Positions 1 through 64,000 of a stretch of 64,000 bases of DNA are shown here, piece after piece (positions within the stretch are counted from its first letter, which is position 1; every line of letters begins with the position of its first letter). Under the pieces are notes generated by a model that did not search any database, had not been told where the DNA came from, and worked only from the letters and a program-made list of their open reading frames with translations. This stretch comes from Branchiostoma floridae (lineage: Eukaryota > Chordata > Leptocardii > Amphioxiformes > Branchiostomatidae): the NCBI RefSeq assembly GCF_000003815.2, contig NC_049994.1:8030025-8094024 (forward strand), written 5' to 3'. Both the position numbers and the translations under genes were made by a program.

Positions 1-63
1 CGGTAGAACTATGAGAGTTGGTGTTAATTAATAGTTTTTGCTCGAAAGGTCTATAAAGACAGA

Positions 64-1631
64 CCTTGATCTTGATCTTGATTGGGTACTGGACAACGCC
101 CCTCAGTTGGGGCAAAGCGTCCAGGGGGAGTGCTGCGCCTTAATGTTCCCTGAGGCGTTGGAGAACTGCCTCCTTGAACTTTGGAGCGTCTGTGATCTCC
201 GTGACCTCGTACGGTAGAGAGTTCCAATCTCTCACGGTTTGTGGGAAGAAGGAATGTTTGTAGCAGTCTTTGTGAAAAGGTAGAGCCTTGTAAGAATTTG
301 GGTTTGAGTGTCGCGATTGGCGCGGTACAGGCTTTAGATGAGTTTCGACCGGTAGGGCTACTTTGTGGTGTCTTGCTTTCTGTAGAATTGTTAATCTATT
401 TGCTGTCCTTCTGTTGCGTAAAGTGTCCCACCCCAAATCAGAGACAAGTTTGGTGACACTATCATGACTATGATACGAATTTGTGACAAATCTAGCCGCT
501 CTTTTTTGAACGGACTCTAACTTAGCAATGTGCTCTTTGTGGTATGGATCCCAGGCAGCGCTGGAATACTCTAAATGCGGTCTAACAAGGGATGTATATG
601 CATTTGTTTTGACTGATTTGGGGCAGTTATAAAGATTGCGTCTCACAAAGCCTAACGTCTTGTTAGCCTTGGAAGCACTGTACTGTATGTGTTGTGACCA
701 AGAGAGCTGGTTGTTGAGTGTGACTCCTAAGTATTTGTGGTTGTTAGTCTCGGCTAGAACATGACTTCCTAATTTGTAGTCGTAGAGTTTAGGTTTACGT
801 TTGTGGGTATAACGCATAACAAAACATTTGTCCGGGTGTAATTTCATCTGCCACGTGTTTTGCCATGTATCTAATGTATTGATGTCTTCTTGTAAGAGGG
901 TGTGATCTCTGTCACTGTTTATCTCCCTGTAAATGACGCAGTCATCCGCAAAGAGACGGATGTTAGAGTTGAGGTTGTCGGCTAAGTCGTTAATGTACAC
1001 TAAGAACAGTAGTGGTCCGAGCACAGTGCCCTGGGGCACTCCAGAGACTACCTCTGCCCACTCTGAGTGCTCTCCCCCAACTACCACTCTTTGTTTACGA
1101 TTTTTGAGGAAATTAGAAATCCAGTGGAGAACCTTACCCCTAATACCATAATTTTGGAGTTTTAGGAGTAAGCGATCATGAGGTACTTTGTCAAAAGCTT
1201 TTGCGAAGTCGGTTATAATCATATCTGTTTGCGACCTGGTATCTAAAGAATGGGCTAAGTCAGTTGTAGTTAAAATAAGTTGGGTTTCACATGAACGCTT
1301 TTTCCTAAACCCATGCTGCTTGTCAGATAATATAGAGTATTTGTCAAAATGATCCATCATCTGTGATTGCACTATGTGCTCCATAACCTTACTACAAACA
1401 CATGTGAGAGAAACAGGACGGTAATTTGCAGGATCAGTCCTGTCCCCCTTTTTAAAGATGGGAGAGATATTGGCATGTAGCCATGGGGAAGGGATTTGGC
1501 CAGTTTCAAGTGATTTCTGGCAAATAATAGTCAGAGCAGGGGCTAACTCAGCAGCTGCTAGTTTGAGGATCCTTGTTGGTAGGCCGTCTGGTCCACTTGC
1601 TTTGTGTGGATTCAGATCTTTTAGGAGTTTG
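64..1631 (-). mobile_element. 5'-truncated non-LTR retrotransposon (LINE), copy 1
   Basis: Reading the minus strand, this encodes the C-terminal ~500 residues of a non-LTR retrotransposon ORF2: reverse transcriptase with the palm motifs DFAKAFDKVPHD, SGVPQGTVLGPLLF and FADDCVIY, followed by the long C-terminal region ending in LQRLREH and a stop at 140-142. It is nearly identical to copy 2 at about 29.4-31.6 kb, with only a few residue differences. Similarity to copy 2 begins at about 1631 (plus coordinate), so the 5' end is cut inside the segment before the RT; the first ten codons of the longest open frame are flanking DNA. The 3' end carries a short UTR and an ATCAAG-unit tail (64-83). The motifs fit the CR1/L2/Jockey group; I cannot fix the clade. 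The endonuclease domain is missing, so this copy cannot move on its own. Confidence 0.93.
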
Positions 1632-2923
1632 ACTGGTCTGAAGGATTTGTGAATTTCCATTGGTTAGGCTTCATCAAATAATAACACTGGGAAAGGCATT
1701 TGGGTCACAATCAATATTGATGTTCAGGTTGTCAACAATCTTTTGTAATAATGTAATTATTTTAGTAACTGCTATCAATTTACCAAAAGTGTTTGAAGGG
1801 GTGGCAATAATCAAGTTGCAATTATGAAATAATGTTCAATATTTTTCTGGTGATGTAGCTGACTTAAAGATTGAAGATCTCCAACAGATGTCAATTGAAT
1901 TTGAAATCTAACAATTTTGATATGCAAATCTCTAGACAGAAAAGTTTATTACAACTACATTTTCGTGGATAACTAAAGTTTTAACTATCAAATCAGCTCT
2001 TATGTATTCAAAATACACTTCATTGCCAGGTATACAACCGTTCTGCCTGTACAGGTAGGTAAGGAAAGCGAAACTCACGTGTTTGTTTGAAGAGTCCGGC
2101 TATCTCTGTGCTTCTCTATCTGTGCACGTCACTTTCACTAACACTCGCGAAGTCTCGTGGTCTTTGAGACGAGACTTACCGAGACCGGAAATGATGGTCT
2201 GGTATCCGGAAGTGACGAAACTCCAACTCGCGCCATCTTTCGTGAAAGGCAGGGGACCCGTGGTGGAAAATCTGGTAAAGGTTTGTGAATCCGCCCGCAT
2301 CGGGCATCTAGATAACCATTTCTTCTAACAAAGTGTGCTGTGAGCAAGTTTACAAACTGTAGATGATTGTCAGATGTTATTATTTCCGTGTTACCGCACG
2401 ATATAAGGCTGAGAAATGTAAAAGTGCGACAGGGATGTGTGATCAATGACTTGAAGCATGGGCACTAAATTTGGAAACGATAGCCGGGTGAAAAATCCAG
2501 CTCTGGCGAGTTTATAAAAGATGACAACGACATTTGTCACTTGATTTTGAAAATCATATAGCTTAAATCATAACATGAAGTGGTAGTATGCTTTGTTGTG
2601 AAGTTTTTGTGTGTGTTTGGTGCATTTTGACGCAGTATGGGAAAAATGAAAGTATGGGGGAGGGGGGCAGATTATTGTCCGACTACATTTCGACCTGGCT
2701 TCTGTTCTTAGATATTTTTGTGAGATTTAACGGCTGGCCTTTCTCTCTGATGTTAGAAGAAAACTCCTGCATATTTCCTGAATGCAAAGTGAAAACCATT
2801 TTTGTATATTCAGGGAGGTTTGATCTTACTACATGTTGCCCCCCTCCCCATGATTAGTCACGATCTTACCAAAGTTTGCCAAACTACATGTAAATTGTAA
2901 CACCGTGTTTTATTATTTCCAGA

Positions 2924-6611
<3,688 letters not shown>

Positions 6612-6857
6612 CCGCACCACGTGTCAGTCTGCCCTGCCTGCTTGTCCATACTAAAACACAGTCTGTACAGCTACAATAATCAACACCAACAAGAAGGAAG
6701 AGATTTTAAATGTTGAAATCATCTAAATTGAAAATTGAAGCCTTCCTATGTACACTATTCTATATTTTTCTTTTCGCATTTGCATCCAAAAGACTTGAAT
6801 CGTTTTGATATAGTATAATCTTGATCCTGTAATGTTCCGTCAATTCTGTTGTTCTCA

Positions 6858-6863
6858 AATAAA
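6858..6863 (+). promoter_or_regulatory. NACA polyadenylation signal
   Basis: An exact AATAAA lies about 250 bases after the NACA stop codon and is the first good signal there, giving a 3' UTR of roughly 265 bases, typical for this gene. Confidence 0.7.
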
Positions 6864-6880
6864 GTAAATAGTACCCTGGA

Positions 6881-9527
6881 CTTTGTTGGCCTCTGTAGTG
6901 CTTGTGTTCATACGTTTAAGAGTGTATGTACAACATTTTCTGATTGTGTTAAGCAACAATCAAGGTATTATTCAGGTAGCAAACATGTATGCATTAGTGA
7001 TAAATGTATACCTTTGTCAAAGAATTATTTTTCAAACTCTATTTTTGTCACAACTTAATCCAACACTGCGGTATCTGGCATTTATTTAAAAGCCACAATG
7101 ATCAAGCCCTGTTTGCTTCTGAAAATACTTTTCTGCAAAATGTGGTGCTCGTTTCTGAATTGGTAATTTTGATGACATTACAGTCGTTATATTTTTTTTC
7201 GACAAAACCCAAGAGATTCCAAATAATCTTTTTATTGTACAATGCGAGTGACACTAAATACACATTCTTCCACTGTCATGTGAGTGTATTTAATAATAGT
7301 ATGGTTGAAAGAAAATGTAAATTGGTTTCATACCTACTTAAGATGTTTCTAATGCAAGAAATACTAAGGGTATGGGAGGGGGTAGCAGTTTGAATGAGCA
7401 TATGGTTGAAAGTGAGGTAAGGTGAGGATTTGGGGAGTATTAAAACCTTTAATATGTTTGGGGGCTAGTTCAAGATGATATTGATCAATTTACCCAGGTA
7501 TAACTGAATTTGACTGCAGGAGAGAAGCCATGTATTTGTCGACGACAAATTGAAAAGTGATAGAGTTTTCTAAGAAATCATCCTGGACTCAAGGCGGTTG
7601 GACAGATTTCAGTATGTCAAGTACTTGCTTCTGACCATTGAACTAGAAAGAAAGCATACCTTTGTGCAGAAGAACACAATTCATTGGACCGATCTTGACT
7701 CAATTAGCTGTCCAGCCAATTAGAGAGTAGCAATTAGTGGTTCAACCAATGAAAAGGCGGTTGCATGTCCATATGCATCAAATATATTGTGTTTTTATCT
7801 CCCATCTCTACGTTTGGACAGTGATGAGCGGGGCTATGCATTACCAGCCTTTTCTGCTAGAGGACGCTTCCAATACGTGCACATCAACCTGTCGCAAATG
7901 GCCACACAGGAAGTAAAAGATACACGATGCTCATTACGATAAATCAAACGCGTCACTGTCCCAACCAATCCGATCTTACGCAGCTGCTTTGGGTTCCTAA
8001 AATCATTACACTCCCGTTGCGACATACAAAGCTTATTTCAAGCGTTGAAAGGGGTGCAATACGTCACCAAGTGTTGGTCCCATGCGGTCCCTTAGGTTTT
8101 GTTTCCCCTCGGTTCACCCGGTAACCGACAAGTGGCAACAAAAGCGCTCGCTATCGGGTGTAGGGACATCTTTTCACGCCGCACGATCGGGTAGCGCCCT
8201 CCCTCCTACTACTGGTGTTTAGACCGCAAACAAACCGCCTTGTTTTGTGGTGTGTTTTTGACTATAAATATCCCACATTTTGTAACTCTTTACCGTTTGG
8301 CAAGATCAACAGCGTCACCTATTCCTAGGACAACGCCAAGGTGGTGCAAGTCCTCAAAACCTCCTACTGTCATTCTAACACGGGGGCAACAATTCTACTG
8401 TAATATTACAAGGTAGGTGTGTCAACCGTTTTATAACTTCGTTCACTAACTTGAGTGAACCGTTTATATTTTCTAGGCTACTTTTGTTAGAAGCATGAGA
8501 TATTCTTCTATCGCCTGAGGGCCTATGAAATACTTTGCTTGTAATCAATATCCTTTCTGGCATGTTATATGACGTGACGGCAAATAAATGCTTGACAACT
8601 ATGGTCAGGTTTTGGGTAGAATATGCTTTTAAGGTTTTGTTGTGTAGGAGGGAGGGGGGCATACATGTTGTTAACATGGTAACCCTTGTTGTTAACGCGA
8701 GTCACAACATTGTATAATGTGAACGACTTTCTAGCTAAACCTCACAATGCGTTAAGAGCCATTCAGAACCACTCGAAAAATGCATTACGGAGGAAGGGTC
8801 GCCTGTATGTGTTGGGTTAGTGTCAAACGTCAGCGGGCTACAGTATTGGGTGTTAAACTAGAGTGCAGCTGTTGGAAATGTTCAATGCCATTTGCTGTAC
8901 AACCTATTTATAGATGCTACAAAACGTCAATTGTTAAAATGCATGGCTTTTATAAAGGATTATATGTAACGTTACAGGGTATATGTCAAATATTGCCAAC
9001 AAAGAGTACAACACACAGTGTGACTTTTTTTTTAAATTCAAAGAGTATGTTATTTCAATGAACCTGGACCAAGCCTAATTGAACATTTATGCTAATGTTA
9101 CTACTACTACAAGTACTGCCAGTCAGTCTAGTGCACCGCGCACATAGATACGGTTTTAGGTGAGTGAAAATAGTTCGAAATGTTTAGAAAAAGTTTGAAA
9201 GTTCAGTAGTCAGTTCATCGTTCAATAACAGTTTGCGGGGGATATTTGTATCGACAACATGTTGTTTATATAACATGTCAATATTAAATTCTTATCAGAA
9301 AATTCTTATTCAAACCAACAGTTAATTGCTACAACAATGGCGAATCTCTATTCTTTGATGGTAATACCAAGTTCATTTTTACTAAATCTTCACATATTCA
9401 CAAATGTGATGACAACTACATATTACTCATTGAAGCCATACGGAAAAACGCAATGAATTGAAGCCATAACATATCGTAGCTACAAGAAAAACAAGCCACT
9501 TGAAAAATGTGTCGTTAACTACTTAAA
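6881..9527. other. Intergenic, no recognisable gene
   Basis: Between the NACA 3' end and the tandem triplet I see only AT-rich DNA with short open frames lacking coding character. A GC-richer patch at about 7.8-8.4 kb could hold a promoter or an old repeat, but nothing identifies it. Confidence 0.5.
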
Positions 9528-9985
9528 GCCATGGGCACAGCCAAGTAGGTGCAACCAAGCTTCTTATCAACAAGAGTTTCGACAAACTGAGAAATGAAAA
9601 ATTCTCCAAACTCCTAGCTGTAATGTTTACGAAGCTTTGTTCTGACAAGTATATATAATACACAGCTCAAAGTCATGGGCATAACCAACTAGGTACAACC
9701 AAGCTTCTTAATTATCAAGATTTTGAACAAACTGAGCAATGAAAAATTCTCCAAACTCCTAGCTGAAATGTTTACGAAGCTTTGTTCTGACAAGTATATA
9801 TAATACACAGCTCAAAGTCATGGGCATAACCGACTAGGTACAACCAAGCTTCTTAATTATCAAGATTTTGAACAAACTGAGCAATGAAAAATTCTCCAAA
9901 CTCCTAGCTGTAATGTTTACAATACTGGCTTAACATGGCAGTACGAACCTTTGTTCGGACGGGTATATGTAATACACAGCTTAAC
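9528..9985. repeat. Three tandem copies of a ~145-bp unit
   Basis: Units begin near 9528, 9672 and 9817 and are recognised by ATGGGCATAACC...CTAGGTACAACCAAGCTTCTTA and AATGAAAAATTCTCCAAACTCCTAGCTG. Copies 2 and 3 are almost identical, copy 1 is more diverged, and the third changes sequence after CTAGCTGTAATGTTTAC. Confidence 0.9.
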
Positions 9986-10235
9986 AATAGAGGCTAGCTG
10001 ACCCGTGCGAGACATGTACATAGTAACCGTGTGGAGATGTTTACCTACAGCACGTATAGCCATTCCTGATTTTCTTACGGGTGCAACAACGTGTAACGTA
10101 CGTTGACCTAGCTATAGGCACCTCATAGGGTTAAGCATTGGACAGAAGTAGTTATAACCTCCTTGTTGTTTCCAACGGAGGTTCTGTTTTTGGGTCGCTT
10201 GTATGTTTGCACCAATAAGGAATAATTTCTATAAT

Positions 10236-10412
10236 CTACAAGCAGATGCTACGATAGCATAAGATAGTATTAAAAGCTGGCAGATGAGTGAAGCCGGCCT
10301 AGGAGTGGGTATGCTCCGGTGCCCGTCTGACTCCCTTTGGCCGGCTATACTCCTTGGCCAGCTTTGATACTATCTTATGGCGCCGTAGGATCTGCTTGGA
10401 GATTATAATTTC
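10236..10412. mobile_element. Fold-back inverted-repeat element
   Basis: The left arm (AAGCAGATGCTACGATAGCA, then TAAGATAGTATTAAAAGCTGG) is mirrored by CCAGCTTTGATACTATCTTA and GGATCTGCTT on the right, with an inner GCCGGCC...GGCCGGC stem. The arms are about 45 bp. It is followed at once (10418-10450) by half of a CCGGGGCCCGGCCGGG element like those at 18.3, 18.9 and 23.1 kb. Confidence 0.7.
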
Positions 10413-11336
10413 CAAACCGGGGCCCGGCCGGGTAGCTTTCGGGAGCAAAATGTATGATATATATAACACACCGAACTACAAATTTCACATTGCAAATTCA
10501 CAGTGTCAAATGTGTTCTCAATATAAGGGTACGCTTTGAATCATTTTGCGCTGTATTCAAATGCTCAAACACACTCTGAACGCAAATTTCTTAGAAGGGT
10601 TGAAATAGTATACATAATATACTTGCAACGTTCTTTCAAGTTAATGTGTAAAATACTTGGCTCCCACAAGGCTCAATGTAACACAATTACATTTTTACCT
10701 CCCGTGTTAGTAGTTAAGTGCATAATCCACCACATAATAGAGACGTATGCGACTTACCTGACTCCGTTTTGCAAGGCTTAGTATGAACGAGGCCTATGTA
10801 AACATGCGAGTAATAAGCTTTACACTTCAGACAAAAGTAGTATGTAAACCGTGCACGTTCAAGGTGTTATGTTTCTTACTTCTGTAGCTAGCTGCCAAAA
10901 CTGCGTAACAGTTACGTACGTCTGCTATTAGATATTATATTATGTGTAGAAAATTATGTCTCAGACATTCGATCGCGGAAAGAAGTTTTGGCTACGTTCC
11001 TTTCTCTTCTTCTTCCGCTTTTCTACCGTTCCAAACAAAATAAGGTCAATGACCTGGACCAGTCGACTCAGTCACCATGGTTACTAACAAAGAACACCGT
11101 AGTGTCAAACTTCATGATGTAGCAAGTGGTAGGACAGAGATGGAGGGGCTGGTCGCCACATTATAGGAATTTGAGCAATAATAAACAGAGCAGTAGTTTG
11201 TTAGGCTAGACCATGTAAAGGTAAACACTATGTATTTGGTTGCAAAAATATGATTTAGATATTAATTCTGTTGTACTTGTCACGGGCTCTTTGTAATGTT
11301 TTAATATCATTTCACCCGACAGTCACGGAGTAAGAA

Positions 11337-14300
11337 ATGATGCTTGCAGAGGCGACACCTGGCGGTTCGCATCTGAACCTCCAGAAGAGACGCGAAGTGC
11401 TTCAGGAGAACCAACGCTTCGCCCAGCAGATCCGCGGGTTAGAACTAACTTACGGCAAGATCGCAGCACAGCAGAAAAGCCTCATCAGCGCCTTAGAAAA
11501 CGGCATGAGCAGCCATAAGACGACTCCGATAAACACGCAGAAAGTCGAGAACCTTCAAGATGTCAGGAAATCTTATGACGTCTTACTGACTAGAGACATA
11601 GGCGCCGTCCAGCAAAGAAAGTCGCACCATACAGAAGTCTTGGAGACGCTCTTAAACGCGGTGGAAGATCTCAAGATCTTGAGAGATTCGACAAAGGCGG
11701 ACTTGGTTGAACCCATCTTCTATACAGAAATGAGCAACGCTGAGAGAGAACGCACAGCAGATCTCTTGGCAAGATGGAAGACTCTCTTAAAGGACGAGAA
11801 TGACTTGACTGTCTTGCACCACGAATATCCTAAGACTCCGTTCAAAGGAATAACGAGCGATAGACCTTGGTACAGTCTGGATCCGAGAGACGCTGCGAGA
11901 TTTGGCGGGATTTTGTCCCTCATACCTGTCACTTTGGACATCGCAAAAAAGACACACAGAGTGGTACAAACTGTGGCGTCGGGAGAAAACTCTATGCTAC
12001 AAAAAGATAGCCTCAAACTTCCAAGCGTTTTGTCGGACTTGGTTAAGTTTCATCCTAACTCGTCCGATGCCGAGCCTACTCGAGTTCACACGCAGCAACG
12101 CCGGAAGTGGGAGAAACCAAACGTCTTTGGAGAGGAGCGGCCGGAAGTGACGTACAGAAGAGCGGCCTCCGCTGTTTCGGATGTGCAGGACAACGAAGTT
12201 GCTGCGCCCAAGAGAAAACAGTGGTCAAAAGATCCTCTTTCTATGTCTACTCCAGGATATCTATCGAAGAATCCTCACAATCCGGGACATGTGGGCCAAA
12301 AATCAAACCCTGGAGTACACAATGGCAAAGGGAACCCAGGGACCCCAATTTCAAATATGACAAGAGGCCAGAGACAAGGCATGCAGGGAGCATCGGGGGA
12401 ATATATTCGCGTTATCGTTAAAGGTATGTAACGACCACAATATGTAATGATATTATGTAGATGTACTATATGTATTTGTATATGAAACTACAGTAATGTT
12501 TGGACATTTATTTCAGCCAAATAGATGATCGTCAAAGGATTGCAATATCACGTTGAAATGTTATAACATGGGACGGGATAAAAGTGTAACTTGTTCTGAT
12601 GTTATGGAAGAAGCTCAAGACCAACAGTCAGAAAATAATGGGACTTGCCCTATTTCTACTGCTTCTTCTGGGACGTGACAAACCGAGACGGGGGACGACA
12701 TAGGTTATCCGACAGGATCCGTTGCTGCAGACACGTCACGCGTCTCTCCCGGAAGTAGAAATATACATGTCCATTCCGTGAACAAAGCTGAGGAAATAAG
12801 TCTAAAATTTTGGCAAGTCCCAATTCTTCTGAGGGTTGGTCACGTTAAGATCAGTCTTAATTCATAACGTGTTTTACAAGCACAGATGAACTTTCATGAC
12901 GATCCCTTTCAGACATGATTGCTCCGCTCAGTGTCCAAGTTAAGGCCAACTCGGACAAACTCCAGGACGTGGAGGGACAAGTTCGGCAATGTTCGGCCCG
13001 ACTGACGACTCTGTCCGAACACCAGGCGGGCCTCGCTCTGAAAGTGTTCGAGGCGATTCGGAAGGACCTGGAGGAACATCTCAACACCAACATCCGGGAC
13101 ATCATCAAGACGGAAATGGAGACCTTAACACCGAGGAGTACTGAAGAGATTAGGTAATCATAAAGAGAGATTCTGTACACGGCAATGAAGCATTTCAGAA
13201 AGAGTATTTCGAAATTTAGAAAAGGAAGGTAAGAAGGGAGGAGGGAAGGAAGAAAGGAGGGAAGGAAAGAATGGAGGAGGAATGGAAGCAAGGAAAGAAG
13301 AAATTAAGTATGTAAAAAGAAGGGAGGAGGGATGGAAAGGAAAAGGAGCGAAGGAAAAAGGGAAGAGGGATGGAAGGAAGGATGGAAAGAAAAAGGAAGG
13401 GAAAACGAAGGAAGGAAAAACGAAGGAATGAAAGATTGGAGGAAAAGAGGGAGATGGAGGGAAGGTAGGTACCAGGTAGAGGCGGAATGATGGATAGGTT
13501 GATGAAGGAAAGGAGGGATAAAAGAAGGGAAGGTTGTGAAAAAGAATGGGAGAAAGTTAATTTCTATTTATGTATTAGAAGTGGTGGTTTAAAGAAGGAA
13601 GAAAAGTGGGAGGGAATGAAACTAATGGATTCAGAGAAGGAGTGATTAGAAGGAACGGATTATATTAAGGAGAAGTTGAGACCAGGACATTTCCGACCTA
13701 TGGAACTGTTTTTCTTGTATGTCCCAGGAAACAGATGGAAGAGTCGATGAAACAGAAGCTGGACAGTTTCTACCGTGTGGAGGTCCAGCGACTGGCCAGT
13801 CAGCTGCACCAGGACACGCTCCGGACACAGAAGGAGGTGGAGGGGCTCAAACAGTCACAGAGGGACACGGACCTCAGAGTAACAGGTAAGTAAGGCTTTC
13901 CTACCTCAACTTACGACATCAAAATCATTCTCATCCCCGCATTCCATTTAAGGCTTAGGTCCTACTTGTACCGGTGCCCGGCCGGGCTCCGAAGTTACAA
14001 ATTTGTCCCGGCAGACTGCCGGATATCGGGAGGTACCCCTCGGTGCCCCCCTCTAGGTCACGGCGTCCCTTTGCTATCAGGTCCCGGGTTTATTTTAAAT
14101 TCTACTTAAATTCAACATGGTGCCCAGCTGGGTCCAAAAATAGCCCGTTAGCCACAAGGTGTACAAGTCCCATAGGGTCACGTAAGGGTCGCGCCAGAAA
14201 GTGACTAAAAACGTTAACAGCCTATGAATTGCTCAGCAGGGCCCCTTATTCTAACTGAAACCTAAGCCTTACGCAGCCTCCTAAGTTGCTTTTTTGGCTA

Positions 14301-17282
14301 CACCTTAGTGACGAAATCTTTCAATGTAGTTTCAATATCATTGCAAGTATTTGCAAATTTAGTAATGAATCTCCCACTTTTGTAGTCCGTGAAAAATGGC
14401 ATCATTTAAGTTTAGTTTAGGATACATTTAGACAATTTGAACGTCTGGCTAAGGGGGTGAAGTCTGCTATCTCCGATGACCTTGCTGTTTTGTGTCCTAC
14501 AGAAGAGAAGTACGGTCCGTTACAGCGTCAACTGGACCAGCTCCGGGAGCAGAACACTGCGGAGCTGCGCCGCCTGGAGGCGCTCGTGGTGGAGGAGAGG
14601 AACCGGCTGGAGCAGAGACTCAAGAGGGAGGAGGAGAAAATAGAACACAGGTAAGATCTTAAAGATGCAGGACCTTAAGGTGAAGTGGGGCTCTTTGCTC
14701 CAATAGAATGGCTGTTGTTTTGTTGTCTAATAGAAAATACAACACAAGTAAGATCTTAAAAATGAAGGACCTTAAGGTGAAGTGGGTCTCTTTCTGCTCC
14801 AATACAATGACTGTTAATGTTATTTCGTTGTCTCGGGTAGTATAATAGAATACAACACAGATAAGATTTGCAAGATGAAGAACTAGGGGTGGGTACCTGT
14901 ACGGTGTACCGGTACAAACCCGTTTTTCTTGTTGGACCTGTGCAGAAAAACCGGACCTGAAGAAAATCAGTAGACCGGCATGCATTTACGTGATTTGAAG
15001 AAGATAGTTGACAGTCATTTTACTAAGTTTCTACAGTCAAACTTGGTATGAGTTAACAGAGGCATTAATGTTGCTTACATGAAGGCAGAATTTTAAAACG
15101 CCAGTAGAATTTGGATACTTCATTAAATAGATTCCTTTGTAGCGAAGTGGACCATTGTTTTGAGTATCGTCCATTCGCAAGTTTTCACACATAACTAATT
15201 CCAGGTTCAGGTCTGGACCTGTAGTGGCTTTTGAACTTTCTTTCTAAGTCTTATCGTTCTGGTGACGAAAAAAGGCACACAGACACCCTATATTTGCGAG
15301 CCAAAGCAATGATCATATAATTTATACTCACCATCATCATATCCACGTTCAATCTTCCAGGTTTGCAACTGGGGCTGGAATTCACGAAGAGAGTCATCAA
15401 GACCGGACCGCCCAGTCCGAGCTGTTCAAGTACGTGCAACAAGAACTTGGTCGTCTGCAGTTGAAGGTGCGCCACCTAGAGGACGCCGTGGTACAGCAGC
15501 GGGCGGACACAGGTCCTAAGGGTAAGAACATATTCGCTTTTGCATAAATATTGATGCTTTTGCAAGTAGCTAGTGGTAATGCGATGCAAATATGCGTCTT
15601 CGCTTGTGAAGCTCCTTCATACACGGAACCACGTGCACTGGGTTTACGTTACCATCCGAAATTACGAATGCAATTCCTTACCACATGTGTGAGCTAAGAA
15701 TGACCCTAGGATCGAACCTCTTATCCACATAATTTGGGGAAGCATTTGTTTCTATTTTGCTTTTGGACAGACGAGGACAATGTGGCACTGCACTCAAATT
15801 AGTAACTTATACCAACAGGGCCACATACATAGTAAAGACAGAAGCTTAAAGGTAAAGATATTCCTTTCTTTTACCTCCCCGACTCGACTGAAGTCAGCTA
15901 GGTACCCATTTTTACACCTGTGAAGTGAAGAAGGTCGTGTAAGATAGCTTTCCCAAGGACACAACGTCGGGGGCACGGCGGGTATCGAACTCGGGACCTC
16001 TAGGTTCCGAGCCGAACGCTCTACCAGTTACACTACCTAAACACGACGCATTGGGGAAGCATTGTGGTCGCTTACCACTTCCGGATCCGCTATTCAGTCA
16101 TAAAATTCTAAACAATGTTTACCCTCTGTCTAACAGAGTTCATGATGCTTATTTTGAAGGCACCCTCCGTGGAGACCAGTTACTGTGGATCGCCCGTCAG
16201 GTGGGAAACAAGTACTGGAACCTCGGCATCAAACTGGGCCTGAGTCTGGGGGCACTGGGCGAGATCAAGCACGCCAACCCGGTAAGGACGGACCCACGGT
16301 CCACATCTGTCGTCTTTGTAAGAAATAAAAGATGATGTCAAGGCATAGATGGTCATATGATTGAATTGGCTTAGCCTTTTTTTGGTCCGTCACAGCTTTC
16401 GCAATAGTAGATGTAGGTGGCGCTTTGTGGCGAGAACACAATCCCACACGTGACTAAATTTGTATCCCCACTTGTCCCGGATTAGAACTGGGGTCGACTT
16501 TCTTATCCAGACCGCCTCCTTGGGCCATCGGATCCACCTGTTGTCTTTCCTGTCTACGATATCGTACGAGCGATGAGACCGGGCACGAAAGTGTGAAATG
16601 TCCATACGGCGTTCTTCATGGCGGATGACCCATTAGTTCTATCACGTGCAGGGTTGTAGCCAACTGCAGCCTGAAATCATTTTCAGTCCCCTTGATTTTG
16701 AATGGGAATCCTATCAGGCACCGAAGGCATGGCGTGACGTTGCGCGCCGTTTCTAAGGGGTCTGGGTCCCAGAAAATTTTTAAATCAAGACCCTCTGAAA
16801 CACTATTTCCTGCATTTTGATGTGCAAATTTTGCTTGTAGACTAAGCTGTTCAATGGCGTCTGTTTTGGTGAAGAAGAACACATGGGTTTCATTTTTTTA
16901 TATCTTTATATATCAATTTTTGTCTGTCCCAGGGGACGGAATGGGGAAAACCTTTTAATTTCAGTCCCCAGCTGCAAAATTCCTTCAAAGGACTGAAGGA
17001 CAGGTGCTGGCTACAACCCTGTTCAAGTGACTCGTATAATTGAACGAACGTGACGGAAAGTCACACAAGTATAACGACGATTATCTGTGTATGCTACATT
17101 TCACAGTGTGTGTGTTTTTCTTCCACACACAGGGTGACGTGGATCAGATGGCCTTCGCGATGTTGTTAGACTGGCAGCGGCAGTACGGGGATGGCGCTAC
17201 CGTGGACAGGATCGTGGACTCGCTACACCAGCTGCACCTTACTAAACTGGCGGACAGCGTCAGGGATAGTCTACCACCATGA
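11337..17282 (+). CDS. Death-domain protein with coiled coils (gene C)
   Basis: Seven exons with matching phases: 11337-12423, 12913-13153, 13728-13885, 14503-14650, 15361-15521, 16139-16281, 17133-17282 (TGA 17280-17282), giving 695 aa. The N-terminus (about 15-60) is helical. Residues ~70-215 are a diverged copy of the helical region found in genes A and B: VRKSYDVLL at the start and FGGILSLIPVTLDIAKK at the end. About 215-360 is low complexity and polar. Exons 2-5 (about 363-598) are heptad-rich coiled coil with charged E/K/R/Q runs. The last two exons form a Death domain (about 605-690: LLWIARQVGNKYWNLGIKLG, then LLDWQRQYGDGATVDRIVDS and LADSVRDSL). No CARD was found upstream. Likely a cytoplasmic oligomerising adaptor in cell-death or immune signalling (inferred). 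The exon 6 acceptor is the second AG of CAGAG, chosen because it keeps phase. The 5' end may include an upstream exon; an AG directly precedes at about 11323. Confidence 0.82.
13196..13560 (+). repeat. Polypurine (GGAA/GGGA-rich) tract in gene C intron 2
   Basis: About 360 bases made almost only of G and A on the plus strand, dominated by GGAAGGAA, GAGGGA and AAGAAG. The minus-strand frame reads as a meaningless LPSFLPSLLPSYLP string. It is a degenerate GGAA microsatellite. Confidence 0.9.
13951..14270. mobile_element. Inverted-repeat element in gene C intron 3
   Basis: The terminal inverted repeat AAGGCTTAGGT...ACCTAAGCCTT is perfect over 11 bp. The left interior holds CGGTGCCCGGCCGGG, linking it to the CCGGGGCCCGGCCGGG family seen near 18.3, 18.9 and 23.1 kb. 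It is about 320 bp with no ORF of note. Confidence 0.65.
14883..15221. mobile_element. Dispersed inverted-repeat element, copy in gene C intron 4
   Basis: It begins CTAGGGGTGGGTACC and shares ordered blocks with the element at 4700-5073 in NACA intron 3. The right terminal repeat is missing or decayed here. Confidence 0.6.
15848..16042 (-). repeat. tRNA-derived SINE (minus strand)
   Basis: On the minus strand a tRNA-like head (A-box-like GTAACTGGTAGAGCG, B-box-like GAGTTCGATACCC) is followed by a central part reading TTGGGAAAGC, CTTACACGACCTTC and GGTGTAAAAATGGGTACCTA. The central part aligns block by block with the SINE at 33150-33346. It lies in gene C intron 5. The paired A and B boxes show it is a polymerase III retroposon and not a functional tRNA. 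Confidence 0.8.
16649..17021. mobile_element. MITE-like element in gene C intron 6
   Basis: The ends CAGGGTTGTAGCCA and TGGCTACAACCCTG form a near-perfect 14-bp terminal inverted repeat about 370 bp apart, with no ORF. This size and structure fit a non-autonomous DNA transposon. Confidence 0.75.
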
Positions 17283-17414
17283 TGGTATTAGTAGTCTCGC
17301 TCTCAGACTCAGCACGGCTACACCAGCACTACATCAGCTTCATCTAACAAAACTGGCGGACACCGTCAGGGATAGTCTACCGCCGTGATGATAGTCTCGC
17401 TCTCAGACTCAGCA
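17223..17414 (+). repeat. Tandem duplication of the end of the gene C last exon
   Basis: The segment from CTACACCAGCTGCACC (17223) through the stop codon to CTCAGACTCAGCA (about 17315) recurs at about 17330-17414. Both copies encode LHQLHLTKLAD(S/T)VRDSLPP followed by TGA. Most base differences in the coding part are silent. Only the first copy lies in the reading frame of the mRNA model. Confidence 0.85.
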
Positions 17415-17894
17415 CCGGTCATACCGTTGAAGCAAACATTGAATGGCATCTGTTTTGTACCGATATTCCTCTATGGCAATTTGAAAAGACGTAGGTTTTG
17501 TTACGGACATACATAATCTGTTTGATGACACTTTAACACATTGACTTTTTGAAAGGACTTCTTTAATCTGTCTACGGCCAAAGTGTCTCGAATAATACTG
17601 TGTCCAATCTTTTTGACAGATTCCAAAGGCTTTAATAATGGTTTATCTATCACCATCAACCTATCAGTCTTGAGGGACTTAAACATTATTTGATATCCTT
17701 TGATTTATGTTTGTAAATTTGCTTTGCTTGTTTATGTATTGCCTTTGTGTTTGCTGCTGCATTGAAATAAGTTCACAACTTCAGTGTGCTGTCTTCATGT
17801 CAAATAATGTTGCAATAGAAAAAAAATAACTTGAAAGGCATCATTTTCGCGAAAATGCTGAATGTTTTTGTGACTTTCTGTCAAGTTGGAACTG

Positions 17895-17900
17895 AATAAA
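17895..17900 (+). promoter_or_regulatory. Candidate polyadenylation signal of gene C
   Basis: AATAAA about 610 bases after the gene C stop codon, the clearest signal before the next (minus-strand) gene. The intervening stretch would be the 3' UTR and includes the duplicated exon end. Confidence 0.5.
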
Positions 17901-18330
17901 GCCTAATATAGTAACGTTATACATTTATATCTGCAAGATATTAAGAAATATTGTTGCGAAGTAACCTATATCCGTTTTTTGAACGGTGTATTTAGGGACT
18001 TCCTGTAACTTCAAAATGTAAAACATGTATGTTGAAAACTCCATCCCTAGTCCTCGGCTTCAAATTCCTGAAAAGATCCTGGTTTTAAAAACAATGGATA
18101 TAGATAACCATCGCGGATAAAGGTGAACTAGCGTCACATTTCAAAGTTATCATCAAGTTATCATTAAATGAAGGAAGATGGACGGAGCTGCATTTATTTA
18201 ATTTGCAAGACTTTTATTCAGATTTTTCTAGAATACACAAGCTCTAGTCAGTGAGAACAAGGCGTGGCAAGAAGAGAAAAGGGAAGAAAACTACGTCATA
18301 ATCCAACATGATGAGCCAGCGGTGCCCGTT

Positions 18331-18490
18331 TAGGCCTACGTCACATTCCGAAAACCGGGGCCCAGCTGGGTAGCTTTAGGGAACGAAAAGTACGATACAA
18401 AAGAAAAAAAAGTTTTTGTTGTCTTTTATATCGTACTTCCGTTCCCCAAAACTGCCCGGCCGGGGTCCCCTTGTGCAAATGTGACGTTAG
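18331..18490. mobile_element. CCGGGGCCCGGCCGGG inverted-repeat element after the collagen-C4-like gene
   Basis: The left arm (CCTACGTCACATTCCG, ACCGGGGCCCAGCTGGGTAG, GGGAACGAAAAGTACGATA) is mirrored by the right arm (TATCGTACTTCCGTTCCCC, ACTGCCCGGCCGGGGTCC, AATGTGACGT). The arms are about 65 bp around a short A/T-rich loop. The right end stops about 3-5 bp from the minus-strand stop codon at 18493. Confidence 0.85.
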
Positions 18491-18492
18491 CA

Positions 18493-21400
18493 CTACTTAG
18501 TGCAGACGACACAGGTGATCTCTCGTCCATCCACGTACGGAGGACACTCCAGGACACCGCACCTCCCTTCCACTGTATAGAACAGCGCGCCGTTCTGGTT
18601 GACGGGTGTACCCCCCTTCTCCGGCTCGCTGTCCATGCAGACCCACTCCGTGCGGGGGTGACCGTGGTACTCTGCCATGAGGTAGCCGCTGTACTCGGCT
18701 ACCCAGCCGTCGCCCTTGCAGGTCTTGCGGCCCGGGATCATGAGGTGGGCGCTGCGGCCGGACACGTGGCACACCGCACAGGGCACATCGTGGTCGTGAA
18801 GGCCGCTACCTGTATGTATGATGTACAAGATGGATAATTAGCCGGGGGACGGTGCCAACTTAAAGTGTGGCACACCGCACAGGGCAAATCGTGGTCGTGA
18901 AGGCCGCTACCTGTATGACATACAAAATGGCTAATTAGGGCTTAGGTCCGACGTCCCAATTCCTTACCCGGGGCCCGGCCGTGTAGCTTTCGGAAACGAA
19001 AAACATGGCATAAAAGGCATAAAAGACACAGAACGTGAAGAAAATAGCCATGAGGATAGTTTGTGTATATTCCTTGATGTACACTTTTATTTTTCGTTTC
19101 CGCAAACATCCCACCCGGTTTTAAAATGGGACATAGACCTAGCCGGAGGACGTTATATCAATTGGATTACGCTATCTCATACAAAAAGAATAGTCACGCT
19201 TACAATTCGCTTAAGATAGATACCTAGAATTATTGTAGAGTGGATATGCTAAATATTGTTTATACCGGCCATACTTAGACACAGATACATTACACGTACC
19301 GACGAAGGGTGGCTGGTTGTGAGTCTCATACTCTGCGCCGTACAGATACGAGTTGGTCCCGCTGAATCCGTCCTGGTGGTTCCCCCACTCCGGGTCTTTA
19401 GGAAGACACAGGTAGTTCGCCCCGCCGCCCGCATGGGTGTAGTGCGCGCCTGCTGCCATCCCTGCATCGAACAAACAAGCATTTTAGGGCGCGGTCACAT
19501 AGGTCGTTAGCCTAAGTACCTTCCGGAAAGTAGTTCGCTCAGCCATTAATCATACACTGTATACAGTCACTTCTCACTCATCCTCCTATGAGGGGCCATC
19601 CAACAGCCAAACTGCCTGTCTGGATGTGCCCTGCTCTTTCTACCGTCACCCTTAGCTCCTGACCGCCCTGCTTATGAGGTTTTAATGAGGTTGCCCTTAT
19701 ACATGCGAGAGAGCTTTGAAAACGGTAAACCTATTATCTGATTGGCTGACAGCTGGTTTTTGGGGGGGACGACCACAGGAACTAAGAGTGACGGTTGAAA
19801 GAGCAGGGCACATCCAGACAGGCAGTTTGGCTGTTGGATGTGCCCTGCGTAGGAGGATGCTTCTCACCCTGACATTTATCATACACTATATATACAGTCG
19901 CCTCTCTGTTGTTCCAGAGCAGAAGCGACTATAGGAGCAAACTACTACCCGGAAAGTACCCAGGCTTATAGGTCGTACGCTCGTCGTGCGATTTTGATGC
20001 CGTGTTTTTTTCAGGCCGTGACAGACCCAACCATCGACATGTATCTAAACAGCATTTTGTGTACCAAGACATTTGAACTTTGCAGGAGACGTACATTTTT
20101 GTCCTCCAATTGCCTAAACTAGCCCCGGTGCTTAACTTATAGATATGGCATTACGATCATAATAATAACAATACAATTGATAATCTATCCAATGATACAC
20201 AATGTAATACAGAAATAAGAGACATATGATTGATTTCAAGTTTTTGAACAACTTGTGTTGAGTACGAGTGTATTATGGCGAAAAATCTACCTAAAGTGAC
20301 TTTTAATCATTCATAGCACTAAATGGTAACAAAAGTCATGAAATCCATATGATTTGCGGTATGAATAATATAATAATAATAGTATAATAATTAATGTGGC
20401 GACAATAGTATATCCTCCTCTTACCATCGTAGACCAAGGTGGCACTCGTCGGGCATGTTGTTTTACCCCAGCGAATATAGGTTGTCCCACCGTCGACTGC
20501 ATTATAACGAACAAAAAAAGAATAGTAACTCATACGGGTATTTTACGAACATTGTTGATCCGGTGAGCATGTATTTATATAGTGACACCAAAAAAATGCT
20601 AGAAACTGTGGAAGCAATTCTGTCTAAACAGGCTTGGTAAATTCGTTAAGTCACAAGTAAAGAATATGTGAATGTTTCCTGCTGCAGCACCACGCACCTG
20701 TGTTTTATATATGGATCAAAATCGTCGCCTGGCAGTCTTTACGAGAACTGTAAGATATCGTGAAATCTAGGGAAGTTCTAGTAAACCTCGCCAGGAGGCG
20801 CTTTTGATCCATGAACATGGTGATAATGGCATAATGCAGTCATTGGAGTAAAGCTATGATAGTCGTTTGGCACCGACTTTGTATCAGTTATGGGGTTATG
20901 AGCAGTTTGAAGGTTAAACAGATGATTTCTCTTGTATCATTGAATCTCTTGGATGTCAAGCAACACTTTGTGTCGAAGTTACCCGGCAAAATACGAGGTC
21001 TAGAAACTTTTAAAACTTTAGTCAATAAAATGTAGGGCAGAAATCACAAACAGACGAGTTAGCACCAATTAGGACACCAGAGGTGTGTGTATAGCATGTA
21101 CCAAATATTGGTACTGGGTACCATGTTGTAGAATATGCCACAAGGATCCGTTTGAAATACAATAACTCTTACACCATTGTGCCATATACATTTCTGTAAT
21201 AAAAATCAAATCAATTTTCGCGGTGACGTTATTTATTTTCGCGGCTTGACACCGCGAATATGTGTTTATTTTCTTCGACAGTGTAGTGTTAAACCGAACA
21301 CAGCGAAAACATTATTTTCGCTCGGTCATACCGTAAGATTAAATCCCCGCGAAAAATAAATGAATTAACTGTAATGTGGACGTCGTATGACAACAGAAAA

Positions 21401-21808
21401 AGACTTTTGACAAATTGTAGTCATATATCCCTTACCGGCTGCCGTCGGTGCTACTGCTGGCTCCTCAACTATAATATCCGGGAGTTGAGTCGTGGTCTGA
21501 AAATAACATTTCTACTTTTAGTACACGGTAATGATAGGTGGTCTTTTATCCTTATGATTTTCTAAGGCTACAGCAAGTTATGGCGAGCTCATTTATTTTC
21601 ACCTGATTATTTTTTTCGCACTCCCGAACCATCCCTGAGGATGTCATCCATGTAATCTAATCAACATGACCTATTTCTGGAGTAGGGAAGTCTGTCTTAC
21701 CTCATGTTGATGATGATGTACATCTTCAGTTGTACCAACCATGTTCAGGTTTTGTCCGGCTGTCGCAGTCAGCATTACGCTGAGCATGAACACACTCACT
21801 AGGGCCAT
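18493..21808 (-). CDS. Secreted short-chain collagen C4-like protein
   Basis: Minus strand, five exons: 21808-21701, 21463-21436, 20496-20425, 19461-19300, 18809-18493 (stop at 18495-18493). Phases match and give 228 aa. The start MALVSVFMLSVMLTATAG is a clear signal peptide, followed by a His-rich stretch. The mature part matches the invertebrate family annotated 'short-chain collagen C4-like': GGTTYIRWGKTTCP, GGGANYLCLPKDPEW, NSYLYGAEYE, HDHDVPCAVC, YLMAEYHGHPRTEWVCMD and GREITCVVCTK. There are ten cysteines in these blocks and no Gly-X-Y repeat, so the name is historical. Exons 3 and 4 are phase 1-1 modules, as in shuffled extracellular domains. The short second exon (28 nt) is the least certain call, chosen because it alone links the phases. 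An extracellular or secreted role is inferred; the molecular function is unknown. Candidate poly(A) signals on the minus strand are at 18213-18218 and 18193-18198. Confidence 0.78.
18768..18930. repeat. Tandem duplication over an intron-exon junction
   Basis: About 70 bp (GTGGCACACCGCACAGGGCA ... GGCCGCTACCTGTATG ... GGATAATTAG) at 18768-18838 recurs at 18866-18938 with few changes. The block covers the first ~40 bases of the collagen-C4-like last exon plus its splice acceptor, so the intron holds a second copy of the acceptor at about 18906. Confidence 0.85.
18927..19143. mobile_element. CCGGGGCCCGGCCGGG inverted-repeat element in the collagen-C4-like intron 4
   Basis: The left end (GGCTTAGGTCCGACGTCCCA, CCCGGGGCCCGGCCGTGTAG, TTTCGGAAACGAAAAA) is mirrored by TTTTTCGTTTCCGCAAAC, CCACCCGG and TGGGACATAGACCTAGCC. 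Same family as 18331-18490 and 23143-23343. Confidence 0.8.
19490..19990. mobile_element. Nested inverted-repeat element
   Basis: The inner arms at 19597-19661 (CATCCAACAGCCAAACTGCC...) and 19775-19840 (...GGCAGTTTGGCTGTTGGATG) are nearly perfect complements. The outer arms at about 19505-19535 and 19945-19975 (TTAGCCTAAGTACCTTCCGG versus the complement of CCGGAAAGTACCCAGGCTTA) are also inverted. A direct repeat ATCATACACTGTATACAGTC lies at 19549-19568 with a close copy at 19878-19899. It lies in the collagen-C4-like intron 3. Confidence 0.7.
21180..21362. repeat. Short repeat rich in TTCGCGG / CCGCGAA
   Basis: Several TTTCGCGG, ACCGCGAA, AGCGAAAA and CCCCGCGAAAAATAA motifs on both orientations suggest a decayed inverted-repeat element. 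No ORF. Confidence 0.4.
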
Positions 21809-23142
21809 GTTGGGGAGCTGAAAGTATCACAGGTAAATGGGGGGCGAGCCCGGGGATCAGAATTTTATTTCCCTGAAAGAAACTAAACCAATTATGACAT
21901 CACTTAAGAATTAAAGAGAGGCTTATATATCGATCAAAGATCACAAAATTTCCAGAAAGCGTGATATTAAGACCTTATACTTAAGTTCCGATGCTGTACC
22001 TTAGAAAGGCGCTAGGAGGCCCATTATGCATAGTACATGACCTTCATTTTCCCGACCTCCAACCCACTCATCATGATCAAATATCACATAAGGTCTACCA
22101 CAGTCTCTCGAGTTATGCTGCCCACAACCAGGCATCTAAAACATAACTTTGTTATTTATTTCGATAATCATGCATAATTGACACAAATCGATGACAAAGA
22201 CACTCATACATGTGCGTACAAAGAATGAATAGTAACGTTACGTATACTGCATAGAAAAGGGTTTTCTTACTTGTCCCATCCACGCAAATTCCAAAAGAGT
22301 AAAGGCTGTTTCTGCTAAGCGCTAAGCAGAATTGTCGTTTCAATTAAGGGCTTGCCTATCATAAGCGACCACGTGATGTCTTATCGTGTTATCATTGGTC
22401 ATCGCAATATCGTCCCATCTCGGCATGTTTAAAATCTTCCTTAGCTTTGGACGCGATGGTGGAATGTAGATGGGTGGTTTACGCCTGTTTAACTCTTGAC
22501 CCACTTGGTCAGTATGTAGTCACCTAGCAGCTAAAAAAATGTCCGGTTCCTTCGACCTTATTTGAGGGACAGATAATGTGTTTTCAGCTCAAGGGACGTT
22601 ATGAATATGATACGTATTTCTAACTTGTAGTGAACAACAGCCAAGAACTATGAAATGATGTTTACTTATATGCTACCATCAAATGTTCCAAACCTTTGCC
22701 CGACATGGATGTTTGTCACAAAAATATCAAGGTACGCCCCATATCTTACATGTAAGCTTTACAAAGATGAACCATAATACATCAAAGATGCGAGATATAA
22801 TATATATATATACACAACAGCATGAGTTGATACTGAAATTAGTTAGAAAAAACGACAGCTTAGCAGCGATATATTGAACATATAGCATTGAGGGCTTTCT
22901 GGAGCAAGATGCCCTTTTCTGTTGCACATTAATTATTTTTCCTTAGTGCTAAAGATTTATCTCAAAATAACAACCTGAACTTGAAGAATGATTGGCTACA
23001 TATGTATGCATGCTCGATCAAAAATTTTATAAATACGCAAATATAACGACTTGTTGCGCTGGGTCTTCATATATGACAAAATGCCGATATGGTGACAACA
23101 TGCGTGTTTCTTCTATGTAACAAAGCAATCCGTACTACCGCG

Positions 23143-23343
23143 TAGGCTAACTTCACATTTCCAAACCGGGGCCAGACCGGGCTGTTTGTGGAAGCGAAAA
23201 ATAGGAATGTATACGTAAAAATATACACAAATAATTCCCACGACTATATTGTCTTTACGTCTTGTGTAGTTTTTTATATCATACTTTTCGTTCCTGAAAA
23301 CTGCCCGACCGGGCCCTGGTTTGGAATTGTGACGTAGGTCTTA
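23143..23343. mobile_element. CCGGGGCCCGGCCGGG inverted-repeat element after SPO16
   Basis: The left arm (TAGGCTAACTTCACATTTCC, AACCGGGGCCAGACCGGGCTG, GGAAGCGAAAAATA) is mirrored by TATCATACTTTTCGTTCC, ACTGCCCGACCGGGCCCTGG and TTGGAATTGTGACGTAGG. The right end lies about 6 bp from the SPO16 stop codon (23349-23351, minus strand). Confidence 0.85.
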
Positions 23344-23348
23344 AGAAC

Positions 23349-24653
23349 TTAAACTAGGACGCAGTTCTTCTCGAAGAACGTGATGACCCTGTCGACAGTG
23401 TCCGAGTCAAGACTACAGTCTAACAGTTCCTCCCGGCTGGCCAAGGCGATCCTTCCCAGGGTTCCTCGGCCCTGTTGCAGCACAAGGCACTCTGGGAACG
23501 TGAAGAAAAACGTTATTTTCAAATCTTTGTGACTGACTCTGAGAGAGCAACTCAACTACGATTAATCATCTTGTCGATGTATAATTAAGGGTTAATGACC
23601 CGCCCCGAGGTGTATATGGTGTCATAACGCTTGGTCCTTTGCTATAACCACCGAATAAAACCACCGATGTGAGCGAAGCGAACGAGGTGGTTTTATGAGG
23701 TGGTTATAGCAAAGGACCAGGCGTTATGACACCATGTACACCGAGGAACAGGCGGGTCATTAACGTTATTATCATATAGCCAACCAAAACTTGCAAATTC
23801 CTGTATGACGCATAGATCTCTTGGTACTATACGTGTGAATTCCTTTGTCAAATTTCTGAAAATTCACATTTGTTCTTTGGTACATGCATATGTAAGGAGA
23901 TTATACATTGCATTTTGAAACCAAAAATTTCCACAGAAAATATTCGAAACATTGCAGGATTTTTAGAACAACAAAACTCATTATCAATATTAGAAGGAGC
24001 CTTTCCCCCTTGCAGTCTGTACTTATTCCCTCTGCCCTGGCATACGTTTTGCTCCTTTTTATTGGTCAGTACCTGCATAAACCTTACTTTCTTGTGTGTA
24101 AGGCTACTTTTGATTGGTAAAAATGGATCGTGCATCGACACTGGTGCCGGTGTCGATGCAAATCGACACCGGTGCCGGTGTCGATTCATTCTCACCAATC
24201 AGAGGAGTGATACACATCTGCCTGGCCTGAATCTTTGTGTTAAGGCGTCATAACCAACGTAGAACGGGGACTTCTGATTGGTCCGCGGGGCCTGGCTATA
24301 TGATAATATAGAAATATCGGCCTATCTCATTGGTTATATCACTAATTGCTGTTATCTCATTGGTTGACCTGCTTCATGTAATGGACAGTCAGGTTTTTCT
24401 CATTGACCATTTTCTTATTGGTTTAACTGATGATTGTAATGGCCAGCAAGGACCTATTTATCTGGTTTCTATTGGTTGTTACCATGTTGACTGAGTCCGA
24501 GCCTGGAAATAATCCGCAGCACGATGTCTTCCGAGACCTGATTGGCCAACAGTTTGCAGAGCCGCTGACGTATCATCTCGCACGAAGGCTTGTAGGTTGC
24601 CTAAAAATAAAACATAAGTACATAATTAGCACAATTAACATAAATATATTCCT

Positions 24654-24727
<74 letters not shown>

Positions 24728-27638
24728 TTCTTAAAATTCGCAACGATCTAAATCTGCCGAGTTAGTATCATATAGACATAAACGCATACAAACAAGTAAC
24801 TATAGTCTCTCTCAAATAAAGCGTGAAGTTATGGTGTTTTTTTTTTTCTAAATTCTAGATAAAATCTGAAAAATGCTTGTAATATTTCAAGCAAACTGTG
24901 CAGCATGTGTTTGCTATTGTCTGTGATAATATGCCACTCCTGTCATACATATTATACGGTTCCATACATATTATCGCTGCATGTCGTGACAATATATCGA
25001 TTCAAAATTCCCGCCACCGCAAAGCCTTGTGGGATGACGTCACCTCAGGTGTGCATAGCGGCGCATACCGGAAGTTAAAGCGTAATAGCGACGTTGTCAC
25101 CATCGAAAACGGTTTGAAAGGATATTCGGTGAGAATAACATAAAATTTGACCACCGCTATGTCATTCAAAAGGCAATTTTGAACAAACAGCGGTGACTAT
25201 ATAGGCTGCATACACCTTGTCACACCTGCCTACGGCCATATCACGTTGAATACACCCGATCTCGTTCGATCTCGGAAGTTAAGCAACGTCGAGTCCGGTC
25301 AGTACTTGGATGGGAGACCGCCTGGGAACACCGGATGCTGTAGGCTTCATCTTTTTTTCTCTTTTATCATTTTTTTATTTTAAAAATCATCATAAATCCA
25401 GTGCTTTTTTAAAAATGAAAATGACGTTTGAACAAGAACAGTAGCAAATGTACCCCCCTGTAATGTTACAGATGAGTGTGTATATGGCTTGACATATGGC
25501 TCAACACCCTTGACATGCACGTGCTAGATATTAATGTATTCATCGTATATTTCATACGTGAATATGCACCAGTACCGTTAAACCTGGCCGGCCAATAACC
25601 TGGCGCAGCCAACCCTGTCCAGGGACAACTTGGGCAGTCCCGGTCCGTCCAATTTCACACCCTCTACTTAGGAACCTATTCTTAACCAATCAGGAAAACT
25701 ATTTTCCCAGTCGTCATGAAACATAAATATCAGCAATATAAATTGATTACATTTGCTCTATATTTTTGCAAGATCAGTGAAGCACGTTTAGGTTGCACCA
25801 AGTATAAATTGAACCAAGGAGCTTTGATGAAAGCTTCTTGATCGAACAGGTGAGAATTTCGGCATAGAAAAACTAAAAGCACTTTTTTTGGCTGTTTAAG
25901 TAACATACAACCTACCCCCAAACCATTTTGATTATTAATCAAACGTAGCTTGGTATTGAAATTTGTTCACAACACAATGTAGAACTTATATACTGATTGT
26001 ATACTTGAGCGTCTCTTTAAGATATTTTTTCATGAGAAATAAATTCTTTACTGTGGAAATGTGATAATTTTTTTCTGGCCGACCAGTGCATATTTCTAGA
26101 GCAACGTCACTATTTCTTTCATTCCCTTGAGTGGTTTTTGAAGCCAAGTTTGACTTGATGGAAAAGACAGAAATTTGACTGTTTGTCGTCATTGTACCTT
26201 TGCAATTGTTGCCATTGACTGCACACATTCACTAGCGTTGTGGGCTGGAAGAAGGTACAACTTCCTATCCATAAACCTGTGCAAAGACAAGTAGATGAAG
26301 ATTTAACAGGTATGTACTCATGGCTTGGTATCAATGGCACAAGAGCGCCGACTAGCTAAACATGTGAAAAGTGCACGATATTTGATTGTAAAAAAACGAA
26401 GTCAGGTTGACTCACTTGTTCTGTAGGGCGGAAAGTGCAGCCATTTCGTGGTGGCCGTGCAGCGCTGCTGTCGCCAGTAGGTAACAGTTACGGTGGACTG
26501 ACAGAAACTTGTCGATTCTGAACAACATAAGGTCAAAGAAGAAGATGTGAAAGGAAAAAGAATCAAGAATCTAATATTGTTCAGTATACACTAGTATACC
26601 ATACTCTGTGTGGTTTGATAGTCATTTGTTCAGTCACTTCGATTTCACAATGAATGATTTTTGAGACCTTTTCTCATTCGTATCAGTTATCCCATCAAAT
26701 CAAAATAGCCTGGGTGTAAAAAATAGGAAAACAATAAAAGGTGTTCTTTTCTTACCTGTCCACCAAACTACTGTCCAAGACTGATTCGCCCTGAGGAGGC
26801 CAGTCAGTTAGAGACTCGTTGAGGGGGACGATCATGAACGCTACCCCGGACAGGGGGAAGATACACGTGTGGCGAAGGGTGGTGTCAGAAACTGGAAAAA
26901 TTTAAGCACAGTTTCTCACCTTTGTGAAAGAGTTTCATCCCCGACGAGGGTACTGTTTTTGGTTGCATTTGTTTGCTCGTACCTTTATATACATAACACA
27001 AGACCCTTTTGATTAATTTGTATGAATTTTGGTATGTGGGCAGTCGTTGAGGTCAGGAATGAACATGATTTGGACCCCCCCTAGCAGTATTTTCAGGTAC
27101 TACAGGGCATTTATAGCCCGACTCCCCGAAAGTAGTGTGGACTAATCGACTTCGTACTACTATCTAATATAGAAATGATTTCATAAGAATACAGGGTGCT
27201 GCAAACTGAACTAATTCTAAATCATTATATTTTATATTTCTTAAAACCCATAGCATCAAACTGATTTGTCCATGGACGTTTGCTTTATGCAATAAGTCGT
27301 AAGTGTATGGATTGTTCAAAGGCTATAAGTTACTGATTGTAACTAATTTTTTCTAGAAATGCCACGATCGATGCAATTGACTTTTAGCTACAGTGAATAT
27401 ACGCCGTAGGTTGTATCACGTAACGTTATACAATAATCATAGATGCTATAGTCGATTGTTATAGCCTTGCCAATAAAGTTAGGATCGGTGTTGACAATAA
27501 ACGTTCATTGAACAATATCATACCCCTAGTCTTGTGCTGTTGCTGCAACAATCTAGTGACGTCACTGTTTTCCAAAGATGCGTTGACTATGACCGGCCAC
27601 TGCTGGTTTGAGTTCGTATCACCTGTCGGCTCATCCAT
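23349..27638 (-). CDS. SPO16: SPO16 (C1orf146-like) meiotic crossover factor
   Basis: Minus strand, six exons: 27638-27524, 26891-26756, 26517-26416, 26276-26198, 24600-24483, 23491-23349 (TAA). All introns are GT-AG, phases match, and the product is 230 aa. The central part matches vertebrate C1orf146/SPO16 block by block: CIFPLSGVAFMIV, DKFLSVHRNCYLLATAALHG and RKLYLLPAHNASECVQSMATIAK. The last two exons (about 145-230; EMIRQRLCKLL, ISRLGLS, TLGRIALASREELLDCSL) look like the C-terminal tandem helix-hairpin-helix domain. SPO16 is known to pair with SHOC1 (an XPF-like ZMM protein) to bind branched recombination intermediates and promote crossovers in meiosis. The start ATG at 27636-27638 is in a context that leaves the upstream exon part as 5' UTR; the frame stays open a little further up to an AG at about 27690. 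Intron 4 contains a 5S rRNA gene and an AT microsatellite, intron 5 a large hairpin. Confidence 0.88.
23591..23764. mobile_element. Near-perfect hairpin element in SPO16 intron 5
   Basis: The left arm from GTTAATGACCCGCC through GGTGTCATAACGC, TTGGTCCTTTGCTATAACCA to AAAACCACC is mirrored on the right down to GGCGGGTCATTAAC. The arms are about 75-80 bp with a ~20-bp loop (GATGTGAGCGAAGCGAACGA). No ORF. It is a fold-back (MITE-like) element. Confidence 0.88.
24128..24187. repeat. Tandem palindrome of GACACCGGTGCCGGTGTC
   Basis: Two adjacent copies of a ~22-bp self-complementary block built from ATCGACACCGGTGCCGGTGT, the first slightly altered (GACACTGGTGCC). GC-rich in an AT-rich setting, in SPO16 intron 5. 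Confidence 0.8.
24656..24723. repeat. (AT)n microsatellite
   Basis: About 33 uninterrupted AT units in SPO16 intron 4, about 55 bases upstream (in gene direction) of the exon 5 acceptor. Confidence 0.97.
25228..25347 (+). rRNA. 5S ribosomal RNA
   Basis: A 120-base stretch running from GCCTACGGCC to GCTGTAGGCTT, whose ends pair to form helix I. The internal promoter is intact: box A (AAGTTAAGCAACGTC, about 25276), intermediate element, and box C (TTGGATGGGAGACCGCCTGG, about 25307). A T-run follows at about 25351 as a polymerase III terminator. Full length with normal end pairing suggests a functional copy. It is single here, lying on the opposite strand within SPO16 intron 4. Confidence 0.95.
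25351..25361 (+). terminator. Polymerase III terminator of the 5S gene
   Basis: A run of seven T starts a few bases after the 5S 3' end and is followed by further T-rich DNA, as expected for polymerase III termination. Confidence 0.75.
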
Positions 27639-28332
27639 GCCCCCTGGCGATTTGTAAACGTACTGATCGTTTCGGGCAGAACAAAAATGACCTACGAGAA
27701 AGGACGACTAAAACAACTGTAAAAGCCCAACAACATTACATGAATTACTGATAACGTGAACGAAACAGAATTTCAAGCGTGATTTCTAAATAAATAGCTT
27801 TCTTTTTATAAGAACTTTCACTTGACCAGAATTCACAGAAAATTCATATTCCTTACCTGAAAGCTTCAAATCTTGACAGTCTTCTTGAAGATATCTTTAT
27901 CCAACGTTACCATGAAAGCAACTGTGACTCGTCTGAGGCATCGACTTTAAATTTTCCCGCCGTTTTCAGCTCCGAGACAGATGCGATTCACCGGAAATGG
28001 AAGATACCGTATCACTTTTGCTTAGGGGTGCTAACTTACTGATTTACAAAAACCATGATCTTTAAAGCCAAAAATGTCCTAATCAAACCAACTTGTATAA
28101 CGATTTAAAATATAAAACTTTAATTGATATGATTTAATGTTGTATTGCATTTGCATTGCTTTATAGATTGTTCATGTATAATATCTGTTACCCTTTAAAG
28201 CAGTGGACTCGCTTATTTCCCATTTCATTCAGCGGCATGTAAAAATCGTCCCATTTTGCTCCCGCGCTTTCTGAGGGAAGGTTGTGCCGTGCACTTTGAG
28301 CTCAAATATTGACTATTTTGACCAGACAGGCG
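27639..28332. promoter_or_regulatory. Probable shared promoter region between SPO16 (minus) and SHMT (plus)
   Basis: The two genes are head to head. At 28333 a strong donor (GGCG|GTAAGT) ends a possible non-coding first exon of SHMT that begins around 28250. On the minus strand a possible SPO16 leader exon ends at CATG|GTAACG near 27912. No TATA box stands out. These leader exons are inferred from splice signals only. Confidence 0.35.
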
Positions 28333-29026
28333 GTAAGTTTGGTCAGACTTTCTCTTTTGAACTAGTATGATGGCGTCTGAGTTACTTATCTTATTTTTGG
28401 TCCAAGTTGGGACAGTTTATCAGGAAATTTGCCGCGCTTTTTGGTACAAAATCGTGCCGGCTTGCTGCCACTTATATTTGCCCACTAATTTTTAGACCAC
28501 TGCTTAGGGCACTGCAAGAGTTCCAAGTTCATTTTCTTAGCCGAACAATTGTACTTAGTTCAGTTAAATAATGTTACAGTTGCAACAAAATATAGTCTTG
28601 CTAGTATTCGAATGTAAATGTTTTTATTTTTGCCCCCCTCCCCCTTTAATACTTCGGTAAACGTGGGACAAGATTTGGTTGCTTGTGGAAAATTCCACAG
28701 ATTAGTAAATACTGTATGGACTAAATCTCAATGTGCAAAACTGTATGGAAGAGCAGTCGGTACTGAGATGTTTTGGGGACACATTATTTTGAAACTTTGC
28801 CAAGATGCATTGTTGATCAAGTTATTTCTCCCAGCTTTATAAATTCAGGACTGTACCATGTTTGGGGGGTAATGAACAGTGGCTGAAAGAAGAATGAATG
28901 TTGAATCAATTTGATTTACAGTGCTAATGTTATTGATTTAAGTAACTACAGCAGATATTTTGATACCTTTGTTGTTTATTTTTTGTTTGTATGAATCACA
29001 TTTACAGTCTACACATCTATATAATA

Positions 29027-29232
29027 TTACTGTAAATGCATTTAAGTTTGCAGGGATTTAATTTTGCGTAAGCGGGAGAGTGGAGTGTTTGTGGTGGTTT
29101 TAAGTTCGCAGTAGTGCCAGACACTGTAGTCACCTACTGTGATGGAAAAACGTTTGCGATGGTTTTAAGTTCGCGGTGAAGTGGTCAGCGTGAAAACATA
29201 AAACTACTGCAAACATTTCTGCATTTACATAA
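29027..29232. mobile_element. MITE-like element with ACTGTAAATGCA ends
   Basis: The left end TTACTGTAAATGCATTTAAG and right end CTGCATTTACATAA are inverted. The interior has GGTGGTTTTAAGTTCGC twice. A second copy lies at about 51042-51233 in gene A. Here it is just upstream of LINE copy 2. Confidence 0.75.
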
Positions 29233-29379
29233 TTGCAATATGTGACTATGGACATATTAAAGCAAAAGGAAGAACAGTGGCGTTCGGCTTTGCATGCATG
29301 AGTAACTGTTGCTGATGAAACTGTATATACACTCTGAATCACCCCATTTCTTCATCATTTTCAAATATATGTGTACAGT

Positions 29380-31558
29380 GTTCAGAGATCAGGACTCAAT
29401 TTGTGCGTTACATTGTAAGTATTCAAGCTGATGAAACCGCCATAAGAACTGAGCTACAGGATTACAGTAATAATTTAGCCAAACGGAACATTGACAACTG
29501 CACAACAGAAGAGCTTTATAACGAATTTGTGGACAAAATCAAGATAGTGATGGACAAATATGTCCCATCCAAAACTATTAACAATAATAATTTTTCACCT
29601 TGGATTAACAACAAGGTTAGGAAAATACATAAGAAAAAACAGCGAGCCTACAACTCTTATCGTAAAAACCCAACAACCGAGAACTTGACTAAATTCCGCA
29701 CTATTCGCAAACGAGCAAAAAAGACTACCAGACAAAACTACCGTAAATATGTAAATTCTATATGTTCTGATTCCCCCAAGAAGTTTTGGTCGCACATCAA
29801 ACACTTAAAACAGGATACAACTGGGATCCCTAGTCTTAAGCAGAAAGGAAAGCTAGAAACAGATAACAGAAACAAAGCTAACATCCTTAACAACCAATTC
29901 AGCTCTGTCTTTACACGAGAGGATGAACACATGCCCCACCTCCCCCGTAGTTCTATCCCCACTATGCCTGACTTTTCCATCAATGTAAACGGAGTCACCA
30001 AACTCCTAAAAGATCTGAATCCACACAAAGCAAGTGGACCAGACGGCCTACCAACAAGGATCCTCAAACTAGCAGCTGCTGAGTTAGCCCCTGCTCTGAC
30101 TATTATTTGTCAGAAATCACTTGAAACTGGCCAAATCCCTTCCCCATGGCTACATGCCAATATCTCTCCCATCTTTAAAAAGGGGGACAGGACTGATCCT
30201 GCAAATTACCGTCCTGTTTCTCTCACATGTGTTTGTAGTAAGGTTATGGAGCACATAGTGCAATCACAGATGATGGATCATTTTGACAAATACTCTATAT
30301 TATCTGACAAGCAGCATGGGTTTAGGAAAAAGCGTTCATGTGAAACCCAACTTAGTTTAACTACAACTGACTTAGCCCATTCTTTAGATACCAGGTCGCA
30401 AACAGATATGATTATAACCGACTTCGCAAAAGCTTTTGACAAAGTTCCTCATGATCGCTTACTCCTAAAACTCCAAAATTATGGTATTAGGGGTAAGGTT
30501 CTCCACTGGATTTCTAATTTCCTCAAAAATCGTAAACAAAGAGTGGTAGTTGGAGGAGAGCACTCAGAGTGGGCAGAGGTAGTCTCTGGAGTGCCCCAGG
30601 GCACTGTGCTCGGACCACTACTGTTCTTAGTGTACATTAACGACTTAGCCGACAACCTCAACTCTAACATCCGTCTCTTTGCGGATGACTGCGTCATTTA
30701 CAGGGAGATAAACAGTGACAGAGATCACACCCTCTTACAAGAGGACATCAATACATTAGATACATGGCAAAACACATGGCAGATGAAATTACACCCGGAC
30801 AAATGTTTTGTTATGCGTTATACCCACAAACGTAAACCTAAACTCTACGACTACAAATTAGGAAGTCATGTTCTAGCCGAGACTAACAACCACAAATACT
30901 TAGGAGTCACACTCAACAACCAGCTCTCTTGGTCACAACACATACAGTACAGTGCTTCCAAGGCTAACAAGACGTTAGGCTTTGTGAGACGCAATCTTTG
31001 TAACTGCCCCAAATCAGTCAAAACAAAGGCATATACGTCCCTTGTTAGACCGCATTTAGAGTATTCCAGCGCTGCCTGGGATCCATACCACAAAGAGCAC
31101 ATTGCTAAGTTAGAGTCCGTTCAAAAAAGAGCGGCCAGATTTGTCACAAATTCGTATCATAGTTATGATAGTGTCACCAAACTTGTCTCTGATTTGGGGT
31201 GGGACACTTTACGCAACAGAAGGACAGCAAATAGATTAACAATTTTACAGAAAGCAAGACACCACAAAGTAGCCCTACCGGTCGAAACTCATCTAAAGCC
31301 TGTACCGCGCCAATCGCGACACTCAAACCCAAATTCTTACAAGGCTCTACCTTTTCACAAAGACTGCTACAAACATTCCTTCTTCCCACAAACCGTGAGA
31401 GATTGGAACTCCCTACCGTACGAGGTCACGGAGATCACAGACGCTCCAAAGTTCAAGGAGGCAGTTCTCCAACGCCTCAGGGAACATTAAGGCGCAGCAC
31501 TCCCCCTGGACGCTTTGCCCCAACTGAGGGGCGTTGTCCAGTACCCAATCAAGATCAG
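29380..31558 (+). mobile_element. Non-LTR retrotransposon (LINE), copy 2, with 695-codon reverse-transcriptase ORF
   Basis: An uninterrupted frame from about 29319 to the stop at 31488-31490 (first start-like codon, GTG, at 29403) encodes the linker after the missing endonuclease, the full reverse transcriptase (KASGPDGLPTRILK, DFAKAFDKVPHDRLL, SGVPQGTVLGPLLF, FADDCVIY) and the C-terminal region ending LQRLREH. The 3' UTR (31491-31545) matches copy 1, then AATCAAGATCA marks a shorter tail than in copy 1. The N-terminal endonuclease is absent, so the 5' end is truncated. The open frame and near identity to copy 1 point to recent insertion. It ends about 150 bases before the first SHMT coding exon and probably lies in SHMT intron 1. 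Confidence 0.93.
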
Positions 31559-31726
31559 AAGAGGTCTACACTGTAACACTAACAGTATGGTAACATAACG
31601 TTACAATGTTTATTATGATGTGCTTAGACATAGGGATAGATCATAATGCTGGAAGTCTGCCACCATCGGTTGCTTTGTAAAATTGACCTTTGTTTTTGTC
31701 TCCACAGAAGACTTAATTCTGACACC

Positions 31727-34700
31727 ATGGGAGAACCAATGCAGATGACTAACGGCCACTCTGCAGGGGACTGGTGGGACCTCACCAAACCTGTGGGGGA
31801 AGTGGACCCGGAAATCACTGCCATCATCCGCAAGGAAAAGGTCAGTCTTAGTCTTTCTTTGGCAGACCAGGCCTCGAAAATAACTCTTTCTTTTCTCAAA
31901 TGATGTCAAATGAAAAGTTTACTGGTAGTATCTTGAATGTACCTTGTAGAGTTTTGTTGCAATGATCTGTTATTAGTCATGCTCAAATTTCTTAGATAGA
32001 ATTCTAGTTTCTATACAGTTTGAGTTATCCTTAACATTTACTGTCTCTGCATCTTAGCTAAGGTCCAAGTTCTATTTTACGTTGGACATCCAGGTAATAA
32101 GATATGCCAGATTTCAGTCATATCTAGTTGCTTGACTTGAGTAATTGCTATTTGGCGTGTCCAAGTTCTATCAAGTTCAGTGTCCTAATTTACAATTTAA
32201 GATATATTTTTGATATGTTTTTGTGACATTTTACATGTACATGTAATATTGTAACGTACAGGACCGTCAGAGGAGGGAATTGGAAATGATCGCTTCAGAG
32301 AACTTTGCCAGTGCTGCTTGTCTACAGGCCATGGGCTCATGTCTCAACAACAAGTACTCTGAGGGCTACCCTGGACAGAGGTAGGTTTTCTTTACATAAA
32401 ATTATATCAATATATGTACCACAATTTTTTGCTACATACCATACTGCATTGTGCTGTGTGTGCATTTGTTATTGTTACTACTTTATGTATTAAAGCCCGT
32501 CACACATTCAGGGCGTCCTTGGGACTTTGCTCCCTCTCCCAACCACTCCCCATCAAGGTCAGCGATAGGTTGAGAATAGCCTGGAATCTATCCTATTCTG
32601 GCTCCAGTTCACTCTTCTGGTTACATCCAAGCATTCCCAAATAGAATTTTGCAAAATGTCTGTCTAACTGGCTCTGACAACTTTAATGACTCACTGACTA
32701 GTACTAGCAGGCAACTTTGCCAACCAACTCACAACCACATTGATGACCTTGCTCAGTCACAACTAACTCCCAGCCATGTTCTGGAGTAGGTTGGCTGTGT
32801 GTGACAGGCTTAAAAGAAAGAATGATGGAATGAACAACTTAAAAAGTATTGTTTTATGGTTCTCCTGTCGGTTCGACAGATGAGCAGGCAGACAGGCATT
32901 ACCTGTTTTGCCTGACCTGCACATGACTTTTTATGGTGAAGGAGGGGTGTGCAATTCCTTCTCCACCCTCTTGTCTACTGGAGCACTAAGTCTCACAGTG
33001 ACAGAACTGTATGACACGTGTGAGACGGCTTCAGCAGATGCAGCTTTGTTTTTCGGAGTATCCGTCTCCTAGGAGGACTTCCGACCAAGGATGTAAGGGG
33101 TTCCTCCTACCCTGTGTGCCATGGCGGGTGCGTCATGCCCGAACATGCCCCTAAGGCCTGTCTCGGCCACAAAGCCCCGCCAAGACCACTAGCCGCAGCT
33201 AGATACTCACTTACACCTGAGTTAAGTGAGGAAAGTCGTGTAAAGTGCCTTTCCCAAGGGCACAAGATCGGTGACACTGCAGTCGGATTCGTACCCGCAA
33301 CCACTCGGTCTCGAGCCGAATATGCTGCCACTGCGCCACGCGGCCCCACAATGTCTACAAAAGTATTGTAGACATCAAGTAAATACATATTTAGTATGAT
33401 TAACTTTTGATTGGAAGCATAATTGTGTGTGTGTATGTAAATGTGTTTTTTTTCGTGTGTGTACACTTTACATGAGTCATTTATTTTTTCATGTCTTCTA
33501 AAAATGCTTAAGTTGATTACACTGTCAAGAATAATGAGATGTGTCATATTATGTTTGTTGTTGGAAATGCCTTGCATGAACATCTTTTTTTTGATATGGA
33601 AAACCCCTATTTGTATATGACCTTTCTTGGTACTTGGACTTAGACCCAATAGGTAATCTCTGGGGGCGTGAACAGAGAGTTGGCTATAGTCAACAACAGT
33701 TTACATTGATTGCTTAAAAGTAAACAACAGAAAAAAATACACCACTGGTAGATACATTGTTGATTCAGGTTCAGAACTGTCTGAACTGTCTGTAGCCGCC
33801 ACGCATCAACTTATGATGCAAGCGGTTGATTGATTTTTCTTGATATAACAGACATTTGGATAAACAAATGTTTTGCTGTTTATAGTTCCATGATTGCCTG
33901 TTGTATACTGTAAATCATGAAATGTTTCTGGAGTTTTACTGCTAATTTATTACACCCGAAATATGTTTTTTGTATTTTGCTATAGAATTGCTTCAACCAC
34001 AGACTGTAAACAATCCCAATGCTTCCATTACCGTCCTACTGCAAAATTTAGTCCCTGTGAAAATAACTAACTTTTGCAGTATGTATCAAAATACATAACA
34101 GACCGGTGCAGCCTCCAATTGGCATTTTATGCCCTCAGGAGTTTCAATTAATGTGTCATGGTATTCTAGATTTGTCTCATTGTATTGGTAGCCCTGTATG
34201 CTCTATTGTCTCTTTTAATTGGTTGGGTTAGGTAATGCCAAAATCCAGTCCAACAGTATACACTCTACTTGTCTGAGTACTGGTCAAATAGGACAAGCCT
34301 AGCCTGCAATTAAGTTCTTTCTAAGTCTTCTGTAGACACTGTATGGGTCACCTCGACCGCATATGAGGTACATCCCTAACCAAAGCAAGGTGCTCATTTT
34401 CACCAATTAACTGTGAGATTTGTCTGTGCAAGACATACATATATGTACTTCCTTGCAGTCAGTTACATTAGTACCTTGAGTTAAAGAAAATTTCAATTAG
34501 AGGTTTGATGATTGTTCCACAGGTACTATGGAGGCACCAAGTTTGTGGATGAGATTGAAGTCCTGTGCCAAAAGAGAGCCCTGTCAGTGTATGGTCTGGA
34601 CCCAGAGAAGTGGGGAGTTAATGTGCAGCCTTATTCTGGGTCTCCTGCCAACTTTGCTGTCTTCACAGGTAAGGGTCGTTCTATTTACAGAGATGTCCAG

Positions 34701-37700
34701 AAAAATATAATTTCAGAACTGGCCGTTGCCATTTGTGTGAACTAATTATGATACCTTTGTTGTAACAGGAAAGATAGTCACGTTTTTGAGGCTTGTGTAA
34801 TATTACATGTCTTGTTGAACCTTTGTAATATATGAGGGGTATTCAGGTGTAAGCATCAAACCTCTGAATGTACATTGTACAGTATAAGGAACCAACACAC
34901 TTACAAGTATTTAGCTATAGAAAAGTAGGGGTGGCAAGAAGTTTGTTTGGCAAAATACATGATGTGATTGCAAAATCATATGCAGTTGCTTAAGTAACAG
35001 CTTTTTGGCATATCTTATTACCTTGATGTCTAACCTTCATTGATGTACCTTTTTGGCATACACAAGTTGTAGCAAAGCTGAATTGTGCTACTTCTAGATA
35101 GAGAAAAACTCTCATGCTTTGACATAGGTCAACTGTAAAGTCTAAAGATTAATTGTTTTGTAATCTGGATTGAGAACTTGTTATTGCCATCCTTACATGT
35201 ACATCATTAGAGATGAAGAGTGGCTCATACATGTCACAGTAGCAACATCTATTCTTCCTAAGTCAGAAACATGAAGCGTAGACAAGTTTGACTACATGTA
35301 ACTGACTCAGTAGACAAATCAGGGGTTACATAATATTGAAGGCTACTCGGAAGAATTCCCTACCCTATTCAGCATGAACTAGAGGAAGTTCACGTACATG
35401 TAATAAATGAACATGTGAATGTTTTGTTTCAGCTATTGTGGAGCCACATGGAAGGATCATGGGTCTGGATCTCCCTGATGGAGGCCATCTCACCCATGGC
35501 TTCATGACAGACAAGAAGAAGATCTCTGCCACCTCTGTGTTCTTCGAGTCCATGCCCTACAAGGTGGACCCAAAGACTGGGCTGATTGATTATGAGAGGC
35601 TTCGGGAGAATGCAAAGATCTTCCACCCAAGGATGATCATTGCTGGTATGTACTAGTAAGAGATTTTGTCTTTGCCACTGTTCTTTTGTTTGTGTGTTGT
35701 TAAGTTTCAAAAATCTTGCGGGAATCTTAATGGTGGAGAAAAAATGGAGACACCAGCACTAGACTTAGTTATATGGAGGAATAGACGCCATAGACCATAC
35801 TTACAAAACTATCAAGAGCTTTAAATTAAAAGGTTTTGAAGCTAGAATTCAAGTTATTGTTTTTGTAGTTCCAAGTACAGCTACAGTATTGTACAAATGT
35901 AGATCTACTATCTCTTCAGTAACTGTAAATTCATTTAATGTAGTGAGAAACTGAAGGTTTTTGTAGTGTTTTTAGTGTTTGAAACAATTTTGATGTATAG
36001 TTTAGTACATTGGACATGCATACTTGAGCTCTCTCCAAAAACCATGAAAATAAAACCGATGCAAATATTCCAAGATTTGCAACTTATACTACCTGTCCTT
36101 GCCTGCTAAATACATGTACATGTTCCCCTCTTGCAGGTATCAGTTGCTACTCCAGGAACCTGGACTATGCCAAGTTCCGTGAGATTGCAGACGAGAACAA
36201 CGCCTACCTGCTGGCAGACATGGCACACATCTCAGGACTGGTGGCTGCAGGGGCCGTCCCCTCTCCGTTTGAGCACTGCGACATTGTGACGACCACCACA
36301 CACAAGACCCTGCGTGGTGTCAGGGCAGGGATGATCTTCTTCAGGAAAGGTTTGTAATGGAATTTATTTTTAGGATTTTATCTTTGAAAAGTGGACCTGT
36401 CAGCAAAAACATTAAAGAAACATGCATAGAGATTCTGTATCATACTGATCTGAGATGTGCTTGAATACAGGTAAGAAGCACACAATTACAACTTACATTA
36501 AAGAAGTACTAGTATGCATAGAGATTTTGTTTCATACCTATCTGAGATATTGTGCATACATGTAAGAGAAATACAGCTACAATTTATAAGATCAACCTTT
36601 AGGCAGCTAATACACTTATAGTTGTAATGCAAGCTTTGTCAATGTTAAGATTGAAAGTACATGTATGTTCTCTTTTGCTACATCCTACTGAGTTATTGTT
36701 AGCATACTATTACTAGTAAATTGATTTAGTTTCCTAAACAGGTGTTAGAACATACTATACTAGTACTATACTTAGCCTTGTATATTTGATTCACAGACTG
36801 ATCAATTGATTTACGTTTACTGTATTTTTTCTTAGAAGAGAAAAAGAGGATTATCCAGTGTTTTAAGTTTATAGTTACAACTTGGTAGTAATAGTAAAGT
36901 ACATTATGTAGTACATTGCAAACACATTCACTAGATTCACTGTATCATGAATTTGCATTGGGGAAGTCACTGAAAACTGTTGAAATAAAGCCACTGCGAA
37001 CTATACACAGCAGTAAATGACAACTTTTTCAGAGTCAATCAAAAGTTCAGAATGTTGATTTTAAGATGTTGTCTCTGTGCTCTTGTCCAGGTGTAAGGAG
37101 TGTTGGGAAGGATGGGAAGCCCATCATGTATAACCTGGAGTCTCCCATCAACCAGGCTGTGTTTCCTGGGCTTCAGGGGGGACCACATAACCATGCTATT
37201 GCAGGTATGTTGTTGTTACACTTCTATATTTAGTCATACGTAAAAGCAGTTTAGAAAACTAGAAAGGCCGACATTTGCTTAAGAGCAAATACAGCATATT
37301 TCAGCCATACCCCTTCCCACGCAACATTGGACTGTTCCAAATCACCCCTGCGCAAAAATGGAACATCCTCTTAACAGTACATGTACATTATCCCCCAAAG
37401 TGGACTGGTATTGTGAATTGATTCCAGGTAAAAACAGAGCTTGCTTCTATTTTTCAGAAAATGACAATAATCACACCTTCCATTCAGAAAATTTTCATCA
37501 TGACTGAAAATTGTTGAATGACTTCATGTAATGTCATTAACAATTTTCAGTACGATAACTAGGTGTAAGTTTAAAAAAGTATAAGCTCCTTGTGATGTGG
37601 GTACATTTATTATTGCAGTGAACTTTTTTTATTCAAGTAGGGCATACGATTTAATAATTATCAAGCAGGTGCAGGTACTGTAGGAGCGTTTGTTTTCTTC

Positions 37701-40700
37701 AAGCTGTAAAACTGTTAAACTGTTTTACTTTGTATGCAATCAGCCATCGAGCCTATTCTTATTTTAGTTTAACAACTTCCTGCCAGACCCGGAAGATACG
37801 ATTGAACCTTGTTCGAGGATTTATTTTCGTCTGTCTGGTCAGTCTGTTCATACCCTGGCGCTGAGAGTGTTTTATTGGACTGAAACTCTGGCAGTTTAAA
37901 GTTACTTACAATTTAAATGTTCAAAGTTTATGTCAAACAACAACAGCACTAGGAAATGTGGCCACTATAGACAGGTGGTCACTATAGAGAAAATGCTGAT
38001 CTATTGACTAGGAGCCATAGTTACACATGATTTCAGTACACTGATCATTAATACTATAAACATTGCACAGGTAAGCCAATTGTTTAGATGTACAATTAAG
38101 TTCAAATAATTCTGAAGAGAAATATTGATGAGAAAATAATCATTCTCGCCACTGTCTAACTTATAATTACGTATCAAAACTAAACGCAGATTTTCTAACT
38201 AACGCACCTTTCGCCGACTTCATCAAAGGACCGCCGGCTATCAATCAAACACGGCTGTTGATTAGACTTAGAGTTTCAAACAGTCATGTGCTGTGTGCCA
38301 GTTGACAGCGAACTTCATGCTACGTGATGTTTTACATTGCTTGGACCTTCTTTCCTACAGCGGTGCTTCTACAAAATATTTAGACTGTAACACTGAGTCC
38401 CACATGTTTTATAGAATAGAATTTGACGCAGAACAGCGTTTTTTGCTGGGTATTTTTCTTGAAACATGTCCGTGGGAATATCAGCGAGGCGGCGACGTAG
38501 GGATATCAGATCGTCAACAAAAGTCGCACGGCGACTAACGGCGCAGCGAAGATACTAGCGCTATAAATAAGCGCTTCAACTAAGGATGGCAACCCGTACA
38601 ATATTTTTGTATACTGTTGAGCTAAGTAAAGTTTGTTGTTTATGAGGTTTTAGTTGTCTTTGAAGCTTTGACCCGAAATATTTTAAAGTCAAACTGCTGA
38701 AGATTATCGTATATATGGCCCTAAAAAAACTGATAAAAGAAGCCTTCTCAATAGTCTAAAATGCAAGAGCTTCCGGGGGGGCTTCGCCCACCTGGGTCCA
38801 CCCCCCCACAGTGGCCCTGCCCCTGGACCCCGCCAGGGACATTCGGCGGCCCCCGGACCCCTGTCCGACGCTTTGAAAAAATCCTGGCGAGAAGTCTGTA
38901 CGGCCTGAGTCTTCAAGTTAACGTATTGTGTGGTCCCGCTTATGAATATTGATTAGCCTTCGCTTTTCTCTTCGCTGATTGGCTGAACCATTAATTGAAT
39001 TAACTCTTCCTGCCGGCTAGACGCAGGTGCAGATGTCGGCTCTGTGGGGTGAACGTCCGAAAGGTCATGGCATGGAGAACGAAAGAAAACCAATTTCCCC
39101 CCAAAAAAGTGCTGTAATTAAGCCTTTTACAGTACTTTATGCCAAAAATTTCACTTGGATCATTTTACCAATTATCTTATGCCTATCTATACCAAATGTT
39201 ACTCATACCAGGGTACAGGGGTGCAAAATATACCGTTATAAGACCGTCAACAACAGTCGCACGGAGCTAACAGCGCAGCGAAAATACCATCGCTAGCGTT
39301 TCAACTTCGGATAACAAGTTATAAGTACTGTTGAACTCAGTAACGTTAAAGTTTGTTTTTAGTTGCCTTTGACGGTTTGACCTGAAATAGTGTTACGCTA
39401 AACTCCTGAAGAGAAGTTAAGTGACTGCTGCGATTATCATAGATATGCCCCTAAGAACTGATACAATATAAAGCCTTCTGAATAGTCTAAAATGCGAGAG
39501 CCTTAGGCGGGCTTCGCTCCCCCTGGCGGGAACACTGCTATATACGGGATCATGAGGCCCCGCTTATGAATATTAATTAGCCTTTGGCCTCCTCTTCGCT
39601 GATTGGCTAGGTCTTTGATTCAATTAACTCTCCGGCTGACACGCACAGGTGTGGCTCTGCGGGGTCACGGAAGGTCACGTCAGGAGGCCAAAAGAAAACA
39701 AATTTCCCCTCAGAAAAGTGCCAAAATTAATCATTTTAAAGTTGTTTATGTCAAAAATTGTACTTGAATCTTGTTACCAAGTATCTAATGCCTATCTATA
39801 CCAAATTTCAGGTCATTTAATTGCAATACCAGGGTACAGGAGCCAAAAGTGTCCTTTTTTGGTCAACAATTGGCCAAAAATCGCAAAAATAAGCATTTTG
39901 TTGCACTGTACACCAAAAGTGTTATTGAATTTATATGAAGGGATTATCAAGGCACATCTGTGTCAAATTTCAGCTCATTCGGTTGCAATACCAAGGTACA
40001 GGAGCCAAAAGTGTCCTTTTTTGGTCAAAAATTGGTCAAAAAATCGCAAAAATAAGCATTTTGTTGTACTGTACACCAAAAATGTTATTGAATTTATATG
40101 GGGGCATTATCAAGGCACATCTCTGTCAAATTTCAGCTCAGTTGGTTGTAATACCAGGGTACAGGGGCCAAAAGTGTCCTTTTTTGGTCAAAAATTGGTC
40201 AAAAAATCGCAAAAATAAGCATTTTTTGTACTGTACACCAAAAGTGTTATCGAATTTATGTGGGTGCATTATCAAGGCACATCTCTGTCAAATTTCAGCT
40301 CATTTGGTTGTAATACCAGGGTACAGGGGCCAAAATCTACAGTTTTGGTCTAAAATTGACCAAAAAATCTCAATAAAATCATTTTATAGGCAGATATGAA
40401 AAAACTGAGAAAAAAGCATCAAGGTATTGGCCCATTCTACCCCTGTGCCAAATTTCAGGTCATTCGGTCCAGGAACGGCGGAGATGAATCACTTTGAAGA
40501 TTTGACAGGAGAAAGAAAGAAGAAGAAACATGACGAATACAATATATTTCACCATACTATGTATGGCTGAAATATAATAATCTGTGTAATAAACTCACTG
40601 GAAAAAGTATCTCGCAAGAAACTACAGTCCAAGTATATGTGATTGTTTTCATTCAAAGATCAAGAATTCCAATCTGTTGAATTGTACAGGTTAGTATTAC

Positions 40701-43275
40701 GCAGTATAGATCTAAGGTTTCACCGGTTGGTCCTCATTAGTACAAATAGAACAGAAAACATGAAAGAATGTACCCAGGTCTATGTGACTTTTGTGAGAGT
40801 AAAGATTGCAGATCTGCCAATTATATTACTGTTCAGATTTTGTCAACAGAGAATCCAACAGAGTGCTAAGAATGTGCAAGAGTGGTCTTCTAATTATAAA
40901 TACTGATTTTCAAGTCAATATATTGATATAAATGACATGAATAGAAGTTGAAAACTCTTAACAAATAAACATACCTTAAGTTAACTTAACTCCTTAAGAT
41001 TTACAAACACATATAAGGATCTCTACAAATAAATCCCATCTATCTATCTACTGTGTCTACTTGAAGGTATTACAATCTGTACCCTGACAAAGGATATTAC
41101 ATTTCTCCTCAAAGCGATGCATGATAAACATCGCATCTACTTTATGTATGTTCTTAACATGTATGTCTACTCTTGGTTCTTAGGTGTTGCTGTGGCCCTG
41201 AAACAGGCTGCCATGCCAGAGTTTAAGACCTACATACAACAGGTCATTAAGAACTGCCAGGCTATGTGTAAAATGATGATGGACAAGGGATACCATGTGG
41301 TAACAGGTCAGTATCTTCAGTTCTAGCCAGGATGTCAGACTGTCTCCAGCCCCTACACAGGCCAACTGAGTTAGACCCTGATAGATCTTGATAGGGTCTG
41401 GAAGCCAGGCTATCTTAGCTCTCATCCCACTGTGAAGAAATTCTCCCACCAAAATTTACATTTCACAGCATGGATGAATTAGATTGAAAAGTCTTTGTAA
41501 TTACTATATGTTCAACCAGATTTGTTTTACAAGAAAACACTAATTTGCAAGGCTTTCTACAGAAGAGTTACTAATTGAAATAGCTATCTAGAAGATCAGA
41601 TAAACTGTTAGTTTGTTTTACTTTTTAAGAATAATGTTGAAGTAGACCAGGTGTACAATGTAAAAATATTTCTCCGCAAGATGACTTACGCATTGACAAA
41701 ATAATTTGCATTAGTATTGTCCACCTAAAAAGTAATGTTTTGGGTGTCTACGAGCACACTTTGAAATATAGAGTTAGATATTCTGAAGCTTTGCCCATGT
41801 ATGAAATAAGAACTTTTTTTCCTAATTTGAGTGACAAGTTTTTTTTACATGTTTTTCCACAGATGGTTCAGATAACCACCTGCTGCTGATAGACCTGAGG
41901 TCAAAGGGCATCAATGGTTCTAAGACAGAGAAGATCTTGGAGGAGGTCTCCATCGCTTGTAATAAGAACACTTGTCCAGGTAAGTCACAAAACAAGCTTT
42001 AAGGGCTGTTTTTTTTATTATCCATTGTTTGATTATACTGCTGCTGGGATCCCTGATGCAGGGGTAGGCAGCAGTTGGATAGTCTTCACACCCCACTTCC
42101 ATGCGGCTCTGTCCAGTGGGTCGACCACTGTTAGATCGCACACCTTGATGTCCCTCCTAACACACTTCATCCAAGTTCATTTTAGATATCATAATGATGT
42201 ACAAAGAACTGAAGAAGAAAAGGAAAAAGTGTGCTTATTCATGTTTATGATGTAAAACTAAAAGGAAGTACCGTATGTATCAAATTGTGAGAGGAAGTAT
42301 GAAAGGAACAAAGTTAATGTACATGTAACTGATTTCTGACTTTAATGGTACCTCCTTTCTTTTTACTGTAACATGTAAAAGATTCTTGTAAACATCCATT
42401 ACCTGTAGCTGTATATCTTATATATCAGCGTTTCAATTGTTTTGTCCATATTAATAGTGAAGATAAAATTCTACATTGTTTTGAACAGGTGACAAGAGTG
42501 CCCTGAACCCCAGTGGTCTGCGTTTTGGAACACCAGCCCTGACATCCCGCGGTTTTGTGGAGAAGGACTTTGAGAAAGTTACAGACTTTATTGACAGAGG
42601 TAGGTTTAACTTAGGAGATTCCAGCTGCCTCCTCTCAAGTTTGGAGCTGTTTAAACTTGTCATGTGTAATCCTAATTTCAGGCAATAACTTACTTTTGCA
42701 TAAACAATTGTGCCAGTTCAATCTTGAATGTATTGCAAGTACAAGAATCATTTCTGCTCAGTCTTATATTTTGAAGTTTTGGGTGTCATAAACTCACAAG
42801 ACCTGCATTTCACATGTACATAAATGACTATGTCAATGTCAATGTCAATTTAGGAGGTTATCATGACCTATGTATGTGACATGAGTTGTACAGTGATTTC
42901 CTTGCTGCACCTAAATCTCATTTACTTAGTATCACTCACACCAAAAAGCAGTTACTCAAGCAACTAAATATGATTTTGGAAACGGTCAGACGTTTCAGAC
43001 ACCATTTGATGTCTTTCATTATTCCAGTTGTTTGATTTGAGTAACTGCTTTTTGGCATATCTCATTACCCGAATGTCTAACCTTCATCGACCTACTTTCT
43101 ATTACCTACAGCGATCCTGCTGGCTGTTGAGATCCAGACAGTGTCTGGTAAGATGCTGAAGGACTTCAAGGCTAAGATGGTGGAGGAACCATTCTCGTCC
43201 AAGATTGCTGCCCTCCGTGCTGAAGTGGAGGCATTCGCCATCGCTTTCCCCATCCCTGGACTGGAGGACATGTAA
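31727..43275 (+). CDS. SHMT1: Serine hydroxymethyltransferase, cytosolic-type
   Basis: Ten coding exons: 31727-31840, 32262-32380, 34523-34668, 35433-35645, 36137-36349, 37091-37204, 41184-41306, 41863-41979, 42489-42599, 43112-43275 (TAA 43273-43275). Phases match and give 477 aa, the size of cytosolic SHMT. It is a PLP enzyme that converts serine and tetrahydrofolate to glycine and 5,10-methylene-tetrahydrofolate. Visible landmarks: [10 protein letters not shown] near the N-terminus, [40 protein letters not shown] (Asp225, His228) and the PLP lysine in [12 protein letters not shown]-like [10 protein letters not shown] (Lys254). [11 protein letters not shown] and [13 protein letters not shown] follow. 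The first coding exon begins at 31708 and is open upstream of the ATG, so a longer, possibly mitochondrial, isoform cannot be excluded. The symbol follows vertebrate SHMT1; SHMT2 is the alternative. Introns carry MITEs, a SINE and a long tandem-repeat block. Confidence 0.96.
32493..32813. mobile_element. MITE-like element in SHMT intron 2
   Basis: The ends AAAGCCCGTCACACA and TGTGTGACAGGCTT form an imperfect ~14-bp terminal inverted repeat about 320 bp apart. No ORF of note. Confidence 0.6.
33150..33346 (-). repeat. tRNA-derived SINE (minus strand) in SHMT intron 2
   Basis: On the minus strand the head GGGCCGCGTGGCGCAGTGGC plus GCGGGTACGAATCCGAC gives A- and B-box-like blocks. The central part reads CCCTTGGGAAAGGCACTTTA, CACGACTTTCCTCACTTA, CAGGTGTAAGTGAGTATCTA and matches the SINE at 15848-16042. 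More element-like sequence may extend to about 33050. Confidence 0.82.
34986..35045. repeat. Interspersed TTTTTGGCATATCTTATTACC repeat, SHMT introns
   Basis: The block GTTGCTTAAGTAACAGCTTT / TTGGCATATCTTATTACC / TGATGTCTAACCTTCATTGA recurs at 43029-43090. Parts in both orientations also occur at about 32085-32165, indicating a dispersed repeat family within SHMT introns. Confidence 0.65.
38515..39850. repeat. Diverged ~0.7-kb tandem duplication in SHMT intron 6
   Basis: Shared ordered blocks such as GGCGCAGCGAA/CAGCGCAGCGAA, CTGTTGA, AAAGTTTGTT, TTGACC(C/T)GAAATA, AATAGTCTAAAATGC and GGGCTTCGC occur from about 38540 to 38790 and again from about 39258 to 39520. Each is followed by a GCTTATGAATATTRATTAGC block and a CCAGGGTACAGG block. 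A short GC-rich stretch (38770-38880) interrupts the first copy. Confidence 0.7.
39790..40400. repeat. Four tandem copies of a ~162-bp unit in SHMT intron 6
   Basis: GCCAAAAGTGTCCTTTTTTG recurs at 39842, 40004 and 40167, with a changed fourth copy at 40329. Each is preceded by CAAATTTCAGCTCATTYGGT and ACCAGGGTACAGG. The period is 162-163 bp, a multiple of three, so several frames stay open across units (for example 39649-40218); these are repeat artefacts. The block ends in an AGAAAGAAAGAAGAAGAAAC tail near 40508-40527 that looks like the 3' end of a transposable element. Confidence 0.88.
42925..43090. mobile_element. Small fold-back element in SHMT intron 9
   Basis: CCAAAAAGCAGTTACTCAAG at about 42940 is inverted relative to TTGAGTAACTGCTTTTTGG at about 43037. 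The middle contains GGTCAGACGTTTCAGACACC. It ends just before the last SHMT exon. Confidence 0.65.
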
Positions 43276-45020
43276 AAACCAAGCCTCCACTCAGATAGGC
43301 AGACAAACTTTACAACTTTCGTTTGGTTCTCAAGTTCAGTTCATGTTTGGTTTAGACTTTGGAAATAAGTTGACAGTGTTGAAGACATGAAAAGGCAATT
43401 GAAATATTTTTGCCAGCAGTATGCTATTTGTAAGTATGGTTGAACGTCATATTTAATTTTCCAGGATCACTTTCTAATGAAACAAATATATGTTATACGT
43501 ATATCAGACTCTTAATGTAGGCCATAGCAAGTGAATTTTATGGATGACATCCTCTGCAGACTCCAAATTCAATGAGAGAGGGAAAAAAACAAGAGGCTAC
43601 ACTCAACTACACTCAAACTACACACAAGTGTAACTTCTCAAACAACCAACAAGTTTCACTTCTGTAACTACAGTCGTGGCTATCTCACCACTGTCACTTC
43701 TATAAGAACACTGTACCATTTTGGTACTTTATCATCATGCTGATCATCTGAGTGGAAAATTTCTTGTTTTTTTTCTTCTTCAAATTCAAAATAATGAGAG
43801 TGCTGATATCATACATAAAATTTACTTGCTGTAGCCTTATGATTCTACTTAACTTAATAGAGCAGTAAACATTAAGTGACACTTATGAACTTTATAAAAT
43901 TATACAAATATCACCTACTTGAAACATACATGTACCATATATCAATTTTACACCTCATCAGGTTTTCCTAAGAAGCATAAGTGATTATAGCTAGAAATGC
44001 AATACATGTTTTAAGACTGCTTGAATTCAGTAATCTACAGGTTAAAAACTTAACATTGATAGATACATGTTGTCATCTTGATCATGAACTACCTGTACGT
44101 AAGGACTATCAATGCAATGAGCTAAATTGCTCAACAACACTTGTGGCTAGATTTATGTTGTTTGTGTTTTTCATTTCTTAAAAGATTTGGAAGTAGTAGT
44201 ATGACAAAAATATTTCTTGAAGACAAGACAGAATTTAACTGGTATTTCTCTTTTGATGAAAAAGAGAATGGTGATTGGTGAGATGCAAGTGTATGTCAAG
44301 CAGCACTTTGCATGGATATGTAATGATTTCTTTGCATGTCTGTGAAAGATTTTGATAAGTGAATAGATGAAATGTTAGAACAAATGAATGGCAGAAGGAA
44401 TGTCAATTTAGAGATTTCAGAATAGCCACAATCATTATGATACTTACATGTATGTGATAGTCTTTGGTGCAACATATTGGCCAAAGCATCATTATGATAG
44501 GTATATGCAGTTCTGATCATTTCAATTTGTCAAAATTTTTTTCAATCATGTATTTGAATTTATGGTAATGGTTTGCATATGTTAAGAATTGTCACAAAAT
44601 ACAGTATCTGCTGTACATACATGCTTTAAATTTAGGCACGTAACACATCAAGGCTGTAGCACAAGACATATCAGAAAGTTAAAGTTTGCGTACACATTTT
44701 TGGAAAAAAATAATCTTTGGGTGCCAACAAGCTTTAAAAAGATGGATAATCATCTTGTACTGTAAGTCGGTTGTAGACTACCATAATGATTACATCCATG
44801 TCTTTTCAAATTAATATTCTTGTGTATGTTTGTAGCTATCTAGGAGCCCTTTATGCTCATTTATTTGTATGTGTACTTAATTTGAATTAGGTGTGATGTA
44901 TAAAACAAGCAGATAATTTCCAAAACACTTCTTTATAGAGACACTAGTTTCTAGAAAGAAAATAGTATTTTGTCATTACAGAAATCCCAGTCAATAAAAA
45001 GATTTCCGTATTATATATTG
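43276..45020 (+). other. SHMT 3' UTR and intergenic spacer
   Basis: AT-rich sequence without coding character after the SHMT stop. The clearest AATAAA is at 44993-44998, which would imply a long 3' UTR of about 1.7 kb; nearer variant signals may be used instead. Confidence 0.4.
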
Positions 45021-45577
45021 CACGTTTTTCTAACATCAAAAGGTACAGTACGGTAGTAATACATCTTACAACCTAGGGTTTTCCTGTGTAGAATTTATAA
45101 CAATGTTGTTAGCGACCTGTACTAAGTGCACATAACATTGTGTGACGTAGGGCTTTTTTTAAAGAAACATCTTACTATTTCTTGCCATATGAAATATGCA
45201 CAGCATTTTGAAAGTTCTTTTAACATGACCACACACCAAAATTCATGCAGTGTTTTCCAACTGCAAGCATACACAAATAGGCGTACATTTAAGCTGAGTA
45301 TCAACATACAATAAGTCTGGGTATTGTGATAGAAACATTATCCTCCTTTTGCTAGCTGTGTCCAAGAGACCACAAAAGACCAAATGTCTTGATGTATGGG
45401 AGTTTGCAATGAGAGAGGAAAAGTGAAACAAGACACCTTGGCATTCATGACCTTCCCATTGACTCCCATTTAAACCCTCTGACCCCTCCCAGGGTGAAAA
45501 TAAACTACGCAGTGTAGTCATCAAACAAGACTGTAATTTCTACACCAGTAAATGTTTGCTACGCTAGAGCGTTTAAG

Positions 45578-48500
45578 ATGAATATTGCACACGAGGACAT
45601 ACTAAGAAGGCATCGCACAGATATAGTGAAAGTCTTAGACGTGGCTCACGTCAAAGACAGTCTCATCGAGAATGGAGTGTTTAGCACGCAGCTTTGGGAG
45701 GAAATCGAAAAGGCAGGCGGGGAGTCGAAACGAGAAAAGGCGTCCCGGCTTCTAGACAGACTGCCGACCCGAGGTCCCAACGCTTTTTCGTGTTTCTGTG
45801 AGGCGCTCGTGGCAGGGGAGTATGATTTTCTAGGGGAGCAGTTGACACAGGAAGGTGAGTAGTATAGAACTAGAATACAATATTACAAAGCATACCCTGT
45901 TTCTCATCTTTCAAAGACACAAGGTAGTCCAAATTCTTAAATGCTGTGCATATCTGAGTATCTACAGACACAGTAGCAATATGGGAACTAAAACTGAATA
46001 TTTGCAGTAAAAAAACACCTAGGAAAACTTACTAGGTGTGTGTTCTTTGATTTTCTTCTGTAACATACATAATTATGTTAAAGAATTAGTGAGGTGACTG
46101 GCACATGCAGTAACAAGGTTTTTGTTGTTACAGCTGACCAACAACATGCTCTAGAGTCAATCCAGGCACGTGGTAGACGAACACCAAGCTCCAGTCATCA
46201 CTACTTTCACGAAGGAGCTGTGAATGGTCAAGTAAGAACTCTTCTATTTGTACTTAATATGTACCTTGTAGCACATACTGAATAGGTACCACTTACTCGG
46301 TTCATCTTATTCACATTATCATATACCTTTGAATGATTAAATTGTATAAATTGAATATTACAATCCTCTTAAAAAGTTAGTAATGTTTTCATGAACAGAA
46401 CGAATTGTAATTATTGTACATGTAAGATGTTTGACTTGGTTGTATAACTGATCAACAGTTTTAAGTAATTCAAATCTCTTGTGAGTTACGTTCTTCCAAG
46501 CAACAGTTTTTATGCCTAACTTCCTGTTTACAATCCATGTTACCTTAATTGAAAGGAAACCTAAAGAAAAAGAGAGATATACTGAAAAATTGAAAGCATA
46601 GCATTTTGTCCAGACTATAAAAAAATCTCTTAACAAGACACTTGTAACGTCTGTAGCTATGGTGTAATCTTTATGTAAACAAGTAGTGGAACAAAGGATG
46701 TGTATAAATGGTTAGGATCATGTTACCTATTGTGATCATGCATTTGAACACCTGTGACTCATGTAGTTTTGTGCCAGGTGTGCTAATGCCATCATCACTT
46801 TTTTATCAATTTCTTCATTTTTGCTTTTAAAAGAATAAGGCAAGATTGGAATATCCACAATACATAAAACTAAGTTGGGGGAAAAGTCTGTGCAGACCCT
46901 GGTGTCAACTCTTTGAGGATGAACTGAACTAAACTGAACTGAAAAGTCTATAAAAGTCAGAGTCAGATGCCAGTTCTCACCCTAGCCTTATGTTTTTTGT
47001 GAAGATCTGCTGCTGAAGTTTTACTTAGAAATGTCTGAGAAGCTAAGAAATAAATTGCTTTGGCCAGAAACTACTTCAGAACTACCGGTATAACAAACTT
47101 AAAGTATGACCAATGTAAGTTTTGTTTTTCACTGTGTTCAACTGTTCAATGGAAAAATTACGAGCCCCATCATGCATCTAACTTGTTTTAACATTCAAAA
47201 TACTGTATTACAAATCATAAATTAAATATATTGGTTCTCTTACCAATACCATATCCCTTCTTGAAACCGCATAGATAATGAGAGATTTTTTTTAAAGGTT
47301 TGAATTGGTTGTATTTGTTAACTAAGATTTGTAATATTGTTTTCCAGACACAAACAATGGACCAGTCCCTAAACGGACAGATCAACAACATCAGGAAGGA
47401 ATATCGGAAATGCTTGTTGAGAGGGAAAGGAGTAACTCTTACAAAAGCACTCAACAAAGTCATTCACTTCAAGAAGCGTGGCGGCAAAAGAGCCTCAGAA
47501 CAGACAATAACGTCCTTGAAATACATCAAAGAAGCTTTAAAAAGTCCTTCATTTGACGAATCAAATGTGTCGGCTTTGACTGAAATTCTTGAGCTCGTTG
47601 AGAAATTGAAGCACATTAGAGACGAGCTTCAAAAAGACGGGTCTGTTCCTGATAATGTGTCAAATTTGAGTTCCATGTTGGCTGATGGAGCCGACTTTTC
47701 CACTCTCCACAACATGACTCTTAGCATAGGCATAGATTATCTGAGAGACTTTGGCATGCAGGGGATGGACGCCTCCAGTAAATTGAAGTTTGGCTCAGTT
47801 CTGGTGCTCATCCCTTATCTCTGTGACCTCTCTGAACAAGCAGTTCATCTGACAAAGAGACACAGCTCAGATAGAGTGGGGGACTCTCCTACAAGGAAGG
47901 TATGTGACACATAGACACACTCCTAGAATAATTCTTTAATAGTCAATTTCCTATCATTCTATTACAAAGGCTACAATTTTATATGGTTACAGCAACAACA
48001 CCAAGAGATTGAAATTTAATTGCTTTTGGCTTGTCAGTGTACAAAAAAAACAATGTATGTGTGTGCATGTGTGTGTGTGACTGTATGTGTCTGTGTGTGT
48101 GTATGTCTGTTTCTGTGTGTGCCTGTGTCTTGTGTCGGTGTGTGTTTCTGCCATACCAATTATGATTGACATGTATACATAATTCAACATTGCCATACAT
48201 CTTCAGTGCTGATATATTTATCTGTGGGATTGGAAGGGACAGAAGGCAGTATGTTTCAGAATGGCTTAAAGTCTACCATATTTGATTACCTTGACAACTT
48301 CTAGAGAAGTACAAAAACAGATACCTGTATAGTGTAGAAATGTACAAATGTATGACCTTGTGTTTTGCACAGCTGAAAGGATGGAGCCATTCAGTGATGT
48401 AGTAGTGGAGGGAGTAGCCATGTCACCTTACCCTGAACCACAGGATAATGTGTTCTTACCTGAAAGTAAATCTTCTGCAAGGTGCGTTGACAAAATATCA

Positions 48501-51500
48501 TCATACATGGGAATTAAACAGAATACTGTGAAATGAGATGGTACATGCACATGAAGTACAGTCAATTCTGTAATCAATTTCCTGCTGCATGTACCACTTT
48601 TTGGCGGTCCCTTAGAGAACTTTTCCAATGGATATAAGCATCAAGCCCAGAAGAGGTCCATGTGGCCTTGTGTTGAACAAAACTCGCAATGGGATAAAAA
48701 CCCTTTATGTCATACCTGGGCCGCGTTAACGTTCGATACAGTTTATCCGGACTGTGCGATAAAAAGCCGTACCACACAGGCTCCATACCACACAGGCTTC
48801 AAACACGGTGTATTCCGCATCACTCTTGGTCCCAGCCCTCCCGCCAAAGGCCGTCTGGCAATCCAACCCGCGGTCCGTCTGGAACCTCGGGTGATGCAGA
48901 ATACAACACATGTACACCGGGTTGTATTCTATATGTATAAGTAACCATCTATAGACCAGACCATCTATAGACCAGATTTTGTCAGTGCTCTTCTTGGACA
49001 GTTTCGGCTTATTAAGAAAATAATATTACATATTGTAAATTTCTTTAGGAGCTACAGGGACATGGAGGGCACTATGATGTCAAGGCTTGACCGAGCCTCT
49101 GAGAGAATCAGTCAGCTGGAACAGACACAGATGCGCTTCTCACAAGACAGGGACCGTAACAGCAACGGCATCTTGGAGGAGATCAAAAAGCTGAACTCCA
49201 AGATGGACATACAAGCATTGAAGATAGACCAGATGGACAAGAAGATAGAACATCAGTCACTACTACTGCAGCAGAATGAAGACATTAAGAACAGTTTGTT
49301 TGATGTATCCAACCACCTGGAGTACATAAGGAAGGCATTAGGAGGACAGACGGAGAAGAAAACAGCACTGGAGGCAAAAGTCAGCAGTTTAGAAGAACGA
49401 GTCCTGAATCTTCTAGATCAGGAAATTGATAGATCCAAACTGATCGAGGAGATACAGGGTGTAGAAAGTAAGTGTGTGGTAGCTTTCTCCAGTTTTGTTG
49501 ATTTAGGCCTCACCAATTTGTTTCCTAGGTTCTCGGACGTTTTAAGGTGAAAATACATGCATGGAACAAGTAGACATCATAAAAGCAGAGTACAGGAAGG
49601 TAAACTTGAATCTGACTTAAAAAGTCTTGTATAAATCAAGGGTGAGTGAATATTGTGATATTTATTGTGTAATTCAATTTAATATGCACTTAAAGTTTGC
49701 AATGGTACCTGAATTGATTAACGTTGTAGTACATACATGAGGAATGCAATATTCAGTTCATAGGTTTATTGATATGAGGTAGATGTTATATCTTTTAAGT
49801 CGAAGGAGATCTTAAATGAGTTTTACTTTTTGTGCATGATGTTTCAGATGAAGTTGTCGAGCTGAAGGAATGGTTCCAGGATGGGGACCTGTTCATCACA
49901 GAGAGGTTAGAACAGATGAACAGGCACCTCCTGGATGTGCTGTTAAAGTTGGAACGGGATTCGTTAGGTCAGTGGCATATACCTTTACATGCAATCTTTT
50001 TGATGAGCTTCTCTGTGGTGAAGTGGAGGCATTCTCGCAAACTCAGAAAGTTGTGAAGGCCACCAAACTATTCTCAAGCAAATTGGAATGGTGTTGACCT
50101 TGTGTGTCTGCCTGTTGTGAAGTGTGTTATACAATCTCTTGCTGCAAGGGGATATTTGGCCCCACAAACCAATGGGCCCCCTAGTTGGGCAGGCCACTAG
50201 GATCATGATCTGTATGTAGTCAGGCTACCTATTCTTTATGTAGGGTACAATGTATACTTGGCAATTTGTGGCACATGATATCTTTATGCCTAACAAATCA
50301 TCTTCTATGTTCTATGTTATCTATGTTGAAAATTGAATGACTTGTTCCTTCTCTGTTTACAGGTCGTCAACTCTCTGCAGCTATTGACATGGTAGAGAAA
50401 CAACTGAAGTTCAAAGAGTTCACACGGTTTGCCCGAATGTTAGGATTCTCGGACCAAGAGAGCACCAAAATCCGCAGTGCTGCTCGAGACAATTTTGGCC
50501 AGCAAAAGTCCGAACTTCTTAGAAAGTGGAGAGAAAAGAATGGCAGCAATGCCACAGCCAAGCACTTAGAGCAGGCATGCAGAAACACTGGTCTTTCTAC
50601 ACTAGCAGACAAGATAGCTAGGATATCTGGTGCCCCAAGTGCAGGTAATCCATTTTTTTGTGCTTCCTGGATCAGCTTCATATTACATTTGCATGTTCAC
50701 CTCATACAGTCTGACAAACAACCTGACCTGTTATTTTATGTGTGTGTGTGTATATGTGTGGTGTCTTTGTGTGTGTATGTGAAGTGCCACACAAATGGTT
50801 TTAAGGTGCTATCTCACTGGACTTGGGGTACTGGTGTGGCACTGTTAATTTTGACGATTTTCCCTCACACTGATGTGCAGTACTGTTGCCTTTTTAGCCT
50901 TATCCCGGTAATAGACAGGTAATTGGAAATCACAGCATTGTCAATTTATGAAAAATCACTGTAAAATGATGAAAATGCACCAAAAAGAGATTTGTTATGA
51001 AATAATATAAACTGTATGATACATGGTGCAACATAAGTCACATTAAAGTGAAATTCGTTATGTTATTGCTGTTTGTGGTAGCGGGAAAATGGAGACTTTG
51101 CAGTGGTTTTAATTTCGCGGTAGTGTCATAGACTGCAGTCTCATACTATAATGGAAAAATGTTTGCGGTGGTTGTAAGTGCGTGGTGAAGTGGCCACCAC
51201 AAAAAAACGCAAACATTTCTGCATTTACAGTAAGTTTGTGAAAATGGCAGCGTTGTCACTGCCAAAAAAATAAATGCTGTAAAATGATTAGAAATTCACC
51301 CAAATTAGCTTTCCAGTGGTAAGAAGATTACTTTAAATTGATAGTTGGTGACTTGAAATGGTTGCTGGCATGGTAGCGGCATGGCACTGTGAGGGCATTG
51401 TGGGGGCACTATTGGGGCACTATTGGGGCACTGTTGGGTCCCCGTGGGGTTTTATGGCCACCTGCATTGTTCTTTAACTTTAAAAAAAGTTGCGTTTGCA

Positions 51501-52560
51501 ACCGGTGCATTGGGGTTCCTTCGTGGCACCTCTAACTCCAAGTTCCTTACAGGAAGGTGCATCAGATTCTGCATTGTCAAACCCTGAAGTGCCACACTAG
51601 CACCCCTAGTGGGTAAGGGCACCTTTAGTGTTAACTTGTGAAGGGGTGAAGTCTGACATTTTTGTATGCCTTGTTACTTTAATGTTAGCATTTTTGGTAT
51701 AATGGCTTGTACATTTATACACCCAATACCATTTTCTTGCAGCTCATTCGGTGAGATTACCATCATTGACAGGAGGACAGGGAAATATGAACCGACCAGT
51801 GGTCAGGAAGACTAGCTATCAAGAACTAAAAGGTTGGAAATTCATGTGATTTTTTTTGCCTGGTTATTTTCAGGATTTGTCAGAATGAACTAGTGTGACT
51901 CTATCTATCAGAGTCTGAGACAAAAGCATAAAGAAAGAGGCCAAGTACATCCCAATACAATCTATACACAATATGGTTAGCAATGCTGTAAGCACACAAT
52001 TACAAATCTGAAGACCAAGGTACATGCTATATTTGATTGCAATAATGTTTGATACAGGTGTTACGGACTGGATGATAGAAAGCCTTACCACACAGGCTTC
52101 CAAGTTTCATCACACAGGCTTCCATTGAATATTTCTAATGTACTGAGTGCGCATGCTGTCAAAAATTTGAATACCTGATTCGGACGTTGGTATTGCTGTT
52201 GTAACAATTTTCGTTCGAGGGAACCAAATTTTCTAAACTTCTGTTGTATTTTGCATTTAAACGTGATTTCTCAGGTGGGTATGGCATAGATAAGCTACAA
52301 CATGGTGTATTCCGCATCACCCTCAGTCCCAAACCTCCTGTGGGTCAGATCATCCTCCAGCCTTCAGCTTCCCCGTGATCCTACCAGCGACCATAGATTT
52401 AGTTGCACATACACACACAAACACATGCTTGTACATACATACATTCACACAGTCACATGCACACAAGCATACATGTATGCTTGGTCAAACTTCTAACAGA
52501 CCTGTTTTACTATGTTAACATACAGTGACGGCTAGCAGAGGAGAGCTGTATCACAAGTGA
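45578..52560 (+). CDS. CARD - helical domain - coiled coil - Death domain protein (gene A)
   Basis: Exons: 45578-45854, 46134-46231, 47348-47899, (possible 22-nt exon 48305-48326), 48373-48481, 49049-49467, 49848-49967, 50363-50644, 51743-51832, 52526-52560 (TGA). About 667 aa if the small exon is real. Exon 1 is a CARD (about 1-92: HEDILRRHRTDIVKVLDV, RASRLLDRLPTRGP-like ASRLLDRLPTRGPNAFSCF). Exon 3 (about 126-309) is a helical region of no family I can name, ending KFGSVLVLIPYLCDLSEQAV. Exons 5-6 (about 353-532) are coiled coil. Exon 7 (about 533-626) is a Death domain (RFARMLGFSDQESTKIRSAA, LLRKWREKNG, LADKIARISG). The architecture suggests an oligomerising adaptor that can recruit CARD and Death partners in apoptosis or immunity (inferred). 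Without the small exon, exons 3 and 4 do not share a phase. If the last splice is skipped, the frame ends six codons after 51832. Confidence 0.8.
48056..48152. repeat. (TG)n-rich microsatellite in gene A
   Basis: Interrupted TGTG runs of about 95 bases in the intron after exon 3. Open frames across it on the minus strand (THTHR...) are repeat artefacts. Confidence 0.9.
48690..48950. repeat. Interspersed repeat in gene A, related to 52055-52375 and 5310-5880
   Basis: Blocks TACCACACAGGCT, GGTGTATTCCGCATCAC and TGGTCCCAGCCCTCC are shared with 52085-52335 and, inverted, with NACA intron 4. A second set CATACCTGGG matches 5390-5400. Confidence 0.55.
51042..51233. mobile_element. MITE-like element with TGCATTTACAGTAA end, gene A intron
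   Basis: Shares GTGGTTTTAATTTCGCGGTAGTG, ATGGAAAAATGTTTGCGGTGG and AACATTTCTGCATTTACAGTAA-type blocks with 29027-29232. The left terminal repeat is decayed. It lies between exon 7 (Death domain) and exon 8. Confidence 0.7.
52055..52375. repeat. Interspersed repeat in the last gene A intron
   Basis: Contains CTTACCACACAGGCTTCC, ACCAAATTTTCTAAACTTCT, GGTGGGTATGGCATAGATAA and GTGTATTCCGCATCACCCTC in order. These match 48690-48850 and 5310-5720. Confidence 0.55.
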
Positions 52561-53977
52561 TGAACATACAGCAGGATGCTTCCTACAGATAGCTGTTTAA
52601 TGTGTTAGTAAATCATGTTGATTTCTTCATTTTGTGACAACTCCCACAGACCCTACAATATTTGAATAGTGACAGCTCATGTGCGCTACTAAGTACAGCT
52701 GAAGAAGGGTCATGGAGAAATTCTCACTTTTATTTTTATCATATTTGCATGTTGCCACATGTTTTACTAGTATGTATCTTTGCACATTAACAACAGGTAT
52801 ATGTACACTGTATATGATGGATATTGTAAAGCGTCACACCCATCAGTGATCTTATGCCAACAGAGTATTTAGTTTTTTTTTATTGCCAGACAGTACTTGT
52901 TATATGTATTTGTATTTGTTCTTGTACCTCACAAAAAAGTCACATTTAGTTGTACATTATCCACATCTTGTATCAAAACGTTTGTAATCAATTCATTTTA
53001 CATATTAAGTTCATGCCTTGGTGTGTGATGCTGATTGATAGTAAAAAGACATAGTATATATTTAATGTCAAAGAAATTCAGCCAAACATAATGGTTTAGA
53101 TGTCCTGTCTTGACCTACACTCTTGCTGAACATACACGTGTTTTACATAAGCTATTTTCTGGTGATAACATCTTTGGTTTTGTCTAAAACCACTTGATAT
53201 GACGAACACTAGATTTCCTAACCCCAAAGGAACGACTTGTATTGATAGAAGAAACAGAAAAAAAAGACTCATGATTGGTTTTTGAACAGCGCTGAAGCTG
53301 GATCATAGGCAGTGTCAATATTTACAATGTAATGTATCTGAGACAAACACAAACTAAACCTCCCCAGATTTTACTACACCTTAGTAGCAAGTAAAATAAG
53401 CGGTAGCCTGTGTTATACAAGGTGGGGCCAATTAACTACTCTCCTATGGTACCCAGATCATTGTAGTTTCCAGACATAATTGGAAATGGGTTTAAGTAGA
53501 AATTATTATTCCTTGTACCAAACACCTCCAGACAAACACCATGATTACTTCACCCATGTTTTTGTATCCTATGGACTCAGTTGTTAGTTGGACCCCCTGG
53601 CCCTTTGCTGGATCAACATATAATGATATATCGGTACTTCAATCCACAAAAGATAGAACAAACTTTGCGTTCCTACGCCAGGTATGGTAGATGCCAACAT
53701 GCATTAACTTAGACATAAACTTAGTGTAAGGGTATTTCTCAGAAGAAAACAATATCGTTTCTATCCAATACTCTTTAAACGTAGCATAATTGTTGGATAT
53801 CATTTTTCCTGGTTATGTTAAGGCCATCACAAAAGAGGGCGTTTTTGTTACCGATTGTTGTTGATTGAACCTCCAGGCCTTTTTGTTTGGTCAATAAGAA
53901 GTTCAAAGCGCAACGATCAAATAGGACTGGGCTCCTACAGCCAAACAAGGTTTACTTGTGACACTGCTGTCTTCAAG
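52561..53977. other. Spacer between gene A and gene B
   Basis: Gene A 3' UTR and the upstream region of gene B. No clear AATAAA, TATA box or additional exon could be supported. Confidence 0.4.
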
Positions 53978-56529
53978 ATGAATTCATCTCACCGGAACAT
54001 ACTTCAAGCACATCGGCGGCGTATTGTCAAGGATTTAAGGATCAGTCATGTCAGAGAAAGCCTTATTGGGAGTAGAATCTTCACTGATAGGATGTGGGCA
54101 GAAATAGAAAACACAGGAACGACATGGGAAGACAAGGCTTCTGCCCTAATGACCGACGTACCAACTCGTGGTCCTGGTGCTTTTTGGGCTTTCTGTGAGG
54201 CACTCATGACAGGAGGGTACGAGCACCTTGGGAAACCACTGATGGAGGACGGTGAGTGGCTGACGTAGGGTAGCACGAAACATGTGACGATACAGGTCAC
54301 ACTATGATGTGCCCTTTTTCGCCAGTACTAAAAGAGCTGGTTTGATCCTTACCGCTTACCGGAGGATTAGGAGTCGTAATTATGTATACAGGGGCTGCAG
54401 ATGAAGAAAGGTGGAAATGGTCATCGTTTGGGTCTAGATGGACAGATTTAAAAATTTAAAGATATCAACTCTTACTGCACACACACATATTATTTATTCC
54501 CAAATAGGACTTGTAGAATGTATATCTGTTTAATCAAAAGGTAATAGATTGATTAGTTCTGCGAATGAATACCTAACTTGCTCAATGTTCAAAAGGAGAA
54601 AATACTATATGCTTCCATAGTGGTAAATATAGTTGATAATAGTGGTAAATGTAGTTGATAGCAGCAGTGGTTTATTCAATTCCATATTCACGAGCGCATT
54701 AAGCGCAGGCAACCAAAGGCTGTCTGAGTTGCGCTGACGGTTACATCAACAGGTCATCAGAAATTACATCTATTTTCGGTATAATGTGATTAGATGTTAC
54801 TTTGATGATTGTGTTTGCTGTTACAGCTTTATGCGGCGAGATAACCAGCATCAGAGAGGCATATAAGGCATGCATATCAAGGGGACAAGGAGAAACTGTG
54901 TTAAAAGCACTCAAAAACGTTATCCACTGCATAAAGGTTCGAGGCAAAAAAGAATCGGAACAGATTGTAACATCGTTGAAATACATCAAGGATGCTATGA
55001 AAAGTGATTTGTTCGATAAATCCAATGTGTCTATCCTGACTGACATTCTAGATTTAGTTGAGAAATTGAAGAACATTCGAGACACCCTTTTCAAATATGG
55101 ATCAACTTCTGAACATGTGGACAAATTGGGTACTATGTTGGCAGACGTTGCTGACGTTTCTGATCTCTATATGGTAACTGTCCGTGAACGTTCAGATTAC
55201 TTGAAGCAGTTTGGCATGAAAGGGCTGGATAGCTCAAGTATATCAAAATTTGGATCCGTCTTGGTCCTTGTCCCCTACCTTTGTGACCTCTCTGAAAAAG
55301 CTGTTCAAAGGATGAAGCAACCGCCCATTGGTCCAACAGGTGGCGTCTCTTTCATCAGCAAAGGTAAGTGCAACAAATACCAGTTTGCATACTGAAACGT
55401 TGCCTAAATTGCCTAGGTTTTAGTGCCTTAACCCTATCTAACGGGGGGGGGGGGGGTCTCAAAGTGCCCCGCGCAAACATTGACGTCGTATGACTCCGAC
55501 GAACGACGTGTTCTAGGACTGCCAAACTAGGTGAGTTCTCCTAGAATTATTATTGAACAATTGAACAATGAGAAGCCCTTATTAGCCAATGTTTATTATA
55601 ACTTTAATTATAATGAAAATTCCCCATTTAGACGGTTAGTCAATAAAATCACAGTAAGACATCATACTTACTTCATATTACATCATAACTTCATATTACA
55701 TCAAAATTACAGAAATTATGACCCTTTACAAGTACATCATCTCCTGCAAATTTGGTGATATATAATTGTAAGCGAAGCCGTTTTGAAATTACGAAGGGGG
55801 GGAGGGGCAATGACCCCACCCCGGCCCCAGGAATTTAAAAAAAGCCCGGTGGAGATAGGGTTAAGGTCTGGCGATACTAACGAGATCATACTGAAATGAT
55901 GAGAAGCTGTAATGAATAGTTGATATGTAGCAGCCAAATCATCATCAGGTAAAGATAATTAAATACTTGCTTTTAAAGGCAGGTGGCATACCCTGTTAAT
56001 CCACTGTGTTTTGGGTATGATATTGGAAGGTGAGACGGCCAATTCCCTTCTTCCGTCAAGTGCACCCCCAATCCTGTGCTGAAGAAATATTTATTTTTTT
56101 CCAACGCAAGATTTATGCGGATCCACCTTCTTACCCTTGATAACAGCGTCTACATGCTAACTTAAGTTGTTGATCTAGTTGAGTGTTGAATGTTGATTAG
56201 AGATTGAGTTTATCTGTTAAAATGTTCAATAAGTTTCATTTTCCAATTTTGACAAAAGTCGATCTGCCTTGTTATCATCCACCCCAGCACTGTGAGAAGC
56301 GGGGCTATTAATTTGATATCATGCGGGATATCATGATATAACAAATATATTTTTACGTTTACTTCACATAATATCTGCCGCAAAACAAATCGATAGATAT
56401 ATACATACTTACCATTCTACTTTGTGATTTACATTGTACGGCAGATGGAGGTGAAGCAGCTTTGGGTGCAGAGGGAATTACCTCCTACGGAAAGCTGGGC
56501 GATGATTTATTTGACCAGCAGGAAAAAAG
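53978..56529 (+). CDS. CARD protein, tandem paralogue of gene A, 5' part only (gene B)
   Basis: Three exons: 53978-54251, 54827-55363 and 56445-56529. Exon 1 is a CARD aligned end to end with gene A (SHRNILQAHRRRIVKDLRIS, ALMTDVPTRGPGAFWAFCEA). Exon 2 is the same helical region as gene A exon 3 (SEQIVTSLKYIKDAMKS, DILDLVEKLKNIRDTL, SKFGSVLVLVPYLCDLSEKA), with over half of the residues identical. Exon 3 (phase 1 in, phase 2 out, like gene A exon 4) is a short acidic linker. Phases are consistent through all three. No coiled-coil or Death exon is visible downstream before or after the satellite at 57.25-59.4 kb, so the gene is either truncated or continues outside the window. The start was set to match gene A; the frame is open further up to 53855. 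There is no counterpart of gene A exon 2. Confidence 0.72.
55443..55456. repeat. Poly-G run
   Basis: Fourteen consecutive G in the gene B intron after exon 2; length is prone to sequencing error. Confidence 0.9.
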
Positions 56530-57249
56530 GTCATTTTAACATTTACAACAATTGTAATTCGTAATGTGTAACAATTGGGCTTGGAGTCACACTAGTTGGG
56601 CACAGATTGAAGGATGCACACTAGTCTACTATTAAAGCAATGCAGTGTTACATATGGCTACGCGAACGTTCCCCTTCGACAAAGAAGAACCTATTATTTG
56701 TGTAACATTTAGCCCCGAGGGAAAGTGACAATGTTGACAAAGTCTAAACTTACAGAGTGAATGTTTTTAAAGGTCAAGCAATGGTGGCGGGGGTCAAAAG
56801 TCCATTTGCCTCCTATTTTCTTAGTAATAGTACTTATATATGCCTTCTTTTAGATAAAAACCTGTTGCCATGGTAAAAATCAAGTTTTCTGTCCATCCCC
56901 CATTTTTTTTCATCTCAAGAAAATCAGAATCACTGCATTTTGTAACTAGAGTTCCACGAACACATACCTTTGCCAAATAAACCAGGTTTGTTATGTAGAA
57001 TCATGTCTGTAGACAAATACGTTACTCATTTCATTACAGGTTTGCGATAGCACAACCTGTTTTGTTTTCGTTAGCGGAGTAGGGCGCCGCCATGTTGTAT
57101 TATAGGGCGCCGCCATGTTGGAGGCATGCTGGGAGTGAGGCATGCTGGGAGTGAGGCATGCCGGGAAAGTTTTTGCCATGTTGGGAAAGGTGTCGCCATG
57201 TTTGGTGTGGGGCATGCTGGGCGTGAGGCATCTTGAGGAAGCTGTGGTT

Positions 57250-59400
57250 ATGTTTTGAGCTTGTTGTTGCGGTCTTGTCGGAAGATATTGGGACCACAGT
57301 TTCACAGTTTGTTTGTAACAAGGACAACAAAACAACAACAAGGAGATGGTAGTTTCTAATGCGATTTTGATGTGTTAACGGTGCTGTGGAATATTGTGAA
57401 CTTGTTGTCACGGACTTGTCGGAAAGACATGTAGGGACGACAGCCGCACAACAGATGATTAGTCTGTTTTAAACAAGGACAACGAAACAACAACAACAAC
57501 AATGGCCATGGGATGGTGGTTTTATATGCGATTTTAACGTGTTAACGATGCTGTGGAATATTGTGAACTTGTTGTCACGGACTTGTCGGAAAGACATGTA
57601 GGGACGACAGCCGCACAACAGATGATTAGTCTGTATTAAACAAGGACAACAAATCAACAACAACAATGGCCATGGGATGGTGGTTTTATATGCGATTTTG
57701 ATGTGTTAACGATACTGTGGAATATGTGAACTTGTTGTGACGGACTTGTCGGAAAGACATGTAGGGACGACAGCCGCACAACAGATGATTAGTCTGTTTT
57801 AACAAGGACAACGAAACAACAACAACAACAATGGCCATGGGATGGTGGTTTTATATGCGATTTTAACGTGTTAACGATGCTGTGGAATATTGTGAACTTG
57901 TTGTCACGGACTTGTCGGAAAGACATGTAGGGACGACAGCCGCACAACAGATGATTAGTCTGTATTAAACAAGGACAACAAATCAACAACAACAATGGCC
58001 ATGGGATGGTGGTTTTATATGCGATTTTGATGTGTTAACGATACTGTGGAATATGTGAACTTGTTGTCACGGACTTGTCGGAAAGACATGTAGGGACGAC
58101 AGTCGCACAACAGATGATTAGTCTGTATTAAACAAGGACAACAAATCAACAACAACAATGGCCATGGGATGGTGGTTTTATATGCGATTTTGATGTGTTA
58201 ACGATACTGTGGAATATGTGAACTTGCTGTGACGGACTTGTCGGAAAGACATGTAGGGACGACAGCCGCACAACAGATGATTAGTCTTTTAATTAGGACA
58301 ACAAAACAACAATGGGCTGGTGGTTTTGTATGCGATTTTGAGGTGTTAACGATGCTGTGGCGCACAACAATGGATGACTAGTTTTAAACAAGGTCAACAA
58401 AACAACAACAATGTGATGGTGGTTTTTATGCGATTTTGATGTGTTAACGATGATGTGAACTTGTTGTCACGGACTTGTCGGAAAGACATGTAGGGACGAC
58501 AGCCGCACAACAGATGATTAGTCTGTTTTAAACAAGGACAACAAAACAACAATAATGTGATGGTGGATTTATGCGATTTTGATGTGTTAACGATGCTGTG
58601 GAATATTTTGAACTTGTTGTGACGGACTTGTCGGAAAAACATGTAGGGACGACAGCCGCACAACAGATGATTAGTCTTTAATTAGGACAACAAAACAACA
58701 ATGGGCTGGTGGTTTTGTATGCGATTTTGATGTGTTAACGATGCTGTGGCGCACAACAATGGATGACTAGTTTTGTATGCGATTTTGATGTGTTAACGAT
58801 GCTGTGGAATGTTGTGAACTTGTTGTCACGGACTTGTCGGAAAGACATGTAGGGACGACAGCCGCACAACAGATGATTAGTCTGTATTAAACAAGGACAA
58901 CAAATCAACAACAACAATGGCCATGGGATGGTGGTTTTATATGCGATTTTGATGTGTTAACGATACTGTGGAATATGTGAACTTGCTGTGACGGACTTGT
59001 CGGAAAGACATGTAGGGACGACAGCCGCACAACAGATGATTAGTCGGTTTTCAAGAAGGACAACAAAAGAACAACAACAATGGCCATGGGATGGTGGTTT
59101 TATATGCGATTTTGATGTGTTAACGATGCTGTGGAATATGTGAACTTGCTGTGACGGACTTGTCGGAAAGACATGTAGGGACGACAGCCGCACAACAGAT
59201 GATTAGTCTGTTTTAAACAAGGTCAACAAAAAACAACAATATGGTGGTTGTTTTTGTATTCGATTTTGATGTGTTAACGATGATGTGGAATGTTGTGAAC
59301 TTGTTGTCATGGACTTGTCGGAAAGACATGTAGGGGCGAGAGCCACACAACAATGATGGTCAGTCAGTGTTATGGTGGGATAGTGGTTTTGTATGAGATT
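57250..59400. repeat. Satellite array of about 13 units (153-167 bp)
   Basis: CGGACTTGTCGGAAAGACAT recurs at 57411, 57578, 57741, 57907, 58070, 58233, 58470, 58623, 58829, 58992 and 59155, with degenerate units at about 57262 and 59310. Most spacings are 163 or 166-167; 237 and 206 mark rearranged units that share CGCACAACAATGGATGACTA. Each unit also holds GACAGCCGCACAACAGATGA, CAACAACAACAATGGCCATG and GCGATTTTGATGTGTTAACG. Open frames on the minus strand (CCGCRPYMSFRQVRDNKF) simply repeat the unit. Confidence 0.95.
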
Positions 59401-62400
59401 AAAATGTTATATGAGTCATAGCTGTTAATTTTTGTACATGAAGTTTTGCTTACAATATGGAATGATTTGCATTGACAGGGGCGTTTTGGAATTCAACAAG
59501 GTAGAATTCGATATGGTAAATGATTCAGAATTGAAATACCTGTTTACCGATGTTTCTGACAACGCTTTCCTTTCTCTAATAATCAATGGTATGCTTGGAC
59601 ATGTAACGAATTCTTTTGGATGCTGATTTGAAGACGACCACGCTAACGATAAAGAAATGACACAAAGATAGGGATTCCCGTAAACTGGGCACGGGAGACT
59701 TTGAATGTAGACTGACTGAGACATCGTAATGCTATGTCACTTCGGTTTGTTGCTCTACTGAATTGCCACAGAAATAAATCTATATTCTGTCTTACCTGAC
59801 AGACAGCTACACAGCTGTCCGCTACATCACACAACATTGGTTACTAGTACTTTATCTCGGTCTGTTACAGTATGTATCATCAAACAAATAACCGTCTTAG
59901 AATACCAATCATGACACAACAATATAAACTAGTACATACGGCAACCGTTGCGCTGTATCTTGTTGCAAGTGACGGACTGAAAAGCTTTTTTTCAATTCAG
60001 ATTGCATACACAATAACTCTAAGGTTCCGTTGATGTATTATTCCGAATTCCGGCCCAAAAACGTAAACGGCTGCACTGAGGTGTATTTTTAGCAGTGATA
60101 TTGGTGAAAGTTTCTTTCTACCTAAAGAAGTTAACAGGCAATGTTCGATGGCTGTCTGGGTCGGAGGCACACAGTTCTGGGTTCTGTCTTCTGAGTTGTA
60201 CGGTCGTAGCTAAAAAGTGCCCGCTCCGGTGCGTGCTAACTGCATATTCGGTCATAAAAAAGACTGAATGATTAGCTATTGCAATTGTCGTGAATTTGTT
60301 TACATGATAAATGGTAAATAAGCGCAACAAAGAAAGAATGGTATAAATATATTTCAAGTATGTGCATTATGTACGCCACCATGTAAAACACGTATCTCTG
60401 CATTATTTCCAATGCAGTTAAAAACTCATCAATGAGACCTTACGTACGTTTGTATCGTTTTCATTCGAAAATCCACCCTTAGTTTGATTTTGCCCGTCTT
60501 CGTCTTAGTCAATTACACTACTTGAATGTATATTCTTTGATACACATGATAGAATAGACAATACATATTCGTATAAGTCAAATAACGCAGACAACACGTG
60601 AACGTCAGTCCATGAATTCTCTAACTGGTGTCATTTTTTCGATAGTTGTAGCAGTGCAATCGCTTGGCTGTACGCGGCTCTGCTCCGGTCTGGCACTTCC
60701 TTCTCATGGCCTTGTTCTGTAGGGCGACGTTGTTCCGGGTTTTGCACGGCCCCCACCTTCGGTCCCATCGTTGCAATTTGCACACGGACGTCGTTCCCTT
60801 CAGTGATACAGCTCGTCGTCCAGTGCTAGGCATCAGCAACATCCCTTGCGATGGTAGGAGCTGTGTGGATCGCTCTAGCCCGACCTGTGCAAAGGTCGAG
60901 ACACACACACACACACACACACACATATCAACCTGAACGCTCTAGCCGATCGAAATATTCAAACTATTCCAAAATGATTTGTTTTTTTAATAAGAATCAG
61001 GAGAATAAAAATGATAAGAGATATAAGAAGAAGAAGAAGAATGATAAGAAATATAATAATACACGTTTTTTGAAAACTGAAAAAATCAAATTGAAAATAT
61101 ATCTGTTTTAAAATAGGATATATCTTCTAATGTTACACACAATGTCCTAAATCTGGGACGCAATCCTCTGATGACTGTTTTCCAGACACTGCATACGACA
61201 AGATATATTTCATTTTCAAAGCATCTGTACGGTCTTTGTGACAGTGTTTCTGCTTCGTACAGAAATAATTCTTTGGTGGAGCAAACTTTGACATTTGATT
61301 CAAGTCGAAGCGTCCGTGATGATGAAATTGTTCTTTTCCTTTTCTTTATGATAAGACCCTTCAACAACTCTGCCAAAAAGAACGGGTCAAGTGCATTTAC
61401 CTATCGCTTCATCTCATATCCGCTCCTCGTCGTCCCTTCTTCATGATGATCCTGCTCCTGACATCATCCTACAGCCCCGACCTCGTTTCTGCTAAGTTGA
61501 CATGTAAAAAAAAATCAGACCAATCTTGAATTCATGATAGCTTGGACATATTCTACAAGCATTCCCTAGGCTGTGGTGGGGACTTGGGCAGACTAGGTGA
61601 CATACATGTTTACAGTAAGCTACGACTTAATTTCCTGTCATTGAAACAGGCAGCTGCGTTCTGACAGTTCCAAAATTTTAGGAGACAGTTCGTTAAATCA
61701 TTTACATTTGAAATTTCTTTGCTATGAAATGGAAAACGGTTGTGGTCACGCACTAACCCTTTAGATACACATATTAGAACACTTAGTGACTTGCGATAGT
61801 TAGACCTGACCAGAGCGTCAAATTAACCGTGAATCAAATTACGTCGCTACAGAAAAGAAACACAGACCAATGCGTTGGCTTACCGCAGCAGAATGTCCAG
61901 TTTCTATCCCTTGTTTTAGACATGCCATTGTCTTTTCATGTCAAGATATGTTTATATGGGTTTGGCAGGTTACTCTGGAACTGCAAGGACTGTCAATGTT
62001 AGGACTTCTAATACCGACGAGGCGGGAGGCCGGTCACTCGCGATACAATTATTCTGTCTTAGTACATCATATGGAACTTATCGGTCTGGCTTACTCTCAA
62101 TCTTGATTCGGATTTTCACATTAAAAGAAAACACACATTTGTTGATCATGGCTAATACGGTGGCGTACACTCGCCATTAGTCATAGGTGTCACGGACATG
62201 TTCGATAAAATCTCTTGGTGTACTGGAAACAATAAATCATTTTTGCATACATTATTATTTTCAACGAGCCAGCCTTTTAACATGCACCTACTACTATGAT
62301 CCTTCAAAATTCTAAGTGGAATACATTGTCATTTGGCCTTTTCTTTTGAGCTTAAAGTGGATCAAGAGTAACAGTTAGAACCTGTTAGTAGAAAACCCAA

Positions 62401-63200
62401 CCAGAAGCTTTCAGTGCAGTTTTAAGTTTCTTTTTTATCAATTACAACTATTTCTGTTGTCCAATACAACAGCGTCATTAATTAATGAATCAAACATACC
62501 TGAAAACGACTATGTAAAACTATAGGCCTTTCCTTATCAACAGTTGTCATACAAGCACATCAGGAATCTTCAAGGGTCAGAAAATGAACACTTTTTCTGC
62601 CGCTTGTGATTTTCACGACATTTGACGTCATTTGGACTAGTATTTATTATTTTTCAATTCTGGGTATATTTGTCATTTGTCTAATTTCCATAAAAAGCCC
62701 TAGCCCAAAAGAGACCACAATTCATCTAAATATGACCAAGAGACACCGAGCTATCATTCAATGGTACTAGACTAAATTTTTATTTTGCGTTCAGGGTGTG
62801 TAACTTTTTCATATTTTGATCGAAGCTACTGGTTGTGCACAAATGGAATTTTGGGGCGATGCTAACTAGTACAACTTTGTCTGATGTCTGACAAAGACAT
62901 AATTTGAGAAGGGAATCGTTGTTTTGAATAGCAAAATTATGGGTAAACAGTGATGCTCCCAACAAAGGTCGAATCAGAGATCGAAACTCGAGGCAGAGAT
63001 CTCGTATCATTTTATATCATGTATATCATTTTGTAGAAAAATCCCCCCAAGTGATAATAAAAATATAAAGATTGATGTGACTTACTCAGCGTCCACTGTT
63101 TGGGCGATCGTCCAGCGGCATGACGACGGTAGGAGCAGGCGGGCGCTGAGTTGAGTTACCTTACCTGGCCGGAGAAGTTAAGGATCGGTGGCCAGGTGGA
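59401..63200. other. No recognisable gene
   Basis: Only short open frames without family resemblance. A (AC)n run lies at 60899-60925. The frame at 60621-60926 (both strands) is GC-richer but I cannot tie it to any protein. Confidence 0.45.
60899..60925. repeat. (AC)n microsatellite
   Basis: Thirteen AC units, followed downstream by an AAG-rich stretch at 61019-61040. Confidence 0.97.
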
Positions 63201-63316
63201 GGCAATCATTCCTTGCTTCTCAGTCGTGCTTTCTGGACAGTATGTGTTTCAAACTGGATCGATAACTTGTGATGACCTTCCAGTCCCTTTTGTAGATGTC
63301 TTCGGACGACAACCTT

Positions 63317-63740
63317 ACCAGTGACCCGACTTCTCCGTAGAGATTGTTTCGAGATTCAAAGAACGTGGCCTGGCCAGCGATGTCTGCGCTGTACTGTTTG
63401 GGAGGCCGGCACGGCACAACACTTAGTGTGTTCAGGATTTTTCCTTCCACCATATTCTCAGGAAACGGCAGATGCATCTCACGAGGAAGGCATTCATTCT
63501 ATGAATTTCTCCTGCTTTGCACAGGTTTAGAAAGTTCCACTCCTTCAGTGAGCCGATAACGCATGCAGCGTACCCCTCCATCTTTGTCTTGTTGTTGTTG
63601 TTGACGGACAATTTGCCAGAGTTCTCCAGCACTCGAGTCTTGCTACCGGAGCATGTGGCCTTTCCGATCCTCCTGTCAACCTTCATGTGGGAAAATCTGC
63701 CGCTGACGACGAACCCGAAGGCGGTTTTCTGTATCACCAC
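63317..63740 (-). pseudogene. Coding-like stretch, unrecognised, possible frameshift
   Basis: On the minus strand a frame from 63740 (AFGFVVSGRFSHMKVDRRIG, KMEGYAACVIGSLKEWNFLN) reaches LNLCKAGEIHRMN near 63500. From there a different frame continues plausibly (ECLPREMHLPFPENMVEGKI, ADIAGQATFFESRNNLYGEV) to a donor GGGTCACTG|GTAAGG at about 63317. A one-base shift near 63497 would join them; alternatively an intron boundary or chance explains it. I recognise no family. Confidence 0.3.
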
Positions 63741-64000
63741 ATCCTAGTGACAGCCAATACGAGACTTAAAGAACCAGAGAGAAGAGAGAATCACGTGGAA
63801 ATAATCCAATCACGAGCTTTCTTTGAAGACGTGAAAAACGTTACTCCTGCGATTTCTCCCCGGAAATCCACACCGTGAGAAAGCCACCAGGTGCAATCCG
63901 AAGAAACAATTGATTGACATTTGAATGACAGGTCGTGACTTACTCGATATTGCCCGGATTAAGCTTAAGGTGCCCCCAGAGAGACCCGGCCCGGGTCTGG

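Follow-up and report, generated by a model that had tools for sequence, protein, structure and literature searches.

Within 64,000 nucleotides of Branchiostoma floridae contig NC_049994.1 (C16; positions 8,030,025 to 8,094,024, forward strand; in the following the window), three genes, here A, B and C, join death-fold domains with one further domain. A first-pass annotation, made from the letters alone, had taken this domain as common to all three genes and as belonging to no named family. This raises the question of what the domain is, from where it descends, and what a protein that carries it next to a CARD and a Death domain could do. Overall, the earlier interpretation is partly supported by our analysis.

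Exons and domains of genes A, B and C

The features that we place in the window are given below in window positions; coordinates with a contig prefix refer to the whole contig.

45578..45854, + strand: gene A CARD exon, from ATG to the donor GTGAGT, ending in phase 1; Pfam CARD 8.6e-13
46134..46231, + strand: candidate gene A exon 2 of 98 nt, bridging the phase between the CARD and domain exons; relaxed scan
47348..47899, + strand: gene A exon with the SPACA9-like domain; A-B alignment, profile searches, AlphaFold2 model
49049..49467, + strand: gene A coiled-coil-like exon; open frame and splice sites, coiled coil by eye
50363..50644, + strand: gene A Death domain exon; Pfam Death 2.7e-12, splice sites, matches at three other loci
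53978..54251, + strand: gene B CARD exon, ending in phase 1; Pfam CARD 3.3e-10
54827..55363, + strand: gene B exon with the SPACA9-like domain; 58% identity to A
11424..11951, + strand: gene C SPACA9-like domain, inside the open frame 11334-12431; Pfam PF15120 26.2 bits
12900..14654, + strand: gene C coiled-coil-like open frames, by eye
16153..16281, + strand: gene C Death domain, first part, bounds by eye; no match at E 0.01 for this frame alone
17133..17279, + strand: remainder of the gene C Death domain, up to the stop codon; Pfam Death 0.00098 for this frame alone, below cut-off

The bounds given earlier for the domain exons of A and B are borne out by our splice-site reading, i.e., the exon of A is preceded by ...TTTTCCAG and followed by GTATGT, and that of B stands between ...TTACAG and GTAAGT. 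The annotated order of CARD, middle domain, coiled-coil-like exon and Death domain holds as well. As had been claimed, Pfam places a CARD ahead of the domain in both A and B and a Death domain after it in A; for C, the downstream Death domain is recovered once the two parts are joined by eye (Pfam Death 9e-8). The coiled coils of A and C are putative, i.e., they were judged by eye from the translations, and Pfam gives nothing above cut-off in these parts.

For gene A, a strict scan found no exon 2, and the relaxed scan yields two candidates with one common donor (46134-46231 and 46155-46231). The exons ending at 47899 and starting at 49049 do not match directly in phase. For the model developed below, we infer one transcript per locus. 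Gene B does not end with the domain: in the stretch from the window end (8094024) to the next full CARD (8109524), matches to the later exons of A mark B's likely coiled-coil-like exon (about C16:8101388) and Death exon (about C16:8103543). That both lie beyond the window edge would account for their absence from the earlier annotation of B. In gene C, no CARD was found. Its domain lies inside an open frame, as annotated, but starts nearer to residue 30 than to the residue of about 70 given before. The gene C region also contains a purine-rich stretch of GGAAGG type (13189-13563), which opens long meaningless frames on both strands. Elsewhere in the window, retrotransposon-like open frames with reverse transcriptase are found at 143-1663 (- strand) and 29319-31487 (+ strand), with Pfam RVT_1 values of 3.4e-36 and 1.1e-35, respectively; the open frames beside them, 54-395 (- strand) and 31235-31573 (+ strand), start nearly alike.

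We also compared the three domains with each other. A and B are identical at 96 of 165 positions (58%, 165 aa, gapless, E 4e-64). The respective numbers are 30/109 for A and C (E 1e-5) and 28/116 for B and C (E 2e-4), where both E-values are those of a single comparison. With gene C as a single query, the sole A-type copy matched appears at E 1.63, and a profile-profile comparison of C with six A-type copies (see below) gives a score of 41.6 (Prob 84%, 164 columns). Judged by these alignments, C is a distant relative of the A/B middle domain, and the claim of one region common to all three genes stands.

The family across the genome

We searched the whole assembly (513 Mb, 431 contigs) with the domain of A and found it in seven places: A, B, C16:8110567 and C16:8119526 (both directly downstream of the window), one copy each on contigs C15 and C6, and a partial copy far off on C16. 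Four of the seven lie on C16 within about 43 kb, which agrees with the earlier suggestion of a locally expanded family.

All six full-length copies (6/7 loci) have a CARD upstream on the same strand, and in all six the donor of the CARD exon is in phase 1. Pfam CARD (PF00619) is above cut-off for A, B, C16:8109524, C15 and C6, while the CARD at C16:8116911 was seen by similarity to the CARDs of A and B, Pfam giving no match. The distance from CARD to domain is about 7 kb on C15 and about 22 kb on C6; no similarity was found among the paralogues in the stretches between these two exons. A half-length CARD match at about C16:8107825 (locus positions 3825-3974), upstream of the CARD at 8109524, is perhaps a decayed or a different CARD exon.

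A Death domain follows at four of the seven loci (A, B, C15, C6), in the same order and on the same strand at all four, and those of B, C15 and C6 are 45-54% identical to that of A. Pfam Death (PF00531) is above cut-off for A, downstream of B, on C15 and C6, and for C when joined. Stretches like the coiled-coil-like exon of A are found at three of the seven loci (A, B, C15; E 0.01). Two of the C16 copies and the partial copy gave no Death match on their downstream side. That is, some copies may lack one or both of these parts. The C6 copy is followed within 3 kb by two Death matches, at C6:22795362 and 22797989 (locus positions 362-601 and 2989-3267), which are either tandem domains of one gene or belong to two genes. 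The partial copy (C16:1617432, - strand, locus positions 7866-8296) consists of two pieces that do not share a frame, and a search of 30 kb around it found no CARD; it is possibly a pseudogene or a split exon.

Among the six full-length copies, all 15 domain pairs show dN/dS values of 0.24-0.49, i.e., the domain is coding and under purifying selection. The respective dS values range from 0.71 to 1.74, such that the pairs are partly saturated.

Likeness of the middle domain to SPACA9

The view that no named domain matches fails most directly for gene C. Its domain scores 26.2 bits for Pfam SPACA9 (PF15120) and 28.4 bits as a trimmed piece, both above the curated cut-off of 25. Against the PDB, gene C has six matches at E up to 1, each of them a SPACA9 sequence (best 9e-5), and profile comparison gives Prob 97%. 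The annotation had held that a match to a known domain, or a failure of C to align with A and B, would speak against it; the former occurred for C, the latter did not.

The A/B type joins SPACA9 at the profile level. For A alone and B alone, Pfam gives no SPACA9 match at E up to 10, and SPACA9 is likewise absent at E up to 10 when the A+B profile is run against the PDB. No A/B-type copy (six full-length and one partial) is above the Pfam SPACA9 cut-off; the C6 copy is the sole one listed (13.5 bits, E 0.06, below cut-off). We thus class the A/B type as SPACA9-like and not as a SPACA9 member. Since neither A nor B on its own matches a Pfam family above cut-off, they would probably stay unlabelled in a routine scan. 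The sub-cut-off Pfam matches of A and B alone (LAMB4, DIL, TRF, DED and others) were rejected, among them DED for B (E 0.08-0.09), since just one of seven members matches it. When A alone is run against the PDB, SPACA9 is absent, and a phage decoration protein (0.013) was taken as a chance match.

Searched against the PDB, a joint profile of A, B and C puts the six SPACA9 sequences in the first six ranks (E 2.4e-6 to 1.8e-5). With four more paralogues added, SPACA9 again takes the top six places (2.3e-6 to 3.1e-5). Since C could drive this result, we rebuilt the profile without it. With the six A/B-type paralogues alone, SPACA9 still comes first among 177,635 PDB sequences, with a weak E of 0.022, and the alignment is collinear and runs end to end (5-168 to 7-160). 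This search lists 13 rows with E up to 10; they include five of the six SPACA9 sequences, the sixth being missing, and azurin (E 0.051) sits between SPACA9 rows.

For the profile-profile comparison, the SPACA9 profile was built from four PDB chains and two stand-alone SPACA9-type genes of the same genome. The latter lie at C8:13597500-13604500, partly masked by a run of N, and at C8:7411500-7421000, where the first exon was not found; both consist of several pieces with splice-like ends. The six-copy profile scores 35.9 against this SPACA9 profile (P 4.8e-5, 143 columns), falling to 30.0 without the two stand-alone genes. Shuffled-column controls (400 per side, 800 in total) reach at best 21.3 and 21.6, and reversed ones 12.6 and 12.4. 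Taken singly, B (24.1) clears the best shuffle of 21.6, while the other five copies score 15.1-21.5. A separate profile comparison gives Prob 68%, and the identity of the paralogues to the SPACA9 chain 7un1 is 17-19%.

Family and SPACA9 have in common a YGG/FGS..LIP motif and a D-x-S-x-L block. As A and B singly, as well as A+B, miss SPACA9, the link depends on the whole family. From the profile evidence, the A/B-type middle domain probably shares descent with SPACA9. A tree of domain, C and SPACA9, in which C has a long branch and stands between the paralogues and SPACA9, was not used as evidence. In A, B and C, a single open stretch encodes the domain, in contrast to the separate pieces of the two stand-alone genes. 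This would fit a retrocopy origin, and intron loss may also account for it.

Predicted fold, lost contacts and proposed role

The AlphaFold2 model of the A domain (input: A and six relatives, C among them) is all-helical, with pLDDT 83.1 and pTM 0.80. Its helices span 3-41, 56-63, 70-96, 100-109, 117-133 and 141-175. In the text of PMC9564825, SPACA9 is a four-helix bundle in which helix 1 and helix 3 are followed by two short cap helices; in the model of A, we count one cap helix (at least 4 residues) in each place, not two. The predicted helix order, i.e., long, short element, long, helix, cap, long, is compatible with that description.

The same text names Q20, Q21, T61, R64 and N123 as tubulin contacts and Q20, Y117 and H37 as SAXO contacts of SPACA9 (PMC9564825). 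The four SPACA9 chains from the PDB, all of mammals, keep 7/7 of these residues (Q20, Q21, H37, T61, R64, Y117, N123), and the two stand-alone genes keep 5/7 and 3 of 4 readable ones. In contrast, A keeps 0/7, B 1/7 and the other four paralogues 0/7; gene C keeps two (Q21, Y117). An alignment at 17-19% identity is uncertain near gaps, such that single residue cells are not to be leaned on, but the pattern of contact loss across the aligned family is clear.

The death folds on either side were compared with the PDB as family profiles. For the CARD, caspase-9 ranks best (1.8e-15), followed by RAIDD (7.3e-8) and then cell death protein 3 and Apaf-1 (about 1e-6). The Death profile matches FADD (4.2e-9), FAS (1.4e-8), CRADD (2.4e-5) and PIDD-CC (4.8e-5). 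Ankyrins and THO complex subunit 1 rank above CRADD, which makes partner guesses from the Death list loose ones. No caspase domain is among the Pfam matches of the scanned frames, which cover part of the frames of the loci. That is, the family CARD resembles the prodomain of caspase-9 and differs from it by the absence of a caspase domain in these frames. The Death domain resembles FADD, while the family has a CARD upstream where FADD has a DED.

With a probability of roughly 0.58, we read A and B as CARD-Death adaptors in which a repurposed SPACA9 fold would serve as scaffold. They would form a small paralogous family of probably cytoplasmic proteins with CARD, SPACA9-like helical domain, coiled-coil-like part and Death domain, and gene C would be a relative with the domain and Death. 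The middle domain would probably have descended from SPACA9 and lost the residues that hold tubulin and SAXO; given this loss, it is most likely a repurposed helical scaffold, which would space, orient or oligomerise the two death folds. Through its CARD, the protein would enter CARD assemblies of the caspase-9/Apaf-1 type, and through its Death domain those of the FADD/Fas type. It would thus couple or gate both, as RAIDD/CRADD; the oligomeric state and the direction of signalling would be part of the same proposal.

The comparison with RAIDD/CRADD goes as far as the layout. At A, B, C15 and C6, CARD and Death stand in this order in the DNA (with part of the frames scanned for enzymes), i.e., the CARD is on the N-terminal and the Death domain on the C-terminal side as in RAIDD, which is also the next CARD match after caspase-9. 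RAIDD consists of CARD and Death only, whereas the family has SPACA9-like and coiled-coil-like parts between them, its CARD is nearer to caspase-9 and its Death domain nearer to FADD. Compared to SPACA9, the family shares the match of C above the curated cut-off, the end-to-end profile alignment, the helical model and an FGG/YGG..LIP motif near the domain end. It differs in that the PDB chains of SPACA9 are short (159-224 aa) while the family holds the SPACA9-like domain among others, in the mostly missing tubulin/SAXO contacts and in the single open stretch of the domain DNA.

An alternative that we consider unlikely is that the domain still binds tubulin, centrioles or axonemes via another surface, which would yield a microtubule-anchored adaptor reporting to caspases in a PIDDosome-like way. 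The RAIDD-containing PIDDosome reportedly answers to extra centrosomes (PMC5287111), RAIDD/CRADD and PIDD-CC are both among the CARD/Death profile matches, and gene C keeps Q21 and Y117. SPACA9 is reported to bind microtubules on their luminal side (PMC9564825), and when overexpressed in U2OS cells it decorates and stabilises them (PMC13373224). However, the six paralogues keep at most one of the seven contacts although the stand-alone genes retain most of theirs, and a CARD-Death protein would be bulky for the lumen. A more speculative variant, to which we give somewhat less credit still, is a SPACA9-like domain that senses axonemes, centrioles or soluble tubulin via a new surface and thereby switches caspase-9/FADD-type assemblies. 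It would be a cytoskeletal counterpart of the PIDDosome that arose in one lineage when a single-exon SPACA9 copy was fused to CARD and Death exons.

Convergence, by which an independent helical bundle would have come to resemble SPACA9 and C would be the sole true SPACA9 relative, is improbable as the origin of the middle domain. Such an origin would account for the failure of A, B and A+B to find SPACA9, for the low identity to 7un1, for Prob 68%, and for the five of six single copies that do not beat the best shuffle. It fits poorly with a collinear alignment over the full length, with SPACA9 as top PDB match in the profile built without C, with a score far over 800 shuffles, and with C being linked to both sides and the YGG/FGS..LIP motif and D-x-S-x-L block being held in common. 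Finally, we hold it still more improbable that the loci encode CARD-only or CARD plus middle-domain decoys for caspase-9/Apaf-1, with the Death exons belonging to neighbours or to some isoforms: the CARD is nearest to caspase-9, Death is unmatched after two C16 copies and the partial copy, and the gap between CARD and domain on C6 is wide, but order and strand agree at A, B, C15 and C6, and the Death domains of the latter three are 45-54% identical to that of A.

A diverged SPACA9 between CARD and Death would extend the SPACA9 family into signalling and would be a case of a cytoskeletal protein or fold borrowed for cell-death or immune wiring. It also raises the question whether the SPACA9-like domain still touches microtubules. 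SPACA9 is reported as a microtubule inner protein and has been located to cilia, sperm tails and the manchette (PMC9564825, PMC13373224); its fold was described in 2022 as unique among human proteins, Foldseek having found none similar (PMC9564825). In the open-access literature that we searched, we found no paper that pairs SPACA9 with a death domain or caspase recruitment, and none that names PF15120.

New combinations of death folds are a known trait of amphioxus (PMC2575513, PMC3196919), and the family resembles these in the shuffling among CARD, DD, DED and other modules. As partners, the accessible text of PMC2575513 names TIR, NACHT, TNFR and caspase, not SPACA9. Thus, shuffled death-fold adaptors are already known, while the SPACA9-like partner domain is, as far as we searched, new. 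The death-fold repertoire of the genome is very large: we count at least 149 CARD matches with 150 of 187 candidates scored and at least 150 Death matches with 150 of 588 scored.
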